From Burkholderiaceae bacterium (lineage in GTDB: Bacteria > Pseudomonadota > Gammaproteobacteria > Burkholderiales > Burkholderiaceae_C), in contig JAURWR010000068.1 in NCBI GenBank assembly GCA_030654805.1, forward strand, positions 1 to 50,470: 50,470 nt of DNA, given 5' to 3'. The notes under the pieces were generated by a model. That model ran no database searches, had not been told where the DNA came from, and was given only the letters and a program-made list of their open reading frames with translations. How positions within the stretch are numbered: the stretch's first letter is position 1; each line of letters starts with the position of its first letter. Both the position numbers and the translations under genes were made by a program. Below are positions 1-50,470 of this stretch, piece after piece.

Positions 1-34
1 GCCTGATCTTGGCCAACATGCCCACGCTGATCAC
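1..34 (-). CDS. istA: IS21-type transposase IstA, N-terminal fragment (cut by window edge)
   Basis: From a GTG at 34 the minus strand reads MISVGMLAKIR, which resembles the first residues of IstA-type DDE transposases of beta- and gammaproteobacterial IS21 elements. A GGGAG ribosome-binding site precedes the start by about eight bases. Only 11 codons are in the window, so the identification rests on this short stretch plus the IS21-like terminal repeats beside it. Confidence 0.45.
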   Translation of the reverse strand, partial: MISVGMLAKIR

Positions 35-141
35 TCCTGCGTCTCCCTGCTCGTCCATCAAGCAGGTCAGTGTGTTTGCGTGGGTCAGTTTTGCGCGATC
101 GCGCTCCCCGTAGGTGGGTCAGTTTTCAGTGATCGTCAACA
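1..141 (-). mobile_element. End of an IS21-family insertion sequence
   Basis: Two copies of the motif TGGGTCAGTTTT lie 34 bp apart (81-92 and 115-126), each followed after four bases by GATCG. Repeated terminal motifs of this kind are characteristic of IS21-family ends. Read on the minus strand the end begins TGTTGAC at 141, and a start of an IstA-like transposase lies 107 bp inside it. The rest of the element is outside the window. The boundary at 141 is inferred from the TG...CA termini of the family. Confidence 0.6.
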
Positions 142-143
142 CT

Positions 144-938
144 GTGACGCCCAAGCCACGCTCAGACGTTGCATTCCCATACTTCTCACTCGACAAGTCG
201 ATCGAGGTGCCGAAGTTGATCCACGAGCGCGCCGGGGGTCGTTGTGGTCGAGGCCAGCTCGCTGGTTTGCTGGGCTACTCAGGGGTCAAGAACGGCGGAT
301 TCTTGACCCGAATGTCGGCTGCAAAGATGTTTGGCCTGATTGAAGAAAACGGCGACGTCATTACCCTGACCGAGCGCGCAAAGAAGATCTTGTCGCCGGT
401 GCGCCCAAGCGATGCCGAGCAAGCGAAGCTTGACGCCTTCTTGGCGGTAGAGCTTTTCCGTAAGCTTTTCGAGGACTTTGATGGTCACACCCTGCCCGCA
501 GCAGACGGGCTGAGCAACCTGTTCCTCACGCAATACAAAATCGTGCCGAATCAAGTGGCCCCGGCGCTTCGCAACCTGATGGACTCCGCCGAGAGTGCTG
601 GCCTCTTCAAGGTTGCCGGCAATCGGTCAAAACTGATCCGACCAATCATCCGCAATGAGTCCAGCGGAGCACCGCATGCTCCAGTCGCCCCTGCACCCAC
701 GAACATTGAACGCCTCGACAACGACGGCGGTTACCGCGGTCAATACAGCGATTCTCGGAATGGAAACGGAGGGGGTGGGCAAACTGGCCCCGACCTATCT
801 GGCGTACATCCCGCACTTATCGGATTGATCCAGAACCTGCCGTCGGTAGGTTCTACGCTAGGGCCTAAGCGCAGGTCAGCGTTGATCGATGCGTTCAAAC
901 ACACGATCAACTTCATTTATCCGGAAGAAGAGGAGTAA
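144..938 (+). CDS. Conserved protein of unknown function, 5' end abutted by IS21
   Basis: About 264 residues. The first half (FPYFSLDKSI..., then GQLAGLLGYSGVKNGGFLTR and ITLTERAKKIL) looks like a tandem helix-turn-helix or winged-helix domain of the DUF5343-like kind; the family name is a guess. The second half is low in structure, with a Gly/Asn-rich stretch near residues 200-225 and a short conserved-looking C-terminus (LPSVGSTLGPKRRSALIDAF). The open frame runs upstream into the IS21 end as far as a GTG at 114, so the native start may have been lost. The first in-frame start outside the insertion sequence is the GTG at 144. No clear ribosome-binding site is seen. A perfect hairpin follows the stop at 966-992. 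No function can be assigned. Confidence 0.7.
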   Translation: MTPKPRSDVAFPYFSLDKSIEVPKLIHERAGGRCGRGQLAGLLGYSGVKNGGFLTRMSAAKMFGLIEENGDVITLTERAKKILSPVRPSDAEQAKLDAFLAVELFRKLFEDFDGHTLPAADGLSNLFLTQYKIVPNQVAPALRNLMDSAESAGLFKVAGNRSKLIRPIIRNESSGAPHAPVAPAPTNIERLDNDGGYRGQYSDSRNGNGGGGQTGPDLSGVHPALIGLIQNLPSVGSTLGPKRRSALIDAFKHTINFIYPEEEE

Positions 939-965
939 CGCAGTAGGCGACTACTGCATAAAGGC

Positions 966-992
966 GAAGAGGTCAGGAAACCTGACCTCTTC
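966..992 (+). terminator. Perfect 12-bp hairpin after the unknown gene
   Basis: GAAGAGGTCAGG (966-977), loop AAA, then its exact complement (981-992). It begins 27 bp after the stop at 938. There is no clear T-run, so it may be a processing or weak terminator structure. Confidence 0.5.
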
Positions 993-1131
993 TGGCAAAA
1001 GGTAGCTGAATGGGCTCCAGCTATCTCTCGCGTACGCTTGGGGAAGCCACGAAATTCTACGGCCGTTATGCGTTGGGTTTCAAGATCGCGAGTTTGGTGT
1101 TCGAGCCTACTTCCACTTGGAGGTATGAACC

Positions 1132-1278
1132 ATGTCACAAGCAGACATGTTCGACTCCCCGGGCGAGGACGGCGAAGTCATCTACACGATGACGATCCGC
1201 CTCAAGTCTGGGAAGGTGATCCGGCGTCCTAACGGGCGTCCGTTTCGGATCGTTGTTCGTCGCAAGCGCACGAAGTAG
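1132..1278 (+). CDS. Small basic protein, 48 residues, unknown function
   Basis: ATG at 1132 is preceded by a strong GGAGGT ribosome-binding site at 1119-1124. The product (MSQADMFDSPGEDGEVIYTM... ending in VVRRKRTK) has an acidic N-terminus and a very basic C-terminal half. A rho-independent terminator follows 15 bases after the stop. Site, length and terminator together make this a convincing independent gene, although it is too short for usual ORF cut-offs. The basic C-terminus could contact nucleic acid; nothing else can be said of its role. Confidence 0.6.
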   Translation: MSQADMFDSPGEDGEVIYTMTIRLKSGKVIRRPNGRPFRIVVRRKRTK

Positions 1279-1293
1279 TCACTGGTGATGAGG

Positions 1294-1328
1294 GGAACCT
1301 GGTGCCGTGAAGGGCCGGGTTCCTTTTT
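1294..1328 (+). terminator. Rho-independent terminator of the 48-residue gene
   Basis: GGAACC (1294-1299) pairs with GGTTCC (1318-1323), with additional pairing in the loop, followed by TTTTT (1324-1328). Confidence 0.65.
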
Positions 1329-1433
1329 ATTCAACAAACGTTGTGCTGTTGTCGTTGCTGCGCCTGCTGGCGACGCTCCGGATGCAACGCATGAAACATG
1401 ATGCGCATATTCCGCGCAGAAATTTCCGTCCAA

Positions 1434-1468
1434 CAAAAAAGCACTTAGCGCTGATGTGCGCTAAGTGC
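1434..1468 (-). terminator. Rho-independent terminator of the tRNA-Lys pair
   Basis: GCACTTAGCGC (1441-1451) pairs perfectly with 1458-1468. Read on the minus strand the stem is followed by a T-run (the A-run at 1434-1440). It lies 20 bp beyond the 3' end of the nearer tRNA. Confidence 0.8.
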
Positions 1469-1488
1469 TTGCTTTTGCTACTTAATTT

Positions 1489-1564
1489 TGGTGGGCCCTG
1501 AGTGACTCGAACACTCGACCTACGGATTAAGAGTCCGCTGCTCTACCAACTGAGCTAAGAGCCC
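1489..1564 (-). tRNA. tRNA-Lys (anticodon CUU)
   Basis: The minus strand folds as a 76-nt cloverleaf with encoded CCA. The acceptor stem GGGCTCT pairs with AGGGCCC, the D-arm contains AGCTCAGTTGGTAGAGC, and the anticodon loop is CTCTTAA with anticodon CTT, reading AAG. The T-loop TTCGAGT is canonical. Confidence 0.95.
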
Positions 1565-1600
1565 GACATTTGATCTGTCGGTAAAACCTGTACGCGACGG

Positions 1601-1676
1601 TGGTGGGTTGTGCGGGGCTCGAACCCACGACCTACGGATTAAAAGTCCGCTGCTCTACCAACTGAGCTAACAACCC
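1601..1676 (-). tRNA. tRNA-Lys (anticodon UUU)
   Basis: A 76-nt cloverleaf with encoded CCA. The acceptor stem GGGTTGT pairs with ACAACCC, and the anticodon loop CTTTTAA holds anticodon TTT, reading AAA. Its D- and anticodon stems match the neighbouring tRNA-Lys(CUU), which suggests duplication and divergence. It begins 31 bp after the stop of tcdA and may be transcribed with it. Confidence 0.95.
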
Positions 1677-1706
1677 CCGAGCAGCCTCAAATTATAGCCT
1701 GAGATT

Positions 1707-2486
1707 TCACGCTGCGGTCACGCTCTGCGGTGCCGGCGAGCGAGCAAGGACCTCGCGCATCGCCTCGCTGGCCGCCACCATGCCGAAGGTCGCGGTGACG
1801 GTCACGCTCGACCCGTAGCCATGGCAATTGAGGTTGCCCTCTGTGTCGCACGACTGGGGGGGCTGGCGGACCGCTTCTCGGGAGTAGACGCAGTTCACGC
1901 CGATGCGGCCGGTGCGCGCGGCGCCGTGATGCTGGCGCAGGCGTTGGCGCAGCGACGCGAGCAACGGATCGTGCGTCGTGTCGGCCAGGTCGGCGACCTC
2001 GACCGCCTGGGGCCGCTGCTTCCCACCGGCAGCGCCGACGGTGACGAAGGCGGTTCCCGTGACCACGGCCCACGCCGCGAGCGTGGCCTTGGCGCGCACC
2101 TGATCACAGGCATCGATCAGCGCGTCGATCTCGTGCGTCAACAGCGCCGGCCAGTTGTCGGCCGCGACAAAATCTTCGACCGGGCGCAGAACGCAACCCG
2201 GGTGGATGTCGGCCAGTCGCTTGCAGAGCGCCAGCACCTTGGACTGTCCGATCGTCTGACCCGTGGCCTGGATCTGCCGGTTGATGTTTCCCTCGGAGAC
2301 GTGGTCGAGGTCGATCAGGGTGAGCTCGGCCACGCCGCTGCGCGCCAGGGCCTCGGCCGCCCACGAGCCCACGCCGCCGAGGCCGACGATGGCGATGCGG
2401 GCACCGCGCAGTCGCTCGTAGGCCGCATCACCATGCAGACGCCGGAGTCCGCCGAAGCGGCGCTCCAGATCAGCGTCGTCCGTCAT
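1707..2486 (-). CDS. tcdA: tRNA threonylcarbamoyladenosine dehydratase TcdA (CsdL/YgdL)
   Basis: A ThiF/E1-like ATP-dependent enzyme that cyclises N6-threonylcarbamoyladenosine at tRNA position 37 to its cyclic hydantoin form, in the cytoplasm. The 259 residues begin RRFGGLRRLHG, then carry the nucleotide-binding GLGGVGSWAAEALARSG (about 36-52), a DLDHVSEGNINRQ motif and a C-terminal NCVYSRE segment typical of the family; length is normal. The two tRNA genes just downstream are both tRNA-Lys, a substrate class read by ANN codons, which makes the neighbourhood fitting but may be chance. It starts 42 bp after cpoB and is probably the last protein gene of the tolB-pal-cpoB run. Confidence 0.92.
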   Translation of the reverse strand: MTDDADLERRFGGLRRLHGDAAYERLRGARIAIVGLGGVGSWAAEALARSGVAELTLIDLDHVSEGNINRQIQATGQTIGQSKVLALCKRLADIHPGCVLRPVEDFVAADNWPALLTHEIDALIDACDQVRAKATLAAWAVVTGTAFVTVGAAGGKQRPQAVEVADLADTTHDPLLASLRQRLRQHHGAARTGRIGVNCVYSREAVRQPPQSCDTEGNLNCHGYGSSVTVTATFGMVAASEAMREVLARSPAPQSVTAA

Positions 2487-2528
2487 TTGAACCGCACGGC
2501 CGGCGCGGGTCGGTGGCGCGTACCGCGC

Positions 2529-3332
2529 TCACTTCAGCGCGGCCAGCCGTTGCTTGCCGGCCTGCGCCGCTTCGGAGTCCGGGTAACCCTTGAACAATTC
2601 GTCGAGGGTCTTGCGGGCGGACTTGACGTCCTTCAGCTCGAACTGGCAATTGGCCACGGCCAGCAACGCCTCGGGTGCACGCAGGTCACCGGGGTAGCTG
2701 CCGGCAAAGCCGCGAAACGACGAGATGGCCTCGACGTAGTCGCGCTTGCCGTACTGCGCGTTGCCGAGCCAGAACAACACCGACTGCCCGTATCCGCTGG
2801 CCGGATAGCGACTGCGAAACACCGCCAGAGCCGTTGCTGCGGCAGCGAAATCGCCGCTGCGCACCTGAGCCATCGCGGCCTCGTACTGACGGATTTCCTC
2901 GGCGTCGGCCATGAACTCCTTGCCATCGACTGACGCCTTCTGCGGCTCCAGGCGCCGCGTGCGGTCATCAAGAGCCTGCATCAGCTCCTTCAGATTCTTC
3001 ATCTGAACCTGCAACTCGCTCGCATCGCGCGCCAGTTGCTCGACCTGACCGCGCAAGCGGGCATTCTCGGTGCGCATCAGTTCGAGCTGGTTGCTCAGAT
3101 CGAGCAAGCTGCTGCGCAGCTGGCCGATCTGATCGGTCATCTGCGTGTTGAGCTCGGCCTGACGCACACGCTGCGCCTCGTTTCCCTGCTCCAGCTTCTG
3201 GCGCAGATCGAGAATCGCGCGGCGCGCCTCGTCGTCGTCGAACAGGCCCGCGTGCGCCACCGGCGCCGACAGCGCCATCAGCAGACACGCGGCGAGCCAG
3301 AAGCGATGCGGCAGTGCGTTCGGCCGACTCAT
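2529..3332 (-). CDS. cpoB: Cell division coordinator CpoB (YbgF), Tol-Pal associated
   Basis: Periplasmic protein that couples peptidoglycan synthesis to outer-membrane constriction with the Tol-Pal machine. Of 267 residues, the first 28 or so form a signal peptide ending APVAHA before GLFDDDEARR. A trimerising coiled coil follows (about 35-120), then three TPR-like repeats including YEAAMAQVRSGDFAAAATAL and FWLGNAQYGKRDY. The chosen ATG at 3332 gives a clean signal sequence; the open frame continues upstream without one. It lies 10 bp after pal, as in most proteobacterial tol clusters. Length and architecture are normal. Confidence 0.92.
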   Translation of the reverse strand: MSRPNALPHRFWLAACLLMALSAPVAHAGLFDDDEARRAILDLRQKLEQGNEAQRVRQAELNTQMTDQIGQLRSSLLDLSNQLELMRTENARLRGQVEQLARDASELQVQMKNLKELMQALDDRTRRLEPQKASVDGKEFMADAEEIRQYEAAMAQVRSGDFAAAATALAVFRSRYPASGYGQSVLFWLGNAQYGKRDYVEAISSFRGFAGSYPGDLRAPEALLAVANCQFELKDVKSARKTLDELFKGYPDSEAAQAGKQRLAALK

Positions 3333-3342
3333 GTCAGCGACC

Positions 3343-3915
3343 TCAGCGGCTGACCAGCTCGACGCGGCGGTTCTTCGCATAGGCCGCTTCGTCGGAACCC
3401 ACAACGGCCGGGCGCTCCTTGCCGAAGCTGACCGCCTCGACCTGACCGTCGGCCGCGCCTGCCAGCGTCAGCGCGCGGACCACCGCTTCAGCGCGCTTCT
3501 GGCCGAGGGCGAGGTTGTATTCGCGACCACCGCGCTCGTCGGTGTGGCCTTCGGCGGACATCTTCTTCGCCTTGTTGGCGGCCAGCGCCTTGGCGTTGAA
3601 ATCGATCACGGGGCGGGCGTCATCGCGCACGACGTAGCTGTCGAAGTCGAAGTAGACGATGCGATTGGCTGCGTTGGCCGCATCGCTGCCGGCGCCCTTG
3701 GTCAGGTCGACCGGGGTCACCTGCGACTGCGAGGTGCTGCCGGAAGAAGCCCCACTGCTGCCGTCCGGGTTGACGGCCGTGCCGCTGCGGCTTTCGACCG
3801 GGGGCGCGTTCTCGTCGAGCTTGACGTTGGAGCCGCAGCCCACCAGGGCGACAGCGCACAGCGAGGTCCACAGCAAACGTTGGGTGGCGCAGGCACGAAG
3901 GCGGAAGGGGATCAT
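3343..3915 (-). CDS. pal: Peptidoglycan-associated lipoprotein Pal
   Basis: Outer-membrane lipoprotein that binds peptidoglycan and interacts with TolB. The 190-residue product has a lipoprotein signal with lipobox ALVGC (lipidated Cys27), a Ser/Gly-rich linker, and an OmpA-type domain from about residue 80 with YFDFDSYVV and AEGHTDERGGREYNLALGQ, the usual peptidoglycan-binding loop. The start at 3915 is chosen because it gives this signal peptide. The same frame is open far upstream through tolB, but that stretch is the antisense shadow of tolB codons. It sits between tolB and cpoB. Confidence 0.95.
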   Translation of the reverse strand: MIPFRLRACATQRLLWTSLCAVALVGCGSNVKLDENAPPVESRSGTAVNPDGSSGASSGSTSQSQVTPVDLTKGAGSDAANAANRIVYFDFDSYVVRDDARPVIDFNAKALAANKAKKMSAEGHTDERGGREYNLALGQKRAEAVVRALTLAGAADGQVEAVSFGKERPAVVGSDEAAYAKNRRVELVSR

Positions 3916-3989
3916 GGTTTTTTCCTTTGTTGAAATGAACAGAAAGCAGTGTTTATACGAAGCAAGCAAAGCGCCAACCGGTCGCAGCA

Positions 3990-5288
3990 TCAGCGCCCGA
4001 ACGGGCCCCAAACCGGTTCGCGCACATCCACGTTGGATGACACCAGACGTGCGCGGATCTTGCCGTCGAGCGTGGTGGTCATCAGCACGTCGCGCCCTTG
4101 CGAGCGCGATGCATAGATGATCAACCGGCCATTGGGCGCGAAGCTCGGGCTCTCGTCGTCGGTGGTGTCGCTCAAGGCCTGCGGCGCGCCGCCGGAGAGG
4201 TCCTGCACGTACAGCTTGAACGCGTTGCCCTGGCGCGAGATGTAGGCCAGCAGGCGCCCATCGGGGCTGATAGCCGGGCTGATGTTGTAGCTGCCGGTGA
4301 AGGTGATGCGCTCGACCGCAGCACCGCTGACCGGCGTGCGGTAGATCTGCGGGCCACCGCCCCGGTCGCTGACGAAATAGACGCTGCGCCCGTCCGGCGC
4401 ATACACCGGCTCGGTGTCGATGCCAATGCTCTGTGTCAGGCGCCGCACGTTGTCGCCATTGCGACCCATCTGGTAGATCTGCGATCCGCCATCGCGCGAC
4501 AGCGTGACCGCCAGCGTCTGGCCGTCGGGCGACCAGGCCGGCGCGCTGTTCGAGCCACGGAAATTCGCGACCGCGCGGCGCTTTCCACTCGATGCATCCT
4601 GCACATAGACCACGGCCTTCTGGCTTTCGAAGGACACGTAGGCCAGTTCGCGTCCATCCGGCGACCAGGCCGGCGAGATGATCGGCTCGGCACTGTTCAG
4701 CGCCACTTGCCCGCCCTCGCCGTCGGCATCGGTGATGCGCAGCGTGAACCGGTTGCCCACCTTGGTGACATAGGCGATGCGGGTCGAGAAGACGCCCTTC
4801 TGCCCGGTCAGCTTCTCGTGCACGTAGTCGGCGATGCGGTGCGCCGCCAGCCGCAGGTCGGCCTGATCGACCACCGCGCTCTGGCCGCCCAGTTCGCTGC
4901 CCTTGACCACATCCCACAGCTTGAAGCGCACGTCGTAGCGGCCATCGGCCAGCTTGGTCACCGATCCGCCGACCAGCGCATCGGCCGCACGGGTTCGCCA
5001 TTCGGCCATCGCCGGCGTGCGCAATTCATCCAGCACGCCCGGCGCATCGACCCCCCGGAACAGCCCGCTGCGCTCGAGGTCGGCGCGCACGATGGCCGAC
5101 AGGACCTGAGACGTGCGGTCCTCGTCGCGAAACCTCGCAATGGCAATGGGAACCTGAGCCGCGCCGACACCGGAGATTTCGACCCGGAACTGGGCGTGCG
5201 CAACAGGCACGGCAGCCATCGATAAAGCCAGAGCGACGAACAGGGCGGCGGAGAAACGGGCGTAAATGGCTGTGATCGGTCGGAGCAT
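3990..5288 (-). CDS. tolB: Tol-Pal system beta-propeller protein TolB
   Basis: Periplasmic six-bladed propeller of the Tol-Pal envelope machine. The 432 residues have a signal peptide ending PVAHA before QFRVEISG, an N-terminal domain to about residue 165, and repeated WSPDG/PDGR propeller motifs (ISPAWSPDGRELAYVS, APAWSPDGQTLAVT, VYAPDGRSVYFVSDRGGGPQIYR, ISPDGRLLAYIS). The ATG at 5288 is preferred over upstream starts because it begins the signal sequence. Family order is normally tolQ-tolR-tolA-tolB-pal-cpoB. Here the gene upstream is an unrelated divergent-regulon regulator, so tolQRA must lie elsewhere. The 230 bp between tolB and that regulator shows no other gene. Confidence 0.95.
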   Translation of the reverse strand: MLRPITAIYARFSAALFVALALSMAAVPVAHAQFRVEISGVGAAQVPIAIARFRDEDRTSQVLSAIVRADLERSGLFRGVDAPGVLDELRTPAMAEWRTRAADALVGGSVTKLADGRYDVRFKLWDVVKGSELGGQSAVVDQADLRLAAHRIADYVHEKLTGQKGVFSTRIAYVTKVGNRFTLRITDADGEGGQVALNSAEPIISPAWSPDGRELAYVSFESQKAVVYVQDASSGKRRAVANFRGSNSAPAWSPDGQTLAVTLSRDGGSQIYQMGRNGDNVRRLTQSIGIDTEPVYAPDGRSVYFVSDRGGGPQIYRTPVSGAAVERITFTGSYNISPAISPDGRLLAYISRQGNAFKLYVQDLSGGAPQALSDTTDDESPSFAPNGRLIIYASRSQGRDVLMTTTLDGKIRARLVSSNVDVREPVWGPFGR

Positions 5289-5518
5289 GGGCAATGTTCG
5301 GCTTGCTTTCAGCCGTGGCTGCGGGGGCATCCACAACGGCAACGCGAATGATAGGGGCGCGATGAACCCCCAACTCTGCGTCTGCTGAGTCGGTCAGGCC
5401 GCCCGAAGTTCCAGCCTGGCAACAGGATGTTTCGCAACCGCCGGCACCAGCGGCGGGCTCACGGGGGCACCTTCGTGCTGCGCACTCCGGTATTCGCCCT
5501 TGGGGCGGCCCGGATGTC

Positions 5519-6304
5519 TCATGCAGCCACGCGGTCGCTCAGCAGGCGGCGGTATTCATTGCTGACCACGCCGTAGCACTCGCAGGCCCGCTGTTCCAGG
5601 CCCGAGCGGTCCAGCACCGTGATCCGGCCCCGCGCATATCGGATCAGCCCGGCCGCCTGCAGCTTCAGCGCGGTCTCGGTGACACCCTCGCGGCGCACGC
5701 CGAGCATGCTGGCGATTGCCTCGTGCGTCATGACGATCTCGTCGCCACCTAGCCGGTCCAGGTGGATCAGCAGGCAGCGGCACAGTTGCTGGGCGATCGA
5801 GTGGTGCCGATTGCACACCGCCACCTGCGCCATCTGGGTCATCAGCGCCTGCGTGTAGCGCAGCAGCAGGTGCATCGCCACGCCCGAGCGCTCGAATTCA
5901 TCGCGCATCGGCTGCGCCTTCAGCCGGAACCCGAAACCGGCGCTCTGCACCACCGCGCGGCTGCAGGTCGAGTCTCCACCCATGAACAGGGCGATGCCGA
6001 CCACACCCTCGTTGCCCACCACGGCAATCTCGGTCGAGGCGCCGTCCTGCGTGACGTTGAGCAGCGAAACGATCGCCGTCGTCGGGAAGTACGCATGGTC
6101 GAGCGCGTGACCCGACTCGTGCAGAACCCGCCCTTGCGGCAGATCGACCCAGTCCAGGTGCGGCAACCATCGCTGCCATTCGGCATCGGGCAGCCTGGCC
6201 AGCAGGCGATTCTTCTTCGCGCTTTGCACCGGGTCGAGCGGCACGCTCCACAAGCGTGCTGCGTTCGGGGTGGTGCCTGAATGGGGTTCGCAATTGCATT
6301 TCAT
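5519..6304 (-). CDS. Crp/Fnr-family transcriptional regulator
   Basis: A 261-residue protein with a cyclic-nucleotide-binding-like beta-roll (GRVLHESGHALDHAYFPTTAIVSLL, about 55-85) and a C-terminal winged helix containing MTHEAIASMLGVRREGVTETALKLQAAG. The recognition helix is RREGVTETALKL, not the Crp RETVGR type. The Cys-rich start MKCNCEP lacks the spacing of an Fnr iron-sulfur cluster. The effector is therefore unknown. It is divergent from the hybrid kinase at 6426 with 121 bp between the starts, a common arrangement for shared control. It resembles the Crp-like regulators that often sit beside stress or histidine-kinase genes in Burkholderiales. Confidence 0.85.
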   Translation of the reverse strand: MKCNCEPHSGTTPNAARLWSVPLDPVQSAKKNRLLARLPDAEWQRWLPHLDWVDLPQGRVLHESGHALDHAYFPTTAIVSLLNVTQDGASTEIAVVGNEGVVGIALFMGGDSTCSRAVVQSAGFGFRLKAQPMRDEFERSGVAMHLLLRYTQALMTQMAQVAVCNRHHSIAQQLCRCLLIHLDRLGGDEIVMTHEAIASMLGVRREGVTETALKLQAAGLIRYARGRITVLDRSGLEQRACECYGVVSNEYRRLLSDRVAA

Positions 6305-6425
6305 GCGCTTCCCTCGGCAAACGGCGTGCCGATGCCGGTCCCTCGATGGAAATAGTTCGGCACCCTCTCAAAGTGCAGGACGATCGGGGCTCCGCACCCG
6401 CCCGACGCACGCCCGGCCGCCCACC

Positions 6426-8471
6426 ATGACCTTCCGCCCCTTCCCCACCTTTCTCGACCACGCGGGCGAGTGCGCCGGCCTGCTGCGTGCCGACGACGCG
6501 CCGACCGCCCCGGGCATCGGCGCCCCTGCCGACTGGCCCGCCGAGTTGCAACTGCTGACGGGCCTGATGCTCGGAGCCAGCGAACCGATGTTCGTGGCCT
6601 GGGGGCCGGAGCGACTGTTCTTCTACAACGACGCCTACGCACCGATCCTCGGCGCGCGGCACCCGGCCGCACTCGGGCAGCCGATGCAGCAGCTGTGGAG
6701 CGACATCTGGGTCGACATCGGCCCGCTGGTCGATCGCTGCTTTGCCGGCCACAGCGTGCAGATGGACGACATCGCGCTGTCGATGCAGCGTGGTGACCGC
6801 ATCGAGGAAGCCCATTTCTCCTTCGGCTACCACCCGGTCCGCGACGTTCAAGGCGCCGTGACCGGGCTGTTCTGCGTGTGCCGTGAGACCACGGTGCAGC
6901 GACGCGAGCAGGCAGATCGAGATGCGGTGGCGGCCCGGCTGGTGCGGGCCGAGGCGGAGCGCCAGATCAGCGAGGAGCGTTTCCAGGCTGCCGTCCGTGC
7001 GGTCGGGCTGATGTGGACACAGAACGCGCTCGGCGAGATGGAAGGCGAGCAACGCGGCTGGTCCGACCTCACAGGACAGACGCCGGTGCAGTACCGGGGC
7101 GACGGCTGGTCCACAGCCATCCATCCCGACGACGTTCAGCCCACGTTGATCGCCTGGAGGCAGGCGGTTTCGCAACAGCGCCACTTCGAATGGGAGCACC
7201 GGCTGCGCAACGCCGACGGCGAATGGCGACGCTACGCCGTTTGCGCCGAGCCGGTCTTCGCGGCCGACGGTCGCCTGCGCGAATGGGTCGGTGTGCACAT
7301 CGACGTCACCGAAGCGCGCCGATCCGCCGAATCGCTGCGCCAAGCCGACCAGCGCAAGGACGAGTTCCTCGCGATCCTGTCGCACGAGTTGCGCAACCCG
7401 CTGGCGCCGATCCGCAGCGCGGCATCGGTGCTTGCCAACCCGGCATTGACGGCTCAGGAGCTCGCCGTCAGCCGCGACGTCATCAACCGGCAGATCCGGC
7501 ACATGGCCAGGCTGCTCGACGACCTGCTGGACATCTCGCGCATCTCGGCCGGCCGGCTGGAACTGGAGAAGCAGCTCCATCCCCTGCAAGCCATCGTCGG
7601 TGGCGCCGTCGAGAACGCGCGTTCGCTGATCGACAGCAGGCAACACACGCTGGAGATCGACCTCCCGCCAGGCAGCATGACGCAAGTGGACGAAGTGCGC
7701 ATGACCCAGGTGCTGGCCAACCTGCTGCTCAACGCCGCGAGCTACACCCCGCCCGGCGGGTGCATCCGGCTGGTCGCACGGGCCGACGACCACGAGCTGC
7801 TGATCGAGGTCCATGACAACGGCATCGGCATCACCCCCGAACAACTGCCCTATGTGTTCGACATGTTCTCGCAGCTGCGCAGCGCCAGTGACCGCTCGCA
7901 GGGCGGCCTGGGCATCGGCCTGGCACTGTCTCGCGGTCTGGTCGAACTGCATGGCGGGCTGCTGGACGCCAGCAGCGCCGGGCTGGGTGGCGGTGCGACC
8001 TTCCGCATCCACCTACCGCCGGCCGCGTTCGACTCCCGGCCCGCCGCACTCGACGACGTGCCAGCGGCCCTGGCCGCTCCAACGCCGACGCCACTGCGCA
8101 TCCTGATCGCCGACGACAACCGCGATGCCGCCGACAGCCTGGCCCTGCTGCTCAGGCTCGAACATCACGAAGTGCATGTGGCATTCGCTGGCGCCAGCGC
8201 GCTGGCCATGGCGATGCGGGTGCAACCGCAGGTCGCGGTGCTCGACATCGGCATGCCCGGCCTCGACGGGTACGAGGTGGCACGCCGTCTGCGCCTGCAA
8301 CCGGGCGGCCCGGACATGCTGATCCTGGCCCTGACGGGCTGGGGTCGGCAGGAGGACCAGCGCAAGGCGCTGGCCGCAGGCTTCGACCGCCACTGCACGA
8401 AGCCGATCGACCCGATGGCGCTGATCGACTGCATGAATGCCTGGCGGTCGAATCGACCGGTCACCCGCTGA
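6426..8471 (+). CDS. PAS-domain hybrid sensor histidine kinase with receiver domain
   Basis: Cytoplasmic hybrid kinase of 681 residues; no membrane segment is seen. It has a PAS-like domain (about 30-160, SEPMFVAWGPERLFFYNDAYAP), a second PAS/PAC domain (about 190-300, WVGVHIDVTEARR), an HisKA domain with phospho-acceptor His320 in ILSHELRNPLAPIRS, an HATPase domain (NLLLNAASYTPPGG, DNGIGITPEQ, GGLGIGLALSRGLVELHGG), and a C-terminal receiver with predicted phospho-Asp607 in VAVLDIGMPGLDGYE and the conserved Lys in CTKPID. ATG 6426 is chosen because upstream codons in frame overlap the divergent Crp-like gene and look non-coding. The receiver at the end may act as internal phosphate relay or sink; no dedicated output partner is adjacent. 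Confidence 0.92.
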   Translation: MTFRPFPTFLDHAGECAGLLRADDAPTAPGIGAPADWPAELQLLTGLMLGASEPMFVAWGPERLFFYNDAYAPILGARHPAALGQPMQQLWSDIWVDIGPLVDRCFAGHSVQMDDIALSMQRGDRIEEAHFSFGYHPVRDVQGAVTGLFCVCRETTVQRREQADRDAVAARLVRAEAERQISEERFQAAVRAVGLMWTQNALGEMEGEQRGWSDLTGQTPVQYRGDGWSTAIHPDDVQPTLIAWRQAVSQQRHFEWEHRLRNADGEWRRYAVCAEPVFAADGRLREWVGVHIDVTEARRSAESLRQADQRKDEFLAILSHELRNPLAPIRSAASVLANPALTAQELAVSRDVINRQIRHMARLLDDLLDISRISAGRLELEKQLHPLQAIVGGAVENARSLIDSRQHTLEIDLPPGSMTQVDEVRMTQVLANLLLNAASYTPPGGCIRLVARADDHELLIEVHDNGIGITPEQLPYVFDMFSQLRSASDRSQGGLGIGLALSRGLVELHGGLLDASSAGLGGGATFRIHLPPAAFDSRPAALDDVPAALAAPTPTPLRILIADDNRDAADSLALLLRLEHHEVHVAFAGASALAMAMRVQPQVAVLDIGMPGLDGYEVARRLRLQPGGPDMLILALTGWGRQEDQRKALAAGFDRHCTKPIDPMALIDCMNAWRSNRPVTR

Positions 8472-8649
8472 TGCCTGGCGACTCGGGCAGCATGTCCGAC
8501 AGCGACAGCGCGCTGGTGACCGGATCCGGGTCTGCCGCGTCCAGCCGCGCCTGATCGGGCGCCTGCGACAGCAGGCTGGAACGCAGCCGGGTCAGAAAGG
8601 GGTGGTCTCGTATCGAATCGGGCAAAACCGATTCTGCGTTGTCGGTCAT
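8461..8649 (-). CDS. Short hypothetical protein, 62 residues
   Basis: The frame starts at ATG 8649, 18 bp after the stop of the gene at 8668-9267, and ends inside the last codons of the convergent hybrid kinase (11-bp overlap). The product is hydrophilic (MTDNAESVLPDSIRDHPFL...), with no recognisable domain and a poor ribosome-binding site. Position and orientation fit a second cistron after the upstream gene, but a spurious frame is possible. Confidence 0.35.
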   Translation of the reverse strand: MTDNAESVLPDSIRDHPFLTRLRSSLLSQAPDQARLDAADPDPVTSALSLSDMLPESPGISG

Positions 8650-8667
8650 GGCGGCAGGGATGCTGGA

Positions 8668-9267
8668 CTAGGCTGGCTGGACAGAGGCGTGAACGTTGGC
8701 GTCGGATTGCGACGCCAGATGCCTCCGGGTTGGCTTGGATGCGACCTTGCGCGGCGCCGCCATCGGCTTGACGCGGCCGAGGCCCACACGAAGCAGGGCT
8801 CGCAACGGGTCCGCATCGAGCGGATCGAGCACCACCGTGCCGCTGACCAGCGGCTGGTCGCGCCGGAACTGGTAGCGCAGCGTGGCGCTGGCGTCACTGA
8901 CGGCATGGATGTCGAACTTCACCCGATCCACATCCGCGGATGGCATCGAAAGTTCAGCACTCAGGCTGCGCCACAAAGGCACGCCGCGAACGCGCGGCAC
9001 CATGTCGATGGAGCCGAACCAGTGCAGCGCCAGCACGCTCAGACAGCGCTGGTACAGCGCTCGCCCGGGCAGATCGCCCCAGCCGAAGCGATGCATTTCA
9101 ATCGAATCGCAGCCGGGCCGCAGATTGAAAACGCGAACCGCGTGCATCGACGGGCAGGGCTCGACGGAAAACATTTTTCGGTCGGGTGGACCGCTGGCGT
9201 AGTAAACCTCAATCTCGACGCGGACCGATTCGGGCCAGCAGTCGCCCAGTTTCATGTCGATGCTCAT
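8668..9267 (-). CDS. Hypothetical protein, possibly hotdog-like
   Basis: A 199-residue product. ATG 9267 is supported by a GAGGAG ribosome-binding site. The central part (MHRFGWGDLPGRALYQRCL, then VPLWRSLSAELSMPSADV and DASATLRYQFRRDQPLVSG) has the rhythm of a 4-hydroxybenzoyl-CoA thioesterase (hotdog) domain, but the catalytic Asp/Glu is not evident, so this is only a structural guess. The C-terminus is Lys/Arg-rich and probably disordered. It lies between rpoN (114 bp upstream) and a 62-residue frame. Its function is unknown. Confidence 0.7.
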   Translation of the reverse strand: MSIDMKLGDCWPESVRVEIEVYYASGPPDRKMFSVEPCPSMHAVRVFNLRPGCDSIEMHRFGWGDLPGRALYQRCLSVLALHWFGSIDMVPRVRGVPLWRSLSAELSMPSADVDRVKFDIHAVSDASATLRYQFRRDQPLVSGTVVLDPLDADPLRALLRVGLGRVKPMAAPRKVASKPTRRHLASQSDANVHASVQPA

Positions 9268-9381
9268 GGTGCCGTGCTCCTCAGAAAGACCAGCCGAACC
9301 GTTGCTCGACACTGCGGCAACACCGGGTTGCCGCACATGCCGTTACAGGGGCAAACGGCGTGCCTGCGCTGCCGAACCGGC

Positions 9382-10851
9382 TCACGCATGGCGCCGGCGC
9401 CGGTCGACCGCCTCGATGCGCAGCAGCTGCCGGTACTTGGTGACGGTGCGACGCGCCACCACCAGCCCCTGCTCGGCAAGTTGCCGAGCGATCTCCACGT
9501 CGGACAACGGCGCCGCAGGCGACTCGGCTTCGATCAGGTCCTTGACCAACCCGCGTATCGCGGTGCCCGAGCACGCGCTGCCGTTCGAGCTGACCATCGC
9601 GCGTGAAAAGAAATGCGTCAGCTCGAACACGCCGCACGGCGTCGACATGTACTTGTTGTTGGTCACCCGGGACACCGTCGACTCGTGCACCCCGACCTCG
9701 TCGGCGATTTCGCGCAGGCCCATCGGCTTCATCGCCATCGGGCCGAATTCGAGGAAATGCTGCTGGCGCTTCACGATCGCCTCGGCCACGTCCAGGATGG
9801 TCGAGAAGCGCTGCTCGACATTGCGCACCGTCCAGCGCGCCTCCTGCAGGTGCCCGGCCAGATCGGCGTTGTCGGCGCTGCGATGACGCTTGAACAACGC
9901 GGCATAGACCTCGTTCAGGCGCACGCGCGGGACGACGGCCGGGTTGAGTTGCACGCTCCACACGCCGCGGATCTTCCTCACGAGCACGTCCGGCACCACA
10001 TAGGCGACACGTTCATTGCTGAAGCGCCAGCCGGGCCGCGGATCGAGCCGACGGATGCGGTCGCACACCGACTGCACCCGCAGTGGTGACTCGCCGAGCG
10101 CGCGGGCCAGTCCGTGGATGTCGCGCGCGGCCAGCGCGGACAGGTGGTCGCCCACGATGCGCGCGGCCAGCGCTCGCGTCTGCGGGCAGGCGATCGACGG
10201 CAGTTGCAGCTGCAGGCATTCCGCCACGCTGCGCGCCGCCACACCGCAGGGGTCGAGCGACTGCACGCGGCGCAGCGCGGCCTGCATGTCGGACACGGTG
10301 ACCTGCGGGGTCAGCACCTCCAGGTCGGTCAACGCCTCCAGTGGCGTGCGCAGGTAGCCGTCGTCGTCGAGCGACTCGACGATCGCGCGCGCCAGCAGCA
10401 GCTCGCGCGGGCTCAGCGGCAGCAGGTTCAGCTGGCCGTGCAGGTGCGCGCTCAGCGAGATCTCGACCGCCATGGCATCGATCGCCGACAGCTCGCCGTC
10501 GTCGGCATGGGGCAACGAAGACCGACTGTCCGACCGCCACAGATCGCGATCGTTTTCGCTGTCGCCGTCGAAACCCTCGGCAGGCATCGACAGTTCAGCC
10601 GAAAGCCCGTCGCTCTCGTCGTATGCCGGCAACTCGGAGCCGTCGTCCGCACCGTCTGCGCGTTCGGCATCGTCTGTTTCGACATCGCCGTCCTCGGCTT
10701 CGAGAAACGGGTTCCTGCCCAGCACGTCGTGCACGCTGGCGGTGAAATCCATCGACGACATCTGGAGCAGGCGCACGGCTTGCTGGAAGCGGGGGGACAG
10801 CGCTTGCCGCTGCGTCTGCTGGTGATCGACTCGAAAGCCCAGGGTGGTCAT
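9382..10851 (-). CDS. rpoN: RNA polymerase sigma-54 factor RpoN (stand-alone copy)
   Basis: Alternative sigma factor recognising -24/-12 promoters and dependent on AAA+ activators. The 489 residues include the Gln/Leu-rich region I (QALSPRFQQAVRLLQMSSMDF), an acidic region II (about 48-120), the core-binding region (ARAIVESLDDDGYLRTPLEAL), the helix-turn-helix region (LREIADEVGVHESTVSRVTNNKY) and the diagnostic RpoN box ARRTVTKYR near the C-terminus. ATG 10851 has an AAGGAG site nine bases upstream. The usual rpoN neighbours (lptB upstream, hpf and ptsN downstream) are absent, so this may be a second copy. A sigma-54-dependent response regulator is 7 kb away at 18186. Confidence 0.95.
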   Translation of the reverse strand: MTTLGFRVDHQQTQRQALSPRFQQAVRLLQMSSMDFTASVHDVLGRNPFLEAEDGDVETDDAERADGADDGSELPAYDESDGLSAELSMPAEGFDGDSENDRDLWRSDSRSSLPHADDGELSAIDAMAVEISLSAHLHGQLNLLPLSPRELLLARAIVESLDDDGYLRTPLEALTDLEVLTPQVTVSDMQAALRRVQSLDPCGVAARSVAECLQLQLPSIACPQTRALAARIVGDHLSALAARDIHGLARALGESPLRVQSVCDRIRRLDPRPGWRFSNERVAYVVPDVLVRKIRGVWSVQLNPAVVPRVRLNEVYAALFKRHRSADNADLAGHLQEARWTVRNVEQRFSTILDVAEAIVKRQQHFLEFGPMAMKPMGLREIADEVGVHESTVSRVTNNKYMSTPCGVFELTHFFSRAMVSSNGSACSGTAIRGLVKDLIEAESPAAPLSDVEIARQLAEQGLVVARRTVTKYRQLLRIEAVDRRRRHA

Positions 10852-11076
10852 CGTTCCCGCTCCTTGTCGTGCGTGCTGCGAGGTGCTCATCGCAACCTGC
10901 GTGCCGCGCGACCGAGTGCGGCGGGTCTGGATACATCCTGAAAGGCAGTTCACCCATGGAAACGAGAGTTCACCGCATGCTGCGCACTCGACGGTCGCGC
11001 CGCGAACGTCAAGTCACAGCGCCATGCGCGAAGCAGCCGATTGCCGATGCGGCCCGGCTTGCTGCATTTTTTCCCG

Positions 11077-11091
11077 CCCCCCCCCCCCCCC
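11077..11091. repeat. 15-C homopolymer tract
   Basis: Fifteen consecutive C residues, 68 bp before the start codon at 11159, just after TTTTTTCCCG. Such long homopolymers are prone to slipped-strand length change. Confidence 0.9.
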
Positions 11092-11124
11092 GCAAATGTC
11101 AGTTCAGCCGAGCCCTGGGGCTTA

Positions 11125-11138
11125 GGATCAATCGATCC
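11125..11138. promoter_or_regulatory. Possible operator palindrome before the KaiC operon
   Basis: GGATCAATCGATCC is a perfect inverted repeat with a 4-bp centre, ending 20 bp upstream of the ATG at 11159. The place fits an operator or translation-blocking hairpin; no known factor is identified. Confidence 0.25.
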
Positions 11139-11158
11139 ATGCAAATGGTCTTCGACTG

Positions 11159-11593
11159 ATGTCCATGGAAGCTCCGAAAAGACCGCCCATCACTGCGCCT
11201 CTGGCACACAGGATTGACGCCGGCGCGCAGGCGTCGCAAATCGCCGAGGCCATCGAGGCGACCTGGCTCGAGATCCATGTGGCGCTGACGCCCATCGTGG
11301 GTGAGCGCGGCTTGGTCGCGCTTTACAAGCGCAGCCTCTATCTCGCTGCCAGCGCGCATCCGTGGCTTGAAGGGCTGCATGAGGGCGTGCAATCGAAGAT
11401 GGATCTCGCTGGGCTCAAAGCTGCGGTTTCGCAGCAAAGCAGCGCAGACGCTGCGGCGGGCGGCTGCGACATTTTCCGTGCGTTCCACGACCTGCTGGAG
11501 AGCATGGTCGGACCGTCACTCACCGAGCGGCTGCTGCGCTCGGTCTGGGCACTTCACCCCCACGGCCCGGCCGCACAGGACAAGATCACATGA
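11159..11593 (+). CDS. Unknown 144-residue protein, first cistron of KaiC operon
   Basis: A mostly helical, soluble protein of unknown family, with segments such as AEAIEATWLEIHVALTPIVGERG and FRAFHDLLESMVGPSLTERLL. No KaiB thioredoxin-like or KaiA features are seen. Its stop overlaps the ATG of the KaiC-like gene (ATGA at 11590-11593), so the two are translationally coupled and their products probably act together. The residues LVALYKRSLYLAASAHPWL resemble helical signalling-partner domains, but no identity is claimed. The homopolymer-containing promoter region lies directly upstream. Confidence 0.75.
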   Translation: MSMEAPKRPPITAPLAHRIDAGAQASQIAEAIEATWLEIHVALTPIVGERGLVALYKRSLYLAASAHPWLEGLHEGVQSKMDLAGLKAAVSQQSSADAAAGGCDIFRAFHDLLESMVGPSLTERLLRSVWALHPHGPAAQDKIT

Positions 11594-13071
11594 CCACCAA
11601 AGTAACCATCAACCGTCTGGCCACGGGGGTCCCCGGCCTCGATGAAGTGCTCGGCGGCGGTCTGCCCGAGCTGTCGTTCAACCTGATCGCCGGACCACCC
11701 GGCTGCGGCAAGACGACGCTGGCACACCAGATGATGTTCGCGCTGGCCAAGCCCGAGTTCCGCGCGATCTACTTCACCGTGCTGGGCGAGCCGCCGCTGA
11801 AGATGCTGCGCTACCAGCAGCAGTTCGAGTTCTTCGACAGCGAGGCGGTCAACGGTTCGATCCGCTTCATCAACCTGTCGGACGACACGCTGACCGGCGA
11901 TCTCAATCGCGTGCTCGAACGCATCGTGGCCGAAGTCGCGACCCACAGCCCGTCGCTGGTGTTCGTCGATTCGTTCCGCTCGGTCGTGTTATCTGCCGAT
12001 CCGCCGAACAACCCGGAGAAGACGTTGCAGCAGTTCGTGCAGCAACTCGGCATGCTGATGACGAGCTGGCAGGCCACCACCTTCCTGATCGGCGAGTACT
12101 TCGCCGAGACCGATAACAACCCAGTATTCACCGTGGCCGATGGCCTGATCTGGCTGCGCCAGAGCGTGGAGCGCAACTCGATGGTCCGCAAGATGGAGAT
12201 CATGAAGATGCGCGGGCAGCCGACGCTGCCGGGGTTGCACACGTTTCGCATCAGCGGCGCCGGCATCGAGGTGTTCCCACCGGCACAGGTGGTGCCGTAC
12301 CGGAACGTCGCAGCGTCGACGACCTCGGGCCCCGAGCGGTTGCTGACCGGTGTGTCCGGACTCGACGACATGCTGGGGGGCGGGGTTCCGCGCGGCTATT
12401 CGGTGCTGCTGGCCGGGCCCTCGGGCTCGGGCAAGAGCGTCCTCGCGTCGGCGTTTCTTGCGGAAGGCGCGCGCCTCGGTGAAACCGGCGTCATCGCGGC
12501 CTTCGAACAGCATCCCAGCCACTCGCGCAACCCGGTGGTCGCCGCCCTGATTGCCTCCGGCCGGGTCGGCCTCATCGACAGCCACGCGCTCGACCTGTCG
12601 ATCGACGAGATCGTGCAGCTCATGTTGCGCGAAATCCACCGGCTCGGCGCGAGCCGCGTCGTCATCGATTCGCTGTCCGGCTTCGAACTGGCGGTGGCAC
12701 CGACCTTCCGCCAGGACTTCCGCGAATCGCTGTCCCGCCTGACCCTGGCGCTGGCCAGCACCGGCGTCACGGTGCTGATGACGTCCGAGCTCGAAGACCG
12801 CTACACCGACCTGCGCTTCAGCCCCTACGGCACCGCCTTCCTGACCGACGCGATCATCGTGCAGCGCTACATCGAGGTCGACAGCCGGCTGCGGCGCGTG
12901 ATGGCGGTGGTCAAGGTGCGGGCCAGCGCCCACTCGGACGACCTGCGCGAATACACCATCGGCGCCGATGGCATCCATGTCGGCGGCACGCTGCCCGCTC
13001 AGGAAGGCTTGCTGGGCGGTCGTCCGACGCGCAAACGCGCACTCGGCAGGCCGGTGGTCGAGTCCGATTGA
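11590..13071 (+). CDS. KaiC-like double RecA-domain ATPase
   Basis: A 493-residue ATPase of the KaiC/RadB superfamily with two RecA-like halves. Walker A motifs are GPPGCGKT (35-42) and GPSGSGKS (276-283), and each half opens with the KaiC signature (TGVPGLDEVLGGGLPE and TGVSGLDDMLGGGVPRG). Compared with cyanobacterial KaiC, the two adjacent phosphorylation sites Ser431/Thr432 align with Ala416/Phe417 (GTAFLTDAIIVQRYIE), and the paired catalytic Glu residues read GE in the first half and EQ in the second. A clock-type phosphorylation cycle at those sites is therefore unlikely. No kaiA or kaiB is nearby. It is coupled to the 144-residue gene before it and lies 37 bp ahead of a GGDEF-histidine kinase, suggesting a signalling scaffold or switch. 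Confidence 0.88.
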   Translation: MTTKVTINRLATGVPGLDEVLGGGLPELSFNLIAGPPGCGKTTLAHQMMFALAKPEFRAIYFTVLGEPPLKMLRYQQQFEFFDSEAVNGSIRFINLSDDTLTGDLNRVLERIVAEVATHSPSLVFVDSFRSVVLSADPPNNPEKTLQQFVQQLGMLMTSWQATTFLIGEYFAETDNNPVFTVADGLIWLRQSVERNSMVRKMEIMKMRGQPTLPGLHTFRISGAGIEVFPPAQVVPYRNVAASTTSGPERLLTGVSGLDDMLGGGVPRGYSVLLAGPSGSGKSVLASAFLAEGARLGETGVIAAFEQHPSHSRNPVVAALIASGRVGLIDSHALDLSIDEIVQLMLREIHRLGASRVVIDSLSGFELAVAPTFRQDFRESLSRLTLALASTGVTVLMTSELEDRYTDLRFSPYGTAFLTDAIIVQRYIEVDSRLRRVMAVVKVRASAHSDDLREYTIGADGIHVGGTLPAQEGLLGGRPTRKRALGRPVVESD

Positions 13072-13108
13072 CCGGCCTCACCGAGTCACACGCACGCGAA
13101 CCCTCGGC

Positions 13109-14749
13109 ATGAAAAAAGCGCCCAGAGGCCCCGCCGCGAAAGCCCTTGCCGAGCAGGAGCTGGCTGAGCTGCACGCGCGCATCGAGGAGGCGCGTTCTGA
13201 GCTGGCCGGCTTGCATCGACACATCGAGGAGTCCCTGAATCGATTCGGCGACGGGGAAGCCGACCGTTTGCGCGAGGCCAACGAAAACCTCGTCGTCACG
13301 TCGCTGCGGTGCCGTGACGATGCCGACACCACGGCGCAGGCCCTGCTGAATGCAGCGCGCCTGGCCAACCTCGACCCGCTGACGCAGCTGCCCAACCGCG
13401 TGCTGCTGATGGACCGCTTCGAGCAGGCGATCGCCAATGCGCGACGCAGCAAGAAGCAGATCGCGCTGCTGTTCGTCGACCTCAACAATTTCAAGCAGAT
13501 CAACGACACGCTGGGCCATGCGGTGGGCGACGAGGTGCTGCAGCTGACGGCACGCTGCCTGGTCGACTCGGTGCGCGCATCGGACACCGTCAGCCGGCAC
13601 GGAGGCGACGAGTTCCTGATCCTGCTCGACGATGTGTCCCAGGCCGCGGACGCCGCGGCGGTGGCCGAGAAGGTGATCGCTGCACTCGGCATGCCGGCAC
13701 TGATCTGCGAGCACGTGATGCGGCTGACGGCGAGCATCGGTATCAGCGTCTATCCCGCCGACGACGTGACCGCGCCCGCACTGATCGCTCTGGCCGATGC
13801 GGCGATGTACCGGGCCAAGCGACTGGGATTCGGCAGCTTCGAGTTCCACGATGCGCGGGCCGTGGGCGAGGTGCTGCTGCAGACGCCGGTGCTCGGGTCG
13901 CTGCGGGTCCCGCTGACGAATCACGAGAAAGCACGCCAGGAGGTCGAGCGCCGGCAACAGCAGCTGCAGCAGGCCAACGAGCATTTGCTGCTGACTGCCC
14001 TCGGCGCCCAGGAACTGCAGGCGGCCGCCGAGCAGGCGCTGCAGCGGCAGACGCAGTTCATGTCGCAGGCGGTGCACGAGCTGAGCAACCCGCTGATGTC
14101 GATCCGATCGGCCTCGGCGGTGATCGGGCGTGCCGGCAGCGACGCGCCACTGCTGCCCCGGATGACCGCCATCATCGAACGGCAGGTGATGCAAATGTCC
14201 CGGCTGGTCAGCGACCTGCTGGACCTGTCGCGCGTCAACACCGGCAAGCTGCGGCTGGAACGCAGCGAGGTCGACCTGACCCGGTTGATCGACGAGGTCG
14301 TCGAGGCCTGTCGTCCGGCGATCGACACCCGACTGCAGAACTTCCTGGTTCAAACGCATCCAGGTTTGCTGCGGGTGTATGGCGACCCGCTGCGCCTGTC
14401 ACAGGTGCTGCGCAACCTGTTGGACAACGCGTCGAAGTACACGCCGCAGGGCGGCGAGATCCGGCTGGCGGTGGTGCGCCAGGGCCATTCGGTGGAGATC
14501 ACCGTGTCGGACACCGGCATTGGCATCGGGGCCGACACGCTGAGCCACATCTTCGACCCGTTCGTGCAGGAGCCCGAAGCCACCGCCTTCGACGGCAACG
14601 GCCTGGGTCTCGGGCTCACGGTGGTGCGCGAACTGGTCAACGCACACGGCGGCCAGGTCGAGGCTCACAGCGCCGGCCCGGGGTGTGGAAGCGAATTCAG
14701 GGTCACCTTGCCATTGGTGGAAACGAAGGCGTTGCCCAGAAGCATCTGA
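13109..14749 (+). CDS. GGDEF domain fused to a histidine kinase
   Basis: A 546-residue soluble protein. An N-terminal coiled coil (about 8-90) leads into a diguanylate-cyclase domain with the intact active-site motif GGDEF (165-169, preceded by RH) and the usual LDPLTQLPNR entry. After a second coiled coil an HisKA domain follows with His323 in AVHELSNPLMSIRS, then an HATPase domain (NLLDNASKYTPQGG, DTGIGIGADTL, GNGLGLGLTVVRELVNAHGG). Both catalytic parts look functional, so one protein could make cyclic-di-GMP and phosphorylate a partner. ATG 13109 starts just before the coiled coil. It follows the KaiC-like gene by 37 bp and is probably co-transcribed with it. No receiver partner is adjacent; the sigma-54 response regulator at 18186 is a possible one. 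Confidence 0.88.
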   Translation: MKKAPRGPAAKALAEQELAELHARIEEARSELAGLHRHIEESLNRFGDGEADRLREANENLVVTSLRCRDDADTTAQALLNAARLANLDPLTQLPNRVLLMDRFEQAIANARRSKKQIALLFVDLNNFKQINDTLGHAVGDEVLQLTARCLVDSVRASDTVSRHGGDEFLILLDDVSQAADAAAVAEKVIAALGMPALICEHVMRLTASIGISVYPADDVTAPALIALADAAMYRAKRLGFGSFEFHDARAVGEVLLQTPVLGSLRVPLTNHEKARQEVERRQQQLQQANEHLLLTALGAQELQAAAEQALQRQTQFMSQAVHELSNPLMSIRSASAVIGRAGSDAPLLPRMTAIIERQVMQMSRLVSDLLDLSRVNTGKLRLERSEVDLTRLIDEVVEACRPAIDTRLQNFLVQTHPGLLRVYGDPLRLSQVLRNLLDNASKYTPQGGEIRLAVVRQGHSVEITVSDTGIGIGADTLSHIFDPFVQEPEATAFDGNGLGLGLTVVRELVNAHGGQVEAHSAGPGCGSEFRVTLPLVETKALPRSI

Positions 14750-14877
14750 GCTACAGCACCGGCGCGCTCTGACCCATCGCGCCTCTGGGCGCCGATGCTC
14801 GGCGCCGTCAGGCGCGTCGATTGCCGTGAGGTTGGCATCACCTGGCATCCGCCAGTCCAACCCGACGGAGACCCTGT

Positions 14878-15267
14878 ATGAAAACGCTGATCCTCGCCAC
14901 GCTGGTGGCCTCGGGGGCACTCGCCCTCACCGGTTGCGCCAACGCGCCCTCCCCCGCACCGTCCATGGCCTCCACGTCGGCCTCGATCGAAGCCGCGCGC
15001 TCGGCTGGCGCGCCCGAACTCGCCGCTGCGGAGCTCAACGAGGCGCGCAGCAAGCTCGAGCGCGCCCGCGCACTGGCCGCCGCTGGCGACGAGCGCGGAG
15101 CCATCCGACTCGCAGAGCAGGCGGACGTAGACGCCCAGCTGGCGCGCGCCCGGGCCGGTTCCGAACGTTCGATTCGCGCGGTGACCGAGCTCGAAGCCAG
15201 CTTGCAGACGCTGCGCGAGGAGATCAACCGCGCGGCGGCGAAGCAACCCGCGAACCCATCGAAGTGA
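14878..15267 (+). CDS. DUF4398-type lipoprotein
   Basis: A 129-residue outer-membrane or periplasmic lipoprotein. The signal ends in lipobox LTGC with Cys20, followed by a long amphipathic helix (ELAAAELNEARSKLERARAL...), typical of the DUF4398 family. The helix has regular Ala/Glu/Arg heptads and likely forms a coiled coil. An ACGGAG ribosome-binding site precedes the ATG. The next gene encodes the same domain fused to an OmpA domain, 26 bp downstream, so the two probably form a cell-wall-anchored complex. Its exact function is not known. Confidence 0.85.
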   Translation: MKTLILATLVASGALALTGCANAPSPAPSMASTSASIEAARSAGAPELAAAELNEARSKLERARALAAAGDERGAIRLAEQADVDAQLARARAGSERSIRAVTELEASLQTLREEINRAAAKQPANPSK

Positions 15268-15293
15268 ATCCCACCGCATTTCCAGGACACCCC

Positions 15294-16244
15294 ATGAAAA
15301 CCATCCGCACCCTGTTGACGGCGTCGATCGCCCTGGCGCTGGCCGCCTGCCAGACCACCCCACCGCAGAACACCGACCTGGTCGCCGCACGCAGCACGCT
15401 CTCGCAGGCGCGCAGCAACCCTGGCGTCGCCCGCAGCGGCGCGGTCGAACTGGAACGTGCGTTGCAGGCCATGAGCGCGGCCGAAACGGCGTGGGCCACC
15501 GACCGCAACGTCGATGAAACACGCCACCTGGCATACATCGCCCGCCAGCGTGCCGAAATTGCCCTCGCGGTAGGCAGACAGGCCGACGCAGACCTGAGGG
15601 TGCAGCAAGCCGGCGTTGAGCGAGAGCGGGTGCAGCTCGACGCGCGCTCGCGCGAGGCCGATGTGGCGACCGAGAACGCCCGCGTGGCGCAGGCCGACGC
15701 GAATACCGCCAAGGCCAGCGCCGTGGCAGCCCAGGGCGCCGCACAGACATCCCGCAACGAGGCCGAGCTGTCTCGCGAACAGGCCGACGCGGCCCGCCTG
15801 CTGGCGATTCAGCAGTCCGATCGTGCGGCGGGGCTCGAACGCGATCTTCAGGACCTGAAGGGCCGCAACACCGAGCGCGGCATGGTGGTCACGCTCGGGG
15901 ACGTTCTGTTCGACACCGGGCGGTCGACCTTGCAGCCCGGCGCCCAACGCAGCGTCGAACAGCTGGTGCAGGTGCTGATCCGCCATCCCGAGCGGCGCGT
16001 GCTGATCGAGGGATTCACCGACAGCGTCGGCAGCGAGGAGATGAACCTGCAGCTGTCGCGCCGCCGCGCGGAGACCTTCCAGCAGCAGCTGACGAACGGT
16101 GGCATCGCGACCGACCGCATCGAAGTACGGGCTTGGGGTGAAGCCAACCCGGTGGCGGACAACGGCACCGCCGCAGGTCGTCAGCAGAACCGACGCGTCG
16201 AGGTGCTGTTCTCGGATGCCGCAGGCCGCATCGCGGTGCGCTGA
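15294..16244 (+). CDS. DUF4398/OmpA-family peptidoglycan-binding lipoprotein
   Basis: A 316-residue envelope protein. The lipobox LAAC (Cys19) anchors it in a membrane. A long helical DUF4398-like region rich in Ala, Arg and Glu (about 30-200) is followed by an OmpA-like domain (about 205-310) with the peptidoglycan-binding loop GFTDSVGSEEMNLQLSRRRA and GDVLFDTGRSTLQPGA. It is the second cistron of a pair with the short DUF4398 lipoprotein, and a strong hairpin follows the stop at 16258-16298. It probably ties the outer membrane to peptidoglycan, and the helical part may interact with its smaller neighbour. Confidence 0.9.
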   Translation: MKTIRTLLTASIALALAACQTTPPQNTDLVAARSTLSQARSNPGVARSGAVELERALQAMSAAETAWATDRNVDETRHLAYIARQRAEIALAVGRQADADLRVQQAGVERERVQLDARSREADVATENARVAQADANTAKASAVAAQGAAQTSRNEAELSREQADAARLLAIQQSDRAAGLERDLQDLKGRNTERGMVVTLGDVLFDTGRSTLQPGAQRSVEQLVQVLIRHPERRVLIEGFTDSVGSEEMNLQLSRRRAETFQQQLTNGGIATDRIEVRAWGEANPVADNGTAAGRQQNRRVEVLFSDAAGRIAVR

Positions 16245-16257
16245 CATCCCTTCTGTC

Positions 16258-16298
16258 GACGGAACGATCGGTGCGCGTGCCGCGCCGATCGTTCCGTC
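16258..16298 (+). terminator. Strong 14-bp hairpin after the OmpA-type gene
   Basis: GACGGAACGATCGG (16258-16271) pairs perfectly with 16285-16298 around a 13-base loop, beginning 14 bp after the stop. There is no T-run. Confidence 0.6.
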
Positions 16299-16340
16299 GC
16301 GTCACCCCCGCAAGCGCCGAAAGGTGTCACGCTCGCCACC

Positions 16341-17369
16341 ATGTCCGCATCCCTTCGATCTCGCCTGACGCTGCTCTTGCTGTCGGTGCTGCTGCCCGGT
16401 CTCGCGGCAGCGGTCTGGGTCATCGCGAGCACCTGGCAGGCTGAACAAGAGGCGCTGTCGACGGCCGCGGCTGTCGAGTCAATCCGGCAGGCAGCGCCGC
16501 GCCAGGATGAACCACAGTCCGTCATCGATCACCACGAACGACCGTCAGAGCGGGCAGTCGGCGCCACCCTGCGCGTCGCCATCGGATCGCTGGTGCTGCT
16601 CGGCTTGGCATTGGGCGGCGTCGCGTGGGTCGCAACGCGCCGCATCGTCAACCCCTCCGAATCCTCAGTCGAGACCCGCCCCGATGCACCATCCGCTGAC
16701 GGTGAGAGCGAAGCCGGCGCTTCGGACCGCGAGCGCATCGAAGCGCTGGGCCGCTTGACTGGTGGCGTGGTGCACGACTTCAACAACCTGCTCGGTGTCA
16801 TCAGCAACAGCGCGCACCTGATCCAGCGCCAGGCCCCCGGTCCCGAACTGCAGGCACCGGTGGCCGCCACGCTGCGCGCGGTGGAGGCCGGCAGCCGACT
16901 GACACAACACCTGATGCGCTTTGCCAGCCGGCACCCGTCGGCGCCGCACGCGGTCGATCTGTCCAGCACGCTGGCGGAGGCGGACGAATTCTTGAAATCA
17001 ATGGCCGGCAGGCGCATCGAGTTGTCCGTGGCGGTGGCGCCTGCCACGCGACCCGTGATGGTCGACGCCAGCGCGCTGGAGCTGGCGCTCACCACGCTGA
17101 CACTGAACGCCCGCGATGCGATGCCTGCGGGCGGGCGGCTGCGCCTGCACGCCTGCAATGCGATGGCGGAGGACATCGACGGCTTGCCGGCCGGTGACTA
17201 TGTGCTGATCACCGTGGACGACGAGGGCACGGCGGCAGCGCAGGGCCCGGTGCCCGCCTCGGGCCTGGCGCAGGTGCATGCGTTTTGCGTGCGGTCGGGC
17301 GGCACCTCTCGCCTGGCCAGCACCCCGGGATTCGGTACGACGGTGTCGATGCTGTTGCCCGCTTGCTGA
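16341..17369 (+). CDS. Membrane histidine kinase with degenerate ATP-binding domain
   Basis: A 342-residue inner-membrane protein with two transmembrane helices (about 9-30 and 79-97) enclosing a short periplasmic loop of roughly 48 residues. The kinase core has His145 in VVHDFNNLLGVISN, the NtrB/HisKA_3-like form of the H-box, and an N-box LNARDAMPAGG. The G1 box is worn (DDEGTAAAQ in place of DxGxG) and there is no clear G2 box, so ATP binding may be poor or lost. The sensor loop is small. It may be a phosphatase, a docking partner or a decaying kinase. It lies between the OmpA-type gene and the HAD gene, with a sigma-54 response regulator close by on the other strand. Confidence 0.8.
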   Translation: MSASLRSRLTLLLLSVLLPGLAAAVWVIASTWQAEQEALSTAAAVESIRQAAPRQDEPQSVIDHHERPSERAVGATLRVAIGSLVLLGLALGGVAWVATRRIVNPSESSVETRPDAPSADGESEAGASDRERIEALGRLTGGVVHDFNNLLGVISNSAHLIQRQAPGPELQAPVAATLRAVEAGSRLTQHLMRFASRHPSAPHAVDLSSTLAEADEFLKSMAGRRIELSVAVAPATRPVMVDASALELALTTLTLNARDAMPAGGRLRLHACNAMAEDIDGLPAGDYVLITVDDEGTAAAQGPVPASGLAQVHAFCVRSGGTSRLASTPGFGTTVSMLLPAC

Positions 17370-17524
17370 TGCCACGTTCAGCCGGAAGCTGACGGCGGCT
17401 TTGCGGTCGAAGGGCGCGTCGCTGAACACGCCGGCATTCGACATGCAATCCGGTCAAAGTTGCAGCCCGCCCCAGGAACACCGATTGCCGCGCAACGGCA
17501 ACGTACCTCCTCGACGCCTTCACC

Positions 17525-18166
17525 ATGAACGAACACACGCTGAGGTTCACCCTGCCTGCGGTCGCCGCGTCGACGTCGCGCCCTGCCGTGTTCATCGACC
17601 AGGTCGGCACGCTGGTGGACAACGTGCCCTACAACGCCGACCCGGCCTTGCTGCGCTTGAAGCCGTCGGCCTGCGAAGCCATGGCAGCCCTGGCAGCCGC
17701 CGGGCTGGCACTGGTGCTCGTGAGCAACCAGAGTGGCATCGGTCGCGGCTACTTCACGCGCAGTCAGTTCTCGTCCCTGCAGGCCGTGCTGGAGCAACGC
17801 CTGCGCGATGAAGCCGGCGTCGAGCTGACCGACTTCGTGATCTGTCCGCACGTCCCAGCGGCGGACGGCCAACCCGCCTGCCTGTGTCGCAAGCCCGCGC
17901 CGGGCATGCTGGTACGCGCCGCCCGCGCTCACCGCATCGATCTGTCGTCGTCATGGATGGTGGGTGACACGCTCGACGACATCGAGGCGGGTCGCCGCGC
18001 AGGATGCCGCACGGTGCTGCTGGACGATGGACGAGAGACTGTCTGGCGCCGCTCTCCGTTGCGCATCCCGCACGGCCGCTGCGTGGACTGGGCCGGCGTG
18101 TCGCGGCTGATCCTGGCCGACCGCAGTGGATTGCGGCCCAGCACGGCTCCGGTGGTGCTCGCGTGA
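17525..18166 (+). CDS. HAD-IIIA phosphatase-like protein (GmhB type) with altered active site
   Basis: A 213-residue protein like D-glycero-D-manno-heptose 1,7-bisphosphate phosphatase. The nucleophile Asp25 is present, but the second Asp of the DxDGT motif is Val27 (FIDQVGTLV). The other motifs are kept: LVLVSNQSGIGRG, the zinc-loop ligands in ICPHVP and CLCRKPAPGM, and GDTLDDIEAG. The missing general acid/base would be expected to cut phosphatase activity strongly. It could be a binding or regulatory homologue; a sequencing error is another explanation. It is the last plus-strand gene before the convergent response regulator (19 bp between the stops). In heptose synthesis GmhB normally sits with gmhA or hldE, which are absent here. 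Confidence 0.8.
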   Translation: MNEHTLRFTLPAVAASTSRPAVFIDQVGTLVDNVPYNADPALLRLKPSACEAMAALAAAGLALVLVSNQSGIGRGYFTRSQFSSLQAVLEQRLRDEAGVELTDFVICPHVPAADGQPACLCRKPAPGMLVRAARAHRIDLSSSWMVGDTLDDIEAGRRAGCRTVLLDDGRETVWRRSPLRIPHGRCVDWAGVSRLILADRSGLRPSTAPVVLA

Positions 18167-18185
18167 CGGCGAGCGCCCGGCAGCA

Positions 18186-19619
18186 TCAATCGACGTCGAC
18201 GCTGCTGCCGATGCCGTCCCCGGCGTATTCCTTCAGCCGGTTGTAGAGCGTCTTCAGGCTGATGCCGAGCGCCGCAGCGGTGCGCTCCTTGTGGTGGTGG
18301 TAGGCCCGCAGGGTGGCCAGGATCAGCGCCCGTTCGGCCTGCGCCATCGAGGTGCCGATCGGCAGCGTGATGCTCTCGTCGCAGGTCTGTGACGACGCTG
18401 TGGCCCGGGGGTCCGGCTCCGAGGCCCGCGCCGATGCGGTCGGCGTCACAGGCAACGCTGCCGGGGCAGCGTCCGGGAGGCACTCTGCGTCGATCGCCTC
18501 GCCTGCCGACATCACGTACGCCCGCTGCACGGCGTTGCGCAGTTCACGCACATTGCCCGGCCAGCGGTGGCGGCTCAACCGGTCGAGCGCCGCCGCGCTG
18601 AACCGCTTGGCCTGGCCCTGCTGCACACCGAAAGCCGCGAGGAAGTGCTGGGCGAGCAAAGGCACGTCGCTCAGCCGGTCACGCAAGGGCGGCAACTCGA
18701 TCGGAAAAACGTTCAATCGGTAAAACAGGTCTTCACGCAATTTTCCCGATGCGACAGCCTGCTCGGGCAACCGGTTGGTGGCCGCCAGCACGCGCACGTC
18801 GGTTTCCTGCGTCAGGGTCGAACCCACCCGCATGAAGCGGCCGGTCTCCAGCACGCGCAGCAGCTTGACCTGCAACTCCATCGGCATCTCGGTGATCTCG
18901 TCGAGGAACAGCGTGCCGCCGCTGGCGCGCTCGAAGAAGCCGAGGTGCTGGCGGTCGGCGCCGGTGAAGCTGCCTTTCTCGTGGCCGAAGATCTCGCTCT
19001 CGATCAGGTTGGGCGAGATCGCGCCGCAGTTGATCGCGAGGAACGCCTGCTTGCGGCGGCGGCTCAGGTCGTGCACCGTCTGCGCAACGACCTCCTTGCC
19101 GCTGCCGCTCTCTCCGGTAATGAACACCGTGACGCTGGTGCCGGCGACGCGCGTGATCTGCTCGTACAGCCGCAGCATCGAAGGCGCCCGCCCCCACAGC
19201 TGCCCGAAATGGCCGCTCGGTTCGACCTGCGACACCAGCACCTCGACCTCGGCCTTCAGCACCGCCGGCTTCATGAAGCGCGACAGCACGCCTTGCAGCT
19301 GGCGCATGTTGATCGGCTTGACGATGTAGTCGGCCGCACCGAGCCGCAGCGCCTGGATCGAGGTTTCGAGGCTGGCGTGGCCGGTGATCAGCACGATCTC
19401 GGAATCGGCCAGCATGTGGCGGTCGGCAAGCAGGTCCATCCCGCTGCCATCGGGCAGTTGCAGATCGAGCAGGACGATGTCCGGCTGCTGCAAGGCGATC
19501 TGGCGCCGGGCGTCGCGCAGGCTGTGCACCACCGCCACGGTGAGTCCTTCGCCCGCGATCAGGGCCTTGAGGGTGGAAGCCGAATCCACGTCGTCATCGA
19601 CGATCAGGGCATGTGTCAT
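18186..19619 (-). CDS. Sigma-54-dependent response regulator (NtrC family)
   Basis: A 477-residue transcription activator. Its receiver domain has phospho-Asp52 ([13 protein letters not shown]) and conserved Lys101. The AAA+ domain has Walker A GESGSGKE (169-176), the sigma-54-contact loop GSFTGA (216-221), Walker B GGTLFLDE, and a C-terminal Fis-type helix-turn-helix ([20 protein letters not shown]). ATG 19619 is chosen because it begins the receiver ([14 protein letters not shown]). It needs RpoN, and a stand-alone rpoN lies 7 kb away. Candidate kinases are the degenerate kinase at 16341, the GGDEF-kinase and the hybrid kinase; no kinase is directly adjacent in the same operon. Its target promoters are unknown. 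Confidence 0.93.
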
Positions 19620-19711
19620 CGGGAGATGGCCTCCAGCGTCCTGTGAGTTCGCATGATGCCTCACGGGTTTGACATGGCCACGACGGGATGGAACCGAAGG
19701 ACGCTTCAACA

Positions 19712-19725
19712 TTGAGATTCATCAA
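19712..19725. promoter_or_regulatory. Fnr-type box
   Basis: TTGAGATTCATCAA matches the Fnr/Crp-type palindrome TTGA-N6-TCAA, 93 bp before the response-regulator start and 104 bp before the Tim44-like gene. A Crp/Fnr-family protein is encoded at 5519-6304. A chance match is possible. Confidence 0.35.
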
Positions 19726-19829
19726 GGCGGCCCCATCTCGGAGAATGCGAATGTCCTCGGAGACGGGCCGGCAGCGCTCAGCCGCTACGATGCCCTTCTC
19801 TTCCTGAACTGAACCCAAAGGAACGCAAG

Positions 19830-20744
19830 ATGAAATCCTGGATCCTGGCTTTGTCGGTGGCGGTGATGGCCGCCGGCCTGGCGCCCTTGAGCGTCGATGC
19901 CAAACGCCTGGGTGGCGGCAGTTCATCGGGCATGCAGCGCAGCCTGCCAAGCCGCAGCACACCGGACGCCACACCGGCCAAACCGGCGCAGGCAACGCCG
20001 ACGGCGCCTGGCACGGCCGGGGCTGCACCGGCGGCCGCGCCCAAGCGCTCGTGGATGGGCCCGATCGCCGGCCTTGCCGCCGGCCTGGGCATCGCGGCCT
20101 TGATGAGCCACCTGGGCATGGGCGCCGAGTTCGGCAACATCCTGATGATGCTGCTGCTGGCTGGCGTCGCCTTCGTCGCGATCCGCTTCGTGATGAGCCG
20201 CATGGGTGCCAAGTCGTCTGCGCGGCCGATGCAGGCACCGGGCGGCATGCAGTTCGCGGGAGCAGGCGCCGGCGCGGGATCGGGTGCAGGGTCGGGCTGG
20301 AACGCACAACCGGCCATTGAGCCGGTGCTGCCTTCGCCACCCGTGCAAGCCACCTTCGCACGGCCGCCGACGGTGCCTGTCGGCTTCGACCAGGCAGGTT
20401 TCGAGCGCATCGCGAAGATGATCTTCATCCGCATGCAGGCCGCCAACGACAGCGCCGACCTGAACGACCTGCGCCAGTTCACCACGCCCGAGATGTATGC
20501 GGCGGTCAAGCTCGATCTGCAGGAACGCGGCAGCAGCACACAGCACACCGATGTGGTGCGGGTCGACGCGGACGTGCTGGACTTTTCCGACGAGACCGAG
20601 CGCCAGGTGGTCAGCGTGCGCTTCCACGGCCTGATCAAGGAAGAAGCGTCCGGGCCGACCCAACCGTTCGACGAAGTCTGGCACCTGGTGAAGCCGAATG
20701 ACGGCAGCCAGTGGGCCATCGCCGGCATCCAGCAGACGGCCTGA
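19830..20744 (+). CDS. Tim44-like domain protein
   Basis: A 304-residue membrane protein. It has an N-terminal signal-like segment (to about 24), a Gly/Ser/Pro-rich spacer, a transmembrane helix (about 105-123, NILMMLLLAGVAFVAIRF), a Gly/Ala-rich linker, and a C-terminal Tim44-like fold (about 190-300) with FDQAGFERIAKMIFIRMQAAND, FTTPEMYAAVKLDLQERG and FDEVWHLVKP. Bacterial Tim44-domain proteins of this layout are widespread in Burkholderiales, and their role is not settled. An AAGGAACGCAAG ribosome-binding site precedes the ATG. The following phosphoesterase gene starts 44 bp after the stop. Confidence 0.85.
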   Translation: MKSWILALSVAVMAAGLAPLSVDAKRLGGGSSSGMQRSLPSRSTPDATPAKPAQATPTAPGTAGAAPAAAPKRSWMGPIAGLAAGLGIAALMSHLGMGAEFGNILMMLLLAGVAFVAIRFVMSRMGAKSSARPMQAPGGMQFAGAGAGAGSGAGSGWNAQPAIEPVLPSPPVQATFARPPTVPVGFDQAGFERIAKMIFIRMQAANDSADLNDLRQFTTPEMYAAVKLDLQERGSSTQHTDVVRVDADVLDFSDETERQVVSVRFHGLIKEEASGPTQPFDEVWHLVKPNDGSQWAIAGIQQTA

Positions 20745-20788
20745 TCGCTGGCTGCTCAGCGCCCTGAAGGCCACGTGTCCGCTCGCCC

Positions 20789-21625
20789 TTGACCACGCTG
20801 CTGCACATCTCGGACACGCATTTCGGCACCGAGCAGGCGCCGGTGGTCGAGGCGCTGGTCCGACTGAGCAGTGAGATCGCACCCGACCTGCTGGTGCTGT
20901 CGGGCGACATCACGCAGCGTGCCACGCCAGAACAGTTCGCTGCCGCGCGCCGGTTCGTCGACCGCCTCGGGGTTCCGCGGATGGCCATTCCGGGCAACCA
21001 CGACATTCCGCTGTTCAACGGCGTGGCGCGCCTGCTGTTTCCGTACGCACGCTTCCAGGGCGCCTTCGGGGAGGCGCTGGAGCCGACGCACGACAGTGCC
21101 GACCTGCTGGTGCTGTGCGTGAAGACCACGCGTCGCCTGCGCCACGTCGAAGGCCAGGTCTCGTCGGCACAGATCGAGCGGGTCGCCGCCCGGCTGCGCA
21201 GCGCGCGGCCCGGGCAGTTGCGCGTGGTGGTCGTCCATCAGCCGCTGCATGTCGAAGGCGAGGCCGAGAAAAAGCACCTGCTGCGCGGCTGCGAGGCCGC
21301 GTTGCAGCGCTGGGCAGAAGCTGGCGCCGACGTGGCGCTGGGCGGGCACATCCACCTGCCCTACATGCGCGAGCTGACACCGGCCGGCGCCGGTGGTGCA
21401 CGCATCGTCGTCGCGCAGGCCGGCACCGCCGTGTCAAGCCGTGTGCGGCGCGATGTGCCGAACTCGGTCAACGTGGTTCGGCACGATGCCACCGATGACG
21501 CAGGCTGCACGATCGAGCGCTGGGACTACAGCGCGGAGCGCGACGCCTTCGAGCGCATCGAATCACGTCGCTTCAACCGGAACTGGCCCCCGGCTCGCAA
21601 CTATCGGCGGATGCTGGAACGATGA
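20789..21625 (+). CDS. Metallophosphoesterase (calcineurin-like)
   Basis: A 278-residue cytoplasmic phosphoesterase of the calcineurin-like superfamily. All metal-site motifs are visible: HISDTHFG, LSGDIT, PGNHD, VVVHQP and GGHIHLP. The start is taken as the TTG at 20789 because it lies immediately before the LLHISDTH strand and no ATG or GTG in frame is closer. Its substrate could be a cyclic nucleotide or a phosphodiester lipid headgroup; sequence alone does not decide. Its 3' end overlaps the convergent diacylglycerol-kinase gene by 53 bp. Confidence 0.88.
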   Translation: MTTLLHISDTHFGTEQAPVVEALVRLSSEIAPDLLVLSGDITQRATPEQFAAARRFVDRLGVPRMAIPGNHDIPLFNGVARLLFPYARFQGAFGEALEPTHDSADLLVLCVKTTRRLRHVEGQVSSAQIERVAARLRSARPGQLRVVVVHQPLHVEGEAEKKHLLRGCEAALQRWAEAGADVALGGHIHLPYMRELTPAGAGGARIVVAQAGTAVSSRVRRDVPNSVNVVRHDATDDAGCTIERWDYSAERDAFERIESRRFNRNWPPARNYRRMLER

Positions 21626-22502
21626 CGCGCAGCGCGCCGGGCCTCACCCGGTAGCGCAATGGTGTGGCCATCGACCACACCTCGCCATCGGTGGCCACGT
21701 GAAGGCGCTTGCGGCGGGTTTCGATCAGCAATTCGGTCGCCGTCAGGGCGTCGAAGTCGCGCGACTGACGCAGGCGACCGAACAGCGCACGCAGCGCCAG
21801 CCACAGCAGCCGCAGCCGACCCGGCCGCTGCGCAACGTAGAGGCACAGGCGCCCTTCATCAATGCGACTGCGTCCACCGATGCGCAGGCCTTCCATCACA
21901 TATGGGTTGTTGCCGACGAACACGAACGGCGTGCGCCACTCGCGCGCCTGCCCGTCGATCACCAGCCTCACCTGCACGAACGGATAGCGGCGCAGCATCG
22001 ACCACGTCGCCCAGGCCAGCGCATGCCATTTGCTGCGGCCCAGCGTGCGCTGCTGGCGATCGCGATGGCGCACGATGTCCGGGTAGAGGCCGAGCCCCGA
22101 GTTGTTGATGAAGATGCGCCCGTTGACCTCGCCGACATCCACGTCGGTGGTGTGGCCTGCCGCGATGACACGCACCGCATCGTCGACCAGGAGCGGAATC
22201 CTCAGGTCCTTCGCGAAATGGTTCAGCGTGCCCAGCGGCAGCACGCCGAGCGGAATGCCGGTGTCCACCAGCCGCGCGGCGATCGCACTCAGCGTGCCGT
22301 CGCCGCCTCCGGCCACCACCATCGACGGCCGACCGGCGAGCGCGGCGTCGATCTCGCTGTCGCTGTCGACACCACCGCGCACGTCGATCAGGCGGATGCG
22401 CAGGCCGGCGCGCTCGAACAACCCTGGCAAGGCCTCGATCTGTGCGCGCGATTGACCGCTGCGGGCCGCGCTGTTGACGATCACCGGAATCGAATCGGGC
22501 AT
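21573..22502 (-). CDS. Diacylglycerol kinase-family lipid kinase
   Basis: A 309-residue lipid kinase of the DgkB/YegS family, phosphorylating diacylglycerol or a related lipid. The catalytic domain shows GGGDGTLSAIAARL and PLGTLNHFAKDL, the nucleotide-binding signature, and the C-terminal beta-sandwich contains NNSGLGLYPD and VGNNPYVMEGLRIGGR. ATG 22502 begins MPDSIPVIVN, the usual first strand. It follows the PAP2 phosphatase gene by 16 bp on the same strand, so one enzyme makes phosphatidate and the other could remove it. The 53-bp convergent overlap with the metallophosphoesterase is unusual. Confidence 0.9.
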   Translation of the reverse strand: MPDSIPVIVNSAARSGQSRAQIEALPGLFERAGLRIRLIDVRGGVDSDSEIDAALAGRPSMVVAGGGDGTLSAIAARLVDTGIPLGVLPLGTLNHFAKDLRIPLLVDDAVRVIAAGHTTDVDVGEVNGRIFINNSGLGLYPDIVRHRDRQQRTLGRSKWHALAWATWSMLRRYPFVQVRLVIDGQAREWRTPFVFVGNNPYVMEGLRIGGRSRIDEGRLCLYVAQRPGRLRLLWLALRALFGRLRQSRDFDALTATELLIETRRKRLHVATDGEVWSMATPLRYRVRPGALRVIVPASADSCEPGASSG

Positions 22503-22518
22503 CGGGGAAACTGCGGGG

Positions 22519-23193
22519 TCACACCGAAGGCTGCGGGCGGACGCGCTGCAGCAGCAACGCGCAGAAGGCGAGCCAGGCCAACCCCTCCGCCAGAGCCGCA
22601 AGCACATCGCTGACGAAATGAGCGCCGATGTAGACGCGGTTGTAGGCCATCAGCGTGACCATTGCGCAGGCCACGCCCCCCGCTGCAAAGCGCCGGCCGC
22701 GGTGTGCCGTGCGGGCAAAGATCACCATCAACACGAAACCGTAGAACACGACGCTGCCCGACACATGACCACTCGGGAAGCTGTAGCTCGACAGCGTGTG
22801 CAGCGGCATGTCGCCGCCTTCACCGAACACCGGCCGGTGGCGCTGGAACATCTGCTTCAGCACGCCGTTGAGGGCCAGCCCGCCGCCGACGATCAACGCC
22901 AACCTCGCAAGCTGCATCGTCTCGCCACGGCACAACAACCAGACGGACCACATGGTACCGACGACAGCGATGCCGGCGACACCATGAACCCGCGCGAGCC
23001 ACTGCATCGCTGAAGTCCATTCCCCGGAATCACGGGCCAGCAGACGTTGCGATGCATGCTGATCGAGGCTCACGAGCAGCGGGCCGGTGCCGACGTCGAA
23101 CGCGATGGCCACGAAGGCAAGCAGCGAGACGACCAGCAACACGCACCATCGGCGCCGAAGGGGGTCATCGTTCAGTGCATCGCTGCGGGTCAC
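22519..23193 (-). CDS. PAP2-family membrane phosphatase
   Basis: A 224-residue integral membrane phosphatase with about six hydrophobic helices. The three PAP2 motifs are present: KQMFQRHRP (KX6RP), SFPSGH and NRVYIGAHFVSD (the SRX5HX3D site with Asn for the first Ser). It probably acts on phosphatidate, phosphatidylglycerophosphate or undecaprenyl pyrophosphate at the inner membrane. It is upstream of the lipid kinase with 16 bp between them, so a lipid-recycling pair is likely. The exact substrate cannot be told from sequence. Confidence 0.9.
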   Translation of the reverse strand: MTRSDALNDDPLRRRWCVLLVVSLLAFVAIAFDVGTGPLLVSLDQHASQRLLARDSGEWTSAMQWLARVHGVAGIAVVGTMWSVWLLCRGETMQLARLALIVGGGLALNGVLKQMFQRHRPVFGEGGDMPLHTLSSYSFPSGHVSGSVVFYGFVLMVIFARTAHRGRRFAAGGVACAMVTLMAYNRVYIGAHFVSDVLAALAEGLAWLAFCALLLQRVRPQPSV

Positions 23194-23303
23194 GGTGTGG
23201 GCGGGCCTCGGAGTTCAGATCGTGCGGGACATGCGGGTCGATCGATTGTCGACGCTGGTCACGCCCGTGGCGGACGAGTCGGACGAAGCCGATCCACCCC
23301 CGA

Positions 23304-24134
23304 TCACTCGGTATCGGGAAATCCGGTCTCGTCCGAGTCCAGGCTGACCTGGGTGTTGCCCATGCCGAGCAGTTCGCGGGCGCGGTGCAGGCTCAGCATC
23401 TCGCGGCGCCGCTTGCGGGAGACGCCGAGATGGCGTTCGATCTCCCAGACGAGATTGATGAGGTCCTTCGGCGAACGCGCACGATGCACCCGCATCAAGG
23501 TGATCGCCGAAAACACCGGTGCATCGACCCGCAGGGTGTCGATCAGCAGTTCACGAATCTGCTGAAACAACTCGTCGGCAGCCGCCTGTGCCAGCGCGCG
23601 GCTCTGCGCGATCGACTGCGGCAACACCCTGTCGTCGGTGTTCAACGTCGCGGGTCGGGACACCGACGGCGCTGCAGCCGACACAGGCACCCTCTGCACG
23701 ATCAGCGGTCGCACCTGGCGAGGCGACTCCTCGGCGGGCACCGAGCGCGCGTCGAGTTCGACCGTGAGCACGCCCGATTGCGTGCTGATCCCACCGCTGT
23801 CCAGCGCGCCCTGCTGACTCGGTGGGTCCTCGGCGGCTGGGTCGGGGTCGATTGCCAAGTCGACCATACCCAGATGAACCAGATCCTCGAAATGCGAGGT
23901 GCTGGCACCCGCTTGCAGCGCCAGCGCCAGCACCTCGCTGAGCGGTCGACGCCCGTCGACGAGAAAGAGCATCGTGCGATGACGCTGGTTCAACCCGTGC
24001 GAACGAGTGCGCAACTCTTCGTGACCGAGCGGCGTCTTGACCGGCGGAACGGGCGTGGGCATCGGGGCGGGCAGCGGGGCAGTGGCAATCGAACGATTGT
24101 GGCGTCGCGCGATCGGCGAGGCGAGACCCGCCAC
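23304..24134 (-). CDS. Hypothetical protein, regulator-like
   Basis: Up to 276 residues; a GTG at 24134 or ATG at 24062 could be the start. The first 90 residues after the Pro-rich start (HGLNQRHRTMLFLVDGRRPLSEVLAL...FEDLVHLGMVDL) resemble a winged-helix motif seen in several Burkholderiales signalling proteins. The middle is Ser/Gln/Pro-rich, and the C-terminal 110 residues (AQAAADELFQQIRELLIDTLRVDAP...) are helical. It lies 48 bp after dusC on the same strand. Function is not assigned. The shorter start removes an Ala/Arg/Pro stretch that looks unstructured. Confidence 0.7.
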   Translation of the reverse strand: MAGLASPIARRHNRSIATAPLPAPMPTPVPPVKTPLGHEELRTRSHGLNQRHRTMLFLVDGRRPLSEVLALALQAGASTSHFEDLVHLGMVDLAIDPDPAAEDPPSQQGALDSGGISTQSGVLTVELDARSVPAEESPRQVRPLIVQRVPVSAAAPSVSRPATLNTDDRVLPQSIAQSRALAQAAADELFQQIRELLIDTLRVDAPVFSAITLMRVHRARSPKDLINLVWEIERHLGVSRKRRREMLSLHRARELLGMGNTQVSLDSDETGFPDTE

Positions 24135-24182
24135 GTGTCACTGTTGGCAACGCGACTCAGTTTGGTATCGAACGGTCACAAA

Positions 24183-25169
24183 TCAGGCAGCAAGCCGCAG
24201 CGACTCGGTCAGGTGCACGCCGATCTGCCCCGGGTCGTTGATCGTCCGGATCACGCTGTAGATCGCGTCGGCGTGGCGATGATGGCGGCGCAGGTGATTC
24301 AGCCACTGCTTCAGCCGGCCCGCGCGGTGGCGATCGGCGATGTCGCGACGGGCGAGCACCAGCGTCCAGAATTCGGCCACCAGCGGCAGCAGTGCCGTCC
24401 ATGCCATCCCGTGCGCGGCTTCAGCGCACAGCGGTACGACCGCCGCCGACCGCGTCGCGGCGACGATGGCGAGCGCGAGTCCGGGATCGGCCACCATGCC
24501 GCGCCCGAGCATCAGTGTGTCGCAGCCAGACAGCTCCCGACAACGAAACGCATCGGCGACGGTCCAGATCTCTCCATTGGCTGCCACCGGGATTTGTACA
24601 GACGCGCGGACATCGGCCACGCGCTCCCAGTACGCAGGTGGCCGGTAGCCATCGGCCTTGGTGCGGGCGTGCACGACGATCTCATCGGCGCCTGCGCCAG
24701 CGATGGCCTGTGCGCATTCGACCGCGCGACTGCCGCTGAGGTTGCCCAGGCGCATCTTGGCCGACACCGGCATCGTGCGCGGCACCGCGCGCCGCACTGC
24801 GGAGACGATGTTCGCGATCAGTTCGGGATCGTCGAGCAGCGCCGCCCCACCACCGTGACGGTTGACGATCTTCGCGGGGCAGCCGAAATTGAGATCGATG
24901 CCGTGCGGCCCGAGCGCGGCGAGCTTGGCAGCGTTCTCGGCCAGGCAGTTCGGATCGGACCCCAGCAGTTGCGCACGCACCGGCACGCCCGCGCGTGTGC
25001 GTCCGCCGTGCCGAAGTTCGGGCACGACGCGCAGGAACGCGCGGTCGGGCAGCAGCGTGCCGGAGACCCGGATGAACTCTGAAACGCAGCGATCGACCCC
25101 GCCGACGCGCGTCAGGATGTCGCGCAGCGTGTGATCGAGCAGGCCCTCCATCGGGGCGAGCAGCAGCAT
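24183..25169 (-). CDS. dusC: tRNA-dihydrouridine(16) synthase DusC
   Basis: A 328-residue FMN-dependent reductase that makes dihydrouridine in the D-loop of tRNA. It starts MLLLAPMEGLLDH, the FMN-binding segment, and has NFGCPAKIVNRHGGGAALL with the catalytic Cys, KMRLG, VHARTKADGYRPPAYWE and a C-terminal helical domain (LKQWLNHLRRHH). ATG 25169 is chosen because the family starts exactly at MxLLAPMEG; the open frame upstream is shadow. The short Dus form with HARTKxDGYxPPAxWE indicates DusC more than DusA or DusB. It is divergent from the FKBP gene. Confidence 0.93.
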   Translation of the reverse strand: MLLLAPMEGLLDHTLRDILTRVGGVDRCVSEFIRVSGTLLPDRAFLRVVPELRHGGRTRAGVPVRAQLLGSDPNCLAENAAKLAALGPHGIDLNFGCPAKIVNRHGGGAALLDDPELIANIVSAVRRAVPRTMPVSAKMRLGNLSGSRAVECAQAIAGAGADEIVVHARTKADGYRPPAYWERVADVRASVQIPVAANGEIWTVADAFRCRELSGCDTLMLGRGMVADPGLALAIVAATRSAAVVPLCAEAAHGMAWTALLPLVAEFWTLVLARRDIADRHRAGRLKQWLNHLRRHHRHADAIYSVIRTINDPGQIGVHLTESLRLAA

Positions 25170-25350
25170 CACGGGTTCACCAGCCCCGCATCGAGGTGCG
25201 GGCGGTGGACAGTTGCGCAAGCCGACGATGGGCAACTGCAATGAAGTGCCTTTCCGACCGCCCGAAATCGGCAGCGGCGATGATCGCGAACCCGCGCGGC
25301 CCGGAGCGACTGCGCGGGCATCCCTCAACGCACCTTCCTGGAGACATGAT

Positions 25351-25779
25351 TTGAAGGCCATCGTCTACGCCGGCTTGCTGGCACTTTCCACCCTGAACTG
25401 CGCCTGGGCGCAAACCGACACGGTCGCCAAGGAAGCAGGCGCCACGACCACGTCGAGCGGACTGGTTTACCGCTCGCTGACCGAAGGCACCGGCGCCAGC
25501 CCGGCCGCCAGCGACACCGTCAAGGTGCACTACCGCGGCACGCTGCCCGACGGCACCGAGTTCGACAGCTCGTACAAGCGCGGACAGCCGGCGAGCTTTC
25601 CCCTGAATCGCGTCATCCCGTGCTGGACCGAAGGCGTGCAGCGCATGAAGGTCGGTGGCAAGGCGCGGCTGACCTGCCCTCCGCAGATCGCTTATGGCGC
25701 ACGCGGCGCCGGTGGCGTGATCCCGCCGAATGCGACGCTGTTCTTCGACATCGAACTGATCGACATCGCGGCGCGCTGA
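25351..25779 (+). CDS. FKBP-type peptidyl-prolyl isomerase, exported
   Basis: A 142-residue periplasmic prolyl isomerase. From the TTG at 25351 the product has a signal peptide (KAIVYAGLLALSTLNCAWA) with a GGAG ribosome-binding site seven bases upstream. An ATG just ahead (25346) stops after one codon, so TTG is the best start. The FKBP domain has VKVHYRGTLPDGTEFDSSY, PLNRVIPCWTEGVQRMKVGG and IAYGARGAGGVIPPNATLFFDIEL, with binding-site residues Tyr, Asp, Trp and Ile. It is a single-domain form, shorter than the FkpA type. The neighbours do not point to a specific client. Confidence 0.92.
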   Translation: MKAIVYAGLLALSTLNCAWAQTDTVAKEAGATTTSSGLVYRSLTEGTGASPAASDTVKVHYRGTLPDGTEFDSSYKRGQPASFPLNRVIPCWTEGVQRMKVGGKARLTCPPQIAYGARGAGGVIPPNATLFFDIELIDIAAR

Positions 25780-25829
25780 GCGACTCGCCGACAGCCGGGC
25801 GAAAGGCCGACGAGCGCCGCGTGGCGTGA

Positions 25830-26783
25830 TCACGTCGCGATCGCCGGTCGCTTGAAGAGCTTGCCGGCAACGGTGACGCCGACCAGCGCCAGTGCGCCGG
25901 CCGCCACGCCGGCCAGACCGTCGAGCAAGGCCGGCGTCAACGCACCGAACAGCCCGCCGACGCCGGGCAGCTCGGCGATCTTCCCCGCCACCGATTCGAT
26001 CGCGTGGTGCAGCACCGGAATGCCGTGGGTCAGGATGCCGCCACCGACGAGAAACATCGCGGCCGTACCGAGCACGGTCAGGGCACGCATCAGGTAGGGC
26101 GCGGCTTTCAGGATCGCAGCACCCACGCGGTGCTGGAACGCCACGCCGGCACCACTGCCGGGACGCTGCGTCAGGTACAGACCGAGGTCGTCGAGCTTCA
26201 CGATGCCGGCGACCACACCGTACACACCGATCGTCATCACGATCGCAATGCCGACCAGCACCGTCAACTGGGTCACGAACGGAGACGTCGCCACGGTGCC
26301 CAGCGTGATCGCAATGATCTCGGCGGACAGGATGAAGTCGGTTCGGACCGCACCCTTGATCTTGTCCTTCTCGAACGCCACCATGTCGATCGACGGATCG
26401 GCCAGCGCCTTCATCACTTCGGCTTCATGTGCCGCATCGTCCGACGCGGTGTGCATGAACTTGTGCGCCAGTTTCTCGAAGCCCTCGAAGCAGAGGAACA
26501 AGCCGCCGACCATCAGCAGCGGCGTCACCGCCCAGGGCGCGAACGCGCTGATCGCAAGCGCGGCTGGAACCAGGATCGACTTGTTCATGGCCGATCCCTT
26601 GGCCACCGCCCAGACCACCGGCAGTTCGCGGTCGGCGTTGACGCCGGCCACCTGCTGGGCGTTGAGCGCCAGATCGTCGCCCAGCACGCCAGCGGTCTTC
26701 TTGGCCGCGACTTTCGTCAGGATCGCCACGTCGTCGAGCACGGTGGCGATGTCGTCGATGAGCGCGAGCAGGCTGGAAGCCAT
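25830..26783 (-). CDS. DUF808 family membrane protein (YedI-like)
   Basis: A 317-residue inner-membrane protein of the DUF808/YedI family, function unknown. It starts MASSLLALIDDIATVLDDVAILTKVAAKKTAGVLGDDLALNA, the family's conserved entry, and has several hydrophobic helices (ILVPAALAISAFAPWAVTPLLMVGG, LTVLVGIAIVMTIGVYGVVAGIV, ALTVLGTAAMFLVGGGILTHG, LLDGLAGVAAGALALVGVTVAG). Length is normal. It is convergent with the FKBP gene and divergent from phhB, with 106 bp between the starts. Confidence 0.92.
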   Translation of the reverse strand: MASSLLALIDDIATVLDDVAILTKVAAKKTAGVLGDDLALNAQQVAGVNADRELPVVWAVAKGSAMNKSILVPAALAISAFAPWAVTPLLMVGGLFLCFEGFEKLAHKFMHTASDDAAHEAEVMKALADPSIDMVAFEKDKIKGAVRTDFILSAEIIAITLGTVATSPFVTQLTVLVGIAIVMTIGVYGVVAGIVKLDDLGLYLTQRPGSGAGVAFQHRVGAAILKAAPYLMRALTVLGTAAMFLVGGGILTHGIPVLHHAIESVAGKIAELPGVGGLFGALTPALLDGLAGVAAGALALVGVTVAGKLFKRPAIAT

Positions 26784-26889
26784 CGGGGTTCTCTCGGGTT
26801 TTCTGAACGTCGCATCGTAGCCGCGTGGGAATCACGGTCTTGCATGATCGTGCGAACATTCCCGACGCACATTCACCGAGGAACCCACG

Positions 26890-27279
26890 ATGAGTACATG
26901 GCGCAAGAAAACGGTCGATGAGGTGTTCACGCCGGAGGAAGTCACGGCCCGTCTGCAACAGGAGTTGCCGACCTGGACCTATGAAGACGGCTGGATCCGG
27001 CGCAAGTACAAGACCAGCGGCTGGAAAGGCACGCTGATGGTGGTCAACACCGTCGGCCACCTGGCCGAAGCCGCCTGGCACCACCCCGATCTGGCAGTGT
27101 CGTATGCCTTCGTGATCGTCAAGCTGGTGAACCACGCCGCCAAGGGCATCACCGAGAAGGACTTTCAGCTTGCAAAGAAGATCGAGGACGTGGTGCTCTG
27201 GCAGCCGGGCAAGGAAGACGGCTCGGAGCTCGAAGGCACCCCGGACGATCCGCGATTCAAGTACATCAAGTACGACTGA
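26890..27279 (+). CDS. phhB: Pterin-4a-carbinolamine dehydratase (PhhB/PCD family)
   Basis: A 129-residue enzyme that dehydrates 4a-hydroxytetrahydropterin during cofactor recycling for aromatic hydroxylases. The active-site segment is AEAAWHHPDLAVSYAFVIVKL, with the paired His and the Pro-Asp. The C-terminal extension (VLWQPGKEDGSELEGTPDDPRF) is longer than in classic PCD. No phenylalanine hydroxylase gene is nearby, so a housekeeping role in pterin metabolism is also possible. The ATG follows a GGAAC site. The META protein gene starts 15 bp downstream and may be co-transcribed. Confidence 0.85.
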   Translation: MSTWRKKTVDEVFTPEEVTARLQQELPTWTYEDGWIRRKYKTSGWKGTLMVVNTVGHLAEAAWHHPDLAVSYAFVIVKLVNHAAKGITEKDFQLAKKIEDVVLWQPGKEDGSELEGTPDDPRFKYIKYD

Positions 27280-27294
27280 AAGGGATTCACAAGC

Positions 27295-28062
27295 ATGACA
27301 CGGACCCATCGCCTGCGCCGTTTCGCGTGGTCTTGGGTGGCGTTGATTGCCGCCTGCGTGGCAGGCGGGCCCGCGACTGCGCAGTCAGCAGCAACGTCTG
27401 CCCCTGCCGCATCGACCAGCGTTCTGGGCGCCTGGAAGATCGTGCAGGCGCGCACCGAACCCATCCTCGACCAGCGCAACGCGCGACTCGACCTCGGCGC
27501 CGACGGCCGCCTGAGCGGACACACCAGCTGCAACACGATGTCGGCGCCGTACGCGCTGGACGGATCGCGGATACGCATCGGCGCGATCATCACGTCGCGC
27601 ATGACATGCCCGCCGCTGAAGCTCGAGCAGGAGGACCGCATCCTGACGGCACTGGAGTCGGCCGTCACTGCGGTCGTGCGAGGCGATGGCCTGCTGGAAA
27701 TCCGGGACAGCGACGGTCGGGGACTGCTGCGCGCCATCCGTTTCGAGGCCGCCGCTGAACCGCAGCCTCCGGGCGCGTGGCCGGTCGCAGGTCGACAGGG
27801 AATCATCCAGATCGTCATCGTGCCGTCGGATCGGGCGCGCGAGCGAGCAGCCTACGACCGCGAGATTGCATTGATCTGCCAGCCTGACCAAAGCTGCTTC
27901 ATCAACTTCTACACAAACTCTTCAAACGCACCCGTCGGCTTGCCATTGCCCGAAGCGATTTCCAACGAGGCGACAGCGATATTCCGAAGATCGGTCAAGC
28001 AGGCAGGTGAATTCTTTCGCTGGAGCTGTCGGCTCGAACTGACAGAAAGCGATTGCTTCTGA
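27295..28062 (+). CDS. Exported META-domain protein
   Basis: A 255-residue secreted protein. It has a signal peptide (about 1-29, ending ATAQ), then a META/HslJ-like domain (about 40-150) with WKIVQARTEPILDQRNARLDLGADGRLSGHTSCNTM and MTCPPLKLEQEDRIL, and a C-terminal half with several Cys (LICQPDQSCF, WSCRLELTESDCF) that likely forms disulphides. HslJ in E. coli is linked to novobiocin resistance; that function is not implied here. It follows phhB by 15 bp. The stop is followed by a hairpin-like sequence with the T-run inside its loop, so it is not a good terminator. Confidence 0.85.
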   Translation: MTRTHRLRRFAWSWVALIAACVAGGPATAQSAATSAPAASTSVLGAWKIVQARTEPILDQRNARLDLGADGRLSGHTSCNTMSAPYALDGSRIRIGAIITSRMTCPPLKLEQEDRILTALESAVTAVVRGDGLLEIRDSDGRGLLRAIRFEAAAEPQPPGAWPVAGRQGIIQIVIVPSDRARERAAYDREIALICQPDQSCFINFYTNSSNAPVGLPLPEAISNEATAIFRRSVKQAGEFFRWSCRLELTESDCF

Positions 28063-28489
28063 TCCGACGGGTCCGGACTCTCCTTTTTGCCGGACCGCTC
28101 ACAGTCGACGGGCGTTACCCGAGGATCGGCCTTGCGTACTCATGATGGCAATGCACCAAAAATGTGCGATCTCGATATATGCATCTCATTTCCGATGTGA
28201 CAGCGGAACAACATTGCCCCGGAAATCTGAGTCAGTGTTAACCCTTATATCGATTGCCCTATTTTGGGCATCGTCGCCCGCAAAGGCGCGTCGATACAGG
28301 GGGAAGCACCAATTTGAAGCAGCGCGAGACAGATTGCGGCAATGTCGATAGCAATCTCAAAATGGCACCGCGAGAGGAAACTTTCCCAGGTTACCTCTGT
28401 AATACGCAACCCTCACACGTCGCAGGTCGCTCACTAGAAGCAAGCCACTTCGTCGGGATTTGGATAGTTTCGAACCTCTGGAGAAACAG
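28063..28489 (+). promoter_or_regulatory. Long leader and promoter region of the porin gene
   Basis: 427 bp with no convincing gene. The stretch 28140-28330 is clearly more AT-rich than its surroundings (for example GTGTTAACCCTTATATCGAT at about 28236-28255), which fits a strong promoter and long untranslated leader for a porin. A GGAG site lies seven bases before the porin ATG. No confident -35/-10 pair was chosen. Regulation by small RNAs or osmotic regulators is plausible for such leaders but not shown. Confidence 0.5.
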
Positions 28490-29635
28490 ATGACAAAAAT
28501 CTCTACCTCAAAGAAAGTACTTCAGCGCACGCTGGTTTCGGCTGCATTGATGGCCCTCACGGCCGGTGCTGCCCATGCCCAAAGTTCGGTGACCCTGTAC
28601 GGTCGTGTCGACCTCGGCTATCAGTACAGCGACAAGTCGCGCAGCGCGACTGGCAAGGATGCTGGCAGCGTCTCCGAACTGGCCAATGGCGGGATCCGTC
28701 CTAGCATCTTTGGTTTCAAGGGCACTGAAGACCTCGGCGGTGGACTGAAGGCGTTCTTCAACCTCGAATCGCACTTCGATGCGGGCACCGGTCAGACGAC
28801 CTCCACGTTCTTCCGACGGCAAGCCAACGTTGGCCTGTCCAGCGCCGAATTCGGAACCGTGACCTTGGGCCGTCAGTACACGCCTGCAGTTCTGGCCCTG
28901 CTGGCTACCGACCCACGCGCGATCAAGGAGCAGTTCTCTTCCCTGTACACCTTCGCGCTGAACCAGGCTGGCGGCGGCACCAATGGCAACGACCTCGGCA
29001 TCTTTGCTGCGAACGCGATCTCGTACAACAAGTCCTTCGGCCCGGTGAACGTCGGCGTGCTGTATGGCTTCGGCGAACAGGCCGACACCATGAAGGCCGG
29101 TAACTTCATCTCCGCAGGCGTCGTCTACACCGGCCCGGTCACCGTGTCGGCTTACTACAACGAGGTCAAGAACTCGGCCACGTCCGGTGCAGCCAAGAAT
29201 GCCAAGTCCGAGCAATACGGCGTGGGCGTTGCCGTCCCGTTCTCGAACTTCGGAATGCCTGCGCTGACCGCGAAGGCCCAGTACATCAAGGCAAAGCAAG
29301 ATGCACTGAACGACGGGATCGGCGGTCTGGAGTCTGACACCGACCACTTCTCGGTGGGAGTGGACTACGCGTGGAACCCGACCAACGTCGCGTCGATCGC
29401 CTACTACCACAGCGACAACGACAAGATCAGCAAGGACAAGACCGACATGGTCGTCCTGAGCAACGACTACTCGTTGTCGAAGCGCACGGTGATCTACATC
29501 CAGACGGCCATCGTCGACACGGACAAGGGTTCGACCTATTTCACCCAGGCTTTGCTGGGCCCGAAAGGTCAGTTGTCGCCAGTGCTGGACAAGACCAACG
29601 TGATCTTCGGCGTCGGCATCAGCCACAGCTTCTGA
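28490..29635 (+). CDS. Gram-negative porin (Burkholderiales OmpC/Omp32 type)
   Basis: A 381-residue trimeric outer-membrane porin. The signal peptide ends GAAHAQ, then SSVTLYGRVDLGYQYS opens the 16-strand barrel, with GFKGTEDLGGGLKAFFNLESHFDAGTGQ, FFRRQANVGLSS, FGTVTLGRQYTP (loop-3 constriction region) and a C-terminal FGVGISHSF ending in Phe, the BamA recognition signal. Codon use is biased to a narrow set, as in highly expressed genes. ATG 28490 follows CTGGAGAAACAG. A strong bidirectional terminator lies at 29741-29766. It is probably a general anion or solute porin; specificity is not decided by sequence. Confidence 0.95.
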   Translation: MTKISTSKKVLQRTLVSAALMALTAGAAHAQSSVTLYGRVDLGYQYSDKSRSATGKDAGSVSELANGGIRPSIFGFKGTEDLGGGLKAFFNLESHFDAGTGQTTSTFFRRQANVGLSSAEFGTVTLGRQYTPAVLALLATDPRAIKEQFSSLYTFALNQAGGGTNGNDLGIFAANAISYNKSFGPVNVGVLYGFGEQADTMKAGNFISAGVVYTGPVTVSAYYNEVKNSATSGAAKNAKSEQYGVGVAVPFSNFGMPALTAKAQYIKAKQDALNDGIGGLESDTDHFSVGVDYAWNPTNVASIAYYHSDNDKISKDKTDMVVLSNDYSLSKRTVIYIQTAIVDTDKGSTYFTQALLGPKGQLSPVLDKTNVIFGVGISHSF

Positions 29636-29740
29636 TCGACATGCCGACCTGAGACTGCGGCCGGCACGGCGCAGGGACCCAGACCGGATAGAAGCAGACA
29701 CCGCATCACCGCGCAGACGCGTGGTGATGCAATTCAAAAA

Positions 29741-29766
29741 GGACCGCTTCATGCGGTCCTTTTTTT
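29741..29766. terminator. Bidirectional rho-independent terminator
   Basis: GGACCGC (29741-29747), loop TTCAT, GCGGTCC (29753-29759), followed by a T-run on plus and flanked by an A-run (29736-29740) that serves the minus strand. It terminates both the porin and the convergent gene at 29770-30129. A second inverted repeat (GCATCACC and GGTGATGC, 29703-29730) lies just before it. Confidence 0.85.
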
Positions 29767-29769
29767 CGT

Positions 29770-30129
29770 TCAATCGACAAAGATCGCGCGCACCAGCCGC
29801 CACTCTTGGGGTCCGTCGGCGGTACGCGAGCATCCGAGCGGCTCCGGCTCGGCAGCCGGCCGCAACTCGGAGCGGGACCGATCCCCGGTCCCGGATCCCA
29901 TGTGATACCGGTCGAACCAGACCTTGACGGAGCGAGTCGGGTGCGTGTTCCTGACCAAGATCTGCACACCATTGCGAGCTACGCAGTTGCCGGCAAATTC
30001 CTGCACGAACGCGACATATGTGCTGGCCTCTTCCGATACGTCTGCTGCCCATGCAAACGTCCTGGCTGCGGTCATGGAACCCGCCAGGAGGGCTGCGCGC
30101 ATCAAGCGCTTCAGATCCCCGTTCTGCAT
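29770..30129 (-). CDS. Small exported hypothetical protein
   Basis: A 119-residue product with a probable signal peptide (LMRAALLAGSMTAARTFAWA before ADVSEEAS). The rest has VQEFAGNCVARNGVQILVRNTHPTRSVKVWFDRYHMG and a single Cys pair at GNC and LGC that may form a disulphide. No family is recognised. Its start overlaps the 3' end of the ABC exporter by 19 bp, so it may be translated with it. A periplasmic role is likely. Confidence 0.65.
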   Translation of the reverse strand: MQNGDLKRLMRAALLAGSMTAARTFAWAADVSEEASTYVAFVQEFAGNCVARNGVQILVRNTHPTRSVKVWFDRYHMGSGTGDRSRSELRPAAEPEPLGCSRTADGPQEWRLVRAIFVD

Positions 30130-32057
30130 TCGACGCCTCCTTCCATCACGGGTTGCGGTACCACCAGCGCCGAGGATGTCGCCGCATCGATTCCAGGCAC
30201 GTTCAATTCCTCATCGTTCACCAGGTCGTCGGCCTCCAGACCGAGGAAGCCGCCGCTCTGATGCGCCCACAGGCGCGCATACAGGCCACCCTGGGCCAGC
30301 AGACTGGCGTGATCGCCTTCCTCGGCGATGCGACCCTGTTCGAGCACGATCAGCCGGTCCATCGCGGCGATGGTCGACAGACGGTGTGCGATCGCGACCA
30401 CCGTCTTGCCCTCCATCAGCCGGTACAGGCTGGCCTGGATCGCCGCCTCGACCTCGCTATCGAGCGCGCTGGTCGCCTCGTCGAGCAGCAGGATCGGCGC
30501 ATCCTTCAGCATCACGCGGGCGATCGCGATGCGCTGGCGCTGCCCGCCACTGAGCTTGACGCCGCGCTCCCCGACATGCGCGTCGTAGCCGGTGCGGCCC
30601 TTTGGATCGGTCAGCGAGACGATGAACTCGTGCGCCTCGGCGCGCCGGGCCGCCGAGACCATGTCGACATCGCTGGCCTCGGGACGGCCATAAAGGATGT
30701 TGTCGCGCACGGAGCGATGCAGCAGCGACGTGTCCTGCGTCACCATGCCGACCTGCGCGCGCAGGCTGTCCTGGGTCACCCGGGAGACATCCTGGCCGTC
30801 GATCAGCACGCGGCCCGACTCGACGTCGTAGAAGCGCAGCAGCAGGTTGACGATCGTGCTCTTGCCTGCGCCCGAGCGTCCGACCAGACCGATCTTCTCG
30901 CCGGGGCGGATGTGCAGCGACAGGCCATCGATCACGGTCTTCTTGCCACCGTAGGCGAAACCCACCGCCTCGAAACACACCTCGCCACGCGTGACCTGCA
31001 GCGGCACCGCGTCGGCTCGGTCAGTGACGAGGTGCGGACGCGACAGCGTGTTCATGCCGTCCTGCACCGTGCCGATGTGTTCGAACAGCGAGGCCATCTC
31101 CCACATCACCCAGTGCGAGATGCCGTTCAGACGCAGCGCCATCGCGGTCGCGGCGGCCACGGCGCCGACGCCGAGCTCGCCATGCGTCCACAGCCACAGC
31201 GTGGCCCCGGCGGTGCAGGCGATCAGCAGCATGCTGAGCAGGTGGTTGACGACTTCGAAGCCGCTGACCAGCCGCATCTGACTGTGCACCGTGGCGATGA
31301 ATTCCTGCATCGCCGAGCGCACGTAGCCGGACTCGCGACCCGCATGCGAGAACAGCTTGACGGTGGCGATGTTGGTGTACGCATCGGTGATGCGCCCAGT
31401 CATCAGCGAGCGTGCGTCGGCCTGGGCCTTGGCGACGCGACCGAGGCGCGGCACGAAGTAGGCGATCGCCGCGCAGTAGAGCGTCAGCCAGCCCAGGAAC
31501 GGCAGCAGCAGCCACGCATCGAAGCGACCGACCAGCGCGATGATGGTGACGAAATAGATCACCACGAAGACCATGATGTCGCACAGGATCATCACGACGT
31601 CGCGGGTGGCCAGCGCGGTCTGCATCACCTTGGTGGCAACGCGGCCGGCAAACTCGTCCTGGTAGAACTGCATGCTCTGGCCGAGCATCAGCCGGTGGAA
31701 ATTCCAGCGCAGCCGCATCGGCAGGTTGGCCGCCAGAGACTGGTGCTTGATCAAGGTCTGCAGCGCGATGACCAGCGGGCTGGCCAGCAGGATGCCGGCG
31801 AGCAGCAGCAGGTGGCTGCGCTCCTGCGTCCAAAGCTTGGCCGGCTCGACACGGCCCAGCCAGTCGACGATGTCGCCCAGCATGCTGAACAGATAGGCCT
31901 CGAACGCGCCGATCAAGGCGGTCAGCAGGATCATGCCGAGCACCAGCCCTCGCGCCCCGGCGGTGCAGGCCCAGACGAACGGCAGCAGCCCGCGCGGCGG
32001 CGTGGTCGGCGTCCCCTCGGGGTACGGATCCAGCAACTTCTCGAACGATGAAAACAT
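30111..32057 (-). CDS. ABC exporter, fused membrane and ATPase domains
   Basis: A 648-residue half-transporter of the MsbA/multidrug type, acting as a homodimer in the inner membrane. The membrane domain (about 25-330) has six hydrophobic helices. The ATPase domain has Walker A GRSGAGKS (393-400), the signature LSGGQRQR, Walker B ILLLDEATSALD and an H-loop IAHRLSTI. ATG 32057 begins MFSSFEKLLDPYPEG; the frame upstream overlaps the divergent RluA-type gene and looks like shadow. A C-terminal extension (GFLGLEADDLVNDEELNVPG) is unusual. Substrate could be lipid, peptide or drug; the context does not decide. The rluA-type gene is divergent with 33 bp between starts. Confidence 0.93.
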   Translation of the reverse strand: MFSSFEKLLDPYPEGTPTTPPRGLLPFVWACTAGARGLVLGMILLTALIGAFEAYLFSMLGDIVDWLGRVEPAKLWTQERSHLLLLAGILLASPLVIALQTLIKHQSLAANLPMRLRWNFHRLMLGQSMQFYQDEFAGRVATKVMQTALATRDVVMILCDIMVFVVIYFVTIIALVGRFDAWLLLPFLGWLTLYCAAIAYFVPRLGRVAKAQADARSLMTGRITDAYTNIATVKLFSHAGRESGYVRSAMQEFIATVHSQMRLVSGFEVVNHLLSMLLIACTAGATLWLWTHGELGVGAVAAATAMALRLNGISHWVMWEMASLFEHIGTVQDGMNTLSRPHLVTDRADAVPLQVTRGEVCFEAVGFAYGGKKTVIDGLSLHIRPGEKIGLVGRSGAGKSTIVNLLLRFYDVESGRVLIDGQDVSRVTQDSLRAQVGMVTQDTSLLHRSVRDNILYGRPEASDVDMVSAARRAEAHEFIVSLTDPKGRTGYDAHVGERGVKLSGGQRQRIAIARVMLKDAPILLLDEATSALDSEVEAAIQASLYRLMEGKTVVAIAHRLSTIAAMDRLIVLEQGRIAEEGDHASLLAQGGLYARLWAHQSGGFLGLEADDLVNDEELNVPGIDAATSSALVVPQPVMEGGVECRTGI

Positions 32058-32090
32058 CGGCACGAGCGTAGCCGATGACATCATGTCCGC

Positions 32091-32798
32091 GTGCCGCACA
32101 CCTCCCGTCTCCCTGTTCCTCGGCCGCCATTCGACACCCTGCCCTGGGCGCCACTCGTGATCGTGCGTGTCGACGACGCGCTCGTCGTCATCGACAAGCC
32201 CGCCGGTCTGCTGTCGGTGCCGGGCCGCGGTGCCGACAAAGCCGATTGCGCCGCGACGCGTGTGCAGGCTCAGTTCGCCGACGCGCGGGTCGTGCACCGA
32301 CTCGACATGGCGACCTCGGGCCTGCTGCTGATGGCGCGCGGCGCCGAGATGCAACGCGCGCTCAGCATCGGCTTCCAGGAACGCGAGATGAGCAAGCACT
32401 ACGAGGCGATCGTGAGCGGGCTGGTCCAGTACGACATCGGCGAGATCGACCTGCCGCTGCTCGCCGACTGGCCGCAGCGCCCGCGCCAGAAGGTAGACCG
32501 CCTGCTCGGCAAGCCGTCGCTGACCCGCTACCGGGTGCTGCACCGTGACCCGGTAGCGGGCACCACGCGACTCGAACTGCACCCAATCACCGGCCGCACG
32601 CATCAGCTTCGAGTGCATCTCCAAGCCCTCGGTCATCCGATCGTGGGCGACGCGCTGTACGCGCCACCCGACGATGTCGGCCCGCCAATGTCAGATCAAC
32701 TCACGCCCAGCCGATTGATGCTGCATGCCACCGTGCTGCAGCTTCGGCACCCAACGACCGGGCTACCGTTGACGTTGTCGAGCCTGGCACCGTTTTGA
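32091..32798 (+). CDS. RluA-family pseudouridine synthase
   Basis: A 235-residue pseudouridine synthase acting on rRNA or tRNA. The catalytic motif HRLDMATSGLL contains Asp72, and DKPAGLLSVPGR and HPITGRTHQLRVHLQALGHPIVGDALY are typical of the family. There is no S4 domain. Length and the short form are close to RluA, which modifies 23S rRNA U746 and tRNA U32, but the exact target is not certain. The start is a GTG at 32091. It is divergent from the ABC exporter. Confidence 0.92.
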   Translation: MPHTSRLPVPRPPFDTLPWAPLVIVRVDDALVVIDKPAGLLSVPGRGADKADCAATRVQAQFADARVVHRLDMATSGLLLMARGAEMQRALSIGFQEREMSKHYEAIVSGLVQYDIGEIDLPLLADWPQRPRQKVDRLLGKPSLTRYRVLHRDPVAGTTRLELHPITGRTHQLRVHLQALGHPIVGDALYAPPDDVGPPMSDQLTPSRLMLHATVLQLRHPTTGLPLTLSSLAPF

Positions 32799-32865
32799 CG
32801 ACGCTGCTCAGGCCCCTGCATCTCCGCTTCAGAATCCGACGTCCTCAGTCCAACGGAGCGTCTCC

Positions 32866-33639
32866 ATGTCCCACCGACTCGTCATCCTCACCGGCGCTTC
32901 GCGCGGCTTGGGCGCGGCTCTGGCCGAGCAATTGCTGGCGCCCGGAACCGTGATGCTCTGCCTGTCGCGCGGCCGCCATCCGACGCTGGCGCAGCGCGCT
33001 TCGGAAGCGCAGGTTCAGATCGTGGAATGGCAGCGTGATCTGGCCAACAGCGTGGCCGTCGCGGACGAAGTCGAGCAATGGCTGCGCGCATTCGATGCGA
33101 GCCAATTCGATGGGGCCATCCTGATCAACAACGCAGGCGTGATCCCGACCGTCGGACCATCCGATGCTTGCACCTCAGCCGAGCTGTCCAACGCGCTGCG
33201 GGTCGGACTGGAATCGACCATCCTGCTGACCTCCGGATTCCTGCGTGCCACCGGCGCCTGGCGGGCAGATCGACGGGTGCTGAACATCTCTTCGGGGCTG
33301 GGACGGCGGGCGATGGCGGGCAGCGCGCTGTACTGCGCCGTCAAGGCCGGCATGGACCATTTCTCACGCGCGGTGGCACTCGATGAAGCACACCGCGCCG
33401 ACAGCGGACGGGGCACGGCAGCGCGCATCGCATCACTGGCACCCGGCGTGATCGACACCGACATGCAGGCCCAACTCCGTGCAGCCGACAGCGCCGGATT
33501 CCCGGGTCAGGACTACTTCAAGCAGCAACATGCGGGCGGTCTGCTGGTCAGCGCAGAAGACACTGCCAAACGCATCCTGAGCTACCTCGCTCGGCAGGAT
33601 TTCGGCGTCGAGCCGGTGGCGGACATCCGGACTGCCTGA
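32866..33639 (+). CDS. Short-chain dehydrogenase, sepiapterin-reductase-like
   Basis: A 257-residue SDR oxidoreductase. It has TGASRGLG (9-16), NNAG (88-91), the catalytic Ser142/143, Tyr156 and Lys160 (YCAVK) and a C-terminal APGVIDTDMQ typical of classical SDRs. The Asp-containing RDLAN segment and the longer loop suggest NADPH use as in sepiapterin reductase or YueD-type benzil reductase. A pterin dehydratase is 6 kb away, but there is no direct link. The ATG at 32866 begins MSHRLVILTGAS; a GTCTCC leader gives a weak ribosome-binding site. The gene is alone on its strand between RluA and a convergent dioxygenase. Confidence 0.9.
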   Translation: MSHRLVILTGASRGLGAALAEQLLAPGTVMLCLSRGRHPTLAQRASEAQVQIVEWQRDLANSVAVADEVEQWLRAFDASQFDGAILINNAGVIPTVGPSDACTSAELSNALRVGLESTILLTSGFLRATGAWRADRRVLNISSGLGRRAMAGSALYCAVKAGMDHFSRAVALDEAHRADSGRGTAARIASLAPGVIDTDMQAQLRAADSAGFPGQDYFKQQHAGGLLVSAEDTAKRILSYLARQDFGVEPVADIRTA

Positions 33640-33666
33640 TTCCGCAGCGACGCCGCAGCCGACTCG

Positions 33667-34413
33667 TCAGATGCTACCCGGCCCCTGGAACCCGCCACGC
33701 CGAAAGGTCAACACCAGCGTGTCGCGGTGGCCATCGGGCTGGTCCGGCCGCAGCGGCTGGATCGGCGTGGTTTCATGGATCACGCGCTCGTCGTCGAGCA
33801 TCAGCATCGTCCAGGGCTCGGTCATCGTGAAGCGGATGCCGGTCGGCCCGTTTGCATCGAACACGCGCGTCTCGCCGCCCTTCACACCACGCCGGTCGAC
33901 CAGTGCGACGACGACGAAATCAACGCCGTCGCGGTGCGCTCCTTCAGGTGTCGGGCGGCCGATGCCGTCGGTGGTGTCGATGCGGAACGGGTGCGCCTCG
34001 ACGAACCACGGCTGCTCGCCCTTGACGCGCGAGCACACCGCCGACAGGCCGTGCAGCAACTGCGCCCACACCGGCCGCGCGACGATGTCCGCTTGCATCG
34101 GCTCGAACAGGCGTTCGAACCCGCCGTGCAGCGCGTTGTATTCGAGCGGTTGCCAGTGCGCTCGGTGCGGTACCTGCTGCACCTCGTCGCCGCGCACGAC
34201 GAAGCACGAATGCCGGCGCCGGCGGTAGCGTCCGCCGTCGCGCAGATAGGTATCGGGCGGCAGGTCGTTCCAGGCTCCCGCCAACGCCATCAGTTGCGCC
34301 GGGTCGGCATCGATCAGCGAACACAGGCCGGCCGGCGCCAGCACCGCATGGCCCGCGGCCGACAAGGCCTGCGGCAGCGCGTCGGCAGCGATCCAGGGGG
34401 GCGACGGGGTCAT
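33667..34413 (-). CDS. 2OG-Fe(II) dioxygenase family protein
   Basis: A 248-residue Fe(II)/2-oxoglutarate-dependent oxygenase of the 2OG-Fe_Oxy_2 (IDO/BsmA) type. Iron ligands are visible as His160 and Asp162 in GAHRDGVDFV and His213 in VIHETTP, with a later Arg (RDTLVLTFRR) to hold 2-oxoglutarate. Relatives hydroxylate free amino acids such as isoleucine, but the substrate here is unknown. Its start overlaps the stop of the S4-domain gene by 4 bp (ATGA), so the two are coupled. The order cupin, S4, dioxygenase suggests one transcript. Confidence 0.88.
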   Translation of the reverse strand: MTPSPPWIAADALPQALSAAGHAVLAPAGLCSLIDADPAQLMALAGAWNDLPPDTYLRDGGRYRRRRHSCFVVRGDEVQQVPHRAHWQPLEYNALHGGFERLFEPMQADIVARPVWAQLLHGLSAVCSRVKGEQPWFVEAHPFRIDTTDGIGRPTPEGAHRDGVDFVVVALVDRRGVKGGETRVFDANGPTGIRFTMTEPWTMLMLDDERVIHETTPIQPLRPDQPDGHRDTLVLTFRRGGFQGPGSI

Positions 34414-34682
34414 CGAACCGGCGTCTCGGGCGATCCGTCCAGCCCGGCACCTTCGGCCGACAGCGGGGCAGCAGCAACGCGGATTCGGGTGCCCGTGACG
34501 GCAACAACCTGGCCTGCCCTGATCTTGCAGGTCTTGCGCAATTCATCGCGGCCATCGACCTGCACCTGGCCCGACGCCACCAGTGCCTTCGCGGCACCGC
34601 CGCTGCCCGACACGCCGGTGGCCTTCAGCAAGGCATCGAGCGCGATGTGGTCACCGCGCAATTCGAAATCGATCCAGTCCAT
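34410..34682 (-). CDS. Small S4-domain RNA-binding protein
   Basis: A 90-residue protein formed almost entirely by an S4 RNA-binding motif (LDALLKATGVSGSGGAAKALVASGQVQVDGRDELRKTCKIRAGQVV). It resembles YbcJ/RlbA-type proteins. The C-terminal 20 residues are Ala/Gly/Pro-rich. It lies 12 bp after the cupin gene and overlaps the dioxygenase start by 4 bp, so all three are probably co-translated. A role in ribosome or RNA quality control is likely from the family only. Confidence 0.9.
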   Translation of the reverse strand: MDWIDFELRGDHIALDALLKATGVSGSGGAAKALVASGQVQVDGRDELRKTCKIRAGQVVAVTGTRIRVAAAPLSAEGAGLDGSPETPVR

Positions 34683-34694
34683 CGAGGGCCGCCT

Positions 34695-35216
34695 TCAGGT
34701 GGGGGCGCGGTGGATCGGATCGACCCAGCGCACCTCGGTGGGGACTTCGACCGGGTCGATGTCGAGGTTGATCGCCACCGCCTCGCCATCGCTGCGCACC
34801 AGCACGCATTCGAGCGTCTCGTCGGGGCTGGCGTTGATCTCCTGGTGCGGCACGAACGGCGGCACATAGATGAAATCACCCGGCCCCGCTTCGGCGGTGA
34901 ACTCGAGCGCCTCGCCCCAACGCATGCGGGCGCGGCCCCTGACGATGTAGATCACGCTTTCCAACGGGCCGTGATGGTGGGCACCGGTCTTCGCATCGGG
35001 ATGAATGTGCACCGTGCCCGCCCACAGCTTCTGCGCGCCGACACGCGCGAAATTGATCGCGGCCTGGCGATTCATGCCGGGCGTCTGCGCGGTGTTGGGG
35101 TCGAGCTGACCGCCGGGAACGACGCTGACACCGTCGTGCTTCCATCGGCCTGAGGGTGGGGATTGGTTCGAGTTCACGGCACGGCGCAGCGTTGCAAGGA
35201 CACCATTCTCGATCAT
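34695..35216 (-). CDS. Cupin-domain protein
   Basis: A 173-residue beta-barrel protein. The metal-site motif HIHPDAKTGAHHHGPLESVIYIVRGRARMRWG and the second cupin part GPGDFIYVPPFVPHQEINAS are complete, so it may be a dioxygenase, an isomerase or a binding protein. ATG 35216 is favoured, though the conserved region starts near residue 20. It begins a probable three-gene transcript with the S4 and dioxygenase genes. Substrate is not known. Confidence 0.85.
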   Translation of the reverse strand: MIENGVLATLRRAVNSNQSPPSGRWKHDGVSVVPGGQLDPNTAQTPGMNRQAAINFARVGAQKLWAGTVHIHPDAKTGAHHHGPLESVIYIVRGRARMRWGEALEFTAEAGPGDFIYVPPFVPHQEINASPDETLECVLVRSDGEAVAINLDIDPVEVPTEVRWVDPIHRAPT

Positions 35217-35431
35217 CCCTGCCGCAGAGATAGCAAGACCCCGCGCGGGTTCCGATGCGATGGGGTACATTACACACACAGGTATACGCAAGACCGTGGT
35301 TGCTAGTGATCTCATCTCACCTGCTTCTGTTCTGAAGCGGGATCGCAAGAAATCCCCAGTTCGATCTTGAGTGTCTCTGCATGCGGCAGCATGTGCAGCC
35401 GCATCATTTTGTTATTGATAGGAATACGTCC
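35217..35431. promoter_or_regulatory. Divergent region cupin / cold-shock gene with csp leader
   Basis: 215 bp with no gene. It must hold the cupin promoter on minus and the cold-shock gene promoter on plus. An untranslated leader before csp is expected, as in other cspA-type genes whose leader controls cold induction, but its 5' end was not located. Confidence 0.4.
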
Positions 35432-35641
35432 ATGACGACGCAAACAGGTACCGTGAAGTGGTTCAACGAGAGCAAGGGCTACGGCTTCATCGCTCAAGAT
35501 GCAGGCGGCGCTGACCTCTTCGCCCACTTCCGTGACATCACGGGCAGCGGCTTCAAGACCCTGGTCGAGAACCAGAAGGTCGAATTCGAAGTCAAGCAAG
35601 GCCAGAAGGGCCTGCAAGCTGCGAACATCCGCGTGCTGTAA
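35432..35641 (+). CDS. Cold-shock protein, CspA family
   Basis: A 69-residue single-domain RNA chaperone (OB fold). It has [17 protein letters not shown] with the RNP1 motif KGYGFI and DLFAHFRDI as RNP2. ATG 35432 is preceded by AGGAATACGTCC. The UUCG-tetraloop terminator follows 24 bp after the stop. It likely binds single-stranded RNA and DNA and melts mRNA secondary structure in the cold. Confidence 0.95.
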
Positions 35642-35664
35642 AGCAAAGCGAATCCAGCTCCTTC

Positions 35665-35690
35665 AAAACGCGGCTTCGGCCGCGTTTTTT
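35665..35690. terminator. UUCG-tetraloop rho-independent terminator of csp
   Basis: AAAACGCGGC, loop TTCG, GCCGCGTTTTTT. The perfect stem, T-run and A-run make it bidirectional, so it can also serve the convergent gene at 35762. Confidence 0.9.
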
Positions 35691-35761
35691 ATGGCCTGCT
35701 CGCACACGATGCAAACGTGCCCGCAGCTTCCAGGCCGGCTTGCGACCCTGGACCGATCCGA

Positions 35762-36028
35762 TCAGCTCAGGCCCCGCTGCAGCAAAGCCGCAACCAGCGC
35801 GTTGAGGCCGCCTTCATGGCCAGCCGCGCGATCCTGCAATTGCTTCACCAGTACCGTGGGCAGCTTGCACGCGAACGGAACCAGCCCGGCCTCGGCGTCG
35901 AGCCTTCGCTGCTCGCGCTTGTCGACCGCCGCCGCCGAACCCTGACCGAATCGGCCGGGCACGCCCGCAGACTTCATCTGCCCGTCGATCTTCTTGGCCA
36001 GGTTCTTGACGAGATCGGTCTTCTTCAT
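35762..36028 (-). CDS. Conserved hypothetical protein (Burkholderiales)
   Basis: An 88-residue product, beginning MKKTDLVKNLAKKIDGQMK, with a basic start and a C-terminal part (LVPFACKLPTVLVKQLQDRAAGHEGGLNALVAALLQRGL) resembling conserved hypothetical proteins of this order that carry a ribbon-helix-helix-like tail. The start could be ATG 36028 or the ATG two codons upstream at 36034. It is convergent with the csp gene and divergent from yaeQ. It may bind DNA or RNA; this is inference. Confidence 0.7.
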   Translation of the reverse strand: MKKTDLVKNLAKKIDGQMKSAGVPGRFGQGSAAAVDKREQRRLDAEAGLVPFACKLPTVLVKQLQDRAAGHEGGLNALVAALLQRGLS

Positions 36029-36161
36029 GCTCATGGTGAGGGCGCAGTGTCCGTGCGATTCTTGGGTGGAGTTCGACATTGTCATGCCACGCAACGGCAC
36101 CGAACCGCAAGCGCACCGCGTGCCCGACAATCGAAGGCTGCACGCCAACCGGAACGCATCC

Positions 36162-36716
36162 ATGGCATTGAAGGCCACCATCCACAAAGCCAGCTTGCAG
36201 CTCAGCGACATGGACCGCAACGTCTACGGCGAGCACGCACTGACCATCGCACGCCACCCGTCGGAAACCGACGAACGAATGATGATCCGCGTGCTGGCCT
36301 ACGCGCTGAACGTGCCGGCCGACCCGCGCAACGGCGCGCTGGAACTCGCGAAGAGCCTGTGGGACACCGACGAGCCCGACCTCTGGCAGAAGGACCTCAC
36401 CGGCCAGATCGTGCACTGGATCGACGTCGGCCAACCCGATGAACGACGCATCCTGAAGTCGGCGCCGCGCGCCGAGCGCGTGACGGTGATCAGCTTCAGT
36501 CACAGCACGCCGGTGTGGTGGAAAGGTCTGGAGAACCGCATCACCCGCGCACGCAACGTCGCGGTGTGGCAGATCGAGGCCGAACAGAGTCAGGCGCTGG
36601 CCGCGCTGGCGCAGCGCAACATGCAGCTGCAGGTGACGGTGCAGGACGGCATGGTGTGGATCGGCGAGGGCGATCGGTCGGTCGAGGTGCGGCCGGTGCG
36701 CTTGAATGCCCCATGA
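36162..36716 (+). CDS. yaeQ: YaeQ family protein
   Basis: A 184-residue protein of the YaeQ family, a PD-(D/E)XK-like fold of uncertain function, reported to compensate for RfaH loss in E. coli. It shows the typical MALKATIHKASLQLSDMDRNVY start, ARHPSETDERMMIRVLAYAL and WIDVGQPDERRILKSAPRAE with the conserved Asp/Glu pairs. Length is normal. It lies 36 bp before the GNAT gene. Confidence 0.93.
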   Translation: MALKATIHKASLQLSDMDRNVYGEHALTIARHPSETDERMMIRVLAYALNVPADPRNGALELAKSLWDTDEPDLWQKDLTGQIVHWIDVGQPDERRILKSAPRAERVTVISFSHSTPVWWKGLENRITRARNVAVWQIEAEQSQALAALAQRNMQLQVTVQDGMVWIGEGDRSVEVRPVRLNAP

Positions 36717-36752
36717 ACAGCGCCTGAATCGATAGCAGCCAGAATCGGTCGG

Positions 36753-37058
36753 ATGAAATCGCCCCGCCCCCACACCCGAGCTGCCGACCTCGACATCCGC
36801 CACAACGCTGCCGACTCCTGCTTCGAGTGCGACGTCGATGGCCTGCGCTGTGTCATCGACTACCGAGAGGCCGACGGTGTGATGCACATCTTCCACACCG
36901 AAGTGCCGCCGGCCCTCGAAGGTCGCGGCATCGCTGCGGCGATGGTGCGATTCGCGCTCGCTCACGCGCGGGAGCACGGCATGAAGATCGATGCGCAGTG
37001 CTCCTACGTCCGGATCTACATGCAACGACACGCGGAAACGCACGACCTTCGCGCCTGA
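36753..37058 (+). CDS. GNAT-like N-acetyltransferase (YjdJ/NATD1 type)
   Basis: A 101-residue minimal acetyltransferase. The core is CVIDYREADGVMHIFHTEVPPALEGRGIAAAMVRFALAHAREHG, with the acetyl-CoA loop EGRGIA. The short NATD1/YjdJ type lacks the first strands of larger GNATs; length is normal for it. It lies 28 bp before the prolyl oligopeptidase and 36 bp after yaeQ, so co-transcription is likely. Its substrate is not known. Confidence 0.9.
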   Translation: MKSPRPHTRAADLDIRHNAADSCFECDVDGLRCVIDYREADGVMHIFHTEVPPALEGRGIAAAMVRFALAHAREHGMKIDAQCSYVRIYMQRHAETHDLRA

Positions 37059-37086
37059 GCTGCGTCCACCTGTCGACACGCTCTGC

Positions 37087-39225
37087 ATGAACGCGAACCA
37101 CACGCCCCAGCCCTCGACTCCACCCGCACCGATCAGCTCCACGGACGACGACCCGCACGCCTGGCTGGAAGAGGTGCTGAGCGACCGCGCACTCGCCTGG
37201 GTGCGCGAGCGCAATGCCGAAAGCGAATCGCTGCTGACCGCCCGAGCCGAATACGCACCGATCCGTCAACAGTTGCTGGAGGTGCTGAACTCGAAGGACC
37301 GCATCCCGTCGGTGTCGCGACGCGGCGATCACTTCTACAACCTGTGGCGCGACGATGCGCATCCGCGCGGCCTGTGGCGACGCGCCACGCTGGCCGAATA
37401 CCGCCAAGAGAACCCGGCGTGGGAGATCGTGCTCGATCTTGACGCGCTGGCCGCGGCCGAAGGCGAGAACTGGGTCTGGGGCGGTGCCAACGCGCTCGAC
37501 ACCGAGCCACACCGCTGCCTGGTCTCGCTGTCGCGCGGTGGCGCCGATGCCGCCGTCGTGCGCGAGTTCGACACCATCGCGAAGCAATTCGTGGAGAACG
37601 GCTTCACCTTGCCCGAAGCGAAATCGTCGGTGACCTGGGTCGATGCGAACACGCTGTACGTCGGCACCGATTTCGGCCCGGGCAGCCTGACCGACTCGGG
37701 CTACCCGCGCCTCATCAAGCGCTGGACGCGCGGCACGCCGCTGGCGTCGGCCGTCACGGTATTCGAGGGCGAGACGCAAGACGTGTCTGCGAGCGCGTGG
37801 GTCGATCTGACGCCGGGCCACAAGCGCACGATCTTCAGCCGATCGCTCGACTTCTATCACCAGCAGCACGTCCTGATGGACGGCGATCGGCCGATCCCGT
37901 TCGACATGCCGAGCGACGCGTCATTCAGTTTCTGGAACCACTGCGGCGACGCGATCGACACACTGCTGATCGAGTTGCGCAGCGACTGGAAGGTGGCCGG
38001 TTCCACGCACTCGAAGGGTTCTCTGCTGGCCACCGACGCGGCGGCCTACCTGACCGGCGATCGCACGTTCACCGTCCTGTTCGCACCGACCGCAACAAGC
38101 TCGCTGGCCGGCTATTCGACGACGCGCGACCACGTCATCGTCAACGTGCTCGACAACGTCGCGAGCCGGCTCGATCTCTGGCGCCGCACGCCGCACGGGT
38201 TCGAGCCTCGGCCGATCGAGGCGCCGTTTCCCGGCACGCTGAGCGTGCGCAGCCTGCACGACCCGATGCGGGCCGGCGACCCGCTGGCCGAGTGCTATCT
38301 GCTGGGCTACACCGACTTCCTGACGCCGGATTCGCTGTTCCTCGGCCACACCGAGCCACCACCGGGCTCGACGGCGCTCGAACCGCTGAAGGCCCGCCCG
38401 GCCCTGTTCGATGCCACCGGGCTGCGCACCGAGCAGCGCTTCGCCACCTCGGCCGACGGCACGCGCGTGCCGTACTTCATCGTCTGGCCCTGCGGCGCCA
38501 AGGCAGACAGCAACAACCCGACGCTGCTGTACGGCTACGGCGGCTTCGAGGTCTCGCTGAACCCGTGGTACTCCGGCACTCATGGTCGAGCCTGGTTCGA
38601 GCGCGGCGGCGTGCTGGTCGTCGCCAACATCCGCGGCGGCGGCGAGTTCGGTCCGGCCTGGCACCAGGCGGCGATCCTGGAGAACAAGCAGCGCAGCTAC
38701 GACGACTTCATCGCGGTGGCCGAGGATCTGATCGCCCGAGGCGTCACCCGCCCCCGGCACCTCGGCATCATGGGCGGCAGCAACGGCGGGCTGCTGGTCG
38801 GCGCGGTGTTCACGCAGCGGCCCGAACTGTTCAACGCGGTCGTCTGCCAGGTGCCTCTGCTCGACATGCGGCGCTACCACACGCTGCTGGCCGGCGCCTC
38901 GTGGATGGCCGAGTACGGCAACCCCGAGGTGCCCGAAGACTGGGCCCACATCGCGCGCTACAGCCCATACCGGAACCTGCGCGCTGAGATGCACTATCCC
39001 GAGGTGCTGTTCACCACCTCGACACGCGACGACCGCGTCCATCCCGCGCATGCCCGCAAGATGGCGGCGCGCATGCGCGAGATGGGGCATCCGCTGCTGT
39101 ACTACGAGAACATCGAAGGCGGCCACGGCGGCGCGGCTGACAACGCCCAGCGGGCGCACTTGCAGGCGATGGAATTCGCCTACCTGTGGCGCCAGCTCGG
39201 CGCCGCGCCGACTGACTCTCCGTGA
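37087..39225 (+). CDS. Prolyl oligopeptidase family serine peptidase
   Basis: A 712-residue cytoplasmic or periplasmic S9 peptidase with no clear signal peptide. An N-terminal beta-propeller (about 60-430) precedes the alpha/beta-hydrolase domain. The catalytic triad is visible: Ser565 in MGGSNGG, Asp648/Asp649 in RDDRVHPAH and His680 in GGHGG. It resembles prolyl endopeptidases such as those cutting peptides under 30 residues. ATG 37087 begins MNANHTPQPS; the open frame upstream overlaps the GNAT gene. The gene is last in the yaeQ-GNAT-peptidase run. Confidence 0.93.
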   Translation: MNANHTPQPSTPPAPISSTDDDPHAWLEEVLSDRALAWVRERNAESESLLTARAEYAPIRQQLLEVLNSKDRIPSVSRRGDHFYNLWRDDAHPRGLWRRATLAEYRQENPAWEIVLDLDALAAAEGENWVWGGANALDTEPHRCLVSLSRGGADAAVVREFDTIAKQFVENGFTLPEAKSSVTWVDANTLYVGTDFGPGSLTDSGYPRLIKRWTRGTPLASAVTVFEGETQDVSASAWVDLTPGHKRTIFSRSLDFYHQQHVLMDGDRPIPFDMPSDASFSFWNHCGDAIDTLLIELRSDWKVAGSTHSKGSLLATDAAAYLTGDRTFTVLFAPTATSSLAGYSTTRDHVIVNVLDNVASRLDLWRRTPHGFEPRPIEAPFPGTLSVRSLHDPMRAGDPLAECYLLGYTDFLTPDSLFLGHTEPPPGSTALEPLKARPALFDATGLRTEQRFATSADGTRVPYFIVWPCGAKADSNNPTLLYGYGGFEVSLNPWYSGTHGRAWFERGGVLVVANIRGGGEFGPAWHQAAILENKQRSYDDFIAVAEDLIARGVTRPRHLGIMGGSNGGLLVGAVFTQRPELFNAVVCQVPLLDMRRYHTLLAGASWMAEYGNPEVPEDWAHIARYSPYRNLRAEMHYPEVLFTTSTRDDRVHPAHARKMAARMREMGHPLLYYENIEGGHGGAADNAQRAHLQAMEFAYLWRQLGAAPTDSP

Positions 39226-39302
39226 GGCATTCCTCGTTGAGGCGACTGTCCCTAGGTCATCGTCCTCTGGCGCCTGTCACGATCCGTGCTTAGGCTGGCT
39301 CC

Positions 39303-41262
<1,960 letters not shown>

Positions 41263-41329
41263 GTCACCCACCGGTCAGGCCAGCCCTCCAGAAGCTCACC
41301 TCGCAGACACATCTCTTCATCTCATCACC

Positions 41330-41641
41330 ATGACAGACCAGATCACCGCCTCCATCCAGACCCGCGCCAACGTGTACTTCGACGGCAAGTGCGTGTCGCA
41401 CAGCATCACGCTGCCCGACGGCACGAAAAAGAGCGTCGGCGTCATCCTGCCCTCGAGCCTGACCTTCAACACCGGCGCACCCGAGGTGATGGAACTGGTC
41501 GCGGGCACCTGCCGCATCAAGCTGGCAGGCAGCCCGACCTGGACCGACTACGCAGGCGGGCAGTCGTTCAGCGTGCCCGGCCAGTCGTCGTTCGACATCG
41601 AAGTCACCGACGCGCTGCACTACATCTGCCATTTCGGTTGA
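41330..41641 (+). CDS. ppnP: Pyrimidine/purine nucleoside phosphorylase PpnP
   Basis: A 103-residue cupin-like enzyme that cleaves nucleosides with phosphate to base and ribose 1-phosphate. It has [29 protein letters not shown] and [16 protein letters not shown], the DUF1255/YaiE signature. Length is normal. It is 67 bp after argG and on the same strand. Confidence 0.95.
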
Positions 41642-41700
41642 GCCTTCGAGCAGCGGTTTCGCCAAGACCATGCCCGCTGCTTTTTTCAGGAACACTGCAC

Positions 41701-42219
41701 ATGAAAAAAGCAGCGCGCGCTCTGCTCACCGCCCTGGCCTGCGGGGCGCTGATGCTCGGATGTTTCGAGGCCGCCGTCGCCGCGCAGCCGTCCAGACTGA
41801 CCCTCGTGTGCAGCGGGCTGGAGACCGTCGAAATCATCTACGGCACCGAGCTCGAACCAACGCGAAAAGGTGATTTCCGCGTCGAATACAACATCGACCT
41901 CGACCGGAAATCCATCGCAAATCCACGCAACGGCAAGCTGACCTCGATCAACATCGACGACAAGGAAATCAGCTTCGGGACGGCCACCGATTTCAACCCC
42001 GACGCAAAGGATCTCTCGGGTCCGAAGACCAACGGCCCAGTCGCCTCGGCGACCGGCGTGGTCATCAATCGCAGCAACGGCAGGTACTTCTCGATCGCGA
42101 CGCGCAAGCAGTTCAGCGCCGAACTGCCGCCCGAAGGCGGCAACGAGCCCATCGTCACCACCAACGTGAGAACCCGTCAGGGTGTCTGCACGGATGGCAC
42201 ACCGTCGCCTTCGTTCTGA
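41701..42219 (+). CDS. Exported hypothetical protein
   Basis: A 172-residue product with a signal peptide (MKKAARALLTALACGALMLG, up to AVAA before QPSRLTL). The mature part has TLVCSGLETVEIIYGTELEPTRKGDFRVEYNIDLDRKS and VVINRSNGRYFSIAT, a beta-rich pattern, and one Cys pair (LVCSG...GVCTDG). No family is recognised. It follows ppnP by 59 bp. A periplasmic location is likely. Confidence 0.75.
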   Translation: MKKAARALLTALACGALMLGCFEAAVAAQPSRLTLVCSGLETVEIIYGTELEPTRKGDFRVEYNIDLDRKSIANPRNGKLTSINIDDKEISFGTATDFNPDAKDLSGPKTNGPVASATGVVINRSNGRYFSIATRKQFSAELPPEGGNEPIVTTNVRTRQGVCTDGTPSPSF

Positions 42220-42324
42220 AAACGGCTCGGCAATGCGCTGTCGCCTCGCGTATCAGTAACCGACTGATTTGTCGTGGGGCAAGCGTCGGGCGCCGCTCCG
42301 CCCGACGCATCGTGGACCATCGAG

Positions 42325-42555
42325 CTACGCAATCAGCGTGAATCTCGGCTGCAGTCGGCCCTCGAATTCACCGGACTCGAAGAACATCGCATGCGGGCGC
42401 ACCCAGAGGCCGGATGCGTTGCACAACGGCCGGTACAGCACCAGCGGCTCCAAAGTTTCGCTGTGCCGGACGACACCCACGACCTCGTACTCGCCGCCCT
42501 TGTAGTGACGGTAGCAGCCGAGAGGGGTGTCAGGTAACGATGGCAATTCATTCAT
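42325..42555 (-). CDS. DUF1653 domain protein
   Basis: A 76-residue protein that is one DUF1653 domain: LGCYRHYKGGEYEVVGVVRHSETLEPLVLYRPL and LWVRPHAMFFESGEF. A GAGG site precedes ATG 42555. The family is small and uncharacterised, often found near nucleotide or tRNA metabolism genes. It is convergent with the exported hypothetical gene. Confidence 0.9.
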   Translation of the reverse strand: MNELPSLPDTPLGCYRHYKGGEYEVVGVVRHSETLEPLVLYRPLCNASGLWVRPHAMFFESGEFEGRLQPRFTLIA

Positions 42556-42665
42556 GGAAAAACCTCGATATGACCATGAGGATCATCCACCACACGGCCT
42601 AGTTTTCACGGGGCCACGCTATCCATCGATCTGCACGCCATGGGGTTGGCCGAGTTCGGGCCGGA

Positions 42666-42764
42666 TCATTTTCTATTGCACCAACGGCAAGACGGGTTGA
42701 GCAGGAATGCCGTGGCAGTGATGGCCGAAGCGGCCCCTGCGGAGATCAGGGTTGCGTTGGTCAT
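42666..42764 (-). CDS. Possible 32-residue hydrophobic peptide
   Basis: A short frame with an AGGA site eight bases before ATG 42764 encodes MTNATLISAGAASAITATAF and a Cys-rich tail (SCRWCNRK). The hydrophobic middle is long enough to span a membrane. The gene may be real or chance; it sits in the otherwise gene-poor stretch before the first direct repeat. Confidence 0.25.
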   Translation of the reverse strand: MTNATLISAGAASAITATAFLLNPSCRWCNRK

Positions 42765-42905
42765 GTGACTTCCTGGGAGAAGTGCGGTGAGATCCTGGGC
42801 TCATGGGTAACGCGCACGAGCGGTCGCCAAGCAACCAGTCCCAGCACGCGATCAAGTATCGCGAACAGCGTCAACGCAATGTGGTGTTTCCGAAATCGAA
42901 AACAG

Positions 42906-43028
42906 AGAATTCGACGTCGCCCGCAGGCTCGCACGGTGCGGGGCTCGGGCAAGAAAAGCCCTCCACGGGGAGACGGCTCGGTCTTGATGTCGGTGGGCTC
43001 AGTCGCCAGCGAACCCATCTCAGCGCGG
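42906..43028 (+). repeat. 123-bp direct repeat, copy 1
   Basis: Near-identical (about nine bases in ten, by eye) to 47019-47141, same orientation. The longest exact match is 39 bp (42975-43013 = 47088-47126). It includes a worn hairpin that in copy 2 is a complete minus-strand terminator. The stretch 42765-43111 around it holds no convincing gene. Confidence 0.85.
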
Positions 43029-43111
43029 CGCTTGCTAACCGGGAAATATCACGGACGAAGCGGTGCGCCTCACTCTGCCACTGGATTTCGCTCCTCAAGC
43101 CCGAGGATGCT

Positions 43112-43458
43112 CCACCAGTCGCTTGACGCAGCCGTATCCCCACGATCGACACGCAGTCAGGGCGAGGTTGGTAGAAGACCAGGTGATTGGCAAGATTCTT
43201 GATACGCCACTTGCGCAGGCCCGCCAGTTAGGGAAATGAAAGAGAGAGCGTTCTGATCGCACTCCAATCGGCGGAGGTCGGCACACGCTCGGCGCCATTG
43301 AGCGCCTTCCAGGAGTCTTGCTTCGAGCTGTTCTGCGGCCTTGCGCTTTGCGTCAGCGCGAATGAGTTCACGACCGTACCGCTGGCACTGCTGTAGCGCC
43401 CGGTCGAGATCTGCCCGTCCACGAACTGCTTGAGGGGATCCGGCAGCGATATGTTCAT
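43112..43458 (-). pseudogene. Decayed parDE toxin-antitoxin remnant
   Basis: The minus strand from ATG 43458 opens as a ParD-type antitoxin (MNISLPDPLKQFVDGQISTG). After SSAS the frame shifts; the shifted frame reads RELIRADAKRKAAEQLEARL, the expected ParD helix. It then shifts back to LNGAERVPTSADWSAIR, so two compensating indels leave about 28 residues out of frame. The antitoxin tail then runs by an in-frame deletion straight into the C-terminal half of a ParE-type toxin (SFP, stop, LAGLRKWRIKNLANHLVFYQ, down to RQATGG at 43112). The ParE start and the end of ParD are lost, so the pair is non-functional. Confidence 0.7.
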
Positions 43459-43751
43459 GCTTTGCACAACAGCCTCCTTGGATACGACGGCCATTTATCG
43501 CGTCAATAAATGGCCATGCATGTCATTTCCATCGAAGCTTTGCCCCTCACAGCACTGCCTGCCAGTGAACCCATCGCATCCACCCAAGAGAGGGGGAGCA
43601 CAGTGCCGGGTTATCCGGCAAAACTCACCGATCCGCATCAGACGTGCAGGTAGCCAACTTGGCAAGGGTCGCCCACTGACGGTGCCGAATGTTGCGCATG
43701 GACCACCCCATTTGCACAAAGAATAGCGTTTGAACTTCCAACCCTTCACCT

Positions 43752-43958
43752 ATGCGCACCTTCGTATTGATCCTGTTGTGGTTGGGTGTCGGCGGCTTCG
43801 GGCTGATGACCTTGTGCAGCGGCATCTTCTCGACATCGGTGCCGCAGATCGCCCTGCCTTTCGGGTTGATCGCCGGTGGCTTGACCTGGGCTTGCTGGCG
43901 TGGCGTGCAACGCAGGCAGAAGCCGCCGCCCGCCAAAGACGGCTCACCACCGCCGTGA
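43752..43958 (+). CDS. Small membrane protein, first gene of the Lgt-like/radical SAM operon
   Basis: A 68-residue protein with two hydrophobic helices (about 3-24 and 32-49, VLILLWLGVGGFGLMTLCSG and LPFGLIAGGLTWACW) and a Pro/Lys-rich tail. Its stop overlaps the next start (GTGA at 43955-43958), so it is translated with the Lgt-like protein. It may be an accessory or membrane anchor for that enzyme. No family is recognised. The 293 bp before it hold nothing convincing. Confidence 0.65.
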   Translation: MRTFVLILLWLGVGGFGLMTLCSGIFSTSVPQIALPFGLIAGGLTWACWRGVQRRQKPPPAKDGSPPP

Positions 43959-44707
43959 TCGAATCGGCCAGCACGGCTGCCACGGTGCACGGCGCATTCG
44001 AGTTCGCCGCCATGGCCGCAGGCGCCGAACTGTACCGGCGGGCTCGCCAGCGCCACGGCATGGCACGGATGAGTGCGCGAGGCACCTTCGTCTTGATGGC
44101 CGGCCTGCTGATCGGCGCGGCGCTGGGCAACAAGCTGGTGTTCCTGATCGAGCGGCCGGACCTGTGGCTGGCCTTCTGGCGCGACGGGGCGCCGCTGCGC
44201 CTGGGGCAATCGCTGGTCGGCGGTCTGCTGGGTGGCCTGATCGGCATCGAGCTTGCGAAGGCGCTGACCCGGCAGCCGGCCTCCACCGGCGACCTGATGG
44301 TGCTGCCGCTGGCGGCCGGCATCGCCATCGGCCGCGTCGGGTGTTTTCTGGCGGGATTGCATGACGACACCTATGGCCTGCCCACCACCCTGCCTTGGGG
44401 GGTCGATCTGGGCGACGGCCTTGCCCGGCACCCGTCGGCGTTTTACGAGATCGCTTTCGTCGGCGCGCTGGCGGTCTTGCTGCACTCGCGGCGCGAGCGT
44501 CTGGCGGAGATTGCCGGCTTGCAGTTCAAGCTGTTCCTTTCCGCCTACCTGGGCTGGCGTCTGTTCGGTGACCTGCTGAAGCCGGTGCGCGTGCCCTATG
44601 CGCTGGAACTCAGCGGCATCCAATGGACCTGCCTGATCGCCCTGTTGCTCTACGTGCCCTGGCTCGCGCGGGCGAGCGCCCAACTTCACAGGCCGAGACC
44701 CACATGA
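43955..44707 (+). CDS. Lgt-like diacylglyceryl transferase family protein
   Basis: A 250-residue integral membrane protein, several helices, of the prolipoprotein diacylglyceryl transferase superfamily. Lgt moves diacylglycerol from phosphatidylglycerol to a lipoprotein Cys. Here the signature is GRVGCFLAGLHDDTYGLPT followed by HPSAFYE; the usual GRIGNFIN(G)E pattern is altered, with the first Asn replaced by Cys and the second by Ala. This variant is therefore unlikely to be the housekeeping Lgt and may use another acceptor or lipid. It starts with the GTG overlapping the stop of the small membrane protein, and its stop overlaps the ATG of the radical SAM gene, so all three act together. Confidence 0.8.
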   Translation: MIESASTAATVHGAFEFAAMAAGAELYRRARQRHGMARMSARGTFVLMAGLLIGAALGNKLVFLIERPDLWLAFWRDGAPLRLGQSLVGGLLGGLIGIELAKALTRQPASTGDLMVLPLAAGIAIGRVGCFLAGLHDDTYGLPTTLPWGVDLGDGLARHPSAFYEIAFVGALAVLLHSRRERLAEIAGLQFKLFLSAYLGWRLFGDLLKPVRVPYALELSGIQWTCLIALLLYVPWLARASAQLHRPRPT

Positions 44708-46182
44708 CGCGCAAGACCCGTCCATACCTGTTCTACGACACGACGCAGTCGGTTTGCACGCACTGCCTGCGGCCGGTGGAGGCCAAGATCGTCCTCAAGG
44801 GCGATCACGTCTACATGGACAAATGGTGCCCGGCGCATGGGAGCGAACGCGTGCTGATCAGCGACGACACCGCCTACTACCGGTTGTGCCGCGAGGTCTT
44901 CGTCAAGCCGCCGGAAATGCCGCAGCGCTTCGCCACCGCCATGCGCCACGGCTGCCCCTACGACTGCGGCCTCTGCCCCGATCACATGCAGCACAGCTGC
45001 CTGTCGGTGGTGGAGATCACCGACCATTGCAATCTGCGCTGCCCGACCTGCTACGCCGCCTCCGGGCCCGAACGGCTGACCCACCGCAGCATGACCGAGG
45101 TGCTGGCGATGCTGGATGCGGTCATCCAAAGCGAGGGCGAGGCCGATGTGGTGCAGATCTCCGGCGGCGAGCCGACCCTGCACCCGCAGCTGTTCGAGAT
45201 CCTGGACGCAGCACGCGACCGACCGATCAAGCACTTGATGCTCAACACCAACGGCCTGCGCATCGCCCAGGAGCCCGGCTTTGCGGAACGCCTGGCCGAG
45301 TACGGCAGCGGTTTCGAGGTCTATCTGCAGTTCGATTCACTGCAGCGCGAGCCGCTGATGGACTTGCGGGGGGCCGACCTGCGGCGCGTGCGCGAACAAG
45401 CACTGGACCGCCTTGATGCGGTGGGCCTGTCGACCACCCTGGTGATGACGGTCAAGCGCGGCGTCAACGACGACGAGATCGGTGCGGTGATACGCCACGC
45501 CGCGCAGCGAGCCTGCGTGCGCGGCGTGACGCTGCAGCCGGTGCAGGATGCGGGTCGGGTAGAAGCCTACGATCCTGCCCGCCACCGGCTGACGGTCAGC
45601 GAGATCCGCCGCCGCATCGTCGAGCAATCGGGCATCTTCAGCGCGGCCGATGTGGTGCCCGTGCCTTGCAACCCGGACACGCTGGCGATGGCCTACGCGT
45701 TGCGCGGCGCCGAGGGCAAGCTGCAGCCGTTGACGCGCTTCCTGGACCCGCAGACCCTGGTGGAAGGTTCGGCCAACACGATCGTCTTCGAGCGCGACGA
45801 CGCGCTCAAGGCACAGGTGTTCAATCTCTTCTCGACCAACCATTCGCCGACCTCGCAAGCGAACTGCTTGAGCGAGCTGATGTGCTGCCTGCCGCAGATC
45901 GAAGCACCGGCATCACTCGGTTACCGAGATGTGTTCCGCGTGCTCATCGTGCAGTTCATGGACGCCCAGTCGCTGGACATCCGGGCGCTGAAGAAAAGCT
46001 GCATTCACATCGCCCGTCCCGATGGCCGGATGGTCCCGTTCGAGAGCTTCAACCTGTTCTACCGCGACGAACGGGAGCACCTGCTGGAGACGATACGAGG
46101 CGAGCTGGATCTGCAACGTGGGCAACGCCTGGCTGCCGTGCCCGCACCAGCCGGGCGGATACCGATCAGGCCTGAGGCATGA
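44704..46182 (+). CDS. Radical SAM enzyme of the Tes/COG1964-like type
   Basis: A 492-residue enzyme with several iron-sulfur sites. The N-terminus has a rubredoxin-like set of Cys18, Cys21 and Cys42 (CTHC...CPAHG). A CX3CX2C cluster (Cys84, 88, 91, plus Cys99, HGCPYDCGLCPDH) precedes the radical SAM cluster Cys109-Cys113-Cys116 (CNLRCPTC). SGGEP follows near residue 155, and the C-terminus has SELMCCLPQ and CIHIARPDGRMVPFESFNLFYR. This layout fits the uncharacterised COG1964 group that includes archaeal tetraether synthase Tes (MJ0619), which joins lipid tails by C-C bonds. The function here is inferred. It overlaps the Lgt-like gene by 4 bp (ATGA), so a lipid- or lipoprotein-linked substrate is likely. 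Confidence 0.85.
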   Translation: MTRKTRPYLFYDTTQSVCTHCLRPVEAKIVLKGDHVYMDKWCPAHGSERVLISDDTAYYRLCREVFVKPPEMPQRFATAMRHGCPYDCGLCPDHMQHSCLSVVEITDHCNLRCPTCYAASGPERLTHRSMTEVLAMLDAVIQSEGEADVVQISGGEPTLHPQLFEILDAARDRPIKHLMLNTNGLRIAQEPGFAERLAEYGSGFEVYLQFDSLQREPLMDLRGADLRRVREQALDRLDAVGLSTTLVMTVKRGVNDDEIGAVIRHAAQRACVRGVTLQPVQDAGRVEAYDPARHRLTVSEIRRRIVEQSGIFSAADVVPVPCNPDTLAMAYALRGAEGKLQPLTRFLDPQTLVEGSANTIVFERDDALKAQVFNLFSTNHSPTSQANCLSELMCCLPQIEAPASLGYRDVFRVLIVQFMDAQSLDIRALKKSCIHIARPDGRMVPFESFNLFYRDEREHLLETIRGELDLQRGQRLAAVPAPAGRIPIRPEA

Positions 46183-46356
46183 ACGGCCGGCGAGTGGTCG
46201 CATCTATCGGCTACGTCGTGCCGGCAGAGGCAGAGGCAAACTGCCACCGGCAACCCGCCAGTCAGACCAAAGCCGTGGTGGCCTGACTTAAGCCAAAAAG
46301 CCTCCACGAATTCAGCGGCGGTTCATTCAGCCGCCGGTGCGTTGCTGGAGACAGCG

Positions 46357-46872
46357 ATGGCCTCGCAGCAGATCGAGGTGCCGACCCGGCTGGTCAAGCG
46401 CATCTCGGTGCGCAAGGATTCAATTGAAATCGAGGTCAGGGTTGCAACGATCTGGTCGGCAGAAGTAGCGACCAACGATAAGGATGAGGCAGACCACCTG
46501 AAAAGCGTGCCGGTGCAGTTGAAGCGCTGCGGGATGGCGGTGCGCTTGATCGTTGGGCCAGCGGGTGAATCGGCAACGCGTGGAACTGATGCGAAGCTGG
46601 TGGCCTTGATCTCGAAGGCGCCTGACTGGTTCGAGCGATTGAGCTCGGGACGCTGCGACAGCGTGCAGGCGATCGCGCAGCAGGAGCAGATCGCAAGTTC
46701 GTCGTATGTGACGCGGGTGATCTATCTCGCCTTCCTGGCACCGGACCTCGTGCAGCGGATCGTTCGGGGCGAGGAGCCGGTGGGGTTGACGGCGGATCGC
46801 TTGATCCGGATGGGGCCGCTGCCGGTGGCCTGGGAGGATCAGAGGGTGCTGCTGGGCATGGCCGGCGCATGA
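46357..46872 (+). pseudogene. C-terminal remnant of a large serine recombinase
   Basis: The 171-residue frame reads like the last third of element-encoded large serine recombinases: VPTRLVKRISVRKDSIEIEV, then SGRCDSVQAIAQQEQIASSS with YVTRVIYLAFLAPDLVQRIV, and PLPVAWEDQRVLLG at the end. The catalytic resolvase domain, the zinc ribbon and most of the coiled coil are absent; the frame runs upstream only into the end of the radical SAM gene. It is therefore a truncated remnant, left when an earlier element copy was lost or cut by the arrival of its left neighbours. An intact start of the same kind of protein lies at 49977. Confidence 0.8.
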
Positions 46873-47018
46873 CCCGATGAACGATCCACTCGACAGCGGG
46901 CCTTGTCGTTGCCGCAAAGCCATCTCAAGGCAAAGTGGTGGCGGCGAAATGGACGACAGAGAATGGCCGGCGGCTTGGCGACCATCACGCTCGAAATTGC
47001 GCCCTGCTGGCTGAGCAG

Positions 47019-47141
47019 AGTATTCGCCGTCGCCCGCAGGCCCGGGCGGTGCGGGGCTCGGGCAAGAAAAAGCCCTCCACTGGGGAGGGCTCGGTCTTGA
47101 TGTCGGTGGGCTCAGTCGCCAGCGAAGCCGTCTCAGCACGG
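47019..47141 (+). repeat. 123-bp direct repeat, copy 2
   Basis: Pairs with 42906-43028 in the same orientation, 4.1 kb apart. It begins 147 bp after the recombinase remnant. Confidence 0.85.
47066..47091 (-). terminator. Rho-independent terminator inside repeat copy 2
   Basis: AGCCCTCC (47071-47078), loop ACTGG, GGAGGGCT (47084-47091). On minus the stem is followed by a T-run (A-run 47066-47070). In copy 1 the same hairpin carries indels, so only copy 2 looks functional. Confidence 0.7.
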
Positions 47142-47432
47142 CCCAAAGTTGACAGGGAGGCTTACAGGGATTTGCCCGGAACTCGCGCGCAGACCGGTGC
47201 TCTGAGGCCGCGAAATGCAACAGGGCCGCGCGGTGTTCATCGCCAAGCGCCACTTGATTCGCAGGGTTCAGGCTGCGCACCAGTTCACCGTGGGGCAAGC
47301 AGGGCGCCACCCGTTCCACCGAGATGGATGTTATGCCCGCGCCATTCGGCGGCGCGCTCAGAAAAGTGTCGGTGTGGCGGCGCTTGAAGAAGTGATTCTG
47401 CCGCCAGGGTTGCGGTGCAGGCTCAGCGTTGA

Positions 47433-47460
47433 AGCCCAGTACCATCCTGGTGACTGGGCT
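47433..47460 (+). promoter_or_regulatory. Hairpin before the HDOD gene
   Basis: AGCCCAGT (47433-47440) and ACTGGGCT (47453-47460) form an 8-bp stem, 32 bp before the GTG start. It may be a leader structure or operator; no factor is known. Confidence 0.3.
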
Positions 47461-47492
47461 CTCGGCTCATCCTTCCTTCGCGAGGTGTTCCC

Positions 47493-48314
47493 GTGAAACT
47501 TGAAGACCTTCTTACGACCAACACGCTTATCCCGTCACTTCCCGAAGCGGTGGCGCTGATCCTGGTCGAACTGCAGCAGGACGAGCCCGACATGCGCACC
47601 GTGAATGCGCGTCTCGCCAGCGAATTGGGGCTGACGGTTCGCATCCTGCGGCTGGTCAATTCGGCGCATTTCGCGGCTGGCGACCGGCGCGTCGGGTCGG
47701 TCGAAGCCGCGACCGCGCTGCTCGGTCTCAAGGCCACCCAGCAACTGGTGCGAACCGCCGCAGTGGGAGCCGCCTTTCGCAAGGTATCTGGTGTCGACCT
47801 CACAGGCTTCTGGCGCCACAGCCTGGATGTCGCCAAGATCGCGGAAGCCCTCGCGGAAGAACTGGCGCTGGACACGAGCGAGGCATTCACGGCCGGTCTG
47901 CTGCATGGCACGGGCGACCTGATCCTGAAGATGGCGATGCCGCAGCGTCCTAGCCTTCAGCGCGAATTCGCGACGGACGACCATCGCCACGCCGCGCAGC
48001 TGGCCGACCTGGGCTACTCGTATGCCGAAGTCGGCGCAGCGTTCGCATCGCGCTGGCGCTTTCCGCTGCCGATCGTCGATGCGATCCGCCACCACTGCGA
48101 TCCGCAGGACACCGGCGGCGACACGCTAGCGAGCGTGGTCTTCCTCGCCGCATGGACCGCCCGAGCCCATGAACTGGACATCTGCGGCACTGCTCTGTTC
48201 GACCAATTCCCCCATACCGTGGCCAACGCGATCGGTCTCACCGATTCCGCCCTACTGTGCAGTGACGAGGTGATCGAGTGGACGCGGCCGGACGAAGCGC
48301 GCGATTTCTCCTGA
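47493..48314 (+). CDS. HDOD-domain signalling protein
   Basis: A 273-residue cytoplasmic protein with an HDOD domain over most of its length (LPEAVALILVELQQDEPDMRTVNARLASELGLTVRILRLVNSAHF, then LLGLKATQQLVRTAAVG and TAGLLHGTGDLIL). HDOD proteins are HD-like without the metal His-Asp pair and take part in regulation of signalling and motility. GTG 47493 is preceded by GCGAGGTG. It sits between the recombinase remnant and a ParB-like remnant, whose fragment ends where this gene ends. It may have been carried with or inserted into the element. Confidence 0.85.
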   Translation: MKLEDLLTTNTLIPSLPEAVALILVELQQDEPDMRTVNARLASELGLTVRILRLVNSAHFAAGDRRVGSVEAATALLGLKATQQLVRTAAVGAAFRKVSGVDLTGFWRHSLDVAKIAEALAEELALDTSEAFTAGLLHGTGDLILKMAMPQRPSLQREFATDDHRHAAQLADLGYSYAEVGAAFASRWRFPLPIVDAIRHHCDPQDTGGDTLASVVFLAAWTARAHELDICGTALFDQFPHTVANAIGLTDSALLCSDEVIEWTRPDEARDFS

Positions 48315-48710
48315 GCCTGTGAGCGCCTCGTCAACCTCGGAGAGCTCCTTCAGGCTCTCGGCGAGCAGCTGGTCGTCTCAGGTGGAGTTGTCCGTCAAGC
48401 GGTTGTCGGCAACCATGAAGGCGCGGGCCTGGGCGGGGCTCAGGTGGTCGAGCGCGATGGTGGGGACTTCGGTCCAGCCGAGCTGGCGGCAGGCGAGCAC
48501 GCGGCCGTGGCCGGCGATGACGTTCAGCCGGCTGTCGACGAGGACGGGGACGTTGAAGCCGAAGGCCTCGATGCTGTGGGCGATCTGCTGGATCTGGCGC
48601 TTGGTATGCAGGCGCGGGTTCTTCGGGTCGAGCTGGAGGTCAGCGAGAGCCTGGACGGTGATGGTGGAGGCGGTGCGGGAGGCAGCGCGAACGGGTGTGG
48701 GTTTGAGCAT
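48315..48710 (-). pseudogene. ParB-like (ParB/Srx N-domain) remnant with nonsense codon
   Basis: From ATG 48710 the minus strand encodes a ParB N-terminal domain (NPRLHTKRQIQQIAHSIEAF, VIAGHGRVLACRQLGW, ARAFMVADNRLTDNST). The frame then meets a TGA at 48378-48380 exactly where relatives have Trp, and continues DDQLLAESLKELSEVD before homology ends near 48320, beside the HDOD stop. In relatives of this element type the gene continues into a DNA methylase. Nonsense codon plus lost 3' part mark it as a pseudogene. It is divergent from the small gene at 48884. Confidence 0.75.
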
Positions 48711-48839
48711 GGGGTGTTCCCAGGTTTATGAAAGACATGGACGGACTAACGGTGGAAGTCATGCAGTGCTCCGGATGGGTGGGGTGATGGGAGGGAAGAA
48801 CGGAAGAGGGCTTTGAAGTCGACGATGAGGAGTGGGAAG

Positions 48840-48855
48840 CTGTATATTTTCACAG
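48840..48855. promoter_or_regulatory. LexA (SOS) box
   Basis: CTGTATATTTTCACAG matches the CTGT-N8-ACAG palindrome of beta/gammaproteobacterial LexA and closely resembles the E. coli umuDC operator. It lies 28 bp before ATG 48884 and between two divergent genes, where it could repress the element operon until DNA damage. Confidence 0.6.
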
Positions 48856-48883
48856 TATTGTCGTGGATGCCCGGGAGGTCGGT

Positions 48884-49072
48884 ATGGAAACTTCGCAATG
48901 GATCGCTCGCTGCGCGCTGCGGCTGCGGGAGGAGTGGCCCCGGCCGGCCGGCGCGGACCTGGCCGAGGCGGCGGCTGAACTGTGGGAGCAGGAACGCTGG
49001 CGCGAGCTGGAGCCGGAGGCAGCGGCGGTGGCCTGGTTGAGGCTGGGCATACCTTCCGTCGAGTCGACTTGA
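48884..49072 (+). CDS. Small element-encoded protein, 62 residues
   Basis: An acidic helical product (METSQWIARCALRLREEWPR, then LAEAAAELWEQERWRELEPE). ATG 48884 has a GGGAGG site six bases upstream; a GTG at 48863 in frame is less likely. It stands between the LexA box and the DUF3489-DUF2924-recombinase operon and probably belongs to the element. Similar small frames occur at this place in other elements of the type. Function unknown. Confidence 0.6.
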   Translation: METSQWIARCALRLREEWPRPAGADLAEAAAELWEQERWRELEPEAAAVAWLRLGIPSVEST

Positions 49073-49195
49073 AGGCCGTGATGAGCAGCCCTGGAGCGAG
49101 GGTCTGACGCGGCACAAATGACTTGATGCGTGCCGCACGCAGAGCGTTACTGGTGCACCGCCGCGAAGGTCGCGTCGGACACCAGGAGAAGCTCG

Positions 49196-49579
49196 ATGAA
49201 AGCGAATGCAACCCGCTCGAAGACCACTGCGACGAAGGTCCGGTCCACGAAGAAGATCGCAGTCCCGGTGATACCGGTGGTGATCGCGAAGCCCGCACGA
49301 CGCGGTCGTGCGAAGGTCGACATTGACCTGCCGATCGCGCCGCCCGCCCCTGCCGAACCGATCGGCACCAGCAAGCAGGCGCGCTTGATATCGCTGCTGA
49401 ACGCGACCTCGGGCGCAACGCTCGAGCAGATGATGTCGCTCACCGGCTGGCAGGCCCACACGGTGCGCGGCACGATCAGCGGCGTGCTGCGCAAGCGGCT
49501 CGGGCTGAACGTGGTGTGCGATGCGGCGGATGCATCTGATCCTCGTCGCTACCGAATCGTCGCGGCGGTCGGCGCGTGA
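49196..49579 (+). CDS. DUF3489 domain protein
   Basis: A 127-residue protein with a Lys/Thr/Ala-rich start and a C-terminal DUF3489 domain (about 58-127): SKQARLISLLNATSGATLEQ, MMSLTGWQAHTVRGTISG, then VLRKRLGLNVV. The domain is a small winged-helix-like fold. ATG 49196 has an AGGAG site. Its stop overlaps the next start (GTGA), so it is co-translated with DUF2924. In mobile elements of alpha- and betaproteobacteria this gene commonly precedes DUF2924 and a large serine recombinase. Its role is not known, possibly DNA-binding help for recombination. Confidence 0.9.
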   Translation: MKANATRSKTTATKVRSTKKIAVPVIPVVIAKPARRGRAKVDIDLPIAPPAPAEPIGTSKQARLISLLNATSGATLEQMMSLTGWQAHTVRGTISGVLRKRLGLNVVCDAADASDPRRYRIVAAVGA

Positions 49580-49980
49580 GCGTGGCGGATGCGCTGGCCG
49601 AGCTGGCAGCGCTTGATCGACCCGGCTTGGTCGAGCGCTGGGCGGCGGTGTTCGACCACCCTGCCCCGCGTCATGTCCAGGTGGCCATGCTGCGTGCTGC
49701 GCTGGCTTGGCGGATCCAGATGGAGGCTCTTGCCGGGGCCGGTCGGGTCGATCGGATGGTGCGGGGTCTGCGTCGGTCGACTTCCTGCGCTTCACCTTCG
49801 GTGTCGCTGGCTCCGGGAACTCGGCTGCTGCGGGAGTGGCAGGGGCAGACGCACCATGTGACGGTGTTGTCTTCCGGGTTCGAGTATTCCGGCCGGACCT
49901 GGCGCAGCCTGACCGCGATCTCGCGTTCGATCACCGGGACGGCCTGGTCCGGACCCTTGTTCTTCGGGTTGCGCTCGTGA
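49576..49980 (+). CDS. DUF2924 domain protein
   Basis: A 134-residue protein of the DUF2924 family: HVQVAMLRAALAWRIQMEAL, PGTRLLREWQGQTHHVTVL, SSGFEYSGRTWRSLTAISR and WSGPLFFGL. Length is close to other element-encoded members. It starts at a GTG inside the DUF3489 stop and ends by overlapping the GTG start of the recombinase. The three form one translationally coupled operon. Confidence 0.92.
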   Translation: MSVADALAELAALDRPGLVERWAAVFDHPAPRHVQVAMLRAALAWRIQMEALAGAGRVDRMVRGLRRSTSCASPSVSLAPGTRLLREWQGQTHHVTVLSSGFEYSGRTWRSLTAISRSITGTAWSGPLFFGLRS

Positions 49981-50470
49981 GTGCGAAGGTGGCTTCTCTG
50001 CCCTGCGCGATCTACACGCGCAAGTCGTCGGAGGACGGTCTGGAGCAAGGCTTCAATTCGCTGGATGCGCAGCGCGAGGCCTGCGAGGCATTTGTGTTGA
50101 GTCAGAAGACGCAGGGCTGGAAAGCTGTCGGCGCATACGAGGACGGCGGGTTCTCGGGTGGGAACGTGGAGCGTCCTGGGTTGCGTCGGTTGCTGGCCGA
50201 TGTGGCCTTGGGTCGGGTGCGGATCATCCTGGTCTACAAGATCGATCGGCTGACCCGGTCACTGGCGGACTTCGCGAAGATGGTCGAGCTGTTCGATGCG
50301 CACGACGTCTCGTTCGTGTCGGTGACGCAGCAGTTCAACACGACCTCGTCGATGGGTCGGCTGACACTGAACGTGCTGCTGTCGTTTGCGCAGTTCGAGC
50401 GCGAGGTCACCGGGGAGCGCATTCGCGACAAGATCGCGGCGTCCAAGCGCAAGGGCCTGTGGATGGGGGG
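49977..50470 (+). CDS. Large serine recombinase, N-terminal part (cut by window edge)
   Basis: 164 codons are in the window with no stop. It encodes the catalytic resolvase domain: CAIYTRKSSEDGLEQGFNSL with nucleophile Ser17 in YTRKS, AQREACEAFV, ILVYKIDRLTRSLADF and LLSFAQFEREVTGERIRDKI. Such recombinases integrate and excise phages or ICE-like elements at att sites. The GTG start overlaps the DUF2924 stop. The zinc-ribbon and coiled-coil C-terminal region lie beyond the edge; the older remnant at 46357-46872 shows what that part looks like. Confidence 0.93.
   Translation, partial: MSAKVASLPCAIYTRKSSEDGLEQGFNSLDAQREACEAFVLSQKTQGWKAVGAYEDGGFSGGNVERPGLRRLLADVALGRVRIILVYKIDRLTRSLADFAKMVELFDAHDVSFVSVTQQFNTTSSMGRLTLNVLLSFAQFEREVTGERIRDKIAASKRKGLWMG

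Follow-up and report, generated by a model that had tools for sequence, protein, structure and literature searches.

To our knowledge, the lipid-tail enzyme Tes is the sole characterised relative of the radical SAM fold considered here. The available text of PMC9433317 names the ligands of the Tes rubredoxin and N-terminal cluster sites and describes a hydrophobic tunnel in which phospholipids of bacteria are bound. For bacterial Tes homologues, no confirmed reaction is in print in the accessible parts of three reports (PMC9433317, PMC8941075, PMC11868695). A bacterial membrane-spanning lipid synthase, Mss, takes a radical SAM route to lipids coupled tail to tail, and its catalytic architecture is said to be shared with Tes in the excerpted account (PMC13274423). 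In Pseudarthrobacter, according to the available passage of PMC12010503, a radical SAM gene and a gene for prolipoprotein diacylglyceryl transferase (Lgt) share a stretch of about 3.5 kb that three single-cell genomes carry and a fourth lacks. Residues H103, N146, R143, and R239 are essential in E. coli Lgt, and distant paralogues of the enzyme, MSMEG_5408 among them, are on record with N146C (PMC13251419, in the sections available).

Results

The window, that is, the whole stretch of 50,470 nucleotides from a Burkholderiaceae bacterium that was analyzed, contains an operon of three genes with the following features:

43752..43958, + strand: small two-helix membrane protein gene (P0001), 68 aa, conserved G-F-G-x-L-C-G type motif
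43955..43958, + strand: GTGA overlap of the gene 1 stop (TGA) and the gene 2 start (GTG)
43955..44707, + strand: Lgt-like membrane protein gene (P0002), GTG start, 250 aa, prolipoprotein diacylglyceryl transferase variant
44704..44707, + strand: ATGA overlap of the gene 2 stop (TGA) and the gene 3 start (ATG)
44704..46182, + strand: radical SAM protein gene (P0003), 492 aa, rubredoxin/zinc-ribbon N-terminus, auxiliary cluster site, radical SAM core, C-terminal domain with altered cysteines

The three genes lie where the first-pass annotation had placed them, with both stop-to-start overlaps. That the Lgt-like gene starts at this GTG is supported by H12 and E16, two nearly invariant residues of the family, which precede the next Met. 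The 4-base ATGA overlap between the Lgt-like and radical SAM genes recurs in 28 of 74 co-oriented relatives.

Linkage and distribution of the cassette

Of the 80 relatives retrieved, 77 have the Lgt-like gene no more than 2 kb from the radical SAM gene, while in the three unlinked genomes it lies on another contig or elsewhere (352-372 bits). Loci with a stop in the translated stretch were excluded from the family files (5 Lgt-like, 7 radical SAM). In 274 genomes of the host class, the window's own included, an adjacent strict Lgt-like match was seen in 7/8 genomes with a strict radical SAM match, and a strict Lgt-like match in 0/266 genomes without one, in a first look that scored at most 5 or 9 candidates per genome (two scans). 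This co-occurrence gives a Fisher p of 4e-13, uncorrected for relatedness, and becomes 6/7 when the window's own genome is excluded. In G369, a genome that is 72% complete, the radical SAM gene is present and a strict Lgt-like match is missing.

The Acidobacteriota set comprised 32 stretches out of roughly 100 matches, plus 20 search-derived loci. An Lgt-like gene was present in all 7 loci with a cassette-type radical SAM gene (one of them also among the 80), in none of 42 loci with other superfamily members, and beside none of the Tes-like genes in 20 loci, mostly with 1.5 kb flanks; the two Tes-like loci with wider flanks also had no Lgt-like neighbor. Six of 146 Myxococcota genomes were positive, and the two genes are adjacent in all six. 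In the genomes compared, the Lgt-like partner is thus specific to the cassette-type radical SAM clade, and these linkage and phyletic co-occurrence counts rule out a chance neighborhood. The cassette was found in Pseudomonadota, Myxococcota, Acidobacteriota, one Planctomycetota metagenome-assembled genome, and one Bacteroidota plasmid, so that to call it new for this host, as had been done, understated its range. With the small protein recurring in 61 of 80 loci, the three genes are conserved as a unit, in support of the operon proposed earlier.

Among the neighboring gene clusters, built from genes chosen by GC3, an MFS/acyltransferase fusion was seen upstream of the operon in 29/81 maps, in 27 of these within 0.72 kb of the Lgt-like gene. 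The window lacks this fusion, to which the host genome gave only a partial match of 38.5 bits. An obligate fourth part of the system is therefore ruled out for this gene, as it occurs in 29/81 maps and is missing in the window.

The Lgt-like protein and its small partner

The Lgt-like protein scores 75.3 bits against the Pfam family LGT (PF01790, gathering threshold 24.9), far beyond chance. It reaches 21.2 of the 118.9 bits required by the NCBIfam lgt model TIGR00544, and lies further still below the cut-offs of the PRK00052 models listed. Its AlphaFold2 model (pLDDT 94.3) has E. coli Lgt, 5azb, as its best PDB match (E 4.8e-05, TM 0.60).

We aligned 40 of 67 usable loci with the window protein (41 rows; the divergent Myxococcota Lgt-like genes are absent from this set). 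The arginine pair R127 and R202, corresponding to R143 and R239 of E. coli Lgt, is Arg in 41/41 rows, and the counterparts of G142 and G145 and the RH....Y motif of Lgt (5azb, PF01790, TIGR00544) are also invariant. Other Lgt positions differ: H103 is replaced by V, L, or I and N146 by C in every row (41/41), and E151 is L in 36/41. The position of Y26 falls in an alignment gap, and the G154 column is mixed (G in 19/41, D in 11/41). The GRVGCFLAG signature at residues 126-134, singled out earlier as unlike that of the housekeeping enzyme, is real and belongs to an Lgt variant distinct from that enzyme; a normal high-scoring Lgt is encoded elsewhere in the window's genome, as in 14/14 genomes checked. 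An ordinary second Lgt is ruled out by the loss of H103 and N146, by the scores far below the curated cut-offs, and by this normal Lgt. The protein seems to be an Lgt descendant that left lipoprotein maturation.

A family HMM of the small protein matched 84 ORFs in 62 of the 86 loci searched, and all 83 matches with operon coordinates are on the operon strand and at most 1.3 kb away. It found no match in 19 of the 80 loci, nor in 5 of 6 further Acidobacteriota loci. The motif position is Cys in 84/85 aligned sequences. A conserved R/K lies about 20 residues before it, and of the two positions just ahead of the Cys, -2 is Gly in 66/78 and -1 is Leu in 45/78. Judging from the alignment, this Cys is in the place of a lipobox Cys, yet the lipobox sequence is missing. 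In several loci, ORFs with lipobox-like starts lie between the Lgt-like and radical SAM genes. Of six such lipoprotein-like inserts tested for Sel1 repeats, one (L062) was above the Pfam cut-off, three were below it, and two had none. These inserts are ruled out as an obligate part, since they occur in a subset of loci only.

Both the inserts and the conserved Cys would fit a protein-directed system, in which the Lgt-like protein lipidates a special acceptor, either the small Cys protein or the inserted lipoprotein-like proteins, and the resulting lipoprotein, or its lipid, is the target of the radical SAM enzyme. We regard this as unlikely, however, given the restriction of the inserts to some loci and the loss of H103, a proposed helper in lipobox peptide binding (PMC4728403, in the part available), and given that a Pfam scan found no peptide-binding domain in the radical SAM protein.

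The radical SAM protein compared with Tes and TrsS

The rubredoxin-like N-terminus, the CX3CX2C pre-cluster, and the CX3CX2C radical SAM cluster reported earlier are real. The rubredoxin-like site is C18-X2-C21-X20-C42-X2-H45, the auxiliary N-terminal site C84-X3-C88-X2-C91 with H94, and the radical SAM motif C109-X3-C113-X2-C116. All of these Cys residues, as well as H45 and H94, are invariant in 42 aligned rows (41 of 71 usable loci and the window). The Pfam matches to Radical_SAM (89.9 bits) and Zn_ribbon_HMPTM (68.4 bits) are both above gathering and far beyond chance.

The predicted model, in which residues 356-393 have a pLDDT below 50, matches Tes (7tom/7tol) over its full length (TM 0.77, 500 columns, 26-28% identity; sequence match E 6.6e-65). 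Three of the four Tes metal sites are kept: the CX2CX20CX2H site, the CX3CX2C and His site, and the radical SAM CX3CX2C. Arg210 and Gln268, which bind SAM in Tes, align with R222 and Q278, and these two are invariant in the cassette family. At the position of Tes Met439 the family has V or M, and at that of Tyr459, strictly conserved in archaeal homologues, it has I, M, or F in 35/36 (I in the window). The window protein differs from Tes at both.

The C-terminal domain departs from Tes. The HPxC, RC, and PFC cysteines, which the alignment suggests are cluster ligands, are present in 15/15 Tes, 13/13 group-3, 2/2 sister, and 7/7 other rows, and all three are missing in the window protein. In the cassette family, the HPxC position is Cys in 6/36 and another residue in 30/36 (T in the window), the RC position is S or T in 36/36, and the PFC position is E or D in 36/36. 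Because these three cysteines of the relatives are lost, the chemistry may differ from that of Tes. Other C-terminal cysteines are conserved in the family: C394, C395, and C433 in every row, and C322 in 97%. The CIHIARPDG segment at 433-441, noted earlier as a Tes-group feature, does align with RCCIHYATPDD of Tes; the window protein lacks the Cys that precedes the segment in Tes as well as the PFC Cys further downstream.

Against the Tes model NF045702, the window protein scores 263 bits where the curated cut-off is 450, a cut-off that no genome passes in a sample of 60 from the host family. Among named models, that of TrsS, a radical SAM (seleno)protein (NF045646), gives the highest score, 322 bits; the curated cut-off of 490 is reached by row L108 (571.5 bits) and not by the window protein. 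We know of no function for TrsS. The tree omits L092, L094, L101, and L109, which have internal stops, as well as L086, L087, and L117, a deliberate choice, and two rows removed by the duplicate filter, L105 and L106. In it, the cassette enzymes form their own clade. L108, a true TrsS that keeps the C-terminal cysteines lost in the cassette family, is separated from that family by a well-supported branch and falls on the Tes side; the cassette family is therefore apart from both. True Tes is ruled out by the cut-off, the separate clade, and the missing cysteines, and true TrsS by its score and its position away from L108.

The nearest side branch of the clade is below both the Tes and TrsS cut-offs. 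In L111 it lies next to a DVU_1556-family gene resembling arsenite methyltransferases and in L110 next to one resembling disulfide reductases, and a methyltransferase gene adjoins L187, a plasmid relative of the side branch.

A bacterial counterpart of Tes, joining two acyl tails by a C-C bond into membrane-spanning or cross-linked lipids, would agree with the fold, the sequence match, and the retained rubredoxin, N-terminal cluster, and radical SAM ligands, and bacterial Tes homologues have been proposed for membrane-spanning lipids (PMC8941075, in the part available). We nevertheless find it quite improbable: the protein falls short of the Tes model and has its own clade, its replaced cysteines lie in the domain whose cluster in Tes is the proposed holder of the substrate radical (PMC9433317, as far as the available text goes), and the Tes-like genes of Acidobacteriota have no Lgt-like neighbor. 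Non-lipid chemistry as in the methyltransferase-linked relatives (e.g., thiol or metalloid modification), with the Lgt-like partner turned into a scaffold, is least credible of all, for although TrsS is the top named model and L111, L110, and L187 lie beside methyltransferase or disulfide-reductase-like genes, the sole TrsS-passing row is on the Tes side, the side branch passes neither cut-off, no recurrent neighbor cluster of the cassette loci resembled those partners when judged by eye, and the Lgt-like partner is specific to the cassette clade in the genomes compared.

Discussion

We observed a conserved operon, co-occurrence of its genes, predicted folds, and a defined set of retained and lost residues. 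Because the three genes recur as a set across several bacterial phyla, their probable task is a modification of membrane lipids that has yet to be described, and the best reading, to which we give a probability of roughly 0.5, is a cassette dedicated to the radical modification of acyl (membrane) lipids. In favor of this reading are the linkage and co-occurrence counts, the small-protein matches close to the operon, the fold shared with a lipid-tail enzyme, the conserved arginine pair, and the MFS/acyltransferase neighbor of some loci. Weighing against it are the top score of TrsS among named models, the lost C-terminal cysteines, the replacement of H103 and N146, the lack of the MFS/acyltransferase gene in the window, the loci with no small-protein match, and genome G369. 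The lipid- or lipoprotein-modifying pathway of the first-pass annotation survives in its lipid-directed part. Its Tes-like enzyme shares with Tes the fold and three of the four metal sites and is no member of that family; given this, the separate clade, and the C-terminal Cys and Tyr/Met differences, tail cross-linking cannot be derived from homology. The search returned neither a best match to a peptide- or tRNA-modifying family with no relationship to Tes nor a loss of linkage.

What we infer for the cassette, namely its lipid substrate, its chemistry, the contacts between partners, and their topology, is as follows. The Lgt-like protein would sit in the inner membrane and bind a phosphatidylglycerol or diacylglycerol unit through its retained arginine pair; no longer an ordinary lipoprotein Lgt, it would either present this lipid or transfer it to an acceptor. 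The radical SAM protein, soluble or peripheral and with the Tes fold, would cleave SAM reductively, take a hydrogen from an acyl tail of the Lgt-bound lipid, and then functionalize the carbon. The small two-helix protein, with its Cys at the outer end of the first helix, would be the third partner, as an adaptor or as the lipid acceptor. In a bolder and rather improbable form, the cassette would be a lipid-carrier pathway: the Lgt-like protein would load diacylglyceryl onto the small-protein Cys to give a membrane proteolipid, and C-H bonds of the acyl tails thus carried would be activated at the re-wired C-terminal site of the radical SAM protein (cross-linking, thiolation, or other functionalization), yielding an undescribed class of membrane lipid in several bacterial phyla.

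This work splits one coherent bacterial clade from the Tes homologues, names its two membrane partners, and pinpoints the residues that differ, so that what was "function unknown" becomes a system open to testing in soil and freshwater bacteria that are in culture. Should lipid tails be modified, this would bear on the membrane-spanning and odd lipids of bacteria that serve as environmental markers. The cassette also supplies an Lgt descendant that has seemingly departed from lipoprotein maturation.

Among known systems, the Pseudarthrobacter pair is by description the same kind of gene pair, mentioned in passing and with no function in the available passage (PMC12010503). Mss, which couples bacterial lipids by a radical SAM route, resembles the cassette enzyme by description only (PMC13274423, in the excerpt available). 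With Tes (GDGT-MAS, MJ0619) the radical SAM protein has the whole fold in common, and it differs from Tes in sitting in an operon with the Lgt-like and small-protein genes.

The Lgt/radical SAM operon and its distribution

The first-pass annotation described three overlapping genes and a set of protein motifs, all of which were found in the window, the genes being on the plus strand. These genes and the ORF just downstream of them are as follows:

43752-43958, plus strand: small membrane protein, 68 aa; no Pfam family above cut-off
43955-44707, plus strand: Lgt-like protein (Lgt, prolipoprotein diacylglyceryl transferase), 250 aa, GTG start; Pfam LGT, 75.3 bits, above the gathering score
44704-46182, plus strand: radical SAM protein, 492 aa; Pfam Radical_SAM, 89.9 bits, and Zn_ribbon_HMPTM, 68.4 bits, above the gathering scores
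46342-46872: 176-aa ORF immediately downstream

When the host genome was searched at the protein level, only this one radical SAM gene was recovered. A separate, high-scoring Lgt (268.4 bits) is encoded on a different contig. The closest tree relative of the radical SAM protein is from Mitsuaria (Sphaerotilaceae; 83% identity). The operon region is bracketed by a 127-base direct repeat (42903-43029 and 47016-47142; 86% or 91% identity in two comparisons, approximately 4.1 kb apart), two more partial copies of which lie on other host contigs (85-87% over 91 bases). The repeat could represent a dispersed element, or else a mark left by the operon's arrival. The 176-aa ORF may encode part of a site-specific recombinase.

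At least 572 relatives of the radical SAM gene were confirmed by tblastn in bacterial and archaeal genomes, and the best 80 loci (58-83% identity) were used. Co-occurrence in other genomes, put forward as a check in the first-pass annotation, was borne out for the gene pair, as an Lgt-like gene adjoins the radical SAM gene (within 2 kb) in 77 of these 80 best loci. The exact 4-base overlap was seen in 28/74 co-oriented pairs, and the orientation is divergent in three Myxococcota loci. In a survey of 274 genomes sampled evenly from the host's class, the host among them, strict matches to the radical SAM protein (at least 640 bits) occurred in 8 genomes and strict Lgt-like matches (at least 134 bits) in 7. 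All 7 Lgt-like genes adjoin the radical SAM gene, and none was found in the remaining 266 genomes (next best, 92.8 bits). The radical SAM-positive genome without a strict Lgt-like match, G369, is a 72% complete assembly. Directly after its radical SAM gene lies an ORF (locus L143, 2967-3848) whose 294-aa product has a lipobox-like LSAC sequence at its start and had zero NCBIfam matches at E 1e-4. The three of the 80 loci without an adjoining Lgt-like gene are L040, which stops at a contig edge, L061, and L066; in each of these genomes a strict Lgt-like match (352-372 bits) is present at another place.

The cassette is patchy: of 60 genomes from the host's family, 3 (the host itself being one) have a radical SAM match of this level. 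Among 146 Myxococcota genomes, the two genes adjoin in all 6 positive ones, and they also adjoin on a Persicobacter (Bacteroidota) plasmid (52.6% identity). Within Acidobacteriota, an Lgt-like gene lies within approximately 3 kb of the radical SAM gene in all 7 loci of the window radical SAM type (57-62% identity; one, L117, is a repeat of L075), whereas none was found in 42 loci of other types in the same superfamily (20 Tes loci, 13 from a third group, and 9 others; most Tes flanks span only 1.5 kb).

Some neighboring genes point to lipids, though they are not universal across loci. In 29/81 maps an MFS/acyltransferase fusion is encoded upstream, and in 27 of these it is no more than 0.72 kb from the Lgt-like gene; one representative fusion and one AMP-binding protein beyond it were identified by Pfam, and presumably resemble the LplT/Aas phospholipid-repair proteins. 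On Persicobacter psychrovividus plasmid pPP1 (L186), a polyunsaturated fatty acid synthase gene, PfaA (9572-13381; 1455.6 bits against a cut-off of 1010.1), lies 2.2 kb downstream of the pair. Several loci have ORFs with lipobox-like starts between the two genes; among six tested, Sel1 repeats were above cut-off in one, below it in three, and absent from two.

The radical SAM protein has the predicted fold of Tes

The AlphaFold2 model of the radical SAM protein has a mean pLDDT of 85.4, with residues 356-393 below 50. The top solved structures were those of the archaeal tetraether lipid synthase Tes (7tom and 7tol; TM 0.77 over 500 columns), the rest listed being at or below 0.39 by query length. 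At three metal sites (rubredoxin iron, N-terminal cluster, and radical SAM cluster), the ligands are the same as in Tes MJ0619 and are invariant in the window family, as radical SAM proteins of this type are called here. The proposed relationship to Tes thus stands for the fold and three metal sites, but not for membership, as the curated model rules out Tes (263 of the 450 bits needed). TrsS, another radical SAM family, is likewise ruled out (322 of 490 bits), and both models match all 42 aligned family members.

In a 73-row tree built by a quick method, the window family is split off by a branch with support of 100 and is grouped with relatives outside the named families (L110, L111, L122, L114, L113, and L123). 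Tes, group 3, and L108, the one tested row above the TrsS cut-off, lie across a branch with support of 99, and five tested relatives outside the named families fall below both cut-offs. The deeper joins are unsure, since they involve meetings of long branches and the root serves for drawing only.

Some relatives have other neighbors. Radical SAM genes of approximately 37% identity occur at L110, L111, and L187 (Mycolicibacterium vanbaalenii plasmid), and no Lgt-like match was found at these loci. A methyltransferase gene adjoins those of L111 (DVU_1556-family, arsenite-methyltransferase-like) and L187, and a disulfide-reductase-like gene that of L110. The related gene of L109 (Acidobacteriota genome G158) has one in-frame TGA, which may be a selenocysteine codon. 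Group 3 (Acidobacteriota, L124-L136) is a common third, Tes-like branch, mostly scoring 308-345 bits with the Tes model; all 13 aligned rows are without the N-terminal CX3CX2C cluster cysteines and keep three C-terminal ones.

The Lgt-like and small proteins

The only PDB match at E below 0.001 for the AlphaFold2 model of the Lgt-like protein (pLDDT 94.3) was E. coli Lgt (E 4.8e-05, TM 0.60). An alignment of 41 Lgt-like rows with the Lgt encoded elsewhere by the host showed Arg at the positions of R143 and R239 (E. coli numbering) in every row, whereas H103 was replaced by V, L, or I and N146 by Cys in all 41. Published work describes both H103 and N146 as essential for E. coli Lgt (PMC13251419; for H103, PMC4728403 as well). 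N146C is known in distant Lgt paralogues (PMC13251419), and some real Lgts have Y, W, or F at H103. By themselves, therefore, these changes are not new.

A small-protein profile, started from 8 neighborhood seeds and refined iteratively on 6079 six-frame ORFs from 86 loci, gave 84 matches in 62 loci (61/80 best loci and 1/6 Acidobacteriota). Operon coordinates were available for 83 matches, all of which share the operon's strand and are no more than 1.3 kb away, compared with 1053/5689 ORFs overall; this enrichment is not a blind result, as the seeds came from those same neighborhoods. The gene is upstream of the Lgt-like gene in 65 cases, between the pair in 14, downstream in 3, and elsewhere in 1. 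A Cys is conserved in 84/85 sequences, with Gly at -2 (66/78), Leu at -1 (45/78), and Gly at +1 (54/78). Applying the positive-inside rule to a conserved R/K approximately 20 residues ahead of this Cys (R2 and C22 in the window) and to basic residues after the second helix, we infer that helix 1 has the Cys at its outer end.

Proposed function and comparison with known systems

Set beside the conserved operon, the co-occurrence, the predicted folds, and the residue changes that we observed, the most economical and most likely reading is that of a radical enzyme acting on lipid tails together with a lipid-binding membrane protein derived from Lgt and a small partner that bears a Cys. The radical SAM enzyme would abstract hydrogen from the acyl chain of a lipid substrate, the Lgt-derived protein would bind the lipid and serve the radical enzyme, and the small protein would be the third partner; the partners would be in contact with one another. 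The lipid-directed role proposed in the first pass is retained as the best reading; tail cross-linking is a possible outcome but not the best supported one.

The gene pair is already in print, in passing: a study of Pseudarthrobacter single-cell genomes describes a region of approximately 3.5 kb with radical SAM and prolipoprotein diacylglyceryl transferase genes, adjoining nitrate assimilation genes and missing in one strain (strain-level gain or loss), and gives no function (PMC12010503). If this is the same cassette, the family reaches Actinomycetota. Excerpts of the open-licence literature on Lgt with radical SAM or tetraether, bacterial Tes, and Lgt paralogues yielded no proposed function for the pair, and neither the third partner nor the residue changes were mentioned there. 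Bacterial members of the broad Tes-like family are on record without function (PMC9433317, PMC8941075); as "various Proteobacteria" are named there, they probably include the window clade.

The C-terminal site sets the window family apart from Tes. The HPxC, RC, and PFC columns are Cys in all Tes (15/15), group-3 (13/13), sister (2/2), and other (7/7) rows, whereas in the window family they are T, S, or others (C in 6/36), S/T (36/36), and E/D (36/36), respectively. Conserved in the family instead are C394, C395, and C433 (invariant) and C322 (97%). Of these, C395 is unique to the window family, C394 is shared with the two sister rows, and C322 and C433 are present in many relatives. The sister rows, L110 and L111, combine all three old cysteines with C322, C394, and C433, as might be expected of an intermediate. 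Since the three Tes cysteines are replaced and the cluster of this domain in Tes has been proposed to hold the substrate radical (PMC9433317), the chemistry of the window family may differ from that of Tes.
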